Positions 1 through 64,000 of a stretch of 64,000 nt of DNA are shown here, in pieces. A program made the position numbers and the translations under genes. Location of the stretch: the NCBI GenBank assembly GCA_903895995.1, contig CAITVX010000039.1:62001-126000 (forward strand), in the 5' to 3' direction. A model generated the notes under the pieces. The model was not told the origin of the DNA. It ran no database searches and worked only from the letters and a program-made list of their open reading frames with translations. Every line of letters begins with the position of its first letter. Position 1 is the first letter of the stretch. The stretch comes from an uncultured Actinomycetes bacterium. GTDB lineage: Bacteria > Actinomycetota > Actinomycetes > Nanopelagicales > Nanopelagicaceae.

Positions 1-537
1 ACAAAATTAGCTGTCGATAATTCGCTCGCGGATTTGGCCGCTGAAGAGAACTTTGCCGCCATAAGCCTTCGCTACTTCAACGTTGCTGGTGCGCTCAAAG
101 GTGAAGCTGGCTGGATCGCTGAGCGCCATAATCCAGAGACCCATCTCATTCCTAATGTTTTGAAGGCAACGAAAGATCAACCGCTTAAGATTTTTGGCAC
201 CGATTGGAAGACGAAAGATGGTACCTGCATTCGAGATTATATCCATGTTGTTGATTTAGCAGAGGCCCACGTATTGGCACTCGACGCTCTCAAAGCCGGG
301 AGTCACGAGATCATTAATCTGGGCAGTGGTGGCGGCTATTCAGTTCGCGAAGTAGTTGATACGGCGAGCAAAGTAGTTGGCTATGAGATCCCTGCAGTCA
401 ATGTAGATAGACGTGCCGGTGATCCTGCGGTTCTGATTGCAAGTATTGATAAAGCAAAGTCGCTCTTACAGTGGTCGCCTACACGCAACCTAGAAGCGAT
501 GATCAGAGATGCTTATGAAACTCTTAAAGCGGTTTAA
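1..537 (+). CDS. galE: UDP-glucose 4-epimerase, C-terminal part (5' end outside window)
   Basis: The reading frame is open from the first base, so the gene enters from the left; 178 residues are visible. They contain the RYFNVAGA stretch typical of GalE, followed by [10 protein letters not shown] and a [10 protein letters not shown] motif, which together mark the substrate-binding half of the short-chain dehydrogenase/epimerase family. The N-terminal NAD-binding Rossmann part and the YxxxK catalytic pair would lie upstream of the window. The family interconverts UDP-glucose and UDP-galactose in the cytoplasm for cell-surface polysaccharides. The 3' end overlaps the convergent ACT-domain gene by 14 bp. 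Related sugar-nucleotide epimerases cannot be fully excluded without the N-terminus. Confidence 0.88.
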
Positions 538-760
538 CAGAAAGTACTTCGACGCCACCAATTTGATTGAGAACATTTAATAGATCAGAGGTATCAGAAC
601 CTGGGATCGCAACAATGATCTCGTCGTAACCTCTGCCTGACTCACTTTTTAATACTTGAAGTCCTCTGATATCTCCGCCTGCAAATCCAATTGCTGATGC
701 AACCGCACCAAGGGAACCTGGACGATCTGGGAGTGCGATCTCTAGCTTGAATTGGGCCAT
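524..760 (-). CDS. Small ACT-domain protein
   Basis: This 78-residue protein is one ACT domain and nothing else. It opens with [20 protein letters not shown], the usual first strand, ligand loop and helix of ACT domains, and ends with GGVEVLSV, the last strand. ACT domains bind amino acids or other small ligands, usually as dimers, and stand-alone versions are thought to be regulators; the ligand here is unknown. It overlaps the end of galE on the other strand and has no obvious partner enzyme beside it. Its upstream region contains four 11-bp direct repeats. Confidence 0.75.
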
Positions 761-808
761 AGGGAGAATCTATCCGATCTGGGTTACGCCGACGTTACAT
801 TCTTATGT

Positions 809-852
809 GAACTAGTTTCGAACTAGATTCGAACTAGATTTGAACTAGATTT
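809..852. repeat. Four 11-bp direct repeats (GAACTAGATTC-like)
   Basis: Four consecutive 11-bp units read GAACTAGTTTC, GAACTAGATTC, GAACTAGATTT and GAACTAGATTT. The array lies 49-92 bp upstream of the ACT-domain start, and its right end covers the stop codon of the DoxX-Rieske gene (TAG inside a unit). A period of 11 bp is about one helical turn, so each GAACTAG would face the same side. The first unit occurs again, identical, near the tmRNA promoter (57176-57186). Function is unknown: it may be an operator array or simply slippage-derived. Confidence 0.85.
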
Positions 853-1732
853 GTACGATATTCGCACCAGAGATCGCGACAGAGATCTTTGGAAGCGGGA
901 TCGGGGCCGGGCCAACAAGCACAGAGCCTGTCGAGGCATCGAAACGAGCGCCGTGACATGGGCATGCGATCGCATGAGCACCTGCGTCATAGGCAACTGT
1001 GCAACCTTGGTGAGTGCAGATCGCGCTATAGGCAAATACCCCAGCCTTTGTTCTAAAGAGAATTGCAGGACTTCCATCCTTTGCGGTGAATGGCATTGTC
1101 GAACCGCTTGGGAAGTCAGCTAACTTTACGATCGTTGCATTAACTTTCTGCTTAGGGCGCAGCGACCCGCCCGCAAGAGCAGCAATCACTGCACCTACCC
1201 CCACGCTAATAATCCCCATCGCCTCACGGCGATCGCGTAAGTCTGGGATCAATCCCCCGAGTACAGTCGAACGAGCGCGTGACCCTGAACGTGAATGCGC
1301 ACGCCACATAAAGAAGAGCGCTAACCACGAGGCAGCGAATGCAAGGTCACTCCCAAGGAAATATGGATGAACATGGAATGTGACCGATAGCCAGAGAATG
1401 ATTGAGACAGAGAACCCACCGAAGATAGCAAGCTCCATGGCAACGCCAGTAAGCACTGCGATACCAATCGCAAACTCTGAGAGCATGACAAACCATGCAA
1501 AGAGAGTTGAATGTTCGAGCATATGTTTAAGAATGAATGAAATTGGTGAGTGACCGATATATCCGGTGAGCTGTCCGCTAAATGAATTTGCTCCGGAGTT
1601 ACTGAGGAATGCGCTATCGGTTGCCTTTGCCCAACCACCATAAACCCAGGTGCCACCGAGCCAGAGGCGAAGGATTGTTATTGCGATGGGCTGCTTGCGC
1701 CATGAGGCGAGACCGATATTTTTTGATGCCAT
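845..1732 (-). CDS. DoxX/DoxD-type membrane protein fused to a Rieske [2Fe-2S] domain
   Basis: The 295-residue product has a DoxX/DoxD-like N-terminal half (about residues 15-145) with four hydrophobic helices, then a twin-arginine stretch (RDRREAMG, near 167-173) leading a further hydrophobic segment (173-188). A Rieske domain follows with CTHQGC (C239, H241, C244) and CPCHG (C257, C259, H260): all four cluster ligands and the two disulfide cysteines are present. DoxD proteins are part of thiosulfate:quinone oxidoreductases; Rieske domains carry electrons. An electron-transfer role at the outer face of the membrane is therefore likely, but the donor is unknown. The open frame extends through the tRNA-Asn gene to 1906; the ATG at 1732 is chosen because it begins just before the conserved DoxX part. 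Confidence 0.75.
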   Translation of the reverse strand: MASKNIGLASWRKQPIAITILRLWLGGTWVYGGWAKATDSAFLSNSGANSFSGQLTGYIGHSPISFILKHMLEHSTLFAWFVMLSEFAIGIAVLTGVAMELAIFGGFSVSIILWLSVTFHVHPYFLGSDLAFAASWLALFFMWRAHSRSGSRARSTVLGGLIPDLRDRREAMGIISVGVGAVIAALAGGSLRPKQKVNATIVKLADFPSGSTMPFTAKDGSPAILFRTKAGVFAYSAICTHQGCTVAYDAGAHAIACPCHGARFDASTGSVLVGPAPIPLPKISVAISGANIVQI

Positions 1733-1766
1733 TGGCGTATTAAACAGTACTAACCTGAGTTTTGCT

Positions 1767-1835
1767 GGCTCCCTCAATTTCCTTGCGCGGGAGCTCTTGT
1801 AAAGCTGGCTCCCACTATTTCTTCGCGTGTGAGCC
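1767..1835 (-). repeat. Two related hairpins, 40-bp period, between tRNA-Asn and the DoxX-Rieske gene
   Basis: Two 29-bp elements start at 1767 and 1807 and match at 22 of 29 bases. Each is an inverted repeat (GGCTCCC...GGGAGC and GGCTC-CAC...GTG-GAGCC). The same GGCTCCC heptamer appears a third time at 1847, in the 3' acceptor of tRNA-Asn, giving an exact 40-bp period. In the direction of tRNA transcription these would be two successive stem-loops after the tRNA. They could end or process the tRNA transcript, though no strong T-run follows. Confidence 0.6.
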
Positions 1836-1845
1836 TTTAAAAAGA

Positions 1846-1921
1846 TGGCTCCCCCGACAGGCCTCGATCCTGTGACATCTCGATTAACAGTCGAGTGCTC
1901 TACCAACTGAGCTACAGGGGA
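1846..1921 (-). tRNA. tRNA-Asn (anticodon GTT)
   Basis: The minus strand folds into a complete 76-nt cloverleaf beginning TCCCCTG and ending with an encoded CCA. The anticodon stem CTCGA/TCGAG encloses the loop CTGTTAA, giving anticodon GTT (Asn). The acceptor pairs TCCCCTG with CGGGGGA (one G-T pair), the T-loop is TCGAGGC-like, and the discriminator is G. The gene lies 18 bp downstream of dnaG and may be transcribed with it. Confidence 0.95.
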
Positions 1922-1939
1922 TTGAACAGAGGAATGATA

Positions 1940-3769
1940 CTAAAGGGCCTCTCCGATCGCCAACTCCTTCTGCGTGCGGCGCTGGGCTTCGAGCCCAACA
2001 AGGCGAGTAAAGGTCTCTGTGTATTCTGCTTCATTCTCAACTGGATTGAGGCGCTGCAAACTCGATTTAATCTCTGCAATCTCACGGCTGAGGGCCACTT
2101 CGCGCAACCTCGCAAAGATCGATTGAATATATCGCTCTGATATCTCACCATCGGTGCGCACCGGCTCAACGGTGAGCTCTGTGATGAGAGAACGAATCTG
2201 CTCATCTTGGGTTCGATCAAGTAAGTCAGAGATCGCTTGATCGGCAGATTCATCAATGCGTGCACGTAGAGCTGCATAAGGCTCATAACTAAAAGCCTGT
2301 GGCTCTAGCTCACTCCATGCTGCTGCAAGTTCAGGAACTTGCAGTTTCACTTTCAATACTTCGCGCTCTAGCATCAGAATCGGATCTTTGAGGTTCACCG
2401 AACTCTGCATTTCAGGAGTTGGGCTTGCAGTAGAACTGCGCGAGCCACTCTTCTTGACCGCAGTCGAAACGACATCTACTTCCATGCCAAGCCATGCAGA
2501 AACTGAACGGACATATTCTGGACGAAGTGAAGCATCTTTAATTTTGCCGATCAGCGGAGCGACTTGATTAAGAGCACTGACCCGGCCCTCGGGAGTCTTC
2601 GTGTCGTAATCTGCAATCACAGATTTCATCGCAAATTCAAAGAGTGGAACTCGGCGCGCGACTAGATCTCGAACTGCTTCATCTCCCCCAGATTGGCGCA
2701 GTTCGCATGGATCCATTCCATTTGCAGCAACAGCCACAAAAGTCTGTGCAACAAATTTCTGATCATCATCAAATGCGCGCAGAGCAGCTTTCTGACCGGC
2801 TGCATCTCCATCAAAGGTAAAGATCACTTCACCACGGAATGCATCATCATCCATCAGCAAGCGCCTGATGATCCGAATGTGGTCATCTCCAAATGCTGTT
2901 CCGCAGGTCGCAACCGCAGTGGTGACTCCTGCTAAATGTGCCGCCATAACATCTGTATAGCCTTCAACGATAACGACCTGGCGCTTCTTAGCGATCTCTT
3001 TCTTCGCGATATCAAGGCCATAGAGCAGCTGTGATTTTTTATAGATCGGGGTCTCAGATGTATTGAGATATTTAGGACCTTGATCCTTATCATCGCTAGC
3101 TAATTTGCGAGCGCCGAAGCCAACAACATCTCCAGAGATATCTTTAACGGGCCAGATTAGGCGATTGCGGAAACGATCGATGAAATTTCCGCGGGATCCC
3201 TCTTTGATGAGACCCGCTGTATTTAATTCAATCTCTGTATATCCAAGGGATGTGAGGTGTTTATAGAGAGCATCCCACTCATCGGGGGCATAGCCGACTC
3301 CAAATTGATCTGCCGCTGTCCGATCAAAGCCACGTCCATTTAAGAAATCACGGCCAACTTGTGCAGGTCCTGGCTTTATTAACTCTTCTTGATAGAACTT
3401 TGATGCAGCTAGGTTTGCAGCAACAAGTCTGGATCGATTAATGCCTGGGGTAGATGGTCCACTTGAGTCGTATGTGAGTTGATAACCGATTCGTTCTGCG
3501 AGACGTTCAACAGTCTCAGTGAAGGTCAGGTGTTCGAGCTTCATTAAGAATGCGATGACATCTCCACCTGTCTGACAACCAAAGCAGTGGAAATATCCTT
3601 TAGATGGAGTCACATGGAAAGAAGGTGACTTCTCATCATGAAAAGGGCAGAGACCTTTTTTCTGACCGCCGCCTGCGCCCTTCAGTTGAACATAATCGCC
3701 GACGACATCATCGATATGGCTATGTTCACGCACATGCGCGACATCTTCATCTCTTATACGGCCAGCCAT
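1940..3769 (-). CDS. dnaG: DNA primase DnaG
   Basis: The 609-residue protein makes RNA primers at the replication fork. A CHC2 zinc-binding module is visible (C41, H44, C62, C65), then the TOPRIM catalytic core with VEGYTDV (E269) and FDGDAAG (D320, D322), and a C-terminal part for DnaB helicase contact. Length is normal for the family. It follows dgt by 39 bp on the same strand, the same pair order as in mycobacteria, and precedes tRNA-Asn. ATG start at 3769. Confidence 0.97.
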   Translation of the reverse strand: MAGRIRDEDVAHVREHSHIDDVVGDYVQLKGAGGGQKKGLCPFHDEKSPSFHVTPSKGYFHCFGCQTGGDVIAFLMKLEHLTFTETVERLAERIGYQLTYDSSGPSTPGINRSRLVAANLAASKFYQEELIKPGPAQVGRDFLNGRGFDRTAADQFGVGYAPDEWDALYKHLTSLGYTEIELNTAGLIKEGSRGNFIDRFRNRLIWPVKDISGDVVGFGARKLASDDKDQGPKYLNTSETPIYKKSQLLYGLDIAKKEIAKKRQVVIVEGYTDVMAAHLAGVTTAVATCGTAFGDDHIRIIRRLLMDDDAFRGEVIFTFDGDAAGQKAALRAFDDDQKFVAQTFVAVAANGMDPCELRQSGGDEAVRDLVARRVPLFEFAMKSVIADYDTKTPEGRVSALNQVAPLIGKIKDASLRPEYVRSVSAWLGMEVDVVSTAVKKSGSRSSTASPTPEMQSSVNLKDPILMLEREVLKVKLQVPELAAAWSELEPQAFSYEPYAALRARIDESADQAISDLLDRTQDEQIRSLITELTVEPVRTDGEISERYIQSIFARLREVALSREIAEIKSSLQRLNPVENEAEYTETFTRLVGLEAQRRTQKELAIGEAL

Positions 3770-3808
3770 AAGCCCATCCTAACGATTCCGGCCAATAGCT
3801 TTGCGCGG

Positions 3809-5059
3809 CTATCGGCGCAGATGGGCCCCGAGTTTGGCGTGGAGGGCATAGGCACCTGGGTCGGTGAGTGAGGCAATTTGATCGATCACGACTCGAAGGC
3901 GCTGTGCATCCGTGGTCGCCTTGCGCCAATCCTCGACAAAGAAACTCTCCAGGGAACTCTCTCCCCCGGCCAAGACCATCTCCACGAGTTCTTTGATAAC
4001 AATCTGTTGGTCTGCATATCGCTTCTGTGATGATTCGGCGCTGATCACATAGTGGCCGGCCATCGCTTTCAATAGAGCTACCTCAACTCGTTGTTCACGA
4101 GGAACGACAAGGTTTGCCGAATATCGCGTGAGATTCCCATCGCCATATTGATCTCGCGTTGCAGCTTCTGCAGCGAGTGCGAAACGACCTATTAATTGAG
4201 AGGCGAGATCTTTCAGGCGTGCAAGATTGCGATGTGAGCCATCATAGGAAGTTGGCCAGCATGAAAGTGATTGCAATTTTACGAGTGCACTCTTAACTTC
4301 TTCTTCAGTAATATCATTGAGATAACCAGATTTTGCCATCGCAAAGAGTTGAGTGATATCGCCGGTAAGACCCTCAAGCTTTACCTGTCCTGAGACGATA
4401 GCATCCTCTAAATCGTGAACCGAGTAAGAAACATCGTCGGACCAATCCATGATCTGTGCTTCCATAGATTGTGCGCCATCTGGAGCTCCCATGCGCATCC
4501 ATTGAAAGATCTCAAGATCATCATCGTAGACACCAAATTTACGAAGATCTGTGGCGCGTGGCCACGGATATTTCGTCGCAGCATCCAGTGATGCGCGCGT
4601 GAGGTTGAGTCCAACAGAGTTCCCAGATGCATCAACAGTTTTAGCCTCTAGGCGAATCAAAAGACGCAGCGATTGTGCATTTCCTTCGAAGCCACCTGCA
4701 GATTCCGAAACTTCGTTCAGCGCATCTTCTCCGTTGTGGCCAAATGGGGGGTGGCCTAAATCGTGAGCAAGGCATGCACCTTCCATGAGATCAGGATCTG
4801 CACCAAGTGCTTCTCCAAGTTCGCGGCCAACTTGTGCACACTCAAGTGAATGTGAGAGTCGTGTGCGTGGGAAATCTGATGCCCATGGAACCTCTACCTG
4901 TGTCTTGGCAGCTAAGCGGCGAAGAGCGAAAGAGTGGATGATTCTTGCGCGATCTCGAGCAAATTCTGTTCGCCCACCACGCTTTGCAGGCTCATCGAGA
5001 AAGCGTTCGCGATCTGCGGATGAGTAGCCGTCGCGCTCATGAGCTGCTTGAAGAACCAT
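3809..5059 (-). CDS. dgt: Deoxyguanosinetriphosphate triphosphohydrolase-like protein
   Basis: The 416-residue protein belongs to the HD-domain dNTP triphosphohydrolases, which split dNTPs into deoxynucleoside and triphosphate. Metal ligands are visible as RTRLSHS (H70), LAHDLGHPPFGHNGE (H99, D100) and a later VHDLED. The family controls dNTP pools, which fits its place directly ahead of dnaG. Members of the shorter 'type 2' actinobacterial group have about this length. Only 12 bp separate it from the upstream DUF218 gene, so one operon is likely. Confidence 0.93.
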   Translation of the reverse strand: MVLQAAHERDGYSSADRERFLDEPAKRGGRTEFARDRARIIHSFALRRLAAKTQVEVPWASDFPRTRLSHSLECAQVGRELGEALGADPDLMEGACLAHDLGHPPFGHNGEDALNEVSESAGGFEGNAQSLRLLIRLEAKTVDASGNSVGLNLTRASLDAATKYPWPRATDLRKFGVYDDDLEIFQWMRMGAPDGAQSMEAQIMDWSDDVSYSVHDLEDAIVSGQVKLEGLTGDITQLFAMAKSGYLNDITEEEVKSALVKLQSLSCWPTSYDGSHRNLARLKDLASQLIGRFALAAEAATRDQYGDGNLTRYSANLVVPREQRVEVALLKAMAGHYVISAESSQKRYADQQIVIKELVEMVLAGGESSLESFFVEDWRKATTDAQRLRVVIDQIASLTDPGAYALHAKLGAHLRR

Positions 5060-5071
5060 AGTGTCTGAACT

Positions 5072-5701
5072 CTACTTCTTGATCTGATCTGTGAGGTGAA
5101 TCCCGAATTGGCCAACCGTCTTATAGGCGAGATAGGCGCCAGTTTCACGCACGATATATCGCCAGCCACTCTTGGAAAGTGAAGCCGGTCCAGTTCTCGC
5201 TGGAGCACAACTAGTGGCTATACCTAAATCTTTCGCCTCTGATTCTGCGCGGTAGCAATGATAGGGATCGGTGACGATAACGATGGAGCGCAGAGTATGT
5301 GTACGTAAGTATGTTACATATGCGACCGTACTACTTAATGTGTCTCGCCCTTCGGGGATCGCTGATATTGCACGCCGTGGAATACCTGCCTGAACAAGTG
5401 AGCGCTTACTCGTTGATGCTTCAGTAAAATTATCACCCTTAGCATTTCCGCCCACAGTAATGATTCTTCGGGCAAAACCTTGACGATAAATCTGTGCAGC
5501 GCGATCAATGCGCGCTTGCAATACATCCGTCGGCACACCGTTATATTGAGCAGCTCCAAGGATCACAATTGCATCACTCTTGACAGGTGATGCTGTATGG
5601 CCCGCATCCCAGATGGAATAGGCGAAATAACCCGGAATCACTATGGCAAGTAAGAGAATAAATGAGATGAGACGTCGTAATAATTTGAAGAGAAAGATCA
5701 T
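5072..5701 (-). CDS. DUF218 (YdcF/SanA-like) membrane-anchored protein
   Basis: This 209-residue protein starts with a basic N-terminus and a hydrophobic anchor (about residues 8-30), then the DUF218 fold: DAIVILGAAQYNG, a central IITVGGNAKG and IVIVTDPYHCYRA. SanA/YdcF proteins are linked to envelope integrity in enterobacteria, but their chemistry is not settled. The start overlaps the stop of the dus gene by ATGA (4 bp), which points to translational coupling. Confidence 0.85.
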   Translation of the reverse strand: MIFLFKLLRRLISFILLLAIVIPGYFAYSIWDAGHTASPVKSDAIVILGAAQYNGVPTDVLQARIDRAAQIYRQGFARRIITVGGNAKGDNFTEASTSKRSLVQAGIPRRAISAIPEGRDTLSSTVAYVTYLRTHTLRSIVIVTDPYHCYRAESEAKDLGIATSCAPARTGPASLSKSGWRYIVRETGAYLAYKTVGQFGIHLTDQIKK

Positions 5702-6888
5702 CCGCCCGAAACCGAATCATCGATGGTAATTGCGGGGATCTCATCGGGGTCTTTGAGCCAACCATCAGGAAGCGTTGGGGGGCGACCATGTGATTTTCTT
5801 CCACGTGGACTCTCAGAGACAGCAGTTGGATAAGGCTGATCATCGAGCTGGCCGAGCAAATATTCGAGTTCACCAAGGGATGCAACCATTCCGAGTGAGG
5901 AACGAATTTCGCGAGGTACGGTGAAACCCTTGAGATACCAGGCCATATGTTTACGAAGATCTCTCATGGCACGTCCTTCTGCCTCAAAGAAATCTACAAG
6001 GAGGTTTCCGTGTCTGATCATGACATCACGAACTTCGAAGAGGCTCGGCTCAGATTTGGTTAAATCTCCATCTATGGCCCGTACTAAATCAGCGAAGAGC
6101 CATGGTCGACCAAGGCATCCGCGACCAACAACCACGCCTGCACAACCTGTCTCCTCCATCATGCGGGCACCATCTGCGCCAGTCCAAATATCTCCATTAC
6201 CGAGTACGGGAACACCAGTTGGTTTCAAATGTTCAACCAGAGTCGCAATCTTCGACCAATCTGCTTCACCGTCGTACATCTGTTCTGCAGTTCGCGCATG
6301 AAGTGCTACCCATGCAACTCCGGCACGAGCTGCAGAAGTTGCTGCATCTAAATATGTATGGTGATCGGTGTCGATACCGATTCGCATCTTCACCGTGACT
6401 GGGACGCCATATGGCTTTGCTGCATCGACAGATGCTTGGACAATATTTTCAAAGAGCCGGCGTTTATAGGGCAGTGCAGCTCCGCCTCCGCGCCTTGTTA
6501 CTTTAGGAACAGGGCAACCAAAGTTCAAATCAATATGGTCTGCAAGATTCTCTTCCATCAACATCGTAATTGCTTTGCCAACAACAATCGGATCGACTGC
6601 ATAGAGCTGTACTGATCGCGGTGTCTCACCCTTACCTGGTGTGATGAGGCGAAGAGTTTCAGGATGTCGTTCAATCAATGCGCGCGCAGTCACCATCTCG
6701 GAGACAAAGAGACCTGCTCCCTGCTCCCGGCAGAGAGTGCGAAATGCAGAATTTGTAATTCCCGCCATGGGAGCGAGGACTACTGGTGTCTTGAGCACCA
6801 CCTCGTTATTTTCAAATCCCCCATTAGAGATTGGTAAGCGAAGTGGTGTGCGAGTTGCTAGCACCCCAGTAAGCGAGGCGCGAGCCAC
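5698..6888 (-). CDS. dusB: tRNA-dihydrouridine synthase (DusB-type)
   Basis: The protein of up to 396 residues reduces uridines in the tRNA D-loop using FMN and NADPH. Seen here are the N-terminal [21 protein letters not shown], and the [16 protein letters not shown] loop with catalytic Cys125, then GNGDIW and [12 protein letters not shown] for FMN phosphate binding. The GTG start at 6888 gives a 31-bp overlap with glyS; the pre-barrel segment [10 protein letters not shown] aligns with the usual N-terminus, so a long version is plausible, though a shorter GTG start is possible. The C-terminal tail beyond about residue 330 is proline-rich and variable. Confidence 0.93.
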
Positions 6889-8237
6889 GCTTGTACCTGG
6901 TCGATACCGATTCGCTCCTGCGCCATTGTGTCGCGATCTCGAATTGTTACGGCATTATCTTCAAGTGTCTCAAAGTCGATAGTGATGCAATAAGGAGTAC
7001 CGATCTCATCTTGGCGACGATAACGTCGACCAATCGCTCCAGCATCATCAAAGTCAACAGACCAATTCTGACGAAGTTCTGCAGCGAGATCTCGCGCCTT
7101 AGGTGAGAGATCTGCATTACGAGATAGCGGAAGAACTGCAACCTTGATCGGAGCTAAACGGTAATCAAGCTTCATCACCGCGCGCTTCTCCATCTCCCCC
7201 TTTGCATTAGGTGCTTCATCCTCGGTGTAAGCATCCATCATGAAGGTGAGTGTGCAGCGATCTACCCCAGCTGCAGGCTCAATAACGTATGGAACCCAAC
7301 GCTCATTCTTCTCTTGATCAAACCATGAAAGATCTTTTCCAGATGCCGCGCCATGTGCCTTGAGATCAAAATCGGTACGGCTTGCAATACCTTCAAGCTC
7401 GCCCCATTCAGTTCCATTGAATTCAAATTTGTATTCAATATCAACGGTTCGCTTGGAGTAATGCGATAGCTTCTCTTTAGGGTGCTCGAAGAGGCGAAGG
7501 CGATCAGGGTTAATGCCAAGGCCTGTATACCAAGCAAGGCGGGTATCAATCCAATATTGATGCCACTCTTCATCGGTTCCTGGAACGACGAAGAATTCCA
7601 TCTCCATCTGCTCGAATTCACGAGTACGGAAGATGAAGTTTCCTGGAGTAATTTCATTTCGGAAAGATTTACCAATTTGGCCGATACCAAAAGGTGGCTT
7701 CTTTCGTGAAGTTTGAGCGACATTATCAAAGTTGATAAAGATTCCTTGGGCCGTCTCAGGGCGAAGATAGGCAAGTCCACTCTCATCTTCGACAGCGCCA
7801 AGATAGGTCTTCAGCAATCCAGAGAACTGCTTGGGTTGTGTGAACTTTCCTTTATTTCCGCAGTTTGGGCAATTGACTTCATCCATGGAAGTAGGTTGGC
7901 GACCATTCTTCGCTTCAAAGGCTTCTTCGAGATGGTCAGCGCGATAGCGCTTATGACACTCAGTGCACTCTGTTAGCGGATCAGTAAAAGTCTCAACGTG
8001 TCCGGATGCTTCCCAGACTTCACGAGCAAGAATGACGCACGAATCAAGACCAACAACATCTTCGCGACCTTGAACCATGGCACGCCACCATTGGCGCTTC
8101 ACATTATTTTTGAGTTCAACCCCAAGTGGGCCGTAATCCCAAGAGGCGCGCAATCCGCCATAAATTTCTGATGATGGGTAAACAAATCCTCGACGTTTTG
8201 CAAGGCTAACGATTGTCTCTAAACGGTCTGCGGCCAT
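6858..8237 (-). CDS. glyS: Glycyl-tRNA synthetase, dimeric type
   Basis: The 459-residue class II synthetase charges tRNA-Gly. The N-terminal [17 protein letters not shown] and WDYGPLG are signatures of the alpha2-type enzyme used by Actinobacteria. Cysteine pairs [12 protein letters not shown] and CPNCGNKG form the zinc-like insertion. Motif 2 ([19 protein letters not shown]) and the [11 protein letters not shown] motif 3 region are clear, and the C-terminus is an anticodon-binding domain ([10 protein letters not shown] onward). It starts with ATG at 8237, 84 bp after uppS. Confidence 0.96.
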
Positions 8238-8321
8238 TAATTTTCTCCTCCGGCTGGCTGTCGGCTTGTACTGGTCTTGCAGGCTGCAAGGTTCTTAATT
8301 TTACCGCGAAATTCTCTAGAT

Positions 8322-9086
8322 TTATGCCTTCCCGAAACGTCGCTCTCTCTCGGCATAGATCTCGATCGCCTTCCAGAGGGTTCTGCGATCAACATCTGGC
8401 CAAAGAACATCTAAGAAGACCATCTCTGCATAGGCTGATTGCCACGGCAAGAAATTCGATGTCCGCTGCTCCCCAGAAGATCTGAGGAAGAGATCTACAT
8501 CTCGCATCTTTGGGTTGTAGAGATGTCTCGTCAATAACTTCTCTGTGATCTCTTCTGGCTTTAACTTTCGCTTGGCCACTTCTCGCGCGATTGCAATTGT
8601 TGCGTCTACTAGCTCGGCTCGGCCGCCATAGTTCACGCACATGTTCAATGTGAGAACGCGATTAGTCTGCGTCAGGGCCTCTGCCTCTTGAAGCTCATTG
8701 ATCACAGATTTCCAGAGTCTCTGTTCTTTACCAACCCAACGGATCCGAACGCCTAAATCATTCATCTCATCACGGCGCCTGCGAATCACATCACGATTAA
8801 AGCCCATAAGAAATTTCACTTCTTCTGGAGAGCGTCTCCAGTTTTCGGTAGAGAATGCATACGCGCTAATCTCCTTGACGCCAATTTCTATTGCGCCATG
8901 AACAACATCTAGCAGCGAAGCCTCACCGGCCTCATGTCCTGCGGTTCGAGGCAGACCACGTTGCTTTGCCCATCGACCATTTCCATCCATGACAATCGCA
9001 ACGTGTGCTGGAACTTGCTCGGGCTTAAGACGTGGTGGCTGCGCTCCCGAAGGATGTGTCGTTGGTGGAATTACTTTGCGCGCCAT
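8322..9086 (-). CDS. uppS: Isoprenyl transferase (undecaprenyl diphosphate synthase family)
   Basis: The 254-residue cis-prenyltransferase builds the polyprenyl diphosphate carrier for peptidoglycan and wall polymers. The catalytic [12 protein letters not shown] (D34) is near the N-terminus, followed by GHEAGEAS and [10 protein letters not shown], and later [24 protein letters not shown], the IPP-binding region. It starts 2 bp after recO ends, so the two are in one operon, as in other Actinobacteria. Confidence 0.95.
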
Positions 9087-9088
9087 AG

Positions 9089-9820
9089 CTACATTCTCTC
9101 AACAAGAGGTAGCGATCGTAAACCTCTTTCAAGATGCCACTGCAGATATGCAGCAATCAGTCCAGAGGCTTCACGTCTATTACGTAACTCTGAATTGCTC
9201 GCAGCCGCCCAATCTCCAGAGAGAAGCGCTGACATGAGTTCTAAGGATTCCGGTGCTGGCGTTGGGGCTGCTGATGGTTTGCAGGTGTTACAGACAGAGC
9301 CGCCTCCGACGAGTGAGAAAAATTTATGGGGGCCTGGAGCATCACAGACAGAACAATTGGAGAGCGAAGGTGCGTAACCCGCTACTGATAATGAGCGAAG
9401 CAGGTAAGCATCAAGGATCAGTGATGGGTCATAACTTTCATAGGTCAGTGCTTTCAGCGCACCCGTAATCAGCAAATATTGCTGCAGAGCAGGTTCGTGC
9501 TCATTCTGTGTGAAGCGCTCAGCGGATTCCAAAATCGCATTAGCAACAGTCCAGTGTTGGTAATTTTCACTGAGGCGATCACCAAAGTTTTCAATGCTGA
9601 CTGCTTGCGTGACTGTGTCCAGAGATTTTCCTGAATAGAGTTGAAGATCTACATGGCTTGTCGGTTCAAGGCGTGCACCCCAACGAGATTTTGTACGACG
9701 TACACCCTTTGCAACAGCTTTTATCCGGCCATGTTCGCGAGTGAGCAGGGTGATAATCCGATCGGCCTCCCCCAATTTCTGGGTTCGCAGCACAACTGCT
9801 TGATCTCGATATACCGCCAC
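9089..9820 (-). CDS. recO: DNA repair protein RecO
   Basis: The 243-residue protein helps load RecA at gaps together with RecR. The N-terminal OB-fold reads [20 protein letters not shown] and [16 protein letters not shown] four-cysteine zinc site follows (CSVCDAPG and CNTCK, about residues 155-185). It lies 19 bp downstream of leuA and directly upstream of uppS. Length and domain order are normal. Confidence 0.95.
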
Positions 9821-9839
9821 TCTCAGAAGGTAGTGGTGA

Positions 9840-11570
<1,731 letters not shown>

Positions 11571-12875
11571 TTAGAGGATCGGTAAGTACCTGTTGATCTC
11601 GTAGGCGCTGACCTGTTTGCGGTACTCGTTCCACTCGGCACGCTTATTGCGCAGCACATACTCAAATACCGATTCTCCAAGGGTTTCGCGAACCAGCTGT
11701 GAACTCTCCATCGCTGCAATTGCTTCATCCAGGCTCGTAGGTAGGGCCTCTGGATTCTCATTATCTGTGAGTTCGTACTTTCCTTCAACGCCTTTCAAGC
11801 CTGCAGAGATGATCACTGCAAATGCCAGGTATGGGTTACAGGCTGAATCAGGTGAACGCACTTCTACGCGCGTTGAGTTCTCCTTGAGTGGTTTATAGGA
11901 GGGAATGCGAACAAGTGATGAGCGATCGTTATGGCCCCATGTGACAAAGGCTGGAGCTTCACCTTCACCAGATAAACGCTTATAGGAATTTACAAATTGG
12001 TTTGTAATGGCGGTGAACTCACGTGCATGCTTCAAAATACCAGCGATAAAGGAGCGACCAACATCAGAGAGCCCTAGTGGCTTTCCTTCTTCGTAGAAAG
12101 CATTTGCCTCGCCTTTAAAGAGTGAGAAGTGGGTATGCATTCCAGATCCAGGATGTTCTGTAAATGGCTTCGGCATAAAGGATGCGTGCACGCCCTGGTC
12201 GAGTGCAACTTCTTTAATCACATGGCGAGCGGTCATGATGTTATCTGCAGTGCTAAGAGCATCGGCATAACGCAGATCAATCTCTTGTTGGCCCGGAGCA
12301 CCTTCGTGGTGTGAGAACTCGACAGATACTCCCATCGCTTCAAGCATGGTGATTGCCTGACGTCTGAAATCTTGGCCGACAGATGTTGGGGTGTGATCGA
12401 AGTAGCCACCTTGATCGACAGGGATTGGCGCGACGCCTGTTTCAGGTGCATTCTTAAAGAGGAAGAATTCCAATTCAGGGTGTGTGTAACAGGAGTAGCC
12501 AAGTTCGGCTGCTCGTTGAAGAGTTCGCTTCAATACATTTCGTGGATCAGATTCTGCAGGACTGCCATCAGGCATTGTGATGTCACAGATCATGCGAGCA
12601 GCACCGGGCGCAGTGGTTCGCCAAGGAAGGATTGCAAAGGTAGATGCATCTGGCTTTGCCAACATATCCGACTCGGTAATGCGTGCATAACCTTGGATCG
12701 AGGATCCATCAAAGCCAATGCCTTCAGCAAAGGCTGAATCGAGTTCAGCAGGTGCAATGGCAACCGACTTAAGAAAGCCAAGAACATCGGTGAACCAGAG
12801 TCTGACAAAGCGAATCGAACGTTCTTCAAGTGTACGAAGGACGAACTCTTCTTGCCTACTGATCTCTTCACTCAT
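11571..12875 (-). CDS. glnA2: Glutamine synthetase, GlnA2-type
   Basis: The 434-residue protein is a type I glutamine synthetase (glutamate + ammonia + ATP). It opens with RQEEFVLRTLEERSIRFVRL and FTDVLGFLKSVAI, which match actinobacterial GlnA2 rather than GlnA1. The catalytic GFDGSSIQGYA, SFMPKPFTEHPGSGMHTH and RVEVRSPDSACNPYLAF regions are intact. The adenylylation motif with tyrosine (NLYDLPP in GlnA1) is not present; the equivalent stretch reads NENPEALPTSL, so control by GlnE is unlikely. It sits between ald and leuA, an amino-acid nitrogen context. Confidence 0.93.
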   Translation of the reverse strand: MSEEISRQEEFVLRTLEERSIRFVRLWFTDVLGFLKSVAIAPAELDSAFAEGIGFDGSSIQGYARITESDMLAKPDASTFAILPWRTTAPGAARMICDITMPDGSPAESDPRNVLKRTLQRAAELGYSCYTHPELEFFLFKNAPETGVAPIPVDQGGYFDHTPTSVGQDFRRQAITMLEAMGVSVEFSHHEGAPGQQEIDLRYADALSTADNIMTARHVIKEVALDQGVHASFMPKPFTEHPGSGMHTHFSLFKGEANAFYEEGKPLGLSDVGRSFIAGILKHAREFTAITNQFVNSYKRLSGEGEAPAFVTWGHNDRSSLVRIPSYKPLKENSTRVEVRSPDSACNPYLAFAVIISAGLKGVEGKYELTDNENPEALPTSLDEAIAAMESSQLVRETLGESVFEYVLRNKRAEWNEYRKQVSAYEINRYLPIL

Positions 12876-12922
12876 GGGTACAGACTCTCAGTGCATTGTT
12901 ACGGAAATGTTAAGTAAGGAGC

Positions 12923-14002
12923 TTAAAGGCCATGCGCAGTCGCAACGGCAGCGTACATAATCTTGCCATCGTGAACATTTAAGCCAGCAGAGAGCGCAGC
13001 ATCATCGTTGAGCGCACGTTCCCAGCCCTTATTTGCAAGTGCTAGCGCATATTTAATCGTTGCGTTAGAGAGTGCATAGGTAGACGTTGCTGGAACTGCA
13101 CCCGGCATATTTGCGACACAGTAATAGAGCGATTGATGCACTTCATAGGTTGGCGCAGCATGCGTTGTTGCATGTGATCCTTCAAAGCAGCCACCTTGAT
13201 CGATCGCAATATCCACGAGAACCGATCCTGGCTTCATGCGAGAGACAAGTGAATCAGAGACTAACTTCGGCGCCTTAGCGCCAGGAATGAGCACAGAACC
13301 AATAACAAGATCTGCATTCAGGAGTTCCTCTTCGATCGCCAGTGCTGACGAAGCGATCGTCTTCACTTGGCCGTGGAAAATATTATCTATCTCCGCAAGA
13401 CGATTGAGATTGACGTCAAGAATGGTGACATCTGCGCGCATTCCATGTGCCATCGCTGCTGCATTAAGTCCAGCAACTCCACCACCAAGAACAACAACCT
13501 TTCCTGGCTTCACTCCCGGTACTCCCCCAAGCAAGACTCCACGTCCGCCATTAGGCCGTTGCAATGCCGCTGCGCCGACTTGAATCGACATTCGCCCTGC
13601 TACCTCAGACATTGGAGCAAGTAATGGAAGTGCACGGTTTATTTCAACTGTTTCATAGGCGATCGCAGTAGCACCACTTGCCATCAACGCCAGTGTTAAT
13701 TCTTTATCCGCCGCAAGATGTAGGTATGTGAATATCACTTGACCCTTACGCATCCGCGGATATTCAACTGCGATCGGCTCTTTCACCTTCAAAATAAGAT
13801 CTGATTTCGCCCAGATTTCATCTGCGCTCGCAATGATGGATGCTCCGGCGGCAAGATATTGATCATCTGTAATCGCAGAACCCAAACCAGCTCCAGCCTC
13901 GATAAGAACTGTGTGGTTCGCTGCCAGTGAATGTGCGCCTGCTGGTGTTAAGGCAACCCTAGATTCGTTGTTTTTAATCTCTTTTGGAACGCCAACAATC
14001 AC
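12923..14002 (-). CDS. ald: Alanine dehydrogenase
   Basis: The 359-residue enzyme interconverts alanine and pyruvate + ammonia with NAD. It starts MIVGVPKEIKNNESRVALTPAG, has the substrate-side EPIAVEYPRMRKGQ and the Rossmann motif VVVLGGGVAGLNAA (about residue 170), then CVANMPGAVPATSTYALSNAT. Length fits the family. The 47-bp gap to glnA2 suggests co-transcription of two nitrogen-assimilation genes. PntA is a distant relative elsewhere in this window and is distinct by sequence and context. Confidence 0.95.
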   Translation of the reverse strand: MIVGVPKEIKNNESRVALTPAGAHSLAANHTVLIEAGAGLGSAITDDQYLAAGASIIASADEIWAKSDLILKVKEPIAVEYPRMRKGQVIFTYLHLAADKELTLALMASGATAIAYETVEINRALPLLAPMSEVAGRMSIQVGAAALQRPNGGRGVLLGGVPGVKPGKVVVLGGGVAGLNAAAMAHGMRADVTILDVNLNRLAEIDNIFHGQVKTIASSALAIEEELLNADLVIGSVLIPGAKAPKLVSDSLVSRMKPGSVLVDIAIDQGGCFEGSHATTHAAPTYEVHQSLYYCVANMPGAVPATSTYALSNATIKYALALANKGWERALNDDAALSAGLNVHDGKIMYAAVATAHGL

Positions 14003-14058
14003 GGTAAAACTCCTCAGATCTCACTCACCATTGAGTGGGTTGTATGAATACGCTGATG

Positions 14059-15072
14059 CTACTCCTTCACAACCTCGCCAAAGATCGCCTCACAGATCTT
14101 CGGGTGTAATTCCGAGCGCATCGCTACAAATTGAGAGGGAGGCCAACCTGCAGCAAAGGTTCGTCTGAGCAATTTTGCGAGTTGATAGTCAGGGCAATCC
14201 TCAAAAGCTCGCTCAAGTGCTTTCATCGCCAGAGCGCCAGATCCACTCTCATAGAGAAGTTCGGCATACAAGGTCGCCGGCGGCGCTGCATATCCAGCAG
14301 GTGCGATACTCGTTAACCATCGCCATAGATCAAGTAAGGTTTTCGAATTTTCCTCATCTGCCATTCCAAGTGCATAATCACGTACTTGTAGGTCTAACAA
14401 ATTAAAAAGTACAAGTCCGATACGTTCTTTATGATCAGAATGGCCCTTCTCTGCAAACTCTGCGAGAAGTTGATCGATCGCACGCGCTCCCTCTTGCGCA
14501 AATCTTTGGTGATCGCTCTGCTCAAGGTAGATCGTTGATCGACCTTCAAGATTCTCTAGTACTTCTAGAATTTTCTTATCTTTACTCTGAGAGTGCAGTG
14601 ACTTACTGAGATCTCTTGAATCCGCAAAAGGAAGAGCTCTGCCTGCAAATACTTGTTCTACTGTCACAATCGAATCAGAAATCTCTGGCAAGAGGTTGCC
14701 GCCCGGAGGACAACATGCAAGATCCAGACATAAGGCCTGGCGCCATCGACCATCGCAAACAAGAAGTACCTCCTGTACAGCGATGGAGCTCTTCTCCAGG
14801 GATCTGTGAAAATCCTCTATGAATGGCGCCTTGGTCTGCGACCCATCTGGCAGATACGCAACTATTAGCGTTGAATCCGCGCCTTCGCGTACTAAGTGGC
14901 CAATCAAAATATCTATGTAATCTGGCTCGTAGCGTTCTTGGTAATCCACTCGCATAGCCATTCCTACTGAGCCATTTCGTATTGCAACAAGAACAAGTGA
15001 GTTTTCGGGGTGGTATCCGATCAGGAATGGAACTGCAGCGAGCAAGTCATGTGGTGATGTAAGTGTTGTCAT
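14059..15072 (-). CDS. DUF4192 family protein
   Basis: The 337-residue protein matches the actinobacterial DUF4192 pattern: it begins MTTLTSPHDLLAAVPFLIGYHPENSLVLV and carries DYIDILIGHLVREGADSTLIVAYL. No biochemical function is established for the family. A longer frame runs to 15267, but the ATG at 15072 begins exactly at the conserved N-terminus and is preferred. It ends 56 bp before the start of ald on the same strand. Confidence 0.82.
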   Translation of the reverse strand: MTTLTSPHDLLAAVPFLIGYHPENSLVLVAIRNGSVGMAMRVDYQERYEPDYIDILIGHLVREGADSTLIVAYLPDGSQTKAPFIEDFHRSLEKSSIAVQEVLLVCDGRWRQALCLDLACCPPGGNLLPEISDSIVTVEQVFAGRALPFADSRDLSKSLHSQSKDKKILEVLENLEGRSTIYLEQSDHQRFAQEGARAIDQLLAEFAEKGHSDHKERIGLVLFNLLDLQVRDYALGMADEENSKTLLDLWRWLTSIAPAGYAAPPATLYAELLYESGSGALAMKALERAFEDCPDYQLAKLLRRTFAAGWPPSQFVAMRSELHPKICEAIFGEVVKE

Positions 15073-15142
15073 GGGCGAAGGCTGCCTTGAAGATATTTTG
15101 TAGGGCTTTGATATCTCGGCAGATGTGGATGGCGAGAAGCTG

Positions 15143-15916
15143 TTAATTTCGCAGAAGAGTGGGGGCTGGTGCAACAGTGAGTTGTGTGGAGTAGCTCTGA
15201 ATGATTGCACCTCCCACAACTGGATATGCATACGCCCCCGCTGCCCATGACCCAAGCCAGGAAACACTCAAGGTGACCAGATATTTGCCTGCTCGCTTAT
15301 AGATATGACTCACAGATTTATCTGGAAGGGGGCCACCAGGTTGATCGAGCGTTATAGAGCTGCCATCTCCAAAATTCCATGTAAAAGTTGGATTGAGGGT
15401 GACGCCAACTGCCACGCCCAAAATCTCTGTCGTCGTGTTGAAGAGTGAGTTTGTATCCGTCCAAAAGTAAGTAGGGATCGCTGCAATTGCTCCGTGAGGT
15501 GGTTGGACATAGATATTTCGCAGGGGAAGTAATTGCGATATTTGATCTGCGAGATTGACTGCAGCAACCGTTAGCGGTGTGGAGAGAGTTTTTGCGGGTT
15601 TGGGTTTTGGTGGATGGTAGACATAGGGAACATGCCTGACATATGGCCGTGGAGTTGGATTTGGAGTGCGCTTTGCTACCGGTTTAGCAGCTGGCTTCGG
15701 CTTCGATTTCGTGACAGGAGCAGGCGTTGGTGTCGAACCGGGAATGATCTTTGTCGCGTTAATAACCACTTTTCCTGTGGTCGGATCGGTATAGACATCG
15801 ATACAGACATTGTTGGTGCATTGAGCTGCTTCTGCTCTCAGAGTGTAAAAGAGCGATATTGGGATGGAAATTGGGATGATCGAGATGATTGCCAGAAGGA
15901 GAGCTCTACATTTCAC
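15143..15916 (-). CDS. Secreted protein with a PKD domain
   Basis: The 257-residue product has a hydrophobic signal or anchor (residues 5-30, ending AEAAQC), a Pro/Lys-rich spacer (about 58-108, with repeated KPKPAAKP/PNPTPRP) and a PKD domain (about 175-235: FTWNFGDGS, HIYKRAGKYLVTLSVSW). PKD domains are extracellular Ig-like folds in surface proteins. The GTG start is supported by a TACTCT -10 box at 15923-15928, leaving six bases to the start, consistent with a leaderless mRNA. The role is unknown; similar proteins are found near pilus genes in some Actinobacteria, but no such gene is adjacent here. Confidence 0.7.
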   Translation of the reverse strand: MKCRALLLAIISIIPISIPISLFYTLRAEAAQCTNNVCIDVYTDPTTGKVVINATKIIPGSTPTPAPVTKSKPKPAAKPVAKRTPNPTPRPYVRHVPYVYHPPKPKPAKTLSTPLTVAAVNLADQISQLLPLRNIYVQPPHGAIAAIPTYFWTDTNSLFNTTTEILGVAVGVTLNPTFTWNFGDGSSITLDQPGGPLPDKSVSHIYKRAGKYLVTLSVSWLGSWAAGAYAYPVVGGAIIQSYSTQLTVAPAPTLLRN

Positions 15917-15981
15917 CCCGTGAGAGTAAATGCGAAAGAGAGAACGCAGCTCCCACGATTCGGCAGATGTGGATAAAAGAG

Positions 15982-15993
15982 TAAGTTAGAGCC
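15982..15993 (+). promoter_or_regulatory. -10 element of the NUDIX gene (leaderless)
   Basis: TAAGTT at 15982-15987 matches TANNNT and is followed by exactly six bases before the GTG start at 15994, so transcription should begin at the start codon. The gap also holds the divergent TACTCT -10 of the PKD gene (15923-15928, minus strand). Confidence 0.5.
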
Positions 15994-16455
15994 GTGACTT
16001 CACGAGATGGCGATGGATGGATTGAGTGCTCATGTGGCAACCGCCATTGGGGTCTCAATGGCGCAGCTGGGTTACTGCTTGTGCGCGAAGGCGCCGTTCT
16101 GCTTCAACATCGTGCACCCTGGGTACACAACGGTGATACGTGGGGAATCCCAGGTGGCGCACGAGATTCTCATGAAGAGATCTTTGATGCAGCAGCCCGT
16201 GAAGCCCACGAAGAGTGCGGGATTGATAAACAATTACTCCGCCCTATAGAGACCTTTGTCGATGATCATGGCGATTGGGCCTATTGGACCGTCATTTGTA
16301 AGGCGAGTGAAGATCTAGAAGCACATCACGTCAATGATGAAGCCCTTCAGGTTGAGTGGGTTCCTATTGCAGATGTCGCGCAGAAGAACTTGCATCCAAG
16401 TTTTGCAAAGTCCTGGCCTGAGTTACAAGCCTTGCTCGGTGAACTCAACATCTAA
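15994..16455 (+). CDS. NUDIX hydrolase
   Basis: The 153-residue protein has the full Nudix box from about residue 54: G, then E six residues on, then REAHEECGI, matching Gx5Ex7REUxEExGU. It begins with a short CSCGNRHWG stretch, usual in actinobacterial NUDIX proteins of this group, followed by GAAGLLLV. Nudix enzymes cleave nucleoside diphosphates linked to another group; the substrate cannot be told from sequence. Its 3' end overlaps the convergent helicase gene by 33 bp. Confidence 0.88.
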   Translation: MTSRDGDGWIECSCGNRHWGLNGAAGLLLVREGAVLLQHRAPWVHNGDTWGIPGGARDSHEEIFDAAAREAHEECGIDKQLLRPIETFVDDHGDWAYWTVICKASEDLEAHHVNDEALQVEWVPIADVAQKNLHPSFAKSWPELQALLGELNI

Positions 16456-18456
16456 GCGCTTGAGCGAATCCTTAATAATTTTTGCATCTGAGGTTCTCCA
16501 AAATGGTGGCATTGAATTGAGAAGAATTGATCCGTAACGTTTAGTTGTGATTCGTGAATCAAGGATCGCCACAACTCCCCTATCGTCGATTGATCTGATT
16601 AATCGCCCGGTTCCTTGTGCAAGTAAGAGCGCTGCGCGAGGAAGTGAGACTTGCATAAAGCCACTTCCGCCAGCTTCATCTGCTTCGGCAGCACGTGCGG
16701 CCATTACTGGTTCATCGGGGCGCGGGAATGGAATGCGATCAATCACAACTAATGTGCAGGATGGCCCAGGTACATCGATACCTTGCCAAAGTGAGATTGT
16801 GCCGAGCAAAATGGATCTGGGATCTGCAGCGAATTTATCGACCAGTGGTCCAACAGAATCTCCACGCCGCTGAGTAATAATCGGGAGTTTGAGTTCTTTA
16901 AGAACTTTGCGCAGGTGCTCATCAGCCATTTCAACACCGCGCCATGAACTAAAGAGGGCGAGTGTTCTGCCTCCGGCAGCTTCGGCAAGTTCGCCTAGCT
17001 CGGTTAGCGCCTCTTTACTTGGGCCATCCCGACCTGGTTCAGGAATATGTTTAGGAAGGTAGAGCATTCCTTGATTGGCAAAGTCAAAGGGTGATCCGAC
17101 ATCGAGCATCTGAACATTTGCAGGATCAATCTCCCCCGCTTCAAACTCCTCAGGCTCTTCATCTTCAGAGGAATTCTTATTGACCACAAAGCCGATCGAG
17201 GCCGCAATCGAGTCGAAGGATTTCCCAACCGAGAGAGTTGCTGAAGTTGCAATCACCGGAGTCTGGGTTAATAAGTTCTCTCGAAGCACCGATGAGACTT
17301 GGAGCGGTGCGAGATAGAGCGTTGAGAATGTTGGCTCAAACCACATAACTTGACCATGTCCTGGTTTCAATAATTTTGTTGCAGTAGTCAAGACTTCTTG
17401 TGTAGCCCCTTTTACTCGCGCTCTCTCTGCGAGTGAATCTGGATCGATAATTTCAGAGTCAGCATTGATCAGCGCGATGACTGCAGCAGCAGCTTCTTTA
17501 ACTTTTCTTGTTGGAGCCTCAAGGGCTGATGGCAACTCAGGCATACGTCCAGCTTTTGTTGGATCGCTACGCACATCCTGCGCAAAGTCAGTAAGCGCTT
17601 CTGCGAAGGCATCTGCCGCTTTATCGAATGCAATCGAAGCCTTGCCTGGCATATGTTTCTTCGCCATCTTCGCTGCTCGCTCAACTCGCCCGACCGTTAA
17701 CTCTTCGGTGACCGCTTGTGTCGTGCGATCCATAAATTCGTGTGCCTCATCCAGGATGATCGCATCTCGCTCAGGCAAAATCGGGTGAGAGTCCACAATC
17801 TCAATCGCGAGAAGCGTGTGATTTGTGACGACAACATCAGCAGTTTGAGCCCTGGCTTTTGCATTCACTGCAAAACATTGTGAGCCAAATGGGCACTCCT
17901 CCGCCCCCATACATTCACGCCCAGAAGTGCTATTTGCGAGCCAGACTCGACGATCGACATCCGGTGCATCATCACGATCACCAGATACACCAGGGGTTTC
18001 AACCCATGCGCGTAAACGCTTTGCATCTTTCTCTAGCGAGCCAATCTCTAAGAGGACTTCTCCATCAGGATCCATTCCCTCGGCATTCATCTTCTGCAGA
18101 CAGACATAATTTCCTACGCCTTTATAGACAGCGAATGTCAGCTCTCGGCCGAGCTCCTTTTCAAGGGCCCCTTTAATCTTGGGGAGATCGCGTTCAACCA
18201 ATTGGCGTTGAAGTGCCAGTGTCGCAGTTGCAACAAGAACTTTCTTTCCGTGCACAAGTGCAGGGACTAGATAGGCGAGAGATTTTCCGGTTCCGGTTCC
18301 TGCTTGAACAAGTAGGTGGTGGCGATCAGCGAGCGCATTGGCTACAGCCTCAGCCATCTCTATCTGGCCTTCGCGCGCTTCACCTCCAATTGCAGCAACA
18401 GCAGCATCGAGGGCTGAACGGACTCTCTTTAAGAAGGCGGTATTTGACTCACTCAC
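16423..18456 (-). CDS. dinG: DinG-family ATP-dependent helicase
   Basis: The 677-residue protein is a superfamily 2 XPD/DinG-like DNA helicase. Walker A is VQAGTGTGKSLAY (about residue 50), the DEAH box is AIILDEAHEFMD, and late motifs QGIDVPGPSCTLVVIDRIPFPRPDEPV and AQGTGRLIRS are present. Cysteines in NYVCLQK and GRECMGAEECPFGSQCFA are placed like the Fe-S cluster ligands of this family. Such helicases unwind damaged or RNA-containing DNA. The stop is directly followed by nothing on its own strand; the gene downstream (NUDIX) is convergent and overlaps. No LexA box was seen upstream. Confidence 0.93.
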   Translation of the reverse strand: MSESNTAFLKRVRSALDAAVAAIGGEAREGQIEMAEAVANALADRHHLLVQAGTGTGKSLAYLVPALVHGKKVLVATATLALQRQLVERDLPKIKGALEKELGRELTFAVYKGVGNYVCLQKMNAEGMDPDGEVLLEIGSLEKDAKRLRAWVETPGVSGDRDDAPDVDRRVWLANSTSGRECMGAEECPFGSQCFAVNAKARAQTADVVVTNHTLLAIEIVDSHPILPERDAIILDEAHEFMDRTTQAVTEELTVGRVERAAKMAKKHMPGKASIAFDKAADAFAEALTDFAQDVRSDPTKAGRMPELPSALEAPTRKVKEAAAAVIALINADSEIIDPDSLAERARVKGATQEVLTTATKLLKPGHGQVMWFEPTFSTLYLAPLQVSSVLRENLLTQTPVIATSATLSVGKSFDSIAASIGFVVNKNSSEDEEPEEFEAGEIDPANVQMLDVGSPFDFANQGMLYLPKHIPEPGRDGPSKEALTELGELAEAAGGRTLALFSSWRGVEMADEHLRKVLKELKLPIITQRRGDSVGPLVDKFAADPRSILLGTISLWQGIDVPGPSCTLVVIDRIPFPRPDEPVMAARAAEADEAGGSGFMQVSLPRAALLLAQGTGRLIRSIDDRGVVAILDSRITTKRYGSILLNSMPPFWRTSDAKIIKDSLKRLDVEFTEQGL

Positions 18457-18918
18457 TTAATTTTTAACAGCGTCCAAAATTTGTTGAATGTGACCTTGTG
18501 GATGATCAGTAAAGAGAGTGATCATCTTTTCAAGAGTTATCGCTCCATACTCTGAGTGAATACATGTGCGAGCAAGATCTGCATCTGTTGCATTCTTCAC
18601 AAGGCGAAGGGTCTCACCGCGGGTTGCAGCAAAGAGCGCTAGTGAAGGTTGAATTGGTGCACTTCTATAAGCAAGAACCTCACTACCAGCAAGCGCCTCT
18701 TCACTAAAGGAACGAATCTGCGTCCCTGGCTCTGAAAGAACTTGGATGATGCGCGTGAGGCAATAGGCATCGGCGTGGGCGAGGTGATGGACAACCATGC
18801 GTGCGCTCCACTCCCCTTCTGGGGCCTTATCGAGATCCTCTTCACGCAGAGTCTTGGCAGCGGCGAGGAAATCAACTGTTGCCGCTTCATATGCTGTGAT
18901 GAGATCTTTAAGGGTCAT
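18457..18918 (-). CDS. DinB-like four-helix protein
   Basis: The 153-residue protein resembles the DinB/mycothiol-dependent enzyme superfamily: MTLKDLITAYEAATVDFLAAAK, then EWSARMVVHHLAHADAYCLTRI with paired histidines, and DHPQGHIQQI at the end, giving three candidate metal-ligand positions. The function (thiol transfer, isomerase or other) is not known. The frame extends to 18996, but ATG 18918 is preceded by TATGAT and exactly six bases, so it is the likely leaderless start. It ends 1 bp before the dinG start, so both are probably in one transcript. Confidence 0.75.
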   Translation of the reverse strand: MTLKDLITAYEAATVDFLAAAKTLREEDLDKAPEGEWSARMVVHHLAHADAYCLTRIIQVLSEPGTQIRSFSEEALAGSEVLAYRSAPIQPSLALFAATRGETLRLVKNATDADLARTCIHSEYGAITLEKMITLFTDHPQGHIQQILDAVKN

Positions 18919-19011
18919 GCCCCGATCATAAGGCGCTGCAGGCTCGCTCTCGCTCTTTTCCACCGAGTAGCCAGCCACCGTGGCGAGTAGCCTCACCCGC
19001 CTGCTTCACCC

Positions 19012-19023
19012 TACCCTTGCCCC
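19012..19023 (+). promoter_or_regulatory. -10 element of the 51-aa lysine-rich gene (leaderless)
   Basis: TACCCT at 19012-19017 is followed by TGCCCC and then the ATG at 19024. The same TACCCT plus six-base layout occurs at lexA. It supports real expression of the short gene. Confidence 0.5.
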
Positions 19024-19179
19024 ATGCAATATCTCGTGGAGATCCCTGAGGTCCCTGTTCGCCCCGCAAAGAGAGCGGTAAAGAAGGCTGTGAAAAAAGC
19101 CGCGAAGAAGGCCCCGGCCGCGAAGGTAGCTAAGAAAAAGGTTGCCAAGAAAGTTACAAAGAAAAAGCCCGCCAAGTAA
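19024..19179 (+). CDS. 51-aa lysine-rich, histone H1-like small protein
   Basis: The 51-residue product reads MQYLVEIPEVPVRP and then KRAVKKAVKKAAKKAPAAK..., roughly 40 percent lysine with Ala, Val and Pro between, ending KKKPAK. Such tails bind DNA by charge in H1-like bacterial proteins (Hc1, AlgP, mycobacterial HupB tails). Support for a real gene: a TACCCT -10 box six bases upstream, and a Rho-independent terminator whose stem starts in the last codons. It is divergent from the DinB-like gene. It is too short for usual ORF cut-offs. A nucleoid or RNA-binding role is inference. Confidence 0.7.
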   Translation: MQYLVEIPEVPVRPAKRAVKKAVKKAAKKAPAAKVAKKKVAKKVTKKKPAK

Positions 19180-19194
19180 TTGGCGGGCTTCTTT
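19167..19194. terminator. Bidirectional terminator overlapping the end of the 51-aa gene
   Basis: GCCCGCCA (19167-19174) pairs with TGGCGGGC (19181-19188), loop AGTAAT containing the stop codon. T-rich sequence follows on the plus strand and five A residues precede it, giving a T5 run for minus-strand transcripts arriving from nrdJ. Confidence 0.85.
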
Positions 19195-19226
19195 ACTTAT
19201 TTAACCCTATTAACCGGGTTAGCTGA

Positions 19227-22079
19227 TCAAGAACAACCTGATGTATTTCCGCAACCTTCGCAGACGAAGCATGATCCAGCCATACGCATCTTTACTCCGC
19301 AGGTCATGCAGAGAGGTGCATCTGACTTGACGCCACTCATCTTTTCGAAGAGCTCCATCGATGAACCGACTCCAGCTGTGTTATCAACTGCTACTGGCTT
19401 GGCTTCGATCGTTACTGAAGCAGGCTTACTTGCAACCGCAGGAACCGCCGCAGCTGCAACTGGTGCTTTTGGGAGTGCAGTTACCTCATCTTGAGTGTAT
19501 TCACCGGTCTCGAGTGCGCGTGCGCGCTCTGATGCTGTGTGAAGTCCCATTCCAGAACGTGTCTCAAATGGTAGGTAATCAAGTGCTAGACGGCGGAAGA
19601 TGTAATCCATCATCGATTGCGCGATACGGATATCTGCATCATCTGTCATACCTGCTGGCTCGAAGCGAAGATTTGTGAACTTCTCAACGAAGGTCTCTAG
19701 TGGGACGCCATATTGAAGTCCGATAGAAACTGCGATTGAGAATGCATCCATGACGCCTGCAAGAGTTGAGCCTTGCTTACCGAGCTTCAAGAAGACTTCG
19801 GCAAGTGCACCATCTGCATATGAACCGGCAGTCATATAACCATCGGCGCCGCCGACAGAGAATGATGTGGTCATTGCTGGGCGTGACTTTGGAAGGCGCT
19901 TACGAGCTGGAGCTGCAACGGCTGCGCTAGAGAGATTGGAATCAGTTCCCTTGTTCTCGCCCTTGCCATCTGAAAGTGGTTGTCCAACTTTGCAATTGTC
20001 ACGGTAGACAGCGAGTGCCTTGAGGCCGAGTTTCCATCCCTGGTAGTAAACCTCTTCAATCTCTTCAACAGTTGCATCCGATGGGAGGTTCACTGTCTTT
20101 GAGATAGCACCTGAAAGGAATGGCTGGCAGGCAGCCATCATGTGCACGTGGCCCATTGCGCTGATTGAGCGGATACCCATTGCACAATCGAAGATGTCGT
20201 AATGCTCGGTCTTAAGACCAGGGGCATCGATGACATTTCCATTTGCTGCGATGTATTCAACGATTGCTTCAACAGTCTCTTCTGTGTAGCCGAGCTTGCG
20301 AAGAGCCATTGGGATGGTCTGGTTAACGATCTGCATCGATCCGCCGCCAACGAGCTTCTTAAACTTCACGAGAGCAAGATCTGGCTCGATACCTGTTGTA
20401 TCGCAATCCATCATCAAGCCGATGGTTCCGGTTGGAGCGAGCACAGATGCCTGTGCGTTACGCCAGCCATTCTTCGCACCGATCTCGATTCCAAGATCCC
20501 ATTGCTTATTCGCCTCTGTCCAGACATCGCGATCGAGTGTTGAAACAGATTTTGCAGAGTGTGAAGCATTCGCATGCTTCTTCATCACCTTTGTATGTGC
20601 ATCTGCGTTACGTGCATAACCTTCGTAAGCGCCAACGATGCCTGCAAGTTCTGCAGAGCGACGGTATGAAGTACCAGTTAGAAGTGATGTGATTGCGCCA
20701 GCGAGCTGACGGCCACCATCTGAATCGTATGCAAGGCCTGATGCCATAAGGAGGGCGCCGAGGTTTGCATATCCGATACCGAGCTGACGGTAGTTACGAG
20801 TTGTCTCACCGATTGGCTCTGTTGGGAAATCAGCGAAGCAGATGGAGATATCCATCGAAGTGATGATCATCTCTGTCGCCTTGACGAATCGCTTTGTATC
20901 AAATGATCCATCAGTATTAAGGAACTTCATGAGGTTCAGTGATGCCAAGTTACATGATGAGTTATCAAGTGACATGTACTCAGAGCAAGGGTTCGATGCG
21001 TTGATGCGACCTGTCTCTGGGTTTGTGTGCCATTCATTGATGGTGTCGTCATATTGAATTCCTGGATCAGCGCAAGCCCATGCTGCTTCAGCCATCTTGC
21101 GGAAGAGCTGCTTTGCATCGACGCTCTCGATGACATCACCAGATGCACGAGCTACTAGACCGAACTGCTCACCATTCTCGTAGGCGCGCATGAAGGTATC
21201 GCTGACGCGAACTGAGTTATTTGCATTCTGGTATTGAACAGAGATGATGTCTTTTCCACCAAGGTCCATATCAAAACCTGCATCACGAAGTGCGCGGATC
21301 TTGTCTTCTTCGCGGACCTTTGTCTCAATGAACTCTTCGATATCTGGATGATCAACATCCAAAACAACCATCTTTGCTGCGCGGCGAGTAGCTCCGCCTG
21401 ACTTGATAGTTCCTGCTGATGCATCTGCACCGCGCATAAAGGAGACGGGGCCAGAAGCTGTTCCGCCTGACTTTAAGAGCTCCTTTGCAGAGCGAATACG
21501 TGAAAGGTTGAGACCTGCTCCTGAGCCACCCTTGAAGATCATTCCCTCTTCGCGGTACCAGTTAAGGATTGAGTCCATCGTGTCATCGACTGACAAGATG
21601 AAGCATGCAGATACTTGCTGTGGTGCATTCGTTCCAACGTTAAACCAGACTGGTGAGTTGTACGAGAAAATTTGGTGAAGAAGCATATGTGTGAGTTCGT
21701 GTTCAAAGATCTCTGCATCTGCATCAGTTGCAAAGTAGCCATTCTCTTTACCTGAAGCGACGTAGGTAAGAACTACACGATCAATAACCTGCTTGAGTGA
21801 CCACTCACGATTGTCATGACCAACAGCACCGCGGAAGTACTTAGTTGTCACAATCGTTGAAGCATTCACTGACCAGAAATCTGGATATTCAGTTCCCTTT
21901 TGCTCGAAGATAACTTCGCCCGACTTCCAGTTTGTCTGGACCACATCGCGGCGCTCCCACTTCACTGCATCATAAGGATGCAGACCAGCAGTGGTGAAAA
22001 TACGTTCGATACTTAAACCCTTTCCCAACTTGGTAACTTGGGACTTGCGCTCCGCGGCGGGCTTATTAACGGTTGACAT
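19227..22079 (-). CDS. nrdJ: Adenosylcobalamin-dependent ribonucleotide reductase (class II)
   Basis: The 950-residue enzyme reduces ribonucleotides to deoxyribonucleotides using vitamin B12, without a need for oxygen. Seen are TNAPQQVSACFILSVDD, FKGGSGAGLNLSRIRS, NPCSEYMSLDNSSCNLASLNL (finger-loop region), APTGTIGLMMDCDTTGIEPD, and a C-terminal cysteine cluster CMTCGVKMRMAGSCFVCEGC. The ATG at 22079 is preceded by a strong AAGGAG ribosome site. It follows nrdR by 55 bp on the same strand, so the repressor and reductase are probably co-transcribed. It implies a supply of cobalamin. Confidence 0.97.
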   Translation of the reverse strand: MSTVNKPAAERKSQVTKLGKGLSIERIFTTAGLHPYDAVKWERRDVVQTNWKSGEVIFEQKGTEYPDFWSVNASTIVTTKYFRGAVGHDNREWSLKQVIDRVVLTYVASGKENGYFATDADAEIFEHELTHMLLHQIFSYNSPVWFNVGTNAPQQVSACFILSVDDTMDSILNWYREEGMIFKGGSGAGLNLSRIRSAKELLKSGGTASGPVSFMRGADASAGTIKSGGATRRAAKMVVLDVDHPDIEEFIETKVREEDKIRALRDAGFDMDLGGKDIISVQYQNANNSVRVSDTFMRAYENGEQFGLVARASGDVIESVDAKQLFRKMAEAAWACADPGIQYDDTINEWHTNPETGRINASNPCSEYMSLDNSSCNLASLNLMKFLNTDGSFDTKRFVKATEMIITSMDISICFADFPTEPIGETTRNYRQLGIGYANLGALLMASGLAYDSDGGRQLAGAITSLLTGTSYRRSAELAGIVGAYEGYARNADAHTKVMKKHANASHSAKSVSTLDRDVWTEANKQWDLGIEIGAKNGWRNAQASVLAPTGTIGLMMDCDTTGIEPDLALVKFKKLVGGGSMQIVNQTIPMALRKLGYTEETVEAIVEYIAANGNVIDAPGLKTEHYDIFDCAMGIRSISAMGHVHMMAACQPFLSGAISKTVNLPSDATVEEIEEVYYQGWKLGLKALAVYRDNCKVGQPLSDGKGENKGTDSNLSSAAVAAPARKRLPKSRPAMTTSFSVGGADGYMTAGSYADGALAEVFLKLGKQGSTLAGVMDAFSIAVSIGLQYGVPLETFVEKFTNLRFEPAGMTDDADIRIAQSMMDYIFRRLALDYLPFETRSGMGLHTASERARALETGEYTQDEVTALPKAPVAAAAVPAVASKPASVTIEAKPVAVDNTAGVGSSMELFEKMSGVKSDAPLCMTCGVKMRMAGSCFVCEGCGNTSGCS

Positions 22080-22134
22080 GCGTACTGCTCCTTATGCTGG
22101 TGATCGGAATGAAACTAGTTGGGTGATGAGGGTT

Positions 22135-22653
22135 TTAATTATTCGCCGAGGAGAGCGTCTTATTCTGTACTGACTTTGCTGCTTCTGTTACTTGTGCTTC
22201 TGAATGTGAAGGAGCTGCGCGGAGAAGTGCGATCTCGCCTTCAAAATCTTCGAGGGAGGCAAAGTTACGGTATACCGAGGCATAACGCAGGTAGGCCACC
22301 TCATCTAATTCGCGGAGTGGCGCGAGGATCGCCATCCCAACTTCTTGAGCTTCTACCTCGGCCTGTCCATCAGAGCGAAGAGCTTCTTCGACCCGTTGGG
22401 CAAGCAGAGCTAGATCATCATCGTTTACTGGACGCCCCTGGCATGCCTTTCGGACGCCTGCGATGACCTTCTCGCGACTGAAGGGCTCTGTAGCCCCTGA
22501 TCGCTTGACGATGAGGAGAATCGATGTCTCAGAGGTTGTGAAGCGACGACCGCAAGCTGTGCACTCGCGACGGCGACGAATAAGGGCACCTTCATCAGCC
22601 GGCCGTGAATCGACGACCCTGGAGTCATCGTGGCGGCAGAAGGGGCAATTCAT
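22135..22653 (-). CDS. nrdR: Transcriptional repressor NrdR
   Basis: The 172-residue repressor senses ATP/dATP and controls ribonucleotide reductase genes. It has the four-cysteine zinc ribbon [18 protein letters not shown]...[10 protein letters not shown] and the ATP-cone (about residues 49-140: [14 protein letters not shown] onward). The C-terminal tail (145-172) is variable. It stands directly before nrdJ, and two candidate NrdR boxes lie 77-123 bp upstream, suggesting autoregulation as in Streptomyces nrdRJ. Confidence 0.96.
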
Positions 22654-22729
22654 CGTCTTCTCGTTTCTCGTTCGTGCCTACTGTGATCGTGGGCTATATC
22701 TGGGACAGATGGAGGAGATTAGCGCAAAA

Positions 22730-22776
22730 CCACAACTTATGGGTGATATCTTCGCTGTAACCCCTACATCTTGTGC
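22730..22776. promoter_or_regulatory. Two candidate NrdR boxes upstream of nrdR-nrdJ
   Basis: Compared with the palindromic consensus ACACWATATWTWGTGT, CCCCTACATCTTGTGC (22761-22776) matches at 11 of 16 positions and CCACAACTTATGGGTG (22730-22745) at about 9. The centres are 31 bp apart, close to three helical turns, the usual spacing of paired NrdR boxes. The individual matches are imperfect; the paired spacing and gene context are the main support. Confidence 0.5.
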
Positions 22777-22877
22777 CAACCATACACCCGCAGTTGAGAG
22801 TTTGGTGGGCTCATCTCGGCGTGTTGAGGTGAACTCGATCGCCGAACTCAGTAGCGAGGAGGAAAAAGTAGATCTAA

Positions 22878-23291
22878 CTACCCTAAAACGGACACTCCCG
22901 TGGTGATGGGTGCCCCTTCCAGAATCGCCCACTCCTCATCGCGAAAGAGCCTGGATCGAATCAGAAAGCGTTTTCCTTCGGGAGATTCAAGTGAGAAGCC
23001 TCCCCCGCGACCATCAACAACATCAATAGTGAGGTGGGTATGTTTCCAATATTCAAATTGCGATGCAGAGATCCAGATATAAATCGGATCGGCAATTCCT
23101 TCGATAATAAATTCTCCGAGAAGTACATCTTGTGCGCCAACGCGAAATTCACCACGTAGATAACACATAGGAGAAGACCCGTCACAACAACCACCTGATT
23201 GATGAAACATCAGTGGTCCGTGCATACTCGTAAGTTTGCGCAATAGATCTGCGCACGCTTGCGTGTAATCCACTCGTGACGGGATCTCCAT
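22878..23291 (-). CDS. DUF779 family protein
   Basis: The 137-residue protein carries the DUF779 hallmarks MFHQSGGCCDGSSPMCY and GIADPIYIWISASQFEYWKHTHLTIDVVDGRGGGFSLE. The family is nearly always found beside an aldehyde dehydrogenase gene, as here (65 bp downstream of it, same strand). Its biochemical role is not established; the conserved cysteines hint at metal binding or thiol chemistry. Start ATG at 23291. Confidence 0.88.
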   Translation of the reverse strand: MEIPSRVDYTQACADLLRKLTSMHGPLMFHQSGGCCDGSSPMCYLRGEFRVGAQDVLLGEFIIEGIADPIYIWISASQFEYWKHTHLTIDVVDGRGGGFSLESPEGKRFLIRSRLFRDEEWAILEGAPITTGVSVLG

Positions 23292-23355
23292 CGAACTCCT
23301 CTTAACTTTTCTCTCTCAGTTTATTCGGCTTGTTTATTCGGCTCGTTAATTCGAC

Positions 23356-24879
23356 TTAGAAGAATCCAAGCTTATTAGGTGAATATGAGACAAGAAGATT
23401 CTTTGTCTGCTGGTAATGATCGAGCATCATCTTATGATTTTCGCGACCGATACCAGATGCCTTGTAGCCACCGAATGCAGCTCCTGCTGGATATGCGTGA
23501 TAGCAGTTAGTCCATACACGTCCTGCTTGAATCTCACGACCTGCGCGATAAGCAGTATTCATATCACGACTCCATACGCCAGCACCAAGGCCATACAAGG
23601 TGTCATTTGCAATCTCCATTGCATTATCAAAGCCATCAAACTTGGTGACTGAGATAACTGGTCCGAAGATCTCTTCTTGGAAGATACGCATCTTGTTATT
23701 ACCTTCAAAGATCGTTGGAGTGACGTAGTAACCACCGGAGAGTTCTCCACCAAGATCGGCTTGAGTTCCGCCAGTAAGTACCTTCGCGCCTTCCTTCTTA
23801 CCGATTTCGATATAGGAGAGGATCTTCTCGAGTTGATCATTAGATGCTTGCGCACCAATCATCGTTGATAGATCAAGTGGGTGCCCCTGGACGATCGCCT
23901 TTGTGCGAGCAGTGACATCACCCAAGAACTTGTCATAGATCTTTGCATCGATAAGTCCACGAGATGGGCATGTGCAGACTTCACCTTGGTTGAGGGCGAA
24001 AAGTGTGAATCCTTCGAGCGCCTTATCGTAGAAAGCATCATTCTCATCTGCGACATCAGCGAAGAAGATATTCGGTGACTTTCCACCGAGTTCGAGTGTG
24101 ACAGGGATGATGTTCTCGGATGCATATTGCATAATCAGGCGACCTGTTGTGGTCTCACCTGTAAAGGCAATCTTTGCAATACGTGGTGATGATGCGAGTG
24201 GCTTACCTGCTTCAACACCAAAGCCGTTGACGACATTGATAACGCCAGCTGGAAGTAGATCGGCGATGAGCTCCATCAAGAACATAATCGATGCTGGAGT
24301 CTGCTCGGCTGGTTTGAGAACTACACAGTTTCCTGCAGCGAGCGCAGGTGCCAGTTTCCAGACCGCCATAAGGATGGGGAAGTTCCACGGAATAATTTGT
24401 CCGACAACTCCAAGTGGCTCATGGAAATGATAAGCAACGGTATCTTCATCAAGTTGGCCGAGTGATCCTTCTTGTGCACGAATTGCACCAGCAAAATACC
24501 GGAAGTGATCTATTGCCAATGGGATATCTGCATTAATAGTTTCACGAATTGGTTTTCCGTTATCCCATGTTTCGGCTACGGCGATCGCTTCAAGGTTTTC
24601 CTCCATGCGGTCTGCAATTTTATTGAGAATGATTGCTCGAGCGGTGGCTGATGTCTTTCCCCAGGCCTTCGCAGCTGCATGGGCTGCATCCAGTGCCTTA
24701 TCAATATCGGCTGCATTTCCTCGTGCTATTTCACAGAAGACCTTGCCAGTTATTGGGGTGACATTTTCAAAGTATTGGCCCGATGATGGTTTGACATACT
24801 CCCCACCTATCCAATGATCGTAGCGAGCTTTAAATGTTGCCTTGCTTCCAGGTTGCCCCGGTGCGACGTAATCCGTCAT
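23356..24879 (-). CDS. NAD-dependent aldehyde dehydrogenase (AldB/ExaC-like)
   Basis: The 507-residue enzyme oxidises aldehydes to acids. The active-site stretch [12 protein letters not shown] contains the catalytic cysteine and is characteristic of the AldB/ExaC subgroup; the catalytic glutamate lies in [10 protein letters not shown], and [11 protein letters not shown] is the cofactor-binding region. The ATG at 24879 has an AAGGAG ribosome site eight bases upstream. A perfect 20-bp palindrome lies 16 bp upstream of the start, and the DUF779 gene follows. The likely role is detoxification or use of acetaldehyde or related aldehydes. Confidence 0.93.
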
Positions 24880-24894
24880 GTCCGCTCCTTAGGT

Positions 24895-24914
24895 AATGGG
24901 CAAATTTGCCCATT
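24895..24914. promoter_or_regulatory. Perfect 20-bp palindrome upstream of the aldehyde dehydrogenase
   Basis: AATGGGCAAATTTGCCCATT is its own reverse complement without mismatch or spacer. It sits just upstream of the ribosome site of the aldehyde dehydrogenase, where a dimeric repressor could block transcription. No T-run follows, so it is not a terminator. The cognate regulator is not in the window's neighbouring genes. Confidence 0.6.
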
Positions 24915-25008
24915 CGCTTACGCTACGCCGCAAAGAGTGGATTGGATAGTGGACTAGCACCCATAGGAGTTGGGGTTGAGGCAGAAACTACTTCGGAACT
25001 AGTGCTGA

Positions 25009-25320
25009 CTAGTGGGACGGCACCAGCAGACGTGTGCCCACAGCAACATCTGTCGTAGTGAGGGCGTTGGCCTGGACGATCTCATCGAGAACTGAACTGA
25101 CATCTCGGTTACCCGCGACCATTGCAGCGACGGACCAGAGTGATTCACCTGGAGCGACAACGACGCGGATATACCCTGATGTAGCTGGTGTTGAAGCGAT
25201 ACGAGTTTCAGATGCGTGACCTACTGCGCTAAAACCAGCGCCAATCACTACTAAGAGAGATCCCGCTGCCATAGTGCGAACTAGGTTGCGTCCACGTCTT
25301 GTTAGTTTTGTCTGTGCCAT
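25009..25320 (-). CDS. Short LysM-domain envelope protein divergent from lexA (ChiZ/DivS-position)
   Basis: The 103-residue product has a basic N-terminus (TKLTRRGRNLVR), one hydrophobic segment (about 18-36) and a C-terminal LysM domain (VVVAPGESLWSVAAMVAGNRD...DVAVGTRLLVP). In mycobacteria and corynebacteria the gene divergent from lexA at this position (Rv2719c/ChiZ, DivS) encodes an SOS-induced cell-division suppressor, some with LysM. The LexA box at 25370-25385 lies on its promoter side. ATG 25320 is used; a TTG at 25332 is also possible. The orthology claim rests on synteny, not similarity over the full length. Confidence 0.72.
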   Translation of the reverse strand: MAQTKLTRRGRNLVRTMAAGSLLVVIGAGFSAVGHASETRIASTPATSGYIRVVVAPGESLWSVAAMVAGNRDVSSVLDEIVQANALTTTDVAVGTRLLVPSH

Positions 25321-25369
25321 CTGAAGTACCAACTTTCTTTACAACCACTTCACTGCTGTTCGAGGGGAT

Positions 25370-25385
25370 TCGAACAACTGTTCTA
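25370..25385. promoter_or_regulatory. LexA (SOS) box, LysM-gene side
   Basis: TCGAACAACTGTTCTA matches the actinobacterial SOS box TCGAACNNNNGTTCGA at 11 of 12 defined bases. It lies 50 bp upstream of the LysM start, so that gene should be DNA-damage inducible. Confidence 0.75.
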
Positions 25386-25427
25386 ATGAGAAAGATACCC
25401 CAACCCACTGACATAGGCAAGAAATAT

Positions 25428-25443
25428 ACGAACAAATGTTCGA
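25428..25443. promoter_or_regulatory. LexA (SOS) box, lexA side
   Basis: ACGAACAAATGTTCGA matches the consensus TCGAACNNNNGTTCGA at 11 of 12 defined positions. It covers the -35 position expected from the TACCCT -10 box of lexA (25463-25468), an ideal place for self-repression. Confidence 0.85.
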
Positions 25444-25462
25444 CAAATCCTTCAACCCCCGC

Positions 25463-25474
25463 TACCCTTAAGCC
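25463..25474 (+). promoter_or_regulatory. -10 element of lexA (leaderless)
   Basis: TACCCT is followed by TAAGCC and the ATG at 25475. With a start six to seven bases after the -10 box, the lexA mRNA should begin at its start codon. Confidence 0.55.
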
Positions 25475-26161
25475 ATGGCTACACGTAAACCGACCCCTGC
25501 AAGCAAGCCCGTTACCGAGCTCATCCCGGTCGCCCATCCCGTGGTCGACCCGAACGGGCTCACCCAGCGCCAACAGCTGATCCTCAAGGTCATCAAAGAG
25601 GCCGTTGAGAGCCAAGGCTTCCCGCCGAGCATGCGAGAGATCGGTGAAGCCGCTGGCCTCGCCTCCCCTGCATCGGTGAAGTACCAACTTGAAGAGCTCA
25701 CCAAGAAGGGTTACATCAAGCGCAAGGCGACCAATGCTCGCTCCCTTGAGGTATCAACCCCCGATGATCAGATCGCTCCATCTAAGGGCATCACCATTCC
25801 ATTGCTCGGAACTATCGCCGCAGGAACTCCCATCTTGGCCCAACAAGAGGTCGAAGATCGTTTCACCCTCCCTGAGGAATTTGTCGGTCAAGGCGAACTC
25901 TTTATGTTGAAGGTCAAGGGCGACTCCATGGTCGATGCCGCAATCTGCGATGGCGATTACGTCGTTATCCGCTCCCAACAGAACGCCGAAAAGGGTGAGA
26001 TCGTTGCAGCGATGATCGATGGCGAAGCGACAGTAAAAACTTTCTCTAAGAAAGAGGGCCACTTCTGGTTATTACCAGCCAATGATAATTTTGCGCCAAT
26101 TCCAGCTGATAACGCGCAGATTCTTGGCAAGGTGACCGCAGTATTGAGAAGCGTTCATTAA
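25475..26161 (+). CDS. lexA: SOS repressor LexA
   Basis: The 228-residue repressor has the N-terminal winged HTH (LTQRQQLILKVIKEAVESQGFPPSMREIGEAAGLASPASVKYQ..., in parts) and a C-terminal S24 peptidase domain. The self-cleavage site is the AAGTPILA stretch, and the catalytic pair is Ser in VKGDSMVDAAICDGD and Lys in EATVKTFSK. It represses DNA-damage genes and is cleaved when RecA is active. It is flanked by its own LexA box upstream and a strong terminator downstream. Confidence 0.97.
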   Translation: MATRKPTPASKPVTELIPVAHPVVDPNGLTQRQQLILKVIKEAVESQGFPPSMREIGEAAGLASPASVKYQLEELTKKGYIKRKATNARSLEVSTPDDQIAPSKGITIPLLGTIAAGTPILAQQEVEDRFTLPEEFVGQGELFMLKVKGDSMVDAAICDGDYVVIRSQQNAEKGEIVAAMIDGEATVKTFSKKEGHFWLLPANDNFAPIPADNAQILGKVTAVLRSVH

Positions 26162-26194
26162 CAGATAAATGCCATTAAAATTGCAATAAAAAAA

Positions 26195-26218
26195 CCCGGC
26201 CTTCTGGCCGGGTTTTTT
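26195..26218. terminator. Bidirectional terminator between lexA and DoxX
   Basis: CCCGGCC-TTCT-GGCCGGG is followed by six T residues and preceded by seven A residues, so it works for lexA (+) and for the convergent DoxX gene (-). Confidence 0.93.
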
Positions 26219-26239
26219 CTTTGAGATCTACTTTTAGAT

Positions 26240-26665
26240 CTACTTCCAGTAAGCCAAATGGCCCTTTGAAGCGACCCAGCCAAAGCCAAGATCGCCATGC
26301 TTTGCGACAAGTGCGAAGAGCACAAGTGCTGCTCCAGCAAGTGCGAAGCCCTTCATAAATGACAACATCTCATTCTGCTTAGCTGTTGCATCCTTCTCTG
26401 CCCAGAAGTTGTGGAAGATGATTGATGCAAGGATTAAGAAGATTGCGATCAGAAGTGCGCCGAGGTCAACATAGAGACCAAGTACGACAAGCAATCCACC
26501 AACAAGAATCATGAGTCCTGAGAGAAGAACGCCAAGCTTTGCAGCTGGGAGCTTCTTGTACTTTGCATAGCCGGTCATCATTTCAAGCTTTGCGAAGTGG
26601 TTAATGCCTGACATAACGAAGAATCCACCGAAGAGAATTCGGCCAATAACGAGGATTGCGCTCAA
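26240..26665 (-). CDS. DoxX-family integral membrane protein
   Basis: The 141-residue protein has four hydrophobic helices in the DoxX arrangement: LVIGRILFGGFFVMSGINHFAKL, then LPAAKLGVLLSGLMILVGGLLVVLG..., LIAIFLILASIIFHNFW and a last helix before GDLGFGWVASKGH. The family is tied to redox balance in some bacteria; the exact role is open. A TTG at 26665 preceded by AAGGAA is the best start because it begins at the conserved helix; the longer frame to 26806 runs into the GNAT gene. Confidence 0.82.
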   Translation of the reverse strand: MSAILVIGRILFGGFFVMSGINHFAKLEMMTGYAKYKKLPAAKLGVLLSGLMILVGGLLVVLGLYVDLGALLIAIFLILASIIFHNFWAEKDATAKQNEMLSFMKGFALAGAALVLFALVAKHGDLGFGWVASKGHLAYWK

Positions 26666-26687
26666 TGTATTTCCTTTTCTATAGAGA

Positions 26688-26713
26688 GATCGCCTCCGAA
26701 AGGAGCGGCGATC
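26688..26713. promoter_or_regulatory. Hairpin in the 5' leader of the DoxX gene
   Basis: GATCGCC-TCC...GGA-GC-GGCGATC forms a long stem (with a two-base bulge and GAAA-like loop) 23 bp upstream of the DoxX start. There is no T-run, so attenuation is not obvious; it may stabilise the mRNA. Confidence 0.5.
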
Positions 26714-26740
26714 GAGAACAGGTAGAACGATATCGGAAAT

Positions 26741-26756
26741 AATTGAATATTCAATT
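26741..26756. promoter_or_regulatory. Perfect 16-bp palindrome between divergent DoxX and GNAT genes
   Basis: AATTGAATATTCAATT is a perfect palindrome just upstream of the -35 region of the GNAT promoter and upstream of the DoxX leader. Its size and AT-rich sequence resemble operators of MarR-type dimers. The regulator is not identified. Confidence 0.55.
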
Positions 26757-26778
26757 AAATAGGGACCGTGTCTGGAGG

Positions 26779-26790
26779 TAGATTGGGTGG
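26779..26790 (+). promoter_or_regulatory. -10 element of the GNAT gene (leaderless)
   Basis: TAGATT at 26779-26784 is followed by six bases and the ATG at 26791. Confidence 0.45.
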
Positions 26791-27285
26791 ATGACAACGC
26801 CTTCAATTCGAATTCTCAGCCTGGACGAGTGGGCAACTCTTCGCGAGATGCGTCTGCGCACTCTCACTCAATCCCCTCAAGCATTCGGCGGGAATCTTGC
26901 GCTTGAAACTGAGTGGGCTCCTGATCAGTGGAGAGACCAATTGAAGAAGTTTGATTACGTGGCTGCGAGTATCAATGGGCAGAACGTTGGAGGTTTGAGC
27001 GTTGAAATTCTCGATGGCGATTTCGGAGCCACATGTTGGATTGGCAGCTGCTGGGTGGATCATGCATTTCGCGGCCAAGGCGTTCTGAGGTCGATCATTG
27101 CCTATCTAGATTCCAACGCAGAAGAGAAAGGCTGGCAGATCCAAGGCTTAGGAGTCTGGGTAGATAACCTCACTGCGATCGCGGCCTACGAGAAGTTAGG
27201 TTTTGTTGCGATGGGTCCACAAGTTGCATCAAATAGCCGACCTGGGAACCACTATCAACGAATGATTCGCACACTTAACAAATAA
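26791..27285 (+). CDS. GNAT-family N-acetyltransferase
   Basis: The 164-residue protein has the GNAT fold: an N-terminal IRILSLDEWATLREMRLRTL, the acetyl-CoA-binding VDHAFRGQGVLRSIIAYL (motif A, R/Q-x-x-G-x-G/A type) and the C-terminal GVWVDNLTAIAAYEKLGFVAMG. The substrate is unknown. It is divergent from DoxX and shares the palindrome between them. Confidence 0.88.
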   Translation: MTTPSIRILSLDEWATLREMRLRTLTQSPQAFGGNLALETEWAPDQWRDQLKKFDYVAASINGQNVGGLSVEILDGDFGATCWIGSCWVDHAFRGQGVLRSIIAYLDSNAEEKGWQIQGLGVWVDNLTAIAAYEKLGFVAMGPQVASNSRPGNHYQRMIRTLNK

Positions 27286-27294
27286 AATAAATGA

Positions 27295-27322
27295 GAATAA
27301 AGAATCACGAATAAAGAATCAC
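27295..27322. repeat. Perfect 14-bp tandem duplication
   Basis: GAATAAAGAATCAC occurs twice back to back just after the GNAT stop. The surrounding 159-bp gap also carries a TACCCT motif (27377) and a small CGCC...GGCG hairpin near 27400. No gene was seen in it. Confidence 0.8.
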
Positions 27323-27432
27323 CAAGAATGAATGAGTGCTACCTCCATAAAGTAACAATTTTTTAAGCGTGGGGTTTACCCTGCAATATCTTGAAATCGC
27401 CTTTTCAGGCGGACATGCACAGTGATGAAATG

Positions 27433-27444
27433 TAACGTTCAGTA
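27433..27444 (+). promoter_or_regulatory. -10 element of the LuxR-type gene (leaderless)
   Basis: TAACGT (27433-27438) lies six bases before the GTG start; CGGACA (27410-27415) stands 17 bp upstream of it in the -35 position. Confidence 0.5.
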
Positions 27445-28104
27445 GTGAACACAGTCCCGGGCCCAGAGATTTTGGGTGAAGCAAGTGGGTTAATTACTGC
27501 GATCGCCTTTGATTCACTGCAATCGCTAGGGCTAGCACTCACTCTCAGTGCAGTTGGGATCACCCATAACTTTGAAACTATCACAGAAGCGAACCTCGCG
27601 CTTAAGGAGAGCTTTGCAGTTACTCCACGTGATTTTATCTATCTCTTAAATCCCAGTAACTTTGAAGAGCTCACCAAACTCATCCGTTCACAAGCATCTC
27701 AGAATCCTGTGGCACAACATATCGTCGTCACAGAGGTTCCAACCTTGGCTCTCCTCGGATTGAGTCAGAAGAATTTCCCTCAAAAAACAGTATTTTTAAC
27801 TCTCGATGAACTCCTTGAAATTATGAAATCGGGCGCAGAAATTGGCTTCCACCAAATTCGTGCAATCGATGAGTTCTTTGATGTGCACTCACTCTCGACC
27901 ACTCAGGTGAAGCTTCTTATTCTGATTGCAACTGGAAATACCAACGCTGAAATAGCACGCGAGATGGTTCTCACAGAGAAGGGCGTTGAGTCGGCAATTA
28001 AGAGACTTGCGATCAAACTCGATTGCACCCGCGAAGGTGAGAAGCCGCAAAATCTGCGAATTCTCCTTGGTCGCCGTTACGCACAACTCTTAGGGGTTCT
28101 GTAG
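27445..28104 (+). CDS. LuxR-type HTH protein
   Basis: The 219-residue protein ends in a LuxR/GerE-like helix-turn-helix (about 150-200: LSTTQVKLLILIATGNTNAEIAREM...TEKGVESAIKRLAIKL). The N-terminal 130 residues look like a degenerate receiver-type fold (ITHNFETITEANLALK, FIYLLNP, VTEVPTLALLG), with no clear phospho-acceptor aspartate. It is probably a transcription regulator with an atypical response-regulator architecture. No histidine kinase is adjacent. The GTG start fits the -10 box. Confidence 0.7.
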   Translation: MNTVPGPEILGEASGLITAIAFDSLQSLGLALTLSAVGITHNFETITEANLALKESFAVTPRDFIYLLNPSNFEELTKLIRSQASQNPVAQHIVVTEVPTLALLGLSQKNFPQKTVFLTLDELLEIMKSGAEIGFHQIRAIDEFFDVHSLSTTQVKLLILIATGNTNAEIAREMVLTEKGVESAIKRLAIKLDCTREGEKPQNLRILLGRRYAQLLGVL

Positions 28105-28261
28105 CAGCCCTTTAATCGGAAATCTCAGGCAACATTAGGCAGAAAGCAAGGTTGCGTTCAGCCACAGTTGGGCATCTCTTCAGATTGACCCTGTTATCTA
28201 CCTCCATGGGTAAAGCGGTCCCGCTTACCTCATTAGGTATAGATCATGACAGGAGCAAAGA

Positions 28262-28471
28262 ATGATTGCAGTACTCGTAGCATTCCCAATATTGATGATT
28301 GCAACCTTACTTTATATAGGACTTGCTATACACGATGAGACTCCAGTCGAGTCCCTCGGAGCTGGCCAGACTGGTTGCGTCTCTTGTGCACAGAAGCGCG
28401 CTACCACAGCCACACGAAGAGCATCTATGGACGAGTCGATCGATTACGAGAACGAGCTTATTGCGGCGTAA
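28262..28471 (+). CDS. 69-aa single-span membrane protein with a CxxC pair
   Basis: The product has one hydrophobic helix at the start (residues 2-22, VLVAFPILMIATLLYIGLAI), then a polar tail with GCVSCAQKR, a CxxC pair that could bind metal or form a disulfide, and an acidic C-terminus. A good ribosome site (AGGAG, six bases before ATG) supports it. No family is recognised. The upstream 157 bp contain a GGTAA-GCGG / CCGC-TTACC hairpin (about 28207-28229). The gene ends inside a structured region. Confidence 0.65.
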   Translation: MIAVLVAFPILMIATLLYIGLAIHDETPVESLGAGQTGCVSCAQKRATTATRRASMDESIDYENELIAA

Positions 28472-28560
28472 GCACCGCAAATCCTTGGGAGTCAACGGTT
28501 GAGGGGCTGAAGACTCCCCCGCATTACAAAACTTCTCGCAAGACTTGAGAGGGGATGTAA
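28461..28560 (+). ncRNA. Structured 3' region: three stem-loops ahead of a terminator
   Basis: Three successive hairpins can be drawn: TTGCGG/CCGCAA (28461-28480, spanning the stop codon), GGGAGTC/GACTCCC (28487-28518), and TTACA-CTTCTC/GAGAGG-TGTAA (28524-28560). They run straight into a terminator. This is denser structure than in other gaps of the window and may be a 3'-UTR-derived small RNA; no known RNA family was recognised. Confidence 0.4.
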
Positions 28561-28565
28561 AGCTA

Positions 28566-28601
28566 GAAAAATCCCGCCATTTGCGGTTGGCGGGATTTTT
28601 T
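28566..28601. terminator. Bidirectional terminator
   Basis: ATCCCGCCA/TGGCGGGAT, preceded by five A and followed by five or more T residues. It ends the 69-aa gene/structured RNA (+) and the prmC transcript (-), whose stop codon overlaps it. Confidence 0.92.
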
Positions 28602-29451
28602 ATTTTCTAAAGGCGGTAGTAAAACGCGGGCGATCATTGAGATCGCGATGTAGCGCAATAGATTCAAAATTTTCTTCGAGGGCTTTTGCAAAGGCAGGGC
28701 CTTGTACTTCATTGTGCTCGCACGCGAAGAGGCCGCCGGGCTTAAGTAATCGTGCTGCTGCCGAGATGAACTCCAGCGGAATCTGCATGCCATCGATCGA
28801 TCCTCCAAAGAGAGCTTGAGCCGGCTCGTATCTGAGCTCGTCAGGTAACTCTTGGATCGTTGGTACATATGGCGGGTTCGCTACAACGACATCGCATTTA
28901 ACGCCATCGAGAGCCTCTTTCGCGGATGAATGCACGACGCGAATGGGTAGATCAAATTTTCCAATATTTTGATTGAGCCACTTAAGTGCTGCTTCATCTT
29001 TCTCTACTGCAACAACTCGAAGGTCTTTCTTCTTTGCAGTTTCGCTCACAAGCGAGATAGCGATCGCCCCACTCCCCGAGCCGAGATCAACGATGCTAAT
29101 CGGATCTGCATAGCGATGGAGCTGATGGAGAACTTCATCAACGAGAAGCTCAGTCTCGGGGCGCGGAATGAGAACTCCTTCACCAACATCAAAGCTCAGA
29201 TAGCGAAATGGCGCCTCCCCCATGATGTATTGGGTTGGCCTTCCTGAGACTCTCTCTGTGATGAGATCGGCATATTCAAGTGAGGTGCGATCGAATTCTT
29301 CATCATCGAGTTCAATGACTTTTCCATGAAGCTCCATGCGGGTGATTCCAAGAAGATGAGCGAGCAAGAGCTCTGCATCGACGGCTGAGATCTTCTTCTC
29401 GGCCAATCGCTCTCTTCCGACTTTTAACAGGTCACGAAGTTGTGATCCCAT
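28600..29451 (-). CDS. prmC: Release factor glutamine methyltransferase PrmC
   Basis: The 283-residue enzyme methylates the GGQ glutamine of release factors. Motifs are VVDLGSGSGAIAISL-type SAM binding (read as IVDLGSGSGAIAIS) and the catalytic VVVANPPYVPT, with FDVGEGVLIPRPETE before them. Its ATG overlaps the prfA stop (TAATG), so substrate and enzyme genes are coupled. In related Actinobacteria a sua5-like gene follows; here a terminator does. Confidence 0.95.
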   Translation of the reverse strand: MGSQLRDLLKVGRERLAEKKISAVDAELLLAHLLGITRMELHGKVIELDDEEFDRTSLEYADLITERVSGRPTQYIMGEAPFRYLSFDVGEGVLIPRPETELLVDEVLHQLHRYADPISIVDLGSGSGAIAISLVSETAKKKDLRVVAVEKDEAALKWLNQNIGKFDLPIRVVHSSAKEALDGVKCDVVVANPPYVPTIQELPDELRYEPAQALFGGSIDGMQIPLEFISAAARLLKPGGLFACEHNEVQGPAFAKALEENFESIALHRDLNDRPRFTTAFRK

Positions 29452-30533
29452 TACTCTCCCGCTGTTGCCAGACGTTCAGCTTTATCAGCTTCAAGGAGGG
29501 CATCGATAACTGCATCGAGTTCGCCATAGAGAACAGAATCTAAGTTAGAAGATTTGAAATTTACTCGGTGGTCAGAGAGGCGGTTCTCTGGGAAGTTGTA
29601 GGTGCGGATTCGCTCGGAACGATCGACCGATTTCACCTGCAATTTACGGGCAGCCATCGCCTCTGCATCGGCTTGTTCTTGAGCGTGGGCTAAGAGACGA
29701 GCGCGCAAGATACGCAGCGCAGATTCTTTGTTCTGGAGCTGAGATTTTTCATTTTGACATGAGACAACAACGCCAGTGGGAATATGGGTAATTCGTACTG
29801 CAGAGTCGGTTGTATTTACTGATTGTCCGCCTGGGCCAGATGAGCGATAGACATCGATACGTAAATCTTGCTGACGAACTTCAACATCGACCTCATCTGC
29901 TTCAGCCAGGATAAGCACTCCGGCAGCTGATGTATGGATGCGGCCCTGGGATTCGGTCTCAGGAACTCGCTGGACGCGGTGAACGCCACCTTCAAATTTC
30001 AATTTTGCATAAGGAGATTGGCCAGGTTCGGCAACGCCCTTGGATTTCACGGCCATAGCGATTTCTTTATAGCCACCCATCTCAGATTCGGCATAATCGA
30101 TAATCTCAGTCTTCCAATTGTGCTTCTCTGCATAGCGTTGATACATGCGTAAGAGATCGCCAGCAAATAGTGCAGATTCATCTCCCCCAACGCCTGCTTT
30201 AATTTCAAGGATGACATCGCGATCATCGTTAGGGTCGCGAGGAATGAGCAGCTCTTCCATCTTTGTGCCAGCAGCATCGAGTGTTGCTTGCAGCGCTGGT
30301 AACTCTTCTGCAAAGGCTGGGTCTATAAGAGCAAGTTCTTTGGCGGCAGCAAGATCATCTTCTGCAGCTTTGTATGCGCGATATCCACCAATTACCGGTC
30401 CAAGATGGGCGTAACGTTTTCCAAGTTGTCGCGCTTTACCTTGATCAGAGTGAATGCTGGGATCTGCTAACTCTTTTTCAAGCTCTTCATACTCAGCAAG
30501 AAGCGCTGGGATAACTCCAAATCTTTCAGACAT
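29451..30533 (-). CDS. prfA: Peptide chain release factor 1
   Basis: RF1 reads UAA and UAG stop codons. The 360-residue protein shows VPETESQGRIHTSAAGV (the P-x-T codon-recognition tripeptide) and [20 protein letters not shown] (GGQ). AGGAG lies five bases before the ATG at 30533; a GTG two codons earlier (30539) is less well placed. It is followed by prmC and preceded by rpmE with a terminator between. Confidence 0.96.
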   Translation of the reverse strand: MSERFGVIPALLAEYEELEKELADPSIHSDQGKARQLGKRYAHLGPVIGGYRAYKAAEDDLAAAKELALIDPAFAEELPALQATLDAAGTKMEELLIPRDPNDDRDVILEIKAGVGGDESALFAGDLLRMYQRYAEKHNWKTEIIDYAESEMGGYKEIAMAVKSKGVAEPGQSPYAKLKFEGGVHRVQRVPETESQGRIHTSAAGVLILAEADEVDVEVRQQDLRIDVYRSSGPGGQSVNTTDSAVRITHIPTGVVVSCQNEKSQLQNKESALRILRARLLAHAQEQADAEAMAARKLQVKSVDRSERIRTYNFPENRLSDHRVNFKSSNLDSVLYGELDAVIDALLEADKAERLATAGE

Positions 30534-30577
30534 TTTCACTCCTCTCGTACATCCTTATTTTAAAATATCCGGGCAAT

Positions 30578-30620
30578 AAAAAAGACCCCACGCACCACAA
30601 TGGGTGCGAAGTGGGGTCTT
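30578..30620 (-). terminator. Rho-independent terminator after rpmE
   Basis: GACCCCA-CGCACC pairs with GGTGCG-TGGGGTC (bulge AAG), followed on the minus strand by six T residues. It lies 10 bp past the rpmE stop. Confidence 0.93.
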
Positions 30621-30629
30621 GAAAAGAAG

Positions 30630-30836
30630 CTACTTCTTGCCGAAACGCTTTTCGAATGCTGCAACACGGCCGCCAGTATCGAGGATACGTTGCTTGCCTG
30701 TGTAGAACGGATGGCATACCGAACATACTTCAACGTAGATAGAGCCTGAGCTCTTCGTTGACTTAGTGGTGAAAACTTCACCGCAACCGCATGTGACAGT
30801 TGTGTCGATATATTCTGGGTGAATCTCTGGCTTCAT
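30630..30836 (-). CDS. rpmE: 50S ribosomal protein L31 (zinc-binding form)
   Basis: The 68-residue bL31 has [18 protein letters not shown] and [14 protein letters not shown], retaining the four cysteines of the zinc-containing version, and [14 protein letters not shown] at the end. Its own terminator follows. Position after rho is as in other Actinobacteria. Confidence 0.97.
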
Positions 30837-30957
30837 GATTGATCCTTTATATGGAAGTGGCTGGGTCCGAAGCGATTACTCGCTCTGGTGAACCAGTTGC
30901 TGTGGGTACTGAATGGCCCAATGGTACTAAGCGAGGGCCAATCTGCAAAAACTGAGC

Positions 30958-32658
30958 CTACTTGCCGTCTCCATCGCCCGTTGTCTTCTGGATCTGCATC
31001 AAGAATTCAACGTTCGACTTTGTGCCCTTCATCTTGTCGAGCAGAAGCTCGAGAGCCTGTTGGCTATCAAGAGCATGCAAGACGCGGCGAAGTTTCCAAA
31101 CGATGCTGAGCTCTTCGGTTCCCATAAGAATCTCTTCTTTACGAGTACCTGAAGCATCTACATCAACTGCTGGGAAGATGCGCTTATCGGCAAATTTACG
31201 ATCGAGTTTGAGCTCCATATTTCCGGTGCCCTTGAACTCTTCGAAGATCACTTCATCCATCTTTGAACCAGTCTCAACAAGAGCTGTTGCAAGGATAGTG
31301 AGCGATCCGCCATTTTCAATATTACGAGCTGCACCAAAGAACTTCTTTGGTGGATAGAGCGCTGCTGAATCCACACCACCGGACAAGATACGTCCTGATG
31401 CTGGTGCAGAAATATTGTAAGCACGTCCGAGACGAGTGATCGAATCGAGCAGAACGACAACATCGTGACCAAGTTCAACCAGACGCTTTGCACGTTCAAT
31501 TGCAAGCTCTGCAACTGATGTGTGATCGTCAGCTGGGCGATCGAATGTTGAAGCGATCACTTCACCCTTCACGCTTCGCTGCATATCTGTTACTTCTTCT
31601 GGGCGCTCATCAACGAGAACGACCATGAGGTGACACTCTGGATTGTTCGTCGTAATCGCATTAGCAATCGCTTGCAAAACCATTGTCTTTCCAGCTTTTG
31701 GAGGAGAGACGATCAATCCACGTTGTCCCTTACCAATAGGTGAGATCAGGTCGATCACACGTGTGGTCAAAATTCCAGGTTCAGTTTCAAGGCGTAGACG
31801 CTCTTGTGGGTAGAGAGGTACAAGTTTCGCAAAGTCCACGCGGTTGCGTGACTCTTCGGGATCTGTTCCATTGACTGTATCTAGTTTTACTAGTGCGTTG
31901 AACTTCTCTTTACGCTCACCTTCACGTGCTTGGCGTACCTGTCCGGTAATAACGTCACCTTTGCGAAGTCCATAACGGCGAACTTGCTGAAGAGATACGT
32001 AAACATCGTTTGGTCCAGCTAAATAGCCGGTTGTACGAATAAATGCATAGGAATCCAAGATATCGAGTAGCCCCGCAACTGGAAGCAGAACATCATCTTC
32101 AGTGATCTGGATATCGCGTTCTCCACGCTCTGGGCGATCGCCACGCTCTGGGCGGTCACCTCTGTCACGGAAACGACTTCTATCGCGTCCACGGCCTCGA
32201 TCGTTGCGGTCGTTGCGATCATTGCGGTCGTTGCGATCATTGCGATCGTTTCGGTCGCGTCGATCTCCACGATCATTGCGGTCGCTCTGATTGCCACGAT
32301 CCTGCGAATCACCATCATCTGTTGAACGAGCAGCTTGTGAGTTCGCGGATGAATCTTCATCAGAGTCGTGATCTGAATCCTCATCACGGTTCTTTGAGCT
32401 GGTTGAATTTCCTGAATTCTTCTTATTGCGCGCCTCTTGGCGAGCCAGGCGCTTATCTTCACGCTCTTGCTTTGCAGCTTCGCGGTTGGCAGCTTGAAGG
32501 TCGGCAATTCCTTGAACGAGGTCGCCTTTGCTTAACTTAGTGGCGCCTTCAATTCCAAGTTGCCCTGCAACCTTCTTTAACTCTGTCACTGTCATGGCGG
32601 ATAGTTCGCCAGAGTCTTTCTTAGCTTTTGCGCTGCTATCTGTATCTGTTGGAGACAT
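30958..32658 (-). CDS. rho: Transcription termination factor Rho with disordered insertion
   Basis: The 566-residue protein ends transcription as an RNA-dependent ATPase hexamer. An N-terminal SAP-like helical part ([25 protein letters not shown]) is followed by a long low-complexity region (about residues 70-175) rich in Asp, Arg and Asn with a run of RND repeats, then the OB-type RNA-binding domain and the ATPase core (Walker [21 protein letters not shown]). Such insertions are typical of actinobacterial Rho and contribute RNA contacts. It follows thrB after a 230-bp gap. Confidence 0.97.
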
Positions 32659-32888
32659 GCTTTCCTTAATGTGATTGATCTAAAGGTCACTCAGTGAAAC
32701 CGAGGTTGAACCTTCGTGAGAGATAACTTCTCTCGTCTGTACCTATAGTTTTATGATGGTTATATTGTGATTTTTAGATATTTTTCTTGATATCTCAAGC
32801 GTTCTTCGCCTCAGGTGTTTCCGGCGGGCTTTGCGACAACGAAAAGATAGCACATCCGCTCGAGTATCTACAAAATTAAGCGGGGAAA
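32659..32888 (-). promoter_or_regulatory. Long rho leader region
   Basis: The 230 bp between thrB and rho hold no gene. On the minus strand it can form GAGAGAA..TTATCTCTC and GAGATAT...ATATCT stems and ends in AAGGAAAGC before the rho ATG. rho genes are commonly autoregulated through their leaders; that is inference here. The compact neighbourhood makes the gap stand out. Confidence 0.4.
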
Positions 32889-33809
32889 TTACCCTTGGAT
32901 ATAGCCCTTATGGCTGATTTCCAGTGGGAGCGCCGTGAACTCAGGAGCTGCGGCTGCGGCCATTTCTACCGCTTCAGTCTCGGTTGCAGTATGAAGAACA
33001 AGGACTGCAGGACCTGCCCCAGAGATAAAGGCAGCTACGCCGGCAGCGCGAAAACGCTCTACCAAAGCGGCGCTCTTTGGCATTGCAGGTGCGCGGTAGC
33101 TCTGATGAATCTCATCCGCGGTCGCAGTGAAAAGTAGGTCAGGGCGCTGCGCTAAAGCATGGATAAGCAAGGCAGCCTTACCAGCATTCGCTGCGGCGGC
33201 GGCATGTGGAACGCTCTCAGGCAAAATTTTACGAGCCTTCGTTGTCGCAAGAGCTGACGATGGAATGAAGGCAAGGGCCTTGATCTTCTCGTGAACTGGA
33301 GTGTTAACAGCTTTGCCTACTCCGTTTTCGATCCAAGCAATCGTTGCACCGCCAAGAATCGCAGCAGCAACATTATCTGGATGTCCTTCAAGTTCTGTTG
33401 CGAGTGCGATCATCTCATCATCACTGAGAAGCGTCTCTCCACCATGTACTAGTGCTCGTGCAAGAGCTAATCCCCCAACAATTGCTGATGAACTAGATCC
33501 AAGTCCCCGGCCATGAGGTGTGACATTTAAAGCTCTCAGAGCGATTCCGCGTGGCTTCTGTCCCATAAATTCAAAACCGCGAAGCATTGAGCGGATAACT
33601 AAATTATTCTTATCCTTTTTTACCTCATCTGCGCCTTCACCACTGACATCCACATCAAAGATTGCATCGTCGAGAACTTGAGCTGCATAACGATCGCGTA
33701 GTTCCAGCGCTAATCCAAAGGAATCAAAACCGGGGCCAAGGTTTGCAGAAGTTGCAGGCACGCTTATCTGAGCAAGTGTTGCCTTAAAAGTTAAACGACT
33801 AGTTGCCAT
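32889..33809 (-). CDS. thrB: Homoserine kinase
   Basis: The 306-residue GHMP kinase phosphorylates homoserine. It has the N-terminal VPATSANLGPGFDSFG and the ATP-binding HGRGLGSSSSAIVGGLALA, with a C-terminal ISGAGPAVLVL. It is 9 bp downstream of thrC and completes a hom-thrC-thrB threonine operon. Confidence 0.96.
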   Translation of the reverse strand: MATSRLTFKATLAQISVPATSANLGPGFDSFGLALELRDRYAAQVLDDAIFDVDVSGEGADEVKKDKNNLVIRSMLRGFEFMGQKPRGIALRALNVTPHGRGLGSSSSAIVGGLALARALVHGGETLLSDDEMIALATELEGHPDNVAAAILGGATIAWIENGVGKAVNTPVHEKIKALAFIPSSALATTKARKILPESVPHAAAAANAGKAALLIHALAQRPDLLFTATADEIHQSYRAPAMPKSAALVERFRAAGVAAFISGAGPAVLVLHTATETEAVEMAAAAAPEFTALPLEISHKGYIQG

Positions 33810-33818
33810 GGTTTCTCC

Positions 33819-34898
33819 TTAGAGACCCATCGCTGCTGCTGCAGCCTTGACATCGACTGGAACTACGACGGGAGATTCTGCATGATCTAGAATATGGCCT
33901 ACATCCTTCAAACCATTGCCCGTTACAGTGATGACAATCTTCTTATTTTTTGGAAGTTTTCCTTCCGAGTGCTTCTTAATCAGCCCAGCGATTCCGGCAG
34001 CTGATGATGGCTCTACAAAGATACCCTCACGCGCTGCAACGAGGCGATATGCGCTCAAAATCTCTTCATCTGTCACTGAGTCGATCAACCCACCAGAGTC
34101 ATCCCGGGCTGCAATAGCCTGATCCCACGACGCGGGATTGCCGATACGGATAGCTGTTGCGATCGTCTCTGGGTGTGCAACCGGATGGCCGAGAACGAGT
34201 GGCGCAGAGCCTGCCGCTTGGAATCCCCACATCTGTGGAAGCCTGGATGAAACTTTATCTGCGTAGTACTCGTTGTAGCCCTTCCAATATGCAGTGATAT
34301 TGCCTGCATTTCCGACTGGCAAGACATGTAGATCTGGAGCATCGCCAAGGAGATCAACAACTTCAAAAGCTGCAGTCTTCTGACCTTCGATACGGAATGG
34401 ATTAACCGAGTTAACCAGTGCAACTGGATACTGCTGTGAAAGTTCGCGGGCTAAATTGAGGCAGTCATCGAAGTTGCCATCGACTTGAATGAGCCTTGAG
34501 CCATGTGCAATCGCCTGTGCCAGTTTGCCCATGGCAATTTTGCCTTGTGGGATTAATACAACAGGAATCATTCCAGCTTTTGTTGCATACGCTGCAGCTG
34601 AAGCTGAGGTGTTGCCAGTCGATGCACAAATAACTGCCTTTGCTCCATCTTCAGCAGCTTTAGAAATCGCCATAGTCATGCCGCGATCTTTAAAGGAACC
34701 AGTTGGGTTTGTTCCTTCAACCTTTAACCAGATCTCGTTACCGAGCATCTCAGAGAGTACGCAAGCTGCAACAAGTGGTGTTCCACCTTCACGTAAGGAA
34801 ACCACTGGAGTCTTTGATGAGACAGGGAGTCGATAGCGGTATTCATCGATCACTCCGCGCCATTGATGAGCGCCCTTCTTCTTTCCGAAGATACTCAT
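33819..34898 (-). CDS. thrC: Threonine synthase
   Basis: The 359-residue PLP enzyme converts phosphohomoserine to threonine. The PLP lysine lies in [13 protein letters not shown], the phosphate loop is in [13 protein letters not shown], and [14 protein letters not shown] is the substrate region. The ATG overlaps the hom stop by 4 bp (ATGA). Length fits the short actinobacterial class. Confidence 0.96.
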
Positions 34899-36220
34899 GT
34901 GCGAATTCCTTCTACACGAATGACACTCACGACTTCAGAGACGGCATCTAACTGTGCGAGCTCTTTCACTGTGCTCGCCAAATCAGATTCAGCCGCGATG
35001 TGAGTCATCACGGTGAGTTCGGCATTTGTACCGGCTCCGCTTTGGCGAACTGTCATGATAGAGACTTCATGGGCAGCAAAGGTTTGTGCAACTGAAGCGA
35101 GAACACCCGGGCGGTCAGAGACATGCAGGCGAATCAAATAACGAGTACGGGCTACCCCGATTGGGGCAATATCCAAATCCGCGTAATCAGTTTCAGTGGG
35201 TCCCAGGCTTCCTTCATTGCGATTTCGCGCTACGGCTACCAAATCTCCGAGAATTGCTGAGGCTGTTGGAGCTCCGCCTGCACCGCGGCCATAGAACATG
35301 AGTTCTCCAGCTGATTCACACTGCACGAAGACAGCATTGAACGCTTCACGAACGGATGCAAGTGGATGAGTCTTCGGAATCACAGTTGGGTGTACTCGAA
35401 CTGTGATTGTCTCTTCCTTGGAGCCATGAGCTTCATTTGCTTCTGCAATTGCAAGGAGCTTAATCACAAATCCCATATCTTGAACGACTGCGACATCTTC
35501 AGCAGTGATCTTGGTAATTCCTTCACGATAAACATCGGCATCTGTGACGACAGAGTGGAAAGAGAGACCCGCAAGAATTGCAGCCTTTGCAGCAGCATCG
35601 AAACCCTCAACATCTGCAGTCGGATCCGCTTCTGCGTAACCAAGCTCTTGCGCTTCTTTGAGAGCATCTGCAAAGGAGAATCCAGGATGTTCATGCATCT
35701 TGGTCAGAATGAAATTGGTTGTACCGTTGATGATTCCCATAACGCGTTCAACGTGATCACCCACGAGTGACTCTGCTAGCGGACGAAGGATGGGAATCGC
35801 ACCTGCCACAGCAGCTTCGTAGTAAAAATCTACATCTGCTTCATCTGATGCATGGAAGAGTTCGGCGCCATGATGAGCAAGGAGAGCCTTATTTGCGGTA
35901 ACAACTCCCTTACCATTCTTCATCGCCTTCAAAATTAATTGGTGAGCTGGCTCGATGCCACCCATCACTTCAATGACAAGATCAATATCAGGATCGTTGA
36001 CAACTGAATCAGTATCAGTAGTGAATAAATTCTTAGGGATGCCAAGACGATCGATTGAAAGATCTCGTACTGCAATGCGCTTGAGCACCAACGGGACTCC
36101 GGCACGGGAAGCTAGATCAGATGCGTTGGCGACAAGTAGACGTGCAACTTCAGATCCAACGTTGCCGCAACCGAGCATTCCAACGTTAAGGGTCTTACCT
36201 ACCAAGGTACGGCCTGCCAC
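34895..36220 (-). CDS. hom: Homoserine dehydrogenase
   Basis: The protein reduces aspartate semialdehyde to homoserine. NAD(P) binding is [18 protein letters not shown]; the catalytic part has [27 protein letters not shown] and [14 protein letters not shown]; a C-terminal ACT domain ([20 protein letters not shown]) gives threonine feedback control. GTG 36220 is chosen because GGGAG stands about eight bases upstream; the frame opens at GTG 36280 without a ribosome site. It lies downstream of lysA. Confidence 0.93.
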
Positions 36221-36311
36221 GAGATCAACTCCCACTACATATCTATCTACAGGGCCCAGCGAGGGTTCGCCAGGGCGCACGGAAACTAGAGAACTACAGG
36301 AGAGAAGTATC

Positions 36312-37634
36312 TCAGATATCTAATGCAAGAAGATCGTTAATACTCTCTCGGCGAGTAATTAAGCGGGCCTTTCCATCTTTTACAGCGATTACAGCTGGGC
36401 GAGGGATGTGATTGTAATTATTGGCCATCGAGCGGCCATATGCCCCAGTCGCCGGAACTGCGATCAAATCCCCGGGAGTGATATCGCCTGGGAGATCGAT
36501 CTCTCGAATCACAATATCTCCTGTTTCACAGTGTTTACCGACGAGACGTGAGTTCACAACATCTGAGGTTGAAAGTCGATTAGCAAGGAGCGCTGTGTAC
36601 TTTGCGCCATAGAGAGAGGGCCGGATGTTGTCACTCATACCGCCATCGATAGAGATATATCTACGTGTTGCGCCAGCATCGAGTTCTACGTTCTTTGTCG
36701 TTCCAACCTCGTAGAGAGTTGTCGTTGTGGGCCCGACAATATGTCGTCCTGGCTCGATTGAAATCTTTGGGATTGCAAGATTTTGCTTTGCGCATTCACT
36801 CTTAACGATGGCAGATATATCTGCGAGTACATCATCTGGAACAAGGCTGCTCTCTCCAGGAAGATATGCGATTCCATATCCCCCGCCAAGATCAAGCTCG
36901 GGAAGTTGTGCATCAAAGTGATCACGATACTTTGCTAAGAGAGCAATAAGTCTGGTCGCAGCAACTTCAAATCCTTCGCTGATAAAGATTTGAGAACCAA
37001 TATGAGAATGTAGCCCAGCTAAGGTGAGCGACTTTTCCGCCATAGTCGCTTCGATCGCTCTCCACGCTGCACCACTTGCAATGGAGAAGCCAAACTTTTG
37101 ATCCTCGTGTGCAGTCGAGATGAATTCGTGTGTGTGAGCTTCTACTCCAGCGGTCAATCTCAATAAGACCTTTTGAATTGTGCCGAGCTCTGAAGCAATC
37201 CGAGCGACGCGTTCGATCTCATGGAAGGAGTCCATAACAATGGTTCCGACTCCAGAGGAGATTGCAGTGCGAATTTCGGCTTCAGATTTGTTATTGCCAT
37301 GTAGCTCAATATGTGAAGGAGGAAAATCAACAGAAGCGGCAACTGCCATCTCCCCGCCAGAGCAAGCGTCAAGACCAAGTCCAGCACTATTCACCCATCG
37401 CACGACCTCTTTATTTAAGAAGGATTTACCTGCGTAATAGACAGTGCCCGCGTGAGCCCCAAAATGTTTATCAAGTGCCTTGCGCCAAGCAGTCGCACGC
37501 TCCATAAAATCTTGCTCATCAATAACAAACAGTGGCGAACCAAACTCTTTCACAAGCGCTGTTGCTGATACGCCAGCAATTACTAACTCTTCATTAAAGG
37601 AAGAGTTTGCTGAATATGGCTCTGAAAGTTTCAT
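36312..37634 (-). CDS. lysA: Diaminopimelate decarboxylase
   Basis: The 440-residue PLP enzyme makes lysine from meso-diaminopimelate. Motifs: YAGKSFLNKEVVRW (PLP lysine), LDLGGGYGIAY, IEPGRHIVG and GKHCETGDIV. Its start codon directly follows the argS stop, an arrangement conserved across Actinobacteria. It serves lysine supply and consumes a peptidoglycan precursor. Confidence 0.96.
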   Translation of the reverse strand: MKLSEPYSANSSFNEELVIAGVSATALVKEFGSPLFVIDEQDFMERATAWRKALDKHFGAHAGTVYYAGKSFLNKEVVRWVNSAGLGLDACSGGEMAVAASVDFPPSHIELHGNNKSEAEIRTAISSGVGTIVMDSFHEIERVARIASELGTIQKVLLRLTAGVEAHTHEFISTAHEDQKFGFSIASGAAWRAIEATMAEKSLTLAGLHSHIGSQIFISEGFEVAATRLIALLAKYRDHFDAQLPELDLGGGYGIAYLPGESSLVPDDVLADISAIVKSECAKQNLAIPKISIEPGRHIVGPTTTTLYEVGTTKNVELDAGATRRYISIDGGMSDNIRPSLYGAKYTALLANRLSTSDVVNSRLVGKHCETGDIVIREIDLPGDITPGDLIAVPATGAYGRSMANNYNHIPRPAVIAVKDGKARLITRRESINDLLALDI

Positions 37635-39326
37635 CTACATCTTCTCCGGTGCGCTGACTCCAAGTAATTCTAATGAATTAGCAATCACCTGCGCTGTTGA
37701 TTTACAGAGCGTTGCTCGCGCAGAGTGGAGCTCTGATGCTGGCTCATCCCCCAACGGCAGTACTCGACAGTCAGCGTAGAAGCGGTGATAAGTACCAGCT
37801 AGTTCTTCAAGGTAACGAGCGATGCGGTGAGGTTCGCGAAGTTCTGCAGCAGAAGCAACGATGCGAGGGAACTCCCCTAGCGCACCGATTAATTCACGCT
37901 CACGTTCGTGCTCCAAGAGCTCAGGGTGGATGTGATCTACTCCGAAGTCGATTCCAAGGTCGGTGGCATTACGGAGAACGCCACAGATACGAGCATGGGC
38001 ATATTGAACGTAATAAACAGGATTCTCATTTGTACGGCTGCGAAGTACATCGACATCCATCACCATCGGTGTATCAACTGGATAGCGGATGAGTGTGTAA
38101 CGAGCAGCATCAACCCCAACTTTTTCGATGAGCTCTTCAAGGGTAATGATTGTGCCAGCGCGCTTAGATAACTTTAACTCTTCACCATTTTCAAGAATCT
38201 TTACAAGCTGCCCGATCAAAATATCAATATTCTTTGCAGGGTCATCTCCAGCACATGATGCAAGAGCCTTGAGACGGTGAACATATCCATGATGATCAGC
38301 ACCGAGCATGTAGATCAGAACATCGAATCCACGTTCGCGCTTTGAGATGTAATAGGCGGAGTCTGAAGCGAAGTAGGCGAAGGAGCCATCTGATTTAATC
38401 ATGACGCGATCCTTATCATCGCCGAAATCAGTTGTGCGAAGCCAAATCGCTCCCTCATGCTCGAATACATGGCCCTGCTTCTTTAAAGTCTCTAGGCAAT
38501 GATTGAAGAAGTTATCTTCATATAAAGATTTCTCAGAGAACCAGATATCAAAGTGGGTATTCATATTATCGAGAACACGCTGTTGATCGGCAAGCTGGAT
38601 CGCATAACCGGCATCGCGGAATGCATGAATGGATTGCTCTTCTGGAAGTTCTTTAAATTCTGGGTTTGTTGTGACGATTGCTGAAGCAATATCTTCGATG
38701 TAAGCCCCGTGATATCCAGCTTCGGGACGAGCGATGCCAAGTGCTGCACTTCGAATCGACTCTCCAAAGAGATCCATCTGCACTCCGCGATCATTGACAT
38801 AAAATTCACGTGTTACATGAGCCCCGGCAGCAGAGAGAACGCGACCAAGCGCATCTCCTACTGCAGCCCAACGAGTGTGTCCTAAATGAAGTGGACCAGT
38901 TGGATTTGCTGAGACAAACTCCAAATTCACTTTTACGCCAGCGAGAGTCGAGCTCTTACCAAATTCAGAACCGCTGGTGAGGATCGAAGCGATGACGCCA
39001 CCTTGACTTGCCTTTGCAAGAGTGAGATTAAGAAATCCTGCCCCAGCGATATCAACTGCAGCCAGATCCTTGCTGACAGCTGCGTCTGCGAGAAGCGCTG
39101 CTTGGAGTGCAGTTGCAATATCTCGGGGAGCAATGCCTGCAGATTTAGCGAGCGCAAGAGCGATAGATGTTGCGTAATCACCGTGATCGCGATTCTTTGG
39201 ACGTTCAAGGGTGATTGTTAGGGGTAGTTCTACGTGAGCGGGCAAGACCCCATTGGAGGAGAGCGTCGCAAGGGCGCGCACAATTGCCGCCTCTAAAACC
39301 TCTTGGATGCTCACATGAGTGCTCAT
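37635..39326 (-). CDS. argS: Arginyl-tRNA synthetase
   Basis: The 563-residue class I synthetase has the HIGH-type motif in SANPTGPLHLGHTRWAA and a KLSKRAG signature in place of KMSKS. The C-terminal DALR anticodon domain (YVQYAHARICGVLRN onward) is intact. The open frame reaches 39398 into tRNA-Leu; the ATG at 39326 is the real start. tRNA-Leu is immediately upstream, probably on the same transcript. Confidence 0.96.
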   Translation of the reverse strand: MSTHVSIQEVLEAAIVRALATLSSNGVLPAHVELPLTITLERPKNRDHGDYATSIALALAKSAGIAPRDIATALQAALLADAAVSKDLAAVDIAGAGFLNLTLAKASQGGVIASILTSGSEFGKSSTLAGVKVNLEFVSANPTGPLHLGHTRWAAVGDALGRVLSAAGAHVTREFYVNDRGVQMDLFGESIRSAALGIARPEAGYHGAYIEDIASAIVTTNPEFKELPEEQSIHAFRDAGYAIQLADQQRVLDNMNTHFDIWFSEKSLYEDNFFNHCLETLKKQGHVFEHEGAIWLRTTDFGDDKDRVMIKSDGSFAYFASDSAYYISKRERGFDVLIYMLGADHHGYVHRLKALASCAGDDPAKNIDILIGQLVKILENGEELKLSKRAGTIITLEELIEKVGVDAARYTLIRYPVDTPMVMDVDVLRSRTNENPVYYVQYAHARICGVLRNATDLGIDFGVDHIHPELLEHERERELIGALGEFPRIVASAAELREPHRIARYLEELAGTYHRFYADCRVLPLGDEPASELHSARATLCKSTAQVIANSLELLGVSAPEKM

Positions 39327-39358
39327 TGGTAGAAGGTTACCTGCATCCAGATCATTGC

Positions 39359-39440
39359 TGGTGCGGAAGGTGGGACTTGAACCCACACGCCGAAGCACAG
39401 GTTCCTAAGACCTGCGTGTCTGCCATTTCACCACTCCCGC
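39359..39440 (-). tRNA. tRNA-Leu (anticodon TAG)
   Basis: The 82-nt minus-strand cloverleaf has acceptor GCGGGAG/CTTCCGC, discriminator A and encoded CCA. The anticodon stem CAGGT/ACCTG holds the loop CTTAGGA (TAG, reading CUN leucine codons). The extra arm (TGCTTCGGCGTG-like) is long, as expected of a class II tRNA. Confidence 0.95.
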
Positions 39441-39610
39441 GAGCGACTAACAGAAGTTGCTAGTTAGTGCGATCAGTTTAGGCGATCTGGCGACTCTGGC
39501 CAAATGGGAGCTAAATAGATGACTTCCGCACCGCCTCTCCCCTCCCATAGAATCGCAACCTCGCAAAGCAGAGAACATCAGGGCTCTGTTGTGGTGAAAT
39601 GAGGGTAGAG

Positions 39611-40546
39611 ATGGCAAATAAAGGATTTCTTTCGTGGGTGGGCTTTAAAGGCGATCATCCAACGGCTGGCGATCAATCGACTACGCCATCTGCAACAACT
39701 GGAGCGCTCGATCGAATTCGCGAGCTTGAATCTCAACTAGCAGACCTTCGTTCGCGAAAAGATATTACCTCTCTCACTCGTGAAGAGTTTGAAATTTTAG
39801 CAACTGAGACCGCGATGAACTTAGTAAAGACAGCCCAACAGCGTGAGCGCGTTGCAGGTTCTCAGGCTGCGAAATTACTCGCAGATAGTTCGCGAATCGC
39901 ACAAGAAGCTACTGCAGGTGCTGAAGCGAAAGCGAAGTCGATCTTATCTACAGCAGAATCTCGTGGGCGTAAATATTTAGAAGCAGCAGAATCTGAGAGT
40001 GGCGAAATGAAAGTCGCAGCCGAAAGAGCTGCACGCTCCCTCACTGAGGCTGCGAAGCGAGAGGCAGAATCTCTGCGCCAGACCACAGCAAGTGAGATCG
40101 AATCTATGCTTGCAACAAAGAAGCGTGAAGCAGGTGCAATTACTACTGCTGCTAAAAATGAGGCGGAGAGCCTTATCGCCGAAGCGACATCAAATATCGG
40201 TGAATACCGCACATGGCTAACATCAGCAGTTGCAGAATCCGAGCGTCTCTACAAGATTCAGACTCAATCTCTCTCTGCAGCACAGCAAGCGATTGAGCAA
40301 TCAAGGCAGCGACTTGCACATGCCTTCGATAGATTGGCAGCACTGAACGCCGATATCGATAGCAATCTTGATTCAGAGAATAAGCCAACAACGAAAGAGT
40401 TCACTAGGGCTCCTGTAGTTAAAAGTTCTGAGAAAGCGCCAACCGAAAAGAAGGCGCAAGCGGTCAAGAAAACTTCCAAGAAGAGCCCAGCAAAGAAAGC
40501 TGCTCCTAAGAAGAAGGCTGCTGCAAAGAAGAGCTCTAAGCGATAA
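39611..40546 (+). CDS. DivIVA-like coiled-coil protein with lysine-rich H1-like tail
   Basis: The 311-residue protein has a short N-terminus, a long Ala/Glu/Lys/Ser-rich coiled coil (about residues 35-240, repeated AAKREAESL, EAESLIAEA motifs) and a basic tail (about 268-311) rich in KKTSKKSPAKKAAPKK. The coiled part resembles DivIVA-type scaffold proteins of Actinobacteria, but no diagnostic membrane-binding N-terminus was identified. The tail is like DNA-binding H1 tails. A ribosome site GAGGG five bases before ATG 39611 decides the start over ATG 39599. The acyltransferase begins at the next base. Confidence 0.7.
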   Translation: MANKGFLSWVGFKGDHPTAGDQSTTPSATTGALDRIRELESQLADLRSRKDITSLTREEFEILATETAMNLVKTAQQRERVAGSQAAKLLADSSRIAQEATAGAEAKAKSILSTAESRGRKYLEAAESESGEMKVAAERAARSLTEAAKREAESLRQTTASEIESMLATKKREAGAITTAAKNEAESLIAEATSNIGEYRTWLTSAVAESERLYKIQTQSLSAAQQAIEQSRQRLAHAFDRLAALNADIDSNLDSENKPTTKEFTRAPVVKSSEKAPTEKKAQAVKKTSKKSPAKKAAPKKKAAAKKSSKR

Positions 40547-42328
40547 ATGCCCCGTCTTTCCCCGCAGAAAAAATCTCGATATATCGCACCCATCGATGGG
40601 TTGCGTGCCATCGCCGTCTGCGCAGTCCTGCTCTATCACTTAGGTGTTAATTGGATTCCAGGTGGATTCCTCGGAGTAGATCTCTTCTTCGTCATCAGTG
40701 GATATGTCATCACTCGTTTAATCCTTGACTCAATCTATCGATCCAGTGCTTTAGATCTTCCTGAGTTCTTCTTATCTCGCGCACGGCGTCTTTATCCAGC
40801 GCTTATCTTTATGATGGTTGGATCAACTTTCATTATTGCGCTCTTTGCACCGGAGGCGATCCGCCGATTCTTAGGTGATATTCCCTTTGCACTAACTGGA
40901 ACTAATAATTGGCATCTAGTAGCCCAACACCGCAACTACTTTGAGACGATCGGGCGTCCGCCTCTCCTCCAACATACGTGGTCCCTTGGTGTGGAGTTCC
41001 AGTTCTATCTTCTCTGGCCACTCATCCTGATATTTGCTCTTAAATACTTCGGCAAGAAGAATCTCGCAAAGGTTGCGCTCTTGATCGCTGCAATATCTGG
41101 TGCCGCGCTCTTTATCTTCTCGTTGACTGTGGATGCATCTTCCTCATCAAATAAAATAAGTCACATCTACTTTGGCACCGATACACACAGCATCGGGCTC
41201 TTCCTCGGCTCGGCTCTCGCCGTAAGTTGGGTTCCGCAAAATCTTTCGGCAGTTATCTCCCAGCGCGCGCAGGATTTTGTTGATGGAATCGGCGTGATCG
41301 GTTTGATAGGGCTCTTCTCGACATTTCTCTTCATCGATGAGAGCAATCCGGCTCTCTACCGAATCGCATTTCCATTAGCGGGTATTTGTGGTTGCGCCAT
41401 CATCACATCCCTCGTGCATCCGGCATCACGATTCGCGCCCCTCTTAAGCGCACGGTGGTTAATCTGGATCGGCGAACGCTCCTATGGGATCTACTTGTGG
41501 CATTGGGTCATCTTCCAAGTAACTCGTCCAAGCGTTGATCTTGCGGGGGCAATTTGGGCTATTAATGCAGCTCGCATCTTGATCGTCTTTGCTCTTGCAG
41601 ATATCTCACTTCGCTGGGTAGAGATTCCTATTCGACGTGGAATCTTTGGTAACTGGATCCGCGGGCTTAAATATCGCACTCCTCAAGTTCGCAGAAAGGC
41701 GAAGTTACTTCTTGCAACATCGATTGCAATAACTGCCATCGCAACATCAGGGGCATCATGGGCTGCGCTCTATCGCGTAGACCATGGAGTGAATCTTGAA
41801 CATCCAAAGATCACCACAGAGATCCCAACTCCAGTGTCTGCGCAAGCAGGAGTTCCAGGGTTATGGGTAACTGGCGATTCAGTGATCTTGGGAATCCACG
41901 AAAAGTTAGCGTCGCACTATCCGATTGCGCTCATCAACGCACGTGTTGGTCGACAGATCGATGAGCTGATCTCTGTGATCAAAGAAGATCAATCTCAAGT
42001 TCCACATAGCATCGTGATTCTCGATATAGGAAACAATAACCACTTGACCGAGGAATCTGTGCGAACTCTTCTCGATCTCCTTGTAAGCCAACCCCAGATT
42101 ATCCTTGTAAATACTGCAGTTCCACGTCCATGGGCACCGGACAACGATGCAATCATTAATCGCGTTATTGCGGATTATCCAAAGGTCTCTCTCGTAGATT
42201 GGTCGAAGATTTCACAGGGCCATCCAGAGTTCTTTGCGCCAGATGGCGTCCACCTTGTAGATCCAGGGAGCAGCGCATATGTATCAGCGATTATGGATCA
42301 CTTGCCACAAAAGTTAGCTAGACAATAA
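40547..42328 (+). CDS. Acyltransferase-3 family membrane protein with SGNH domain (OafA/YrhL-like)
   Basis: The 593-residue protein starts with the acyltransferase-3 signature RYIAPIDGLRAIAVCAVLLYHLG...GGFLGVDLFFVISGYVIT, has about ten membrane helices (to about residue 395), and ends in an extracytoplasmic SGNH-hydrolase-like domain (GDSVILG block near 445; GVHLVDPG with D and H near 570). Such enzymes O-acetylate surface polysaccharides, cell wall or lipids; the acceptor is not known. It follows the coiled-coil gene without gap and ends at a strong terminator. Confidence 0.9.
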   Translation: MPRLSPQKKSRYIAPIDGLRAIAVCAVLLYHLGVNWIPGGFLGVDLFFVISGYVITRLILDSIYRSSALDLPEFFLSRARRLYPALIFMMVGSTFIIALFAPEAIRRFLGDIPFALTGTNNWHLVAQHRNYFETIGRPPLLQHTWSLGVEFQFYLLWPLILIFALKYFGKKNLAKVALLIAAISGAALFIFSLTVDASSSSNKISHIYFGTDTHSIGLFLGSALAVSWVPQNLSAVISQRAQDFVDGIGVIGLIGLFSTFLFIDESNPALYRIAFPLAGICGCAIITSLVHPASRFAPLLSARWLIWIGERSYGIYLWHWVIFQVTRPSVDLAGAIWAINAARILIVFALADISLRWVEIPIRRGIFGNWIRGLKYRTPQVRRKAKLLLATSIAITAIATSGASWAALYRVDHGVNLEHPKITTEIPTPVSAQAGVPGLWVTGDSVILGIHEKLASHYPIALINARVGRQIDELISVIKEDQSQVPHSIVILDIGNNNHLTEESVRTLLDLLVSQPQIILVNTAVPRPWAPDNDAIINRVIADYPKVSLVDWSKISQGHPEFFAPDGVHLVDPGSSAYVSAIMDHLPQKLARQ

Positions 42329-42330
42329 AA

Positions 42331-42362
42331 AAAACCCGCCACTTTTGGTGGCGGGTTTTTTA
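42331..42362. terminator. Bidirectional terminator
   Basis: CCCGCCAC-TTTTG-GTGGCGGG with eight or more A before and seven T after; it serves the acyltransferase (+) and the convergent H1-like membrane protein gene (-). Confidence 0.95.
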
Positions 42363-42373
42363 TTAATTACTTG

Positions 42374-43318
42374 TTATGCGTATTGGCCAGGAAGTCCAAA
42401 GACCTTACCGCCGACAACCTTGCCATCAGAGTAAACAGCTGAGACTCGGAATGAACACCAACCAGTGGTGTCACCCTTTGTAATATCAAGTGATAGCTGT
42501 GATGCAGGGACAGTAGAGACCAACTTCCATGCTCCACCATTTGATGCAATTTCTACATTGTAATTAGTGAGGCCTGAAGCTCCAGCTGGTGCAGTCCAGA
42601 AAATTGTCGCACCTGTTGATGTGTAGTGAGCAACGATTCCTTCAGGCGCAGCATGTGTTGCATCTGCTGCTGCAGGAGCTGCCGCGGTTGCATCAGATGA
42701 TGCTGAAGCGGCTGGTGTTGCTTCCATCGATGCATCAGCAGAAGCTGAAGCAGCTGGTGCAGGAGTAGTAGTTGTGCTGTGGTTACGTGAAACAACGGCA
42801 ACAGCAAGGAGTGCAATTCCTGCGATGACGGTGACAACTACGCGAGAAGATGAGTTCTTCGCTGGTGCATTCGATGTCGTTGTCTGCTTTGCTGGTGCAT
42901 TCGATGTCGTTGTCTGCTTTGCTGGAGCACTTGAAGTGCTCTTCGCTGGTGGTGTTGTTGAAATCGATGTTACATTCTTAGATCCAGTAGCTGGTACTGG
43001 TGGAATGACAATGCGTTGTGGTGACCGAGAGGTAGTTTTCTTCGCTACCTTCTTTGCGGCTCTCTTTGCAGGTGCCTTCTTAGCTACTTTCTTGGCAACT
43101 TTCTTAGCAGGTGCCTTCTTGGCAACTTTCTTAACAACCTTCTTCGCTGCCTTCTTAGCAACCTTCTTAGCAGGTGCCTTCTTAGCTACCTTCTTCGCTA
43201 CTTTTTTCTTCGCAGCTACTTTTTTGGTCGCTCTCTTTGCAGGGGCCTTCTTGGCAACTTTCTTTGCGCTCTTCTTAACTGCCACGGTTGAACTCCTTGG
43301 TTTTCTAGATGGAGGCAC
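42374..43318 (-). CDS. Membrane protein with H1-like Lys/Ala/Pro repeat N-terminus and outside Fn3-like domain
   Basis: The 314-residue protein has three parts. Residues 14-94 are about twelve short repeats of the AKKVAKKAPAKK type. After a linker, residues 159-176 form one membrane helix (VVVTVIAGIALLAVAVV). Residues 224-314 look like a fibronectin-III domain (IFWTAPAGASGLTNYNVEI...). By the positive-inside rule, the basic part is cytoplasmic and the Fn3 part outside. This could tie DNA or RNA to the envelope; that is inference. A perfect 30-bp tandem duplication encodes NAPAKQTTTS twice. The gene is downstream of nothing obvious on its strand; rdgB ends 44 bp upstream. Confidence 0.8.
   Translation of the reverse strand: MPPSRKPRSSTVAVKKSAKKVAKKAPAKRATKKVAAKKKVAKKVAKKAPAKKVAKKAAKKVVKKVAKKAPAKKVAKKVAKKAPAKRAAKKVAKKTTSRSPQRIVIPPVPATGSKNVTSISTTPPAKSTSSAPAKQTTTSNAPAKQTTTSNAPAKNSSSRVVVTVIAGIALLAVAVVSRNHSTTTTPAPAASASADASMEATPAASASSDATAAAPAAADATHAAPEGIVAHYTSTGATIFWTAPAGASGLTNYNVEIASNGGAWKLVSTVPASQLSLDITKGDTTGWCSFRVSAVYSDGKVVGGKVFGLPGQYA
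42861..42920. repeat. Perfect 30-bp tandem duplication inside the H1-like gene
   Basis: Two identical 30-bp copies (42861-42890 and 42891-42920) encode the decapeptide NAPAKQTTTS in tandem. The exact identity points to a recent duplication. It lengthens the linker before the membrane helix and keeps the frame. Confidence 0.95.
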
Positions 43319-43361
43319 TCATTAGTACCTATCTTTACCTGGTTAAAGGGTACTAGAGGTA

Positions 43362-43988
43362 CTAAAGAAGTTCGATCAAAATGGGTGCAATTTGGCGCAT
43401 GGCGCGACCTCTGTGGCTTATCGAATCTTTCTGCTCCGCTGATAATTCTGCACTCGTAAGGGTGAGGCCGGAGGGTATAAAGATTGGGTCGTATCCAAAT
43501 CCGTGGTCACCGCGCGGGGATTCGATGAGCGCCCCTGGCATCTCCCCTTGCTCAATGAAATCCCTTCCTGCTTGTGCGTGACCCTTGGGAAATGAGAGCG
43601 CAATGACACACTTGAATGAAGCTGAACGGTCGAGATTGGGATCGAGTTGTGCAAGCGCCCGCATCTGGCCAAGCACCTTCTCTGTATTGGCTTCATCATC
43701 TCCGTGAGCCCCTGCCCATCGCGCAGAGTAAACGCCGGGGTCACCGCCGAGGGCACTAACGAAGAGACCGCTGTCATCTGCAAGTGAGGGCAAGCTCGTG
43801 AAGGCTGCAATTGCTCGAGATTTCAAAAGTGCATTCTCTTGGAGAGTAGTTCCACTCTCTTCGACATCTGGCATATCTGGGAAATCTGAAAGTCCGAGAA
43901 CATGGATATCGCTGGCAAGTTCTGAAAGGAGCCGTTCAAATTCTACAATCTTCCCCTTGTTGCGCGTAGCTAATACGACTTGCTTCAC
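43362..43988 (-). CDS. rdgB: Non-canonical purine NTP pyrophosphatase (RdgB/HAM1)
   Basis: The 208-residue enzyme removes dITP and XTP from nucleotide pools. Seen are VLATRNKGKIVEFERLL, SLADDSGLFVSALGG, GDHGFGYDPIFIP and KDSISHRGRAM. GTG start at 43988, 12 bp after rph, the same pair order as in mycobacteria. Confidence 0.96.
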   Translation of the reverse strand: MKQVVLATRNKGKIVEFERLLSELASDIHVLGLSDFPDMPDVEESGTTLQENALLKSRAIAAFTSLPSLADDSGLFVSALGGDPGVYSARWAGAHGDDEANTEKVLGQMRALAQLDPNLDRSASFKCVIALSFPKGHAQAGRDFIEQGEMPGALIESPRGDHGFGYDPIFIPSGLTLTSAELSAEQKDSISHRGRAMRQIAPILIELL

Positions 43989-44000
43989 CTTAGCAGTGAC

Positions 44001-44729
44001 CTACTTCGCTAGCGCTGCAGCTTGAAGTGCTGTCAACTCTTTGCACCCTGCAACACCAAGATCAAGCAGTTGATTGAGTAGATCGCGATCAAATGGAACT
44101 CCTTCTGCAGTTCCTTGAACTTCTACAAAATTTCCATCGCCTGTGCAGACAATATTCATATCCGTATCTGCATCAACATCTTCGACATAACAAAGATCTA
44201 ACATCGGTACACCTTTAATAATTCCAACGCTCACGGCAGATACAGAATGACGTAGCGGCTGGCGATCAGCAAGAATGTGACCTTGTGCCTTTGCCCATGT
44301 GATTGCATCAGCCAGTGCGACATAAGCACCAGTAATTGCAGCAGTGCGAGTTCCACCATCTGCTTGCAGAACATCACAGTCAATAACGATCGTATTCTCT
44401 CCAAGGGCATGTGTATCAACAACTGCACGAAGTGAACGTCCTACTAAGCGTGAAATCTCTTGTGTACGACCGCCAAGTTTTCCTTTAACGCTCTCACGAT
44501 CAGAGCGAGTATGTGTCGCACGGGGCAACATTGCATATTCAGAGGTAACCCAACCAGTTCCCTTGCCAGTTAACCAACGAGGTACACCAGGTGTAAATGA
44601 TGCAACGCAAAGAACTCGTGTATTGCCGAATTCGACAAGAACTGATCCTTCAGCATTCTTCAACCAATTTCTCTGGAAAGAGATTGGGCGAAGTTGATCT
44701 GCAGTTCTTCCATCAGAACGTTTGGACAC
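44001..44729 (-). CDS. rph: Ribonuclease PH
   Basis: The 242-residue phosphorolytic exoribonuclease trims tRNA 3' ends. It has [44 protein letters not shown] and [29 protein letters not shown], all characteristic. GTG start at 44729 has a GAGAGA ribosome-site-like stretch. It lies between murI and rdgB. Confidence 0.97.
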
Positions 44730-44760
44730 GTGATTCTCTCTTCTTCTCGTTGTGATAAAT

Positions 44761-45549
44761 CTAGATATGGGATTCGACGGTTGTGACTTCGGGTCCTAAG
44801 AATCGACGCGCAAGTGAGGAGAATGATGCAGCATCTCCGGTTGAAATAAATCGATATGTTGGAGCTCCCTCATTATTGAGAAGGTCATGCTCAACAAGAG
44901 TTCTGTACAGATCTTTCGCCGTCTCTTCAGCGCTCGATACCAACGTTACATAATCGCCCATAACATAGGAGATAACACCTGTCAGCAATGGGTAATGGGT
45001 ACAACCGAGAACTAAGGTATCTACACCTTGATCAAGCAATGGTCGTAAATACTCTTCGGCAACTGCTGTGATGGCAGGTCCAGAAGTTTCACCACGTTCT
45101 ACAAATTCTACAAACTTTGGGCAAGGGATTGCGGTGATCGCAAGTTGCGGTGCAGCATTAAAAGCATCCATGTAGGCGCCGGAGTCGATTGTTGCTTGAG
45201 TTCCGATAACACCAATTTTTCCAGACCGGGTTGCTGCAACTGCTCTACGCGCCGCAGGTTGAATCACTTCAATGACAGGAATTTCATAACGTTCGCGAGC
45301 ATCACGTAACATCGCTGCACTTGCAGTGTTGCATGCAATAACAAGCGCTTTCGCCCCAGCTGCGACGAGTTGATCTAAACATTCGAGTGCAAAGCTTCGT
45401 ACTTCAGCTAAGGGTCTTGGTCCATATGGCCCACGCGCGCTATCGCCTAAATAGAGGATTGACTCTTGTGGCAATTGATCGATGATCGCTCGAGCAACTG
45501 TTAAGCCGCCGACACCAGAATCAAAGATTCCAATGGGGGCGCTATTCAT
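44761..45549 (-). CDS. murI: Glutamate racemase
   Basis: The 262-residue enzyme supplies D-glutamate for peptidoglycan. The two catalytic cysteines are in VIACNTASA and [26 protein letters not shown] is the N-terminal signature. It follows the DUF2017 gene by 9 bp, as in other Actinobacteria. Confidence 0.97.
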
Positions 45550-45558
45550 GCTCGTAGT

Positions 45559-46107
45559 TTAGAGCAAAGTGAGAAGGTTCTCCTGCAGCCATCCGAGCCA
45601 GTAGTAGACGGCATAGATTGATTTTTGAGGATCTTCATCAGGTAGGGATTCAAAGAGGTCAAAGCTATCTTCATTGATCTCAAGTCGTACGCTTAGCGCC
45701 AGGCGCAAATCATTGAGTGCCATGAGCCACGTATCAGCTTCTAGATCTGCAACAGTTCCGGCCTTATCTTCATCGACAAGTATCGCTAAATGGGTCCGCA
45801 CTTCGCGCAAGACTCTCTGCTTCGTAGAACGGATTGCCGGTTCTGTATATCGGCGGAAATCACCTGCTGCTTCAGGATCGTTATATGCATTGGGAAGCAG
45901 ACGAAGTAATACAGAGTCATCAGGTGCGACTACTTCATGCTGCAAGCTCATCAGCTGAGCAAAGGGATCATTCATATCGTAGTGATGGAAGAAATCGCCT
46001 TCACCGAGAAGTTCAAGGAGCTGTTCGACAAGGTTAATCAAGATATGTGCTTCATCGAGTGTGAGGTCGAGAGAGAAAGCCTTTCCACTCCTCTCAAATT
46101 TAGACAT
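45559..46107 (-). CDS. DUF2017 family protein
   Basis: The 182-residue, mostly helical and acidic protein matches the actinobacterial DUF2017 family (LTLDEAHILINLVEQLLELLGE near the start; RFRRYTEPAIR-like block; WLMALNDLRLALSVRLEI). No function is known. The constant position between clpS and murI, with an 8-bp gap to clpS, suggests a link to proteolysis or the cell wall. Confidence 0.85.
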   Translation of the reverse strand: MSKFERSGKAFSLDLTLDEAHILINLVEQLLELLGEGDFFHHYDMNDPFAQLMSLQHEVVAPDDSVLLRLLPNAYNDPEAAGDFRRYTEPAIRSTKQRVLREVRTHLAILVDEDKAGTVADLEADTWLMALNDLRLALSVRLEINEDSFDLFESLPDEDPQKSIYAVYYWLGWLQENLLTLL

Positions 46108-46115
46108 GGGCGTTA

Positions 46116-46424
46116 TCAGATCTTGTCATCGCGTTGGAGGGTGGCCCAGAGCCCATGCTCGTGGAGTCTTTGCACATGACGTTCCATCTCTTCACGGCTT
46201 CCGGTTGCTACAACTGCTCGACCTTCGTTGTGCACAAGAAGCATCAACTCGTGTGCTTTCTCCTTTGAGAAACCAAAGAGTTTCTGAAAGACAAAGACGA
46301 CATAACTCATCAAATTAACTGGGTCATCCCAGACGATGCAGAGCCATGGCCGATCTAAGAGTTCGTGGAGCGCAGCATCAATGTTGGTGAGAGTGCTGAC
46401 ATCACTCATGGAATCGCTATGCAT
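46116..46424 (-). CDS. clpS: ATP-dependent Clp protease adaptor ClpS
   Basis: The protein of about 103 residues delivers N-degron substrates to Clp ATPase. It holds the [25 protein letters not shown] signature in two adjoining parts and [23 protein letters not shown] 46424 starts four bases after the GH18 stop, fitting coupled translation; ATG 46409 is an alternative. It leads the clpS-DUF2017-murI-rph-rdgB row. Confidence 0.92.
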
Positions 46425-46428
46425 TCGC

Positions 46429-48345
46429 TCATCGCACCAATACTGTAACAAAATCACTCTGCGTTGCGGCAAACTTGAGATCTTGACTCGCTACGGCTCG
46501 TAACTTGTAGGTGCCTGGCTTTGAGATAGCAACAGTGAGCGCAAAGGCTCCGCCATCTTGTGTGATCGTAGAAGGCTGATCTTTAAAGGTTCCAGGGCTC
46601 TGGCTATCCAGCGAAATCTTCACTCCAGCAGTTCGAGGTTGAATGAAACCGCTAACGGTGTAACTCACTCCATGTTTCATGGATGTAGGCATATTCCATG
46701 AGAGTGACCTTGAGACATTGATTGAAAGCTCTGAGGTAATCCCCGGTAAGCGGTCCCATGCTCCGTCGCTCTTTGCTCGAAGTGTGGTGTTCTCACCAAA
46801 AATTATTTGCGGAGTGAGTATCGATCCATCTGCGCCAGAGAGGCCGCAGTACGGCTTAGATATCCCGCAATCAAGTGGTCTCCAGATTCCATCGCTCGCC
46901 TTCATCTCTATCTGCAAAGGTATTCCAACAAAGCTAGTCGTATCTTTCTTCTTGAGTGATGAAGTGAGTGAGATCAGATCACCAATTACTGCGTTGCTAG
47001 AAGTACTTGTGAGAGTCGCGATGACTTGATCTGGAGCGATAGAGAGTGCAACCAGACGCACTGCATCAATCGCCGTTGAATCTTCCATACCAAAGGTCCA
47101 CTCTGCAATTCCGCCAAGGCGATATTTAGCAACAAGGCCAGCTCGCAGGGCAAAACCCTTTGCATCTTGATACCAAGCAGTACGTGTTGCTGTGCACGTT
47201 GTGAGAGAGCCATCTGCTGTAGTTCCGTTATATACCTTCTGATAGGTGAAGGTACTTTCTCCATATTTATCTTGATAAGTAGGTGTCGCACCATAAGAAG
47301 CTGCAAGTGTCGAAGCATCGTGCATAACGAAGGTTGCAGCCGAGGCAGTAGTGCTCACTGTCTTCAAGTAATTAATGGGAAGTGACGGACAAGTTCCAAC
47401 TACTTTTGTTACCCAATCCCGTCCATATCCAGCTATACCCACTAACACTTTCGATGCAGGCATCACAGAGATTGCATATTGAACTGCACTCTCTGTCCAA
47501 GAAATTGGTCCGATAGGGCCAGGTGAAGATGTCGAATAGTCATAGGCCATGATTCGAAGTCGATCGATAAAGGAACCGATCTGTGACCAGGCGTACAAGT
47601 AATAGCCCTTCTTGCCCGTAGCGGGGTCGAAGAGTGGAGGCGTTGTTACTGATAGAAGTTTGCCTTGAGAATGCAAGGCAGCCGACAAATCTGAGATGAA
47701 TGCGACCCACCGAGGTTGAGTGGTGCTCCACGTTGAAATGGGATCAACATATGCGAAGCTCTCCCAATCCAGATCGATGCCATCGTATGCATTGGTTGTT
47801 ACAAGAGTTGTGATCGAGTTGATGATTGATTTTTCAGAAATTGAATCTGCTAGAAGTTCCGATAGAGATAATTGGATACTTTTCCCAGTCTTTGGGTCGG
47901 TAGAAGTTCCATCAGTGATCGTTGGTAATAAGAGGTAGCCAGCGGCTTTCAATTGTGCAATTGTTCCTGCAATCGGAAGAGATGGGTTTGCCGCCGAATA
48001 GTTATCTTGAATTGTCTTTGCATCTTTGAGCGTGTACCAAAATGGAGTCACCTCGCTGATGAGTTCGGGATGTGCAAGTGCGCAAGGAACTGCGGTTTTA
48101 ATTGAATAATATGGAATCCAGCCGGAGAGAATTTTGCGCGGTGGATTTGTATCCGGCGTAGGTGTTGGAGCAGGTGTTGGAGTAGCCGCAGGGCTCACTG
48201 AAGTGGCTAGGCAAGCAGGTGGCGGTGTATCAGCCGCGAGTGCAGATGAGGTGAATGAAAGAAGAGAGAGTGAGAGTAGGAGTGCGCATAGTCCAGAGAT
48301 CAGAGAGAGATAGCTCTGACGAACGTTGCCCCTCATTCCGCGCAT
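46429..48345 (-). CDS. Secreted GH18-family glycoside hydrolase
   Basis: The 638-residue protein has a signal peptide (about 1-37, ending SALAADT), a Pro/Thr linker, and a GH18 catalytic domain: SGWIPYY, TPFWYTL, and the DGIDLDWES motif with catalytic Glu195, then [10 protein letters not shown] and a WTFGMED end strand. Two or more beta domains follow (about 440-638). The closest pattern is YaaH/SleL-type enzymes acting on peptidoglycan or chitin-like chains. Its ATG overlaps the DUF3039 stop (TAATG), and clpS follows. Confidence 0.85.
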
Positions 48346-48614
48346 TACTCCTTCTTCAAAGTTGCGTAGATCTCTTTACATGTTGGGCAGATAGGAAATT
48401 TTTCAGGGTCACGATTAGGCACCCATTTCTTTCCACAGAGCGCGCGGACAGGCTTACCTGTGACTGCCGACTCCACAATCTTCTCTTTCCGCACGTAATG
48501 TGAGAATCGCTCATGATCCCCATCATCTGTGGGCATCGTTGAAGTCGACTCTTCGGTACGTTCCTTGGTGAGCAAGCCAGGAAGATCGAATATACCCGCC
48601 GAAATCTCACGCAT
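48345..48614 (-). CDS. DUF3039 family protein
   Basis: The 89-residue protein has the actinobacterial DUF3039 signature: ERFSHYVRKEKIVESAVTGKPVRALCGKKWVPNRDPEKFPICPTCKEIY in pieces, including one Cys in ALCGK and a CPTC pair that could hold a metal. Function unknown. The start is backed by a TAGAAT box seven bases upstream (minus strand). It is only 30 bp from divergent argF. Confidence 0.83.
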   Translation of the reverse strand: MREISAGIFDLPGLLTKERTEESTSTMPTDDGDHERFSHYVRKEKIVESAVTGKPVRALCGKKWVPNRDPEKFPICPTCKEIYATLKKE

Positions 48615-48632
48615 AGTTGGGATTCTACCGCC

Positions 48633-48644
48633 TAAGATTCTCCA
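48633..48644 (+). promoter_or_regulatory. -10 element of argF (leaderless)
   Basis: TAAGAT at 48633-48638 is followed by six bases and the ATG at 48645. The whole argF/DUF3039 intergenic space is 30 bp and appears to hold two divergent leaderless promoters. Confidence 0.5.
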
Positions 48645-49583
48645 ATGAAGGATCTACTACGAACTGCAGATTTAAGTCGTGCTGATGTCGACTTGCTTCT
48701 CGATACTGCAGCGCAGTTTGCGCAGAACCCACTTCGCTCCAAGGATGCCTTAGCTAATCGCACCGTTGCGATCTACATGACCAAACCATCGACTCGCACA
48801 CGTCTCGCCTCTGAGAGTGCAGTTGCTCACTTAGGTGGAACTCCAATCTTCCTTCGCGGTGATGATCTTCAAATAGGTCGCGGAGAGACCATTGCCGACA
48901 CAGCTCGCGTGATTAGCGGTTTCTGTTCCGCGATGTTGATCCGTACCTTTGCTCAGAGCGATGTCGATGAACTTGGATTGCACGCCTCAATTCCAGTAAT
49001 TAACGGGTTAACAGATGTTGATCATCCAACACAGTTGCTCGCAGATTGGGCAACTATTCGTGAAGTCTTCGGCACAGATATCGCTGGTAGAAAATTTACC
49101 TATGTGGGTGATGGAAACAATATGGCTCATGCGTGGCTTGCGATGGGTGCAATCCTTGGGGCTCACGTTGTTGTCTCCACTCCAACTGGAAAATGGGCAC
49201 CAGATAATGATGCAATTGCAACAGCTCGCAAGATTGCAGATTCAACTGGTGCAACAATAGAAGTTGACCACGATCCTGAGAATGCGGCGAAGGGTTCCTC
49301 AGTTCTCTACACAGATGTTTGGATGTCGATGGGTGATCCAGAGAACGAACGAGCTGAGAAACTTAAAGCGCTTGCTCCCTATCAAGTTAATGGACATCTC
49401 ATGGGGCTGGCTGAGAAGGATGCAATCTTTATGCATTGCTTACCGGCACATCGTGGAGAAGAAGTCACCGCAGATGTTATTGATGGGGCTCGCTCACATA
49501 TTTGGCGTGAAGCCTTCCACCGCAGAACAACGATTCAATCAATTATGTATCACTTAGTCCGCGGGGAATTAAAGGGGCGCTAG
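48645..49583 (+). CDS. argF: Ornithine carbamoyltransferase
   Basis: The 312-residue enzyme makes citrulline from ornithine and carbamoyl phosphate. The carbamoyl-phosphate site is KPSTRTRLASE, ornithine binding is DHPTQLLADWATI, and FMHCLPAHRGEEV carries the catalytic cysteine. It stands apart from other arg genes here, facing DUF3039. Confidence 0.95.
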   Translation: MKDLLRTADLSRADVDLLLDTAAQFAQNPLRSKDALANRTVAIYMTKPSTRTRLASESAVAHLGGTPIFLRGDDLQIGRGETIADTARVISGFCSAMLIRTFAQSDVDELGLHASIPVINGLTDVDHPTQLLADWATIREVFGTDIAGRKFTYVGDGNNMAHAWLAMGAILGAHVVVSTPTGKWAPDNDAIATARKIADSTGATIEVDHDPENAAKGSSVLYTDVWMSMGDPENERAEKLKALAPYQVNGHLMGLAEKDAIFMHCLPAHRGEEVTADVIDGARSHIWREAFHRRTTIQSIMYHLVRGELKGR

Positions 49584-49628
49584 CCCCAACCTAAAAGAAG
49601 GCAACGGGGAATTCTCAGGGAAATAGCG

Positions 49629-49663
49629 CTGACAAATGCCCTCCTTATAGGTACCGTTCCCTC
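49629..49663 (+). promoter_or_regulatory. Promoter of pntAA (leaderless)
   Basis: CTGACA (49629-49634), a 17-bp spacer and TACCGT (49652-49657) form a near-ideal sigma-70-type promoter, followed by six bases and the ATG at 49664. It is the clearest leaderless promoter in the window. Confidence 0.65.
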
Positions 49664-50797
49664 ATGCGTGTAGCCGTCCCACTAGAGAGCCGGTCTGGCG
49701 AGAAGCGTGTTGCTCTCGTGCCAGACATCATTAATAAATTAACTCGAGCTGGGCTCGATGTTGTGATCGAATCTGGGGCTGGCGCACATGCGCAATTCTC
49801 TGATGATCAATTCATCGCTGCCGGAGCCACAGTCAAAAGTGGAAACGTCATCAGCGATGCTGATGTGATTGCCTCGGTTCAACCACTCACACCTGAGCAG
49901 ATGAAGAGCCTCAAAAAAGGCGCCATCACCATCTCATTCCTCTCCCCCACAACTGCGGTGGATTCAATCGATGCTGCTGTCGCAGCCGGTGTTACTGCGC
50001 TCTCACTTGAACTTGTTCCACGTATCTCGCGCGCACAATCCATGGATGCACTCACATCCCAAGCACTTTGCGCCGGTTATCGTGCAGCTCTTGTTGGCGC
50101 CGAACTCTCTCCTCGATTCTTCCCATTACTGATGACTGCAGCGGGCACAGTTACACCTGCGAAGGTCGTTGTTCTCGGTGCTGGTGTTGCAGGACTGCAA
50201 GCGATTGCAACGGCAAAGCGTCTCGGCGCTGTTGTGAGCGCATATGACGTTCGCCCCGCATCAGCTGATGAAGTGAAATCTATGGGAGCTAAGTTCATCA
50301 CCCTTGAGCTAGAAGCCCTCGAAGGCGCGGGCGGATATGCACGCGAGATGACAGAAGATCGTGCAGCAAAGCAGCGCGAACTTCTTACACCTTATATATC
50401 TGCAGCAGATGTTCTCATTACAACCGCAGCTGTTCCTGGCCGCGCTGCTCCTCGACTTGTTACGGCTGAGATGGTCGCAACAATGTCTGCTGGCTCTGTC
50501 GTTGTAGATCTCGCAGCAGAGACAGGCGGAAACGTTGAAGGAACCAAGCCTGGCGAGATTGTGATGACAGCAAATGGCGTACGTATGTGGGGCGGCAAAG
50601 ATGTCCCTAGCCAACTCCCCTTCCACGCCTCAATGCTCTTTAGCCGTAACGTTGTCAATCTCTTACTTCTCATGACTAAATCTGTAGATGGCAAGCCAAC
50701 CGGTGATGTTATTCCTGATTTTTCCGATGAGATTATCGATGCAGCCACAGTCACTATGAACGGTGCACGTCGCACTCCAGAAGGAGCTAAAAAATGA
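49664..50797 (+). CDS. pntAA: NAD(P) transhydrogenase subunit alpha, part 1
   Basis: The 377-residue soluble subunit binds NAD(H) and resembles alanine dehydrogenase. It starts MRVAVPLESRSGEKRVALVPDI, has VVVLGAGVAGLQAIATAKRLGAVV (Rossmann) and PGRAAPRLVTAEMV. With pntAB and pntB it forms the proton-driven enzyme that makes NADPH from NADH. The stop overlaps pntAB by ATGA. Confidence 0.96.
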   Translation: MRVAVPLESRSGEKRVALVPDIINKLTRAGLDVVIESGAGAHAQFSDDQFIAAGATVKSGNVISDADVIASVQPLTPEQMKSLKKGAITISFLSPTTAVDSIDAAVAAGVTALSLELVPRISRAQSMDALTSQALCAGYRAALVGAELSPRFFPLLMTAAGTVTPAKVVVLGAGVAGLQAIATAKRLGAVVSAYDVRPASADEVKSMGAKFITLELEALEGAGGYAREMTEDRAAKQRELLTPYISAADVLITTAAVPGRAAPRLVTAEMVATMSAGSVVVDLAAETGGNVEGTKPGEIVMTANGVRMWGGKDVPSQLPFHASMLFSRNVVNLLLLMTKSVDGKPTGDVIPDFSDEIIDAATVTMNGARRTPEGAKK

Positions 50798-51087
50798 GTA
50801 ATGGTTTAGCTCTACTCTCGATCTTCGTACTCTCAGTATTTGTCGGCTTCGAAGTCGTTGCAAAGGTATCGACAACCCTGCACACACCGCTTATGTCCGG
50901 TGCAAATGCGATCCACGGAATCATCCTCGTTGGAGCGATTGCTGTCGCGAACAATGCTTCAAGCAATCTTCAACTTATCCTTGCAATCGTTGCTGTTGTG
51001 CTCGCAACCATCAATATGGTCGGCGGCTTTGTAGTAACGGACCGCATGCTCGAAATGTTTAAAGGCAAGAAGAAGGAGGTGAAGTAA
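50794..51087 (+). CDS. pntAB: NAD(P) transhydrogenase subunit alpha, part 2 (membrane)
   Basis: The 97-residue protein has three hydrophobic helices (LALLSIFVLSVFVGFEVVAKV; HGIILVGAIAVAN; LILAIVAVVLATINMVGGFVV) and the conserved TLHTPLMSGANAIHG of the PntA membrane part. It is coupled to pntAA by 4-bp overlap and directly abuts pntB. Confidence 0.95.
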   Translation: MSNGLALLSIFVLSVFVGFEVVAKVSTTLHTPLMSGANAIHGIILVGAIAVANNASSNLQLILAIVAVVLATINMVGGFVVTDRMLEMFKGKKKEVK

Positions 51088-52467
51088 GTGAACCGCAACC
51101 TCTATGACTTACTTGGCCTCGTTGCAGCGGTCTGCTTCATCATGGCGCTCAAAGGGCTCTCATCTCCAAAATCTGCTCGGCGCGGAAATATTATTGGCGC
51201 CGTTGGTGCAACCATTGGAACAGTGCTCGTCTTCTGGGCTCCAGGAAGTTCACACAAACATTTAGTTCTTATTCTCGCAGCCATAGCATTTGGTGTTCTC
51301 GTTGGAGTTCCAGCTGCTCGCAGGATTCAAATGACGCAGATGCCTCAACTTGTCGCACTCTTTAACGGCGTTGGTGGCGGAGCTGCGGCTCTTGTTGCAA
51401 CTGTTGAATATCTCAAGCTTGGAAATGAAGCGACAACAGGTGAGATTCTCGCGACTGTATTTACAGTCATTGTTGGATGCATCTCTTTCTCAGGTTCGAT
51501 CATCACCTTTATGAAACTTCAAGAGTTGATGACAACTCGCCCGGTCGTATTCCCTGGCGGTCGCTTTGTTATCGCAGCCACACTTGCTGGGGTATTAGGC
51601 ACTGCTGGATGGGTCATTAACTCTGGCGGCACTTCGCCATTGCTGATTATGGGCGCTCTTGCACTGGCTTTTGGAGTTCTCTTCGTTCTCCCTGTTGGCG
51701 GTGCAGATGTACCAATTGTTATCTCCCTGCTCAATGCATTTACAGGTCTGACAGTTGCCGCCAGCGGTTATGTCTTGCAAGCAACTCTCCTTATTGTTGC
51801 AGGAACTCTCGTCGGAGCATCTGGAACAATTTTGACTCGCTTAATGGCTGCAGCGATGGGACGTTCACTCTTTGGAACGCTCTTCGGTGCATTCACTGCT
51901 AAGCCACAAGAGAGCACAGGCGCTGCTGAAGCGCGTCCAGTGAAATCTGGTTCAGCTGATGACGTTGCAATTCTTCTTAATTACGCACAACGCGTTGTAA
52001 TCGTTCCTGGATTTGGTCTCGCTGTTGCCCAGGCTCAGCACACCGTTCGTGAACTTGCCGATCTCTTGACGAGCAAAGGTATCGATGTTGCCTACGGAAT
52101 CCATCCAGTTGCAGGTCGCATGCCAGGACATATGAACGTCTTGCTTGCAGAAGCAAATGTTCCATACGAGCAACTCGTTGAGATGGAAGAAGTGAATCCA
52201 ACCTTCCCTCAAACGGATGTTGTTCTCGTGGTTGGTGCAAACGATGTTGTGAACCCTGCAGCGAAGACAACTCCAGGTTGCCCAATCTATGGAATGCCAA
52301 TCTTAGATGTTGCACAAGCTGGCAATGTAATCTTCTTAAAGCGTTCGATGAGACCAGGCTTTGCGGGAATTGAGAATGAACTTCTCTACGATGCAAAGAC
52401 AACCCTGCTCTTTGGAGATGCTAAAGAGACGCTTACTAAAGTCGTCTCATCGCTTAAAGCGCTCTAA
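51088..52467 (+). CDS. pntB: NAD(P) transhydrogenase subunit beta
   Basis: The 459-residue protein has about nine membrane helices and a C-terminal NADP(H)-binding domain (VVIVPGFGLAVAQAQHTVREL; GIHPVAGRMPGHMNVLLAEANVPYE; VVGANDVVNPAAKTTPGCPIYGMP). GTG start at 51088 directly after the pntAB stop, with AAGGAGG upstream. The three-gene operon points to NADPH made at the cost of proton motive force. Confidence 0.97.
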   Translation: MNRNLYDLLGLVAAVCFIMALKGLSSPKSARRGNIIGAVGATIGTVLVFWAPGSSHKHLVLILAAIAFGVLVGVPAARRIQMTQMPQLVALFNGVGGGAAALVATVEYLKLGNEATTGEILATVFTVIVGCISFSGSIITFMKLQELMTTRPVVFPGGRFVIAATLAGVLGTAGWVINSGGTSPLLIMGALALAFGVLFVLPVGGADVPIVISLLNAFTGLTVAASGYVLQATLLIVAGTLVGASGTILTRLMAAAMGRSLFGTLFGAFTAKPQESTGAAEARPVKSGSADDVAILLNYAQRVVIVPGFGLAVAQAQHTVRELADLLTSKGIDVAYGIHPVAGRMPGHMNVLLAEANVPYEQLVEMEEVNPTFPQTDVVLVVGANDVVNPAAKTTPGCPIYGMPILDVAQAGNVIFLKRSMRPGFAGIENELLYDAKTTLLFGDAKETLTKVVSSLKAL

Positions 52468-52480
52468 ATCAGTAAAGTCT

Positions 52481-53542
52481 TTATCGCTTGCCGCGTTCGA
52501 TCTGTTTTGGCCACTTCACTTCTTGACCGAGCGTTGCCGCAGCAGCGAGTGGCCAACGTGGATTACGTAAGAATTCACGAGCCATCATGACTGCATCTGC
52601 TTTGCCAGAGGCGATGATCTCTTCCGCTTGCTCTGCTTGCGTAATCATGCCAACAGCTGACGTTGTTGCGCCCCCTGAGTTTTTAATTGCATCAGCGAAA
52701 TGGAGCTGGTAGCCAGGTCCAACAGTGATCGCAGCACCTGAGACATTTCCACCACTTGATACATCGATGAGATCAACGCCCATAGCAGTGAGCTCTGGAG
52801 CTAATTGAATACTCTCCTCGATCGTCCAGCCACCATCAGTCCAATCAGATGCAGAGATACGAACAAAGAGTGGCATCGACTCTGGAATAGCTGCACGCAC
52901 TTCTTCAACAATCTCTTTGAGAAACCGAGTCCGGTTCTCATAGGAACCGCCATATTCATCTGTACGAGTATTCGACAATGGAGAGTAGAACGAGTGAATG
53001 AGATAACCATGCGCTGCATGTATCTCAACAAGATCAAACCCAGCAGCAACGGCATTCTTAGCCGCATTACCAAATGAGTGAACAAGAGATTTGATTTCAT
53101 CGCGAGTTAATTCGCGAGGTTCTGGATACCCAGGAAATGCGATCGCCGATGGAGCAACTGCTTGCCAGCCACCTTCTTCTGGGGTCGCCATAGTGTGATC
53201 CGAGCCGGGCAAAGTTGTTCCTGCTTTGCGCCCTGCATGTGCAAGTTGGATTCCAATTTTTACACCTTGAGTATGAACAAAATCGTTGATGTGCTTCCAT
53301 GCTGCGATCTGCTCGTCATTATATAAACCTGGGCAACCGATCGAGATGCGACCTTCGGGAACTACACCTGTTGCTTCAGCAACGATAAGTCCTGTTCCTC
53401 CGGTAGCAAAGCTACCGAGGTGCGCCATATGCCAATCGCCAACTACTCCATCGCGTGCTGAGTACTGGCACATCGGGCTAACCCAGATCCGATTTGCAAA
53501 AGTTGTGCCTCGTAGCGTGATTGGATCAAATAGATGTGGCAT
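52481..53542 (-). CDS. NADH:flavin oxidoreductase, Old Yellow Enzyme family (YqjM-like)
   Basis: The 353-residue FMN enzyme reduces activated C=C bonds. The order is LFDPITLRGTTFANRIWVSPMCQYSARDGV (YqjM-type N-terminus with active-site cysteine), IQLAHAGRKA, FDLVEIHAAHGYLIHSFYSPLSNTRTDEYGGS and MMAREFLRNPRW. Its start overlaps the pirin stop (TAATG), so the two should be translated together. The stop is 14 bp from convergent pntB. Confidence 0.93.
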   Translation of the reverse strand: MPHLFDPITLRGTTFANRIWVSPMCQYSARDGVVGDWHMAHLGSFATGGTGLIVAEATGVVPEGRISIGCPGLYNDEQIAAWKHINDFVHTQGVKIGIQLAHAGRKAGTTLPGSDHTMATPEEGGWQAVAPSAIAFPGYPEPRELTRDEIKSLVHSFGNAAKNAVAAGFDLVEIHAAHGYLIHSFYSPLSNTRTDEYGGSYENRTRFLKEIVEEVRAAIPESMPLFVRISASDWTDGGWTIEESIQLAPELTAMGVDLIDVSSGGNVSGAAITVGPGYQLHFADAIKNSGGATTSAVGMITQAEQAEEIIASGKADAVMMAREFLRNPRWPLAAAATLGQEVKWPKQIERGKR

Positions 53543-54591
53543 TAACTCTCCTGAATTTCATCTGGTGTGTTATGAACTTTCTTAATATCTCCGCCGAGCT
53601 TTGAGCCATCTCCGCTGCGGTTTAATGGCTTCTGCCCGCTGATGTGATCTGCAGGGATTGTTCCGAGCAAGCCTTTCTGGAAATCATCAAATGCTTGGAG
53701 AACTTCGCTCTTTGTATTCATGACAAAGGGCCCCATCCATGCGACAGTCTCGCGGATTGGCTCTCCCCCAAGAATGAGTACATCCATTTCTGGGCTACGT
53801 GAATCTTGAACCTTATTTGCTTGAATAACCAAGGTATCGCCATCGGTCATCACTGCAAGTTGGCCCATCTGCACAGGTTGGCGATTCTCTCCAACAGTTC
53901 CTTTGCCGCTGAGTGTGTAGACAAGTGCGTTGTAATCAGCTCTCCATGGAAGTCGCAGCTCCGCGCCTGGCGCGATTGTTGCGTGCACGATTGTTATAGG
54001 AGTCTGGGTTGAGCCTGGGCCCTTATGTCCATCAACTTCACCAGCAATAACTCTGATGAGAGAGGTTCCATCGGCGCTTGTGAGAAGTGCTACATCTTTT
54101 GCGCGCAGATCTTGGTAAGCCGGAGGTGACCACTTCTTAGCAGCTGGAAGATTGACCCAGAGTTGGAACCCATGGAAGAGGCCGCCGGACATCACAAGAT
54201 GCTCGGGTGGTGTTTCAATATGCAGAATTCCAGCGCCGGCTGTCATCCATTGCGTATCACCATCAGAAATTGTTCCGCCACCGCCATGGTTATCGCGGTG
54301 ATCAAAGATTCCATCAATAATGTAGGTAACGGTTTCAAAACCTCGGTGCGGGTGCCATGGAGTTCCCTTCGGTTCACCCGGTGCATATTCAACTTCACCC
54401 ATTTGATCCAGATGAATAAATGGATCGAGATCTGCGAGATCAACGCCAGCGAATGCGCGGCGTACTGGAAAACCTTCGCCTTCAAAACCTTGAGGGGCGG
54501 TCGTCACAGATTTCACGCGGCGTACCTTGCTTGCAGGGTTTGCGATGACGCGAGGAAGGACGGTTACATCGCTGACTGTTACTGCTGGCAC
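53542..54591 (-). CDS. Pirin family protein
   Basis: The 349-residue cupin protein shows the pirin signature: DPFIHLDQMG, GTPWHPHRGFETVTYIIDG with paired metal-binding histidines, HRDNHGGGGTIS, and GAGILHIETPP. Some pirins are quercetinases or redox sensors. Pairing with an Old Yellow Enzyme suggests a job against electrophiles or oxidants. A GTG start at 54591 has GGAG six bases before it. Confidence 0.92.
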   Translation of the reverse strand: MPAVTVSDVTVLPRVIANPASKVRRVKSVTTAPQGFEGEGFPVRRAFAGVDLADLDPFIHLDQMGEVEYAPGEPKGTPWHPHRGFETVTYIIDGIFDHRDNHGGGGTISDGDTQWMTAGAGILHIETPPEHLVMSGGLFHGFQLWVNLPAAKKWSPPAYQDLRAKDVALLTSADGTSLIRVIAGEVDGHKGPGSTQTPITIVHATIAPGAELRLPWRADYNALVYTLSGKGTVGENRQPVQMGQLAVMTDGDTLVIQANKVQDSRSPEMDVLILGGEPIRETVAWMGPFVMNTKSEVLQAFDDFQKGLLGTIPADHISGQKPLNRSGDGSKLGGDIKKVHNTPDEIQES

Positions 54592-54866
54592 TACGGGCTC
54601 CTCGTTTTAGCTTAATGAAAGTAGTTGAATGTTGAACTAATTCCCGAATCATAGAACTCATCGGGGGCTTTCGCTATTCCAAGGCATATCTACTCAGATT
54701 CCAGTGATTTCCTCCTGGTTTTCAGGCAATTGTGATGAGTCGTCAAGAAGTAACCCTGGATTTCACCCAAATTCTCAGTCAATTTTTTAACCGTGCCGCG
54801 AATGAAGGGCATACCCTGCTGTTTACAGATTGGTAGGAGAGTTTCGCTAGTGAGGCAGGAGGAGCG
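54592..54866. promoter_or_regulatory. 275-bp divergent control region of pirin and small membrane gene
   Basis: No gene is seen. TAGTT-GAATGTTG-AACTA (54622-54639) is an interrupted inverted repeat just upstream of pirin and could be an operator. A TACCCT box stands at 54814-54819 on the plus strand, followed by AGGAGGAG directly before ATG 54867. Confidence 0.4.
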
Positions 54867-55148
54867 ATGAAGAGTCTTGCAATGACTGCAGTAGCTGTCT
54901 TACTCGTCGCTGTGCTCGGTGGACCGCTTACTTATTATCTTGCACGATTTAGGCCACGCGAGAATGCACTCTTTTACCTACACCGAATTTTTACAACCTT
55001 ACTCGGATTCATTGCAACGATGATGGGATTCACTCTCATGGTTGCACAAGTGTCAATCTTCGTCAGAGTACTCGGTGGTATCGGACTTGCGAGTGCTGTC
55101 TTAGGTATTCAGCGGTTGTATAAGAAGAGTGGTTCTTCGAGAAGGTAG
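54867..55148 (+). CDS. 93-aa membrane protein of unknown function
   Basis: The product has a hydrophobic N-terminus (MTAVAVLLVAVLGGPLTYYLA), then LHRIFTTLLGFIATMMGFTLMVAQVSIFVRVLGGIGLASAVLGI, giving two to three helices, and a basic C-terminus (KKSGSSRR). It has a very strong ribosome site (AGGAGG). No family is recognised. The following DUF222/HNH gene is on the same strand. Confidence 0.65.
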   Translation: MKSLAMTAVAVLLVAVLGGPLTYYLARFRPRENALFYLHRIFTTLLGFIATMMGFTLMVAQVSIFVRVLGGIGLASAVLGIQRLYKKSGSSRR

Positions 55149-55251
55149 TTTTTCTTTTCCAAAGCCTTTGATCTCTCATTCCGGAGTGAGCACCTGTGGG
55201 AAACTCCCCGTAATAGATTTCAATGTCAGTGAGTCGAAGAATAATCCGGGT

Positions 55252-56646
55252 ATGCAAAATTCTGCAGCGCTCGCCACGCAAGAGGAATCCGTTCTGAGAT
55301 TATTGCATGCGCCTGCTGGTATTGATGTGCTCACTGAGTTAGTAAAGATCGACCCACACTCATTAAATGAATCTGGGCGAGTTGATTATTTAAGTGCAAT
55401 AGAGCGCCAATCTGGGTGGCTGGAATCACTCTTGCAAGGTGCGATCATTGCCGTAGCGGGATCGAGATCCCAGAAAGCTACTGACATTTTCTCAGGTGTA
55501 GATGATCAAGAGCGGGAAGAAGTCGCTTTAGCCTTACGAGTATCTGGAGCAAATGCCCAGCAAAAAATAGATGTAGCTCGCGTTATCTCAGAACATCTTC
55601 CTGCAACTGCATCAGCGCTTGCGACCGGAGAGATATCCCTTGGTCACGCAAATATGATCGCTCGAGAGAGCGCAGAGATATTGAGAGCTGGGGCAACACC
55701 AGAGCAACTCAACGAGATCGAACGAATTGCACTCTCTCATGCTGAGTTCCACACGCCATCCCAAGTCGCCTCCAAGATGAAGTCAGCGATTGCGAAAATA
55801 GCGCCCATTGAGTTTGAAGAGGCAGTCGCGGCTGCGTCGCAGCGAAGGAGCGTTGACTGCTATCCGCAAGCCAACGGAATGGCGCAGATCGTGGCGCTCT
55901 TGCCTGCGGCAGATGCTCAAGTTGTGATGTTGGCGATCGACAAGCTCGCTCGAATTAATAAGGAACATGCTCGCGAAGAGGAAGCCCTACGCGCGCGTCA
56001 GCTCGCTCGCTTCACCTTCAATTCAAAGAGTGACAGCGCTGCAAACCGCATCGACCGTGAGGCGATTGAAATCTCCCAGCGCTTGGAGGCGATGCGTGCT
56101 GATGCGCTCACCCAGATCGCAAAGAATTACCTGGCCGCGACAAGTGATCAAGCGCTTGCACACGGTAGGCCGGTCACTCTCAACTTAACGATGGACCTTG
56201 AGACGATGTTGGGCGTCGCAGATAATCCTGGAACGCTGAAGGGATATGGGCCAATCCCTGCAAATATCGCCAGAGAGTTAGCAGGTGATGCGAAGTGGAG
56301 AAAATTTATTACCGATCCTGTAACTGGGGAGTTACTCGATGTTGGGCGCTTAACATATGAACCGCCACAAGCGCTGAAGGATTTCCTCACGGCACGTGAT
56401 CAGATATGTAGATTCCCACAATGTAGGCAACCAGCGCGAGTATCCGATATTGACCACGCCAAATCTTGGGAGTCAGGTGGTGAGACATCGAAAGATAATA
56501 TGGGAATGCTCTGCAGGCGACATCATCAGATGAAGACCCACGGAGGATGGAACCTTGAAAGTTTCGCAGATGGATCATGCGAATGGATCGCACCCAATGG
56601 AAAAAGGTACTTCGTTCCGTCACGAAAGATGGATGAAGCGATGTAG
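55252..56646 (+). CDS. DUF222 / HNH endonuclease domain protein
   Basis: The protein of about 464 residues has the helical DUF222 region typical of actinobacterial repeat families (RQSGWLESLLQGAI; ATGEISLGHANMIARES) and a C-terminal HNH motif: DQICRFPQCRQPARVSDIDHAKSW...NMGMLCRRHHQMKTHGGW, with the zinc cysteines and catalytic HH. These genes occur in many copies and behave like mobile or selfish elements in some genomes; function is unclear. ATG 55252 has AATAAT six bases upstream, consistent with a leaderless start; the frame is open to 55129. Confidence 0.8.
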   Translation: MQNSAALATQEESVLRLLHAPAGIDVLTELVKIDPHSLNESGRVDYLSAIERQSGWLESLLQGAIIAVAGSRSQKATDIFSGVDDQEREEVALALRVSGANAQQKIDVARVISEHLPATASALATGEISLGHANMIARESAEILRAGATPEQLNEIERIALSHAEFHTPSQVASKMKSAIAKIAPIEFEEAVAAASQRRSVDCYPQANGMAQIVALLPAADAQVVMLAIDKLARINKEHAREEEALRARQLARFTFNSKSDSAANRIDREAIEISQRLEAMRADALTQIAKNYLAATSDQALAHGRPVTLNLTMDLETMLGVADNPGTLKGYGPIPANIARELAGDAKWRKFITDPVTGELLDVGRLTYEPPQALKDFLTARDQICRFPQCRQPARVSDIDHAKSWESGGETSKDNMGMLCRRHHQMKTHGGWNLESFADGSCEWIAPNGKRYFVPSRKMDEAM

Positions 56647-56651
56647 TGAAT

Positions 56652-56673
56652 GGATCCGGATTTATCCGGATCC
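56652..56673. repeat. Perfect 10-bp inverted repeat after the HNH gene
   Basis: GGATCCGGAT-TT-ATCCGGATCC forms a very stable hairpin 5 bp after the HNH stop. No T-run follows, so it is not a usual terminator. Confidence 0.8.
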
Positions 56674-56727
56674 GTTAAATGTGGAGGTTTTACGCGCATG
56701 CGTTCAACCTTCCACTCCTCACTCAGC

Positions 56728-56746
56728 AAAAGAATGTAAACATTCT
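56728..56746 (-). terminator. Likely terminator of ssrA
   Basis: On the minus strand, AGAATGT-TT-ACATTCT is followed by TTTT, 17 bp after the tmRNA 3' end. The stem is seven pairs, modest but well placed. Confidence 0.6.
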
Positions 56747-56762
56747 CTTGCTTCGCTCGTCG

Positions 56763-57129
56763 TGGAGGTGCCGGGAATCGAACCCGGGTCCTCTAGTACT
56801 GACATAGAGCTTCTACGGGCGTAGTGCACTAATCGTCTTCTCAGCCCTGACTCTCACGCGCACATGTAGTCAACGAACTCATTTAGGGTTTGTTTTCCCC
56901 GCTCACATCCCTAACGCTGTGAGTAGGTGAGCTCCCTAGCGACGCTAGATTCCGTGGCGGGAGCGCACACGGGCTAACGGATCACTTTCGCTTATGCAGC
57001 GAGAGTTAGATCAGCGGCAGTTGTACTGGCGCTTATAGTTTTGTCATGGTTTTTGGTTAACGAGATCATCCAGACTTCCTCGGCCCGCTTCCTCTATCCC
57101 AACAACTAAAGTCGAGACCGTTCACCCCC
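56763..57129 (-). ncRNA. ssrA: Transfer-messenger RNA
   Basis: The 5' end reads GGGGGTGAACGGTCTCGACTTTAG and the 3' end is a tRNA-Ala-like GGGTTCGATTCCCGGCACCTCCA. The acceptor stem has the G3-U70 pair needed for alanine charging. The CCA tail is not encoded (A then CGA). A tag reading frame GCC AGT ACA ACT GCC GCT GAT CTA ACT CTC GCT GCA TAA, in parts, gives ASTTAADLTLAA, ending in the usual LAA. It rescues stalled ribosomes with SmpB, whose gene is just upstream on the same strand. Confidence 0.93.
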
Positions 57130-57224
57130 GTGGTTAACACGAGAATTAGAAAGCATTTCTAGTTTTTCTAGACTAGAACTAGTTTCCTATGTAGTTATAA
57201 AGAGTGATGACTTCTGCCTTTTAG

Positions 57225-57422
57225 AGCAGTAATTCTCATTGCTTCACTCGGGCGACTCTCCATGAACAATCTGGGGTCTATCTGGTCGCCAATTCACTGG
57301 ATCCTAAAATCGGATACCTCAATGAAGGTGAAGAGATGATCTTTCGATCAGATGGTGCGTCGCTTGGGATAAGTGTAAGGATGATTGAGAGTAAAAGACA
57401 ACTTGCTAAGGAGTGGCTTTAG
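57225..57422 (+). pseudogene. Start-less coding remnant between ssrA and smpB
   Basis: A 65-codon frame without a suitable start reads protein-like: HEQSGVYLVANSLDPKIGYL, then NEGEEMIFRSDGASLGISV and KRQLAKEWL. It is preceded by an in-frame TAG at 57222. I could not name the family. It fills an otherwise empty gap of about 300 bp and runs opposite to ssrA and smpB. It may be the decayed end of a gene; chance cannot be excluded. Confidence 0.3.
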
Positions 57423-57427
57423 GCGAG

Positions 57428-57904
57428 TTAACCCTTGCCGGAGGTTCTCCGTGAAAGCTCACGCGTAACTTCTCTATTGGCTTGCTTCTCCATAAGGGCA
57501 TTGCGCTTATCGTGCGCCTTCTTACCCTTAGCGAGAGCGATCTCTACCTTTGCTTTTCCATCTTTGAAATAGAGCGAAAGTGGTACGACAGTGAGCCCGC
57601 CCTGTTTAAGAATTGAGGCGAGCTTATTGATCTCTCGTGCGTGCATGAGCAACTTACGCTCACGACGTGGTGTGTGATTAGTCCATGAACCTTCGTTGTA
57701 CTCAGGAATATGGACACCGCTGAGCCAGAGTTCACCATTGTTGATCATGGCGAATCCATCAACTAAAGATGCTCTTCCAGCACGTAAGGATTTCACTTCA
57801 GTACCAGTAAGAACGAGGCCAGCTTCATAGACCTCTTCGATGAAATAATCATGGCGCGCAGATTTATTCTGTGCGATTAACTTCTTACCAACTTCTTTAA
57901 CCAT
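57428..57904 (-). CDS. smpB: SsrA-binding protein SmpB
   Basis: The 158-residue protein binds tmRNA. It has [34 protein letters not shown] in parts, [26 protein letters not shown] and the basic [19 protein letters not shown] tail. GAGGTGA upstream of ATG 57904 is a good ribosome site. Located between ftsX and ssrA, as usual in Actinobacteria. Confidence 0.97.
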
Positions 57905-58026
57905 GCTATTTCACCTCGCTTCCTGAGTTTCCCGGGTTTGCCGGGTTTCCTGAACTTATTCCCGCATTGTGCAGAAATCTATGAGTTAAGGATACTCGCT
58001 ATAAAACGGAGCTAAGGCGGGTTGGC

Positions 58027-58929
58027 TTAAACCTTCAGGTATTTGCGAAGCGTGACAAAGGAGGCGAGCGTTGAAATCGCAATACCAACGAGAAGCAGCT
58101 CTGCGCTACATACCCAGACATCTGACCAAGTAAAGAAGCGTGTGAAGCTCAGAAGTGGCGCGACCTTAGCGCTGATCAAGAGTTTGAAGAGAGATAAGAG
58201 CCCAGTCGAGATTACCCAGCCAGTCAGCGCCGAGAAGATTCCTTCAAGCAAGAATGGAAGCTGGATAGAGAAAGCTGATGCGCCTACGAGCTTCATGACG
58301 CCTGTCTCGCGGCGGCGGTTGAATGCCGCGATACGCAAGGTATTGCTAATCAAGAGCATCGCAGTTAAGACACTTGCAAAGCCAATGAGAAGTGCGCCGT
58401 TGCGGAGCACATTGAGAAGTTTGAAGAATTTATCGAGAATGCTTCTCTGATCTTGAACTGTATCGATTCCAGGGCGGCCAGAGAATGCGCTCTGCACTAC
58501 AGGAAATTGCGTTGGGTCCTTCAGCTTCACTCGGAATGACTCTGGAAGTTGATCCGGGGTCACGTTCTGCGCGATTGCAGATCCTTTGAAACGTTCTTGG
58601 AAATGTTGGTAGGCCTGAGCTTGTGATTCATAGAAGACAGATTGAACAACAGGCAGAGCCTTTAAGTCAGCTTGAATGGCTTGGCGTTGTGGATTAGTTA
58701 CTGGGCCGCTTGAGCATGATGAAGACTCTGAGAGAGATCCGCAGAGAAAGACTGAGACTTCGATCTTGTCATACCAATAATCTTTCATGACACGAACTTG
58801 TGAGTTCGCGAGAATTCCAATACCAAGAAGAGTCAGTGAGATCGCGACAGTAGTCATGACAGCGATAGTCATTGTGAAGTTGCGCCGCAGCCCAATACGA
58901 ACTTCTTGTGCAATAAATCCTGCGCGCAT
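58027..58929 (-). CDS. ftsX: Cell division protein FtsX
   Basis: The 300-residue membrane protein has a short cytoplasmic start, one helix (about 22-42), a large outside loop with a cysteine pair (FLCGSLSESSSCSS), and three C-terminal helices (GALLIGFASVLTAMLLISNTLRI; LLEGIFSALTGWV; LLLVGIAISTLASFV). With FtsE it signals across the membrane to wall hydrolases. It follows ftsE by 32 bp. Confidence 0.95.
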   Translation of the reverse strand: MRAGFIAQEVRIGLRRNFTMTIAVMTTVAISLTLLGIGILANSQVRVMKDYWYDKIEVSVFLCGSLSESSSCSSGPVTNPQRQAIQADLKALPVVQSVFYESQAQAYQHFQERFKGSAIAQNVTPDQLPESFRVKLKDPTQFPVVQSAFSGRPGIDTVQDQRSILDKFFKLLNVLRNGALLIGFASVLTAMLLISNTLRIAAFNRRRETGVMKLVGASAFSIQLPFLLEGIFSALTGWVISTGLLSLFKLLISAKVAPLLSFTRFFTWSDVWVCSAELLLVGIAISTLASFVTLRKYLKV

Positions 58930-58961
58930 CTCTTATCCGTTCTCTCTGAGATTATTCATAC

Positions 58962-59651
58962 TCACCCTGTATACCCATAGACACCGCGAACTTGGTCACG
59001 AATAACGTGGCCACCTTCGAGTTCAATAACACGCTTTCGCATCTGATCAACAATTCCCGCATCGTGGGTAGCCATGACAACGGTCGTGCCTTCACGGTTG
59101 ATTCTGTCTAGAAGTTTCATAATTCCAACAGATGTATTTGGATCCAAGTTTCCAGTTGGCTCGTCAGCGATCAAGATCATCGGGCGGGATACATAGGCGC
59201 GTGCGATTGCTACACGCTGCTGCTCTCCACCAGAGAGTTCATTTGGCTTACGATCGGCCTTCTCTTCAAGCCCGACTAATTCAAGAACTTCTGGTACTTC
59301 GCGATTGATCTCTTTTTGAGAGTAACCCAATACGTGAAGAGTGAAAGCGACATTCTCTGCGACAGTCTTATTAGGAAGTAAACGGAAATCTTGGAAGACA
59401 GTTCCCACTTGGCGACGAAGTTCTGGGATCTTGTGCTTGGAGAGAGTTGAAAGGTCTTTGCCTGCAACGATGATATTTCCAGAGGTTGGGCTCTCTTCGC
59501 GGAGAACAAGGCGAAGGAAGGTTGATTTACCTGAACCTGAAAGTCCAACAAGAAAGACAAACTCACCCTTCGTAATATCAAGGTCAACGCGATCGAGCGC
59601 AGGTTTATCCTGCTTTGGGTAGAGCTTTGTGACGTTCTCAAAGCGAATCAA
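58962..59651 (-). CDS. ftsE: Cell division ATP-binding protein FtsE
   Basis: The 229-residue ABC ATPase shows Walker [11 protein letters not shown]-loop [15 protein letters not shown], signature [14 protein letters not shown], Walker [15 protein letters not shown] and H-loop MATHD. A strong AGGAGG six bases before TTG 59651 fixes a TTG start, rather than ATG 59672. It lies 258 bp after prfB; no gene is seen in that gap, which contains the 14-bp repeats at its prfB end. Confidence 0.95.
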
Positions 59652-59851
59652 CGTCGTCCTCCTGACAGCCATCGGTGGCTCGTAATCAAGCCATTTTCAG
59701 ACGCATGCGGGGATGCAGCGCCTACCGGTACACCTTGTAGTTTAGGTAGAGAGCACGCTCAATCTGGGGAAATACGCGCAAAATTCACTGTGAGAAATCT
59801 CGGTTGTGAGCGTCGCTGGCTCAAGATTTCAAGCGCCACTTGACCCTGTGC

Positions 59852-59906
59852 CTCGTTATTGCGCCTCGTTATTGCCGACTCGTTATTGCCGACTCGCTAT
59901 TGCCGC
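59852..59906. repeat. Four 13-14-bp tandem repeats at the prfB 3' end
   Basis: Units of the form CTCGTTATTGCCGA start at 59852, 59865, 59879 and 59893 (first one 13 bp, last one with two changes). They lie 3 bp beyond the prfB stop. Their content (GTTATTGCC) resembles, in reverse, the 12-bp array at the other end of prfB. Confidence 0.85.
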
Positions 59907-59909
59907 TTC

Positions 59910-61013
59910 TTACTCTGTCGATTTTCTCCAACGAATTCCAGCTTCAAGAAACCCATCGATATCGCCATCAAGGACTCCCGCGGGATTTCCGACTTCAAAA
60001 TCTGTACGGAGATCTTTCACCATTTGATACGGAGCGAGGACATACGAGCGCATCTGATTTCCCCATGATCCGGAGTTGTCACCTTTGAGCGCATCGATGC
60101 GTGCACGTTCTTCTTGACGGCGGCGTTCCAAAAGTTTTGATTGCAAGACATCCATTGCCGTCGCCTTATTTTGAATCTGTGAACGCTCGTTCTGACATGA
60201 GACAACAATTCCCGTTGCTAGGTGAGTAATGCGAACAGCAGAGTCGGTTGTGTTCACGCCTTGACCACCAGGGCCCGATGAACGGTAGACATCGACGCGA
60301 ATATCTTTCTCATCAATATCAACATGGTCGCTCTGAGCAACAACAGGAACTACTTCAACGCCAGCAAAGGATGTGTGGCGGCGACTCTGTGAATCAAAAG
60401 GTGAGATTCGAACTAGTCTGTGAGTGCCTTGTTCAACTGAAAGCATTCCATAGGCATATGGCGCACTTACGCGAAATGTTGTCGACTTAATGCCAGCTTC
60501 TTCTGCATAAGAAGTTTCAAGGACATCTACTTTGTACTCTTTACGTTCGCAGTAACGAAGGTACATACGCATGAGCATCTCAGCCCAATCTGCCGCTTCA
60601 ACTCCCCCTGCTTCAGAGCGAATCGTGATCAGGCAATCTCGATCATCATATTCACCGCTGAGAAGTGTCGTTACTTCGAGTTCGCGAATCGCTTTGCCTA
60701 CTGAATCTAATTCACCTTCTGCATCATGGAGCGCCGCGCCATCAGATTCATCTTGAGCCAATTCAATGAGGATTGGAACATCATCCAAACGTCGGCGGAT
60801 GCCACTTACGCGGTTGATCGTTGATTGCAGGCGAGAGAGCTTGCTTGTAATAACTTGAGCTGCTTCGGGGTCGTCCCAGAGATTAGGTACAGAGGCCTGG
60901 ACTTCTAACTCTTCAAACTCTTTCCGCAGGCGTGGCAGGTCGATTACCTTCTCGATGCTTGTGAGGGTAGCGCTCAACTTCTCGATCTCGAGCGGATATT
61001 CACGGGCGGCCAT
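59910..61013 (-). CDS. prfB: Peptide chain release factor 2
   Basis: RF2 reads UGA and UAA. The 367-residue protein has the SPF codon-recognition tripeptide in [16 protein letters not shown] and [20 protein letters not shown] (GGQ). The frame is continuous from ATG 61013, with no in-frame UGA near codon 25, so the programmed frameshift found in many bacteria is absent. An upstream open extension to 61181 only translates the 12-bp repeat and is rejected. It heads the prfB-ftsE-ftsX-smpB-ssrA row. Confidence 0.96.
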
Positions 61014-61041
61014 AGGGAAAGAGTAGCGAGTAATAAGGGCT

Positions 61042-61125
61042 GGCATTATCGCTGGCGTTATCGATGGCATTATCGCTGGCATTATCGCTGGCATTATCGC
61101 TGGCGTTATCGCTGGCGTTATCGCT
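61042..61125. repeat. Seven 12-bp tandem repeats upstream of prfB
   Basis: Seven contiguous units of GGCATTATCGCT / GGCGTTATCGCT (one with GAT) fill 84 bp between prfB and the Tad gene, 29 bp upstream of the prfB start. The mix of A and G variants shows partial divergence. It would lie in the promoter or leader of prfB. Copy number may vary between strains. Confidence 0.95.
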
Positions 61126-61161
61126 GAGACGGCTGCCCGCATTCGGAATCTGAATGGCGCC

Positions 61162-61707
61162 CTAACTCGCCCGTATCTCATTACTTGCGGAGATAGTTGC
61201 AGTGATCGTTAAGAGTCGATTCATCACACTCCCCTGCAGAATCGGTAGCGCAAGCGTTGGCGCAATCTCTGAACTGATAGTCGCATGAATAACGTCCCCG
61301 TCGCAGGTGAAAGATTCAATATGCACTTCTGAACCATGCAACATTGAACTCGCAATCTCTGACTCAAGAGATCGACTTGCCACCAAACAATCGATCGGCA
61401 CTAAGTAATTTTCTCCTTGTGGGCTCATCCCACTTGTGCTTACTCCAGAACTCTTCCAATCTCCTGCGTAATAGCGAGGGAGATCGATATTGTGCGCGGC
61501 TCTCGAAATCGCAGCCTCTCCAATATTAATGAGCTGACGTTTGGCCACCAGCGCGCCAGAGATATCGATAATCGCAAAACTAAGAACGAGTGTTATGAAG
61601 AATAACGAGATAATCAATAAAGAGAGGGAGCCAGATTCATCACCCACAATTGAATCGCTTTGATTCATCGGGCGCTTCATCGGGCGCGTGAGAATCCCCT
61701 CCATCAC
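61162..61707 (-). CDS. TadG/TadE-like pilus-locus protein
   Basis: The 181-residue protein has the [39 protein letters not shown] motif in two parts, a single N-terminal helix typical of Tad pseudopilin-like proteins, and an outside domain with two cysteines. It overlaps the previous gene by 4 bp and is the last of the Tad row. Function in pilus assembly is assumed from context. Confidence 0.72.
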
Positions 61708-62135
61708 TCACTTCTCCATGCATCAACAATTTGAGTCGCCGAAGCGTTTCTTCCACTCGGTTGCGATGTTATTGTGATGAGAACTTTTGCATTTGGGGTT
61801 AGGCATGGTTGAGATTCACAGCGCACAGAAAAACTTAACTGCTCCCTGCTTCCATGGTTTGGGAGAATTTGATTCTGATAAACAGCAAGAACTTCGTTCG
61901 CCCGCTGCAGAGTTAGCGCTTCCGATGGACTTGTCGTGAATGCGCGAGCAACTTGGCGGGCGATATTCTCAAGCTCAAGGGAACTCTGTGCCGAACCGTT
62001 CACCGTGTTGAGAAAGAGCGCCAGCGGAATGAAGAGTGGCAATGCAATCATGATAAATTCCAGAATCGCGCTCCCAGATTCATCGGCAATCAGGGCAAGG
62101 AAACTCTGCTTGGGATTGCGGCGCTTCACTCTCAT
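61704..62135 (-). CDS. TadE-family pseudopilin (TadF-like)
   Basis: The 143-residue protein has DESGSAILEFIMIALPLFIPLALFL, the TadE-like motif with the conserved glutamate at position 5 of the mature part, and a small outside domain with a disulfide-type CESQPC. Overlap of 4 bp at both ends shows tight coupling. Confidence 0.75.
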   Translation of the reverse strand: MRVKRRNPKQSFLALIADESGSAILEFIMIALPLFIPLALFLNTVNGSAQSSLELENIARQVARAFTTSPSEALTLQRANEVLAVYQNQILPNHGSREQLSFSVRCESQPCLTPNAKVLITITSQPSGRNASATQIVDAWRSE

Positions 62136-62491
62136 GGATTTTCCCCGATGCTCACTCCTGTCGATGAAAAACTCTCACCTTGCGGAAGTATCGGAGTGAT
62201 CCCGGGCAGATGCACCTGTCGCTCCCCAACGAACAAGGTTCCCCCTCCGGATAATGAAAGTCCGGCAGCTGAAGTAATCCCTTCACTCGCCATCCTCTGA
62301 AAAGGTGTACTTCCATCGGGTGAGTAGAGCCCGCTTCGAGTCACCACGCTTTGGGTATTACTCGCCGCAATTTCGCGATTGAAGACCCCGACTGCAATCT
62401 GTAAAACGCTCAAGAGAAGAATGAGCAGCGGCAATAGGACAAGGGCGCTCTCGACGGTTCCAGATTCATCATGAAGTAGTGATCGGCGCAC
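62132..62491 (-). CDS. TadE-family pseudopilin
   Basis: The 119-residue protein begins LLHDESGTVESALVLLPLLILLLSVLQIAVG, again a TadE-like G-x4-E site and helix. GTG start at 62491. The C-terminal part has no recognisable domain. Confidence 0.72.
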   Translation of the reverse strand: MRRSLLHDESGTVESALVLLPLLILLLSVLQIAVGVFNREIAASNTQSVVTRSGLYSPDGSTPFQRMASEGITSAAGLSLSGGGTLFVGERQVHLPGITPILPQGESFSSTGVSIGENP

Positions 62492-62506
62492 CTTTACATA
62501 CTCGTT

Positions 62507-62734
62507 CTATCGAACACTATTCATAGAATCGAGAGAGTTGCGCAGTAAACCCTGTATCCGAGGAGCCGCAACGGTCCATATTCCAGTTACCAATCCAGTT
62601 GTCATGAGGACAACGAGGACCCAACCTGGAACATCTCCGCGTTCATCAATGATGAGCGCACGGACTCTCGCTTGAAACTCCATGCGATAGATAGCGAATC
62701 GGACCACAACTTTACTGAGATCTTCTTTTCTCAT
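62507..62734 (-). CDS. Small single-span protein of the Tad locus
   Basis: The 75-residue protein reads DERGDVPGWVLVVLMTTGLVTGIWTVAAP (in parts) with a helix at about 36-57. Short proteins of this RGDVPGWVL type are found in actinobacterial Tad loci; whether it is the pilin subunit is not clear. GGGAGAGAAGTA precedes the ATG. Confidence 0.62.
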   Translation of the reverse strand: MRKEDLSKVVVRFAIYRMEFQARVRALIIDERGDVPGWVLVVLMTTGLVTGIWTVAAPRIQGLLRNSLDSMNSVR

Positions 62735-62824
62735 TACTTCTCTCCCTTTGGTTTATTAATTGATTTCTTATCCGTGATTGCTTGCTTGTATTGGCATGTG
62801 CATTCGTCCAGCTCATTGATTGAC

Positions 62825-63418
62825 CTAACCCCCAAAGTTTGCGCCAAGTGCAAAATAGGATGGCCAGAGTGCAAAGAGAATTGAGATTGGGAGAATAAGG
62901 AAAACAACAGGGATCATAAGTTGGATCTCTGCTTTGCTCGCTCTCTCTGAAATCAACAATCTCTGTGCTTGCCGCACTTCTTCAACCTGTCTTCCGACAA
63001 CGTCGATGAGTGGCGAGCCTCGCTCAACCGAGATCGCAAGAGAATCACAGAAGCGGCGGATGATTCTTGAATCAACTTCCTTATTGAGGATATCTAGGGC
63101 CTGTGCAAGATTTATTCCATTCTTCATCTGAGAAATGATTGGAGAAAGCAGTTTGATGAATTCGCCACTTCCTCTCTCGCTAATATGTGAAAGAGCGCTC
63201 GATGGGCTCATTCCTCCTCCAATCAATATTGCGAAGAGCTCGACAACCAAAGGAAATTCCAATTCGATGGATGCGATTTCTCTCCTCCTGCGTTGTCTAA
63301 GTGCCAAACCGTCAGAAATGCTCAAAGCCTCTGCTTTAAATTCTTGAAACAAGCTCTCTCCAAAGAAGAGAAATACAGGGAGAAAGATGAGGGTTGCAAG
63401 GATGAGGGCCCTACTCAT
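62825..63418 (-). CDS. tadC: TadC-like type II secretion F-domain protein
   Basis: The 197-residue membrane protein has a T2SS-F domain: FPLVVELFAILIGGGMSPSSALSHI, RFCDSLAISVERGSPLIDVVGRQVEEVRQAQRLLISERASKAEIQLMIPVVFLILP in parts. It is shorter than classical TadC, as in other actinobacteria. The ATG lies in the second copy of a 20-bp duplication that also supplies its AAGGA ribosome site. Confidence 0.8.
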   Translation of the reverse strand: MSRALILATLIFLPVFLFFGESLFQEFKAEALSISDGLALRQRRRREIASIELEFPLVVELFAILIGGGMSPSSALSHISERGSGEFIKLLSPIISQMKNGINLAQALDILNKEVDSRIIRRFCDSLAISVERGSPLIDVVGRQVEEVRQAQRLLISERASKAEIQLMIPVVFLILPISILFALWPSYFALGANFGG

Positions 63419-63455
63419 TGAAAGATCCTTGGCGTCATTGAAAGATCCTTGGCGT
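63416..63455. repeat. Perfect 20-bp tandem duplication at the tadB/tadC junction
   Basis: CATTGAAAGATCCTTGGCGT occurs twice without a change (63416-63435 and 63436-63455). With one copy, the TadB stop and TadC start would overlap as ATGA; with two, both proteins stay the same while a 16-bp spacer with ribosome site appears. Confidence 0.97.
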
Positions 63456-64000
63456 CATTGGAAGACGACCCACTCGACCCATCCAGATATATGCGAGAAC
63501 GCTCATACAAACCCCGGCAAAGAGAACACTCACACCACCTGGCGTTGAGAAAGCTATAACAGTATTCGCCTGCGTCGAAAGTATCAGCAAGAGAATCCAA
63601 GGAGCGGCGGCGGCGATAAGGGCTGAATTCTTGATCCAACCATGCTTTGCACGAATCTCACCACGTACCGCAATATCACTTCGAATGAAATCTCCCAAAG
63701 TTCGAAGAGTGATTGCGGTATCGCGGCTACCTGTCCCTCGCGCATAGTCAAGAACTTCACAGACTTGATCGGCTAACGCATCATGAAAGCGACCTTTAAT
63801 AATAAGAAAGACGCGCGCAAAATCACCGCTCTCTCTCAAGACTTTCTCGCACTCTGCGAAAGTCTCACGAGTTTCCATAGGGCCCCGCAGTGAAAGTCCT
63901 GTCAAAGTCTCTGCAAGGGACATCCCCGAACGCAATCCCGAGATGATGTGGTCGATGATCTCAGGCCATAGAGCAGCGAGTTCAATCCGCTGCTTCTCGA
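63435..64000 (-). CDS. tadB: TadB-like type II secretion F-domain protein (5' end outside window)
   Basis: About 188 residues are visible and the frame is open to the right edge. EIIDHIISGLRSGMSLAETL, YARGTGSRDTAITLRTLGDFIRSDI and two C-terminal helices match the T2SS-F domain of TadB. The upstream TadA ATPase and pre-pilin genes are probably beyond the edge. Confidence 0.82.
   Translation of the reverse strand, partial: EKQRIELAALWPEIIDHIISGLRSGMSLAETLTGLSLRGPMETRETFAECEKVLRESGDFARVFLIIKGRFHDALADQVCEVLDYARGTGSRDTAITLRTLGDFIRSDIAVRGEIRAKHGWIKNSALIAAAAPWILLLILSTQANTVIAFSTPGGVSVLFAGVCMSVLAYIWMGRVGRLPMTPRIFQ

Follow-up and report, generated by a model that had tools for sequence, protein, structure and literature searches.

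We wondered how tadB and tadC, two adjacent genes of a pilus assembly locus, came to stand 16 bp apart in an uncultured actinobacterium and what this spacing might mean for their translation. We analyzed a stretch of 64,000 nucleotides (G000:C39:62001-126000, hereafter the window) from a 1.357-Mb draft genome of 39 contigs. A tad pilus assembly set is present at this locus, in which a TadA-type ATPase precedes two T2SSF proteins, Flp and TadE-like genes (Table 1). PF00437 was matched by the gene preceding tadB and tadC, and PF00482 was matched twice, once by each of these two genes. TadE (PF07811) scored just under gathering, TIGR03819 scored under its cut-off at the tad locus, and the flp-like pilin gene, which had no Pfam or NCBIfam match, was recognized by its PGWVL motif alone.

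Table 1. Features at and around the tadB-tadC joint (positions in the window unless a locus is named)
Feature	Position	Strand	Basis or remark
tadB, 3' part (T2SSF family)	63435..64000	-	Pfam PF00482; gene runs to L149:1163, past the window end
Upstream CAATGA, third partial copy (putative microhomology)	63455..63460	-	lag-20 match string
SD-like AAGGA within the tadB PRIF codons, ancestral position	63446..63450	-	sequence; computed anti-SD pairing
20-bp copy encoding the last tadB codons and stop	63435..63454	-	sequence
7-codon frame MTPRIFQ-stop, putative ORF	63415..63438	-	from the ATGA at the tadB stop to the ATGA at the tadC start
20-bp copy adjoining tadC	63415..63434	-	outside tadB/tadC coding except the tadC ATG; holds the second AAGGA
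Duplicated SD-like AAGGA, upstream of the tadC ATG	63426..63430	-	sequence; computed pairing
tadC (197 aa, T2SSF family)	62825..63418	-	Pfam PF00482
tadC-flp spacer	62735..62824	-	array-free in this species
Small flp-like pilin gene	62507..62734	-	PGWVL motif common to relatives

The joint between the two genes holds two 20-bp copies directly next to each other that agree at all 20 sites; on the minus strand, two successive CAATGACGCCAAGGATCTTT precede CAATGAGTAGG. A first-pass annotation had already recognized this exact tandem duplication, placing it one base off (63416-63455 instead of 63415-63454). Identity at a lag of 20 spans 26 bases (63415-63460), with 4 more matches past one mismatch, and TRF called 2.5 copies on the joint (63415-63465). 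On the minus strand, the tadB stop TGA (63437-63435) and the tadC start ATG (63418-63416) are separated by a gap of 16 bp. Since the end of tadB with its stop codon, the AAGGA motif and the tadC ATG all lie within the repeated unit, the two proteins keep their sequences and the distance of the ribosome site (SD) to tadC is kept as well. Exact copies and intact frames thus bear out the earlier statement that an ATGA overlap became a 16-bp gap with neither protein altered. The 20-mer has no other occurrence in the examined stretches of the own genome or in any relative's locus. Simulating the window 20 times with a first-order Markov model gave no exact tandem duplication of period 13-60, vs 6 in the real window, which places the duplication far beyond chance. 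We consider it likely (probability about 0.82) that a single slippage-type event duplicated 20 bp across the tadB-tadC joint, with proteins and SD distance preserved, and that it is a young example of the short tandem duplications clustering at gene ends and in spacers of the tad locus in this genus.

To place the event in time we turned to the relatives. tadC was located in 26 of 31 same-genus relatives, each species being represented by one genome, and the joint was examined in all 26. None of them held a second copy of the 20-bp unit (0/26), which rules out an old conserved element present in two copies in all relatives, and a direct repeat of more than 10 bp within 150 bp of the joint was likewise absent in 26/26. 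Instead of the 16-bp gap of this genome, which lacks the RTGA/TRATG overlap at tadB-tadC, a 4-bp overlap formed by ATGA or GTGA (RTGA) was found at the joint in 24/26 relatives. The two others have gaps of 6 bp (G023) and 54 bp (G022). Overlaps of 4 bp also occur at the tadA-tadB joint and between TadE-like genes. The relative with the closest TadB (G003, 83% over the part searched) has a single copy and an ATGA overlap. Given the lack of a second copy in all relatives and the overlap in 24 of the 26, the single-copy overlap is ancestral and the duplication derived and lineage-specific; a single-copy ancestor is, as judged from the relatives, well supported. The first-pass description of the event as recent therefore holds relative to species divergence, whereas its date is only loosely bounded by the identity of the two copies.

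Replication slippage between microhomologies gives rise to short tandem duplications. With one unit removed in thought, the distance between two copies of CAATGA would be 20 bp, equal to the unit length, and mispairing between them would duplicate exactly the 20-bp unit. As these direct repeats would sit at this distance in the single-copy state, slippage would explain the event. CAATGA stands at the right spacing in the present-day sequence, and the putative microhomology of the ancestor is read from it. As a point against this route, the upstream CAATGA encodes MT in LPMTPRIF, where EV, QV or QT is found in close relatives. The event resembles other slippage-type short tandem duplications in its exact adjacent copies, its putative short flanking repeat and its restriction to a single lineage. 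Unlike the usual ones, it falls on a stop-start overlap and re-spaces two genes while changing neither protein. On a small scale, it illustrates neatly that a single mutation can re-space two operon genes while carrying the start signal along.

The first-pass annotation had further proposed that the duplication gives tadC its own ribosome site. A new site is ruled out as stated, since AAGGA already lay within the PRIF codons of tadB and, among the 24 relatives with an overlap, 14 had an equal or stronger computed anti-SD pairing inside tadB (the computed pairing here amounts to -5.0 kcal/mol). The SD-like motif is older than the duplication, and the SD was therefore copied rather than supplied by it. 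Where PRIF lies at most 2 residues from the tadB stop, its Arg codon is AGG in 5/6 genomes, compared with 3/21 where PRIF is more distant (Fisher p 0.0037 with the own genome counted and shared descent uncorrected). This codon bias is consistent with the AGG acting as the SD of tadC. An SD hidden in coding codons allows the gene end to be duplicated without harm to either protein.

The first-pass annotation also called the duplication neutral, which need not hold for translation. In a reporter study on E. coli gene pairs, a gap of +14 nt cut reinitiation by 40-80% (PMC10666635). With these data and the conserved overlap in mind, the gap could matter and neutrality is not to be assumed: the 16-bp gap could weaken the coupling of tadC to tadB. 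The contribution of the SD to such coupling ranges from essential to none according to another report (PMC6728339). Translation of tadC now probably starts de novo at the copied SD, together with some reinitiation, and the latter may be aided by the 7-codon frame bridging the two ATGA sites. This frame, MTPRIFQ, arises because 20 mod 3 = 2, and stop-start overlaps remain at both of its ends. The ancestral joint and that of the relatives, with a 4-bp RTGA and an intragenic SD, match the ATGA/GTGA termination-reinitiation overlaps described in both reports (PMC10666635, PMC6728339). The present joint differs from these coupled overlaps in its 16-bp gap and its 7-codon bridging frame with ATGA at each end.

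MTPRIFQ might accordingly be read as a relay minicistron: ribosomes terminating on tadB would restart, translate seven codons and restart once more on tadC, so that coupling is preserved. That the frame is open by construction fits this reading, and so does a frame in G022 (L026, gap 54) that runs from the tadB ATGA and also ends just within the tadC start; moreover, the last 15 nt of the upstream gene are given as sufficient for coupling in PMC10666635. We nevertheless regard a relay as unlikely, as any duplication of the joint has a one-in-three chance of a 2 mod 3 length and the relative with the 6-bp gap (L009) has no RTGA stop. Genome-wide, bridging frames were found in 7/23 pairs in which an RTGA stop is followed by a gap of 4-60 bp, which is not a clear excess; 3 of the 7 are trivial (4-bp gap), and the count used home-made gene calls with imprecise starts. 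The tadB-tadC pair is absent from the 23 because the gene caller mis-started tadC. Enrichment of bridging minicistrons across the genome was set aside as unconvincing.

The converse reading, that the duplication was kept since it uncoupled tadC from tadB, with an own SD and a 16-bp gap leading to independent initiation and another TadB:TadC ratio, seems quite unlikely to us, because the SD was present before the duplication and independent initiation may not be new. In its favor, the overlap is retained in almost all relatives, the reporter data show the cost of a similar gap, and SD presence is highest at gaps of 9-15 bp according to PMC2784483.

We then asked whether the duplication stands alone. 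Tandem arrays were counted with TRF (score at least 60, period at least 9, merged), and for controls we took up to 20 kb from the start of contigs C1 and C2 in 20 relatives. Across 85.9 kb, the tadC loci of the 26 relatives contained 36 arrays (4.19 per 10 kb), compared with 8 arrays in 430 kb (0.19 per 10 kb) of control contigs, a comparison whose significance is overstated as the control tests take species as independent. Other loci gave 3 arrays in 84 kb (prmC), 8 in 103 kb (otc) and 21 in 98 kb (thrB). The thrB-locus arrays mostly have multiple-of-three periods at one place, which we take to be the neighboring rho gene from the window position. In the own genome, 7/40 arrays lie within 10 kb round the tad locus (Poisson p ~3e-8, the region having been picked post hoc). 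GC skew along contig C39 had no clear turning point, and the replication terminus was set aside as a cause of the hotspot.

The spacer between tadC and flp carried an array in 10/25 relatives in a species-specific manner; in this count L019 was excluded (10 bp only), two arrays reach contig ends and the boundary of L008 to flp is uncertain. Elsewhere, arrays were found in 1/131 control spacers, in 4/109 spacers of the prmC, thrB and otc loci and in 10/477 spacers of the own genome (overlapping stretches counted twice). The ten loci are L003, L005, L006, L008, L009, L011, L020, L022, L026 and L028, with periods of 10-23 and, in L008, also 30/60. The L017 spacer is array-free, and its start is much like that of L020. 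By eye, the array units seem unrelated between species, and in-frame arrays lie in the N-terminus of flp in L007 and L010. In eight relatives (L003, L005, L011, L013, L020, L023, L026, L028), arrays lie 1.3-2.1 kb upstream of the tadC stop, by position near the tadA end or the tadB start, with periods all divisible by three. No arrays were found inside the tadB or tadC bodies among the relatives. With these bodies free of arrays and triplet periods near the tadA end, non-triplet periods are therefore found where no frame is at risk, a rule that the 20-bp unit of the window fits.

As a pattern, these data show a hotspot of tandem arrays at the tad locus of the genus, with the duplication as one young example. 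Candidate causes of the excess are the mutation rate, a relaxed constraint and selection on expression. That the joint is an assembly artefact of a draft (metagenome-type) genome in 39 contigs is very improbable, as the array measures only about 46-51 bp, far under usual read length, with intact frames on either side, and comparable arrays occur elsewhere in the tad locus of relatives from other assemblies. Intergenic tandem repeats of freshwater bacteria, described for deletions in Planctomycetota, are ascribed to slippage in an earlier report (PMC9426551). The arrays described here resemble them in their position in spacers; unlike those, they belong to an actinobacterial genus and are concentrated at a tad pilus locus. 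Our search of open-licence papers found neither a duplicated stop-start overlap nor repeats at tad loci. The duplication itself is ordinary in kind; of more interest is the excess of arrays across the locus. A tentative and rather unlikely extension would be that recurrent duplication at this hotspot produces species-specific arrays which tune the assembly genes against pilin output, the duplication in the window being a newborn array that keeps its stop-start contacts through the 7-codon relay. Should the hotspot be genuine and under selection, the tad locus of these uncultured actinobacteria would lend itself to testing the adjustment of pilus expression by spacer arrays.

Further repeats lie close to the joint. 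In the window, a 12-bp x 7.3 array is found upstream of prfB (61039-61126) and a 14-bp x 3.9 array directly past the prfB stop (59852-59905). In a 19-bp x 2.4 array (L149:3180-3225), a permease-like gene has its 3' end and stop codon duplicated, a second gene-end duplication near the tadB-tadC joint. A lysine/alanine-rich protein adjoining the tad locus contains a 9-bp x 13 in-frame repeat (KVA; L149:6746-6862). In another genus of the family (L030:1120-1980), tadC starts in a GTGA overlap, and its N-terminal part contains a 15-bp repeat (serine/glycine/asparagine) that stays in frame.
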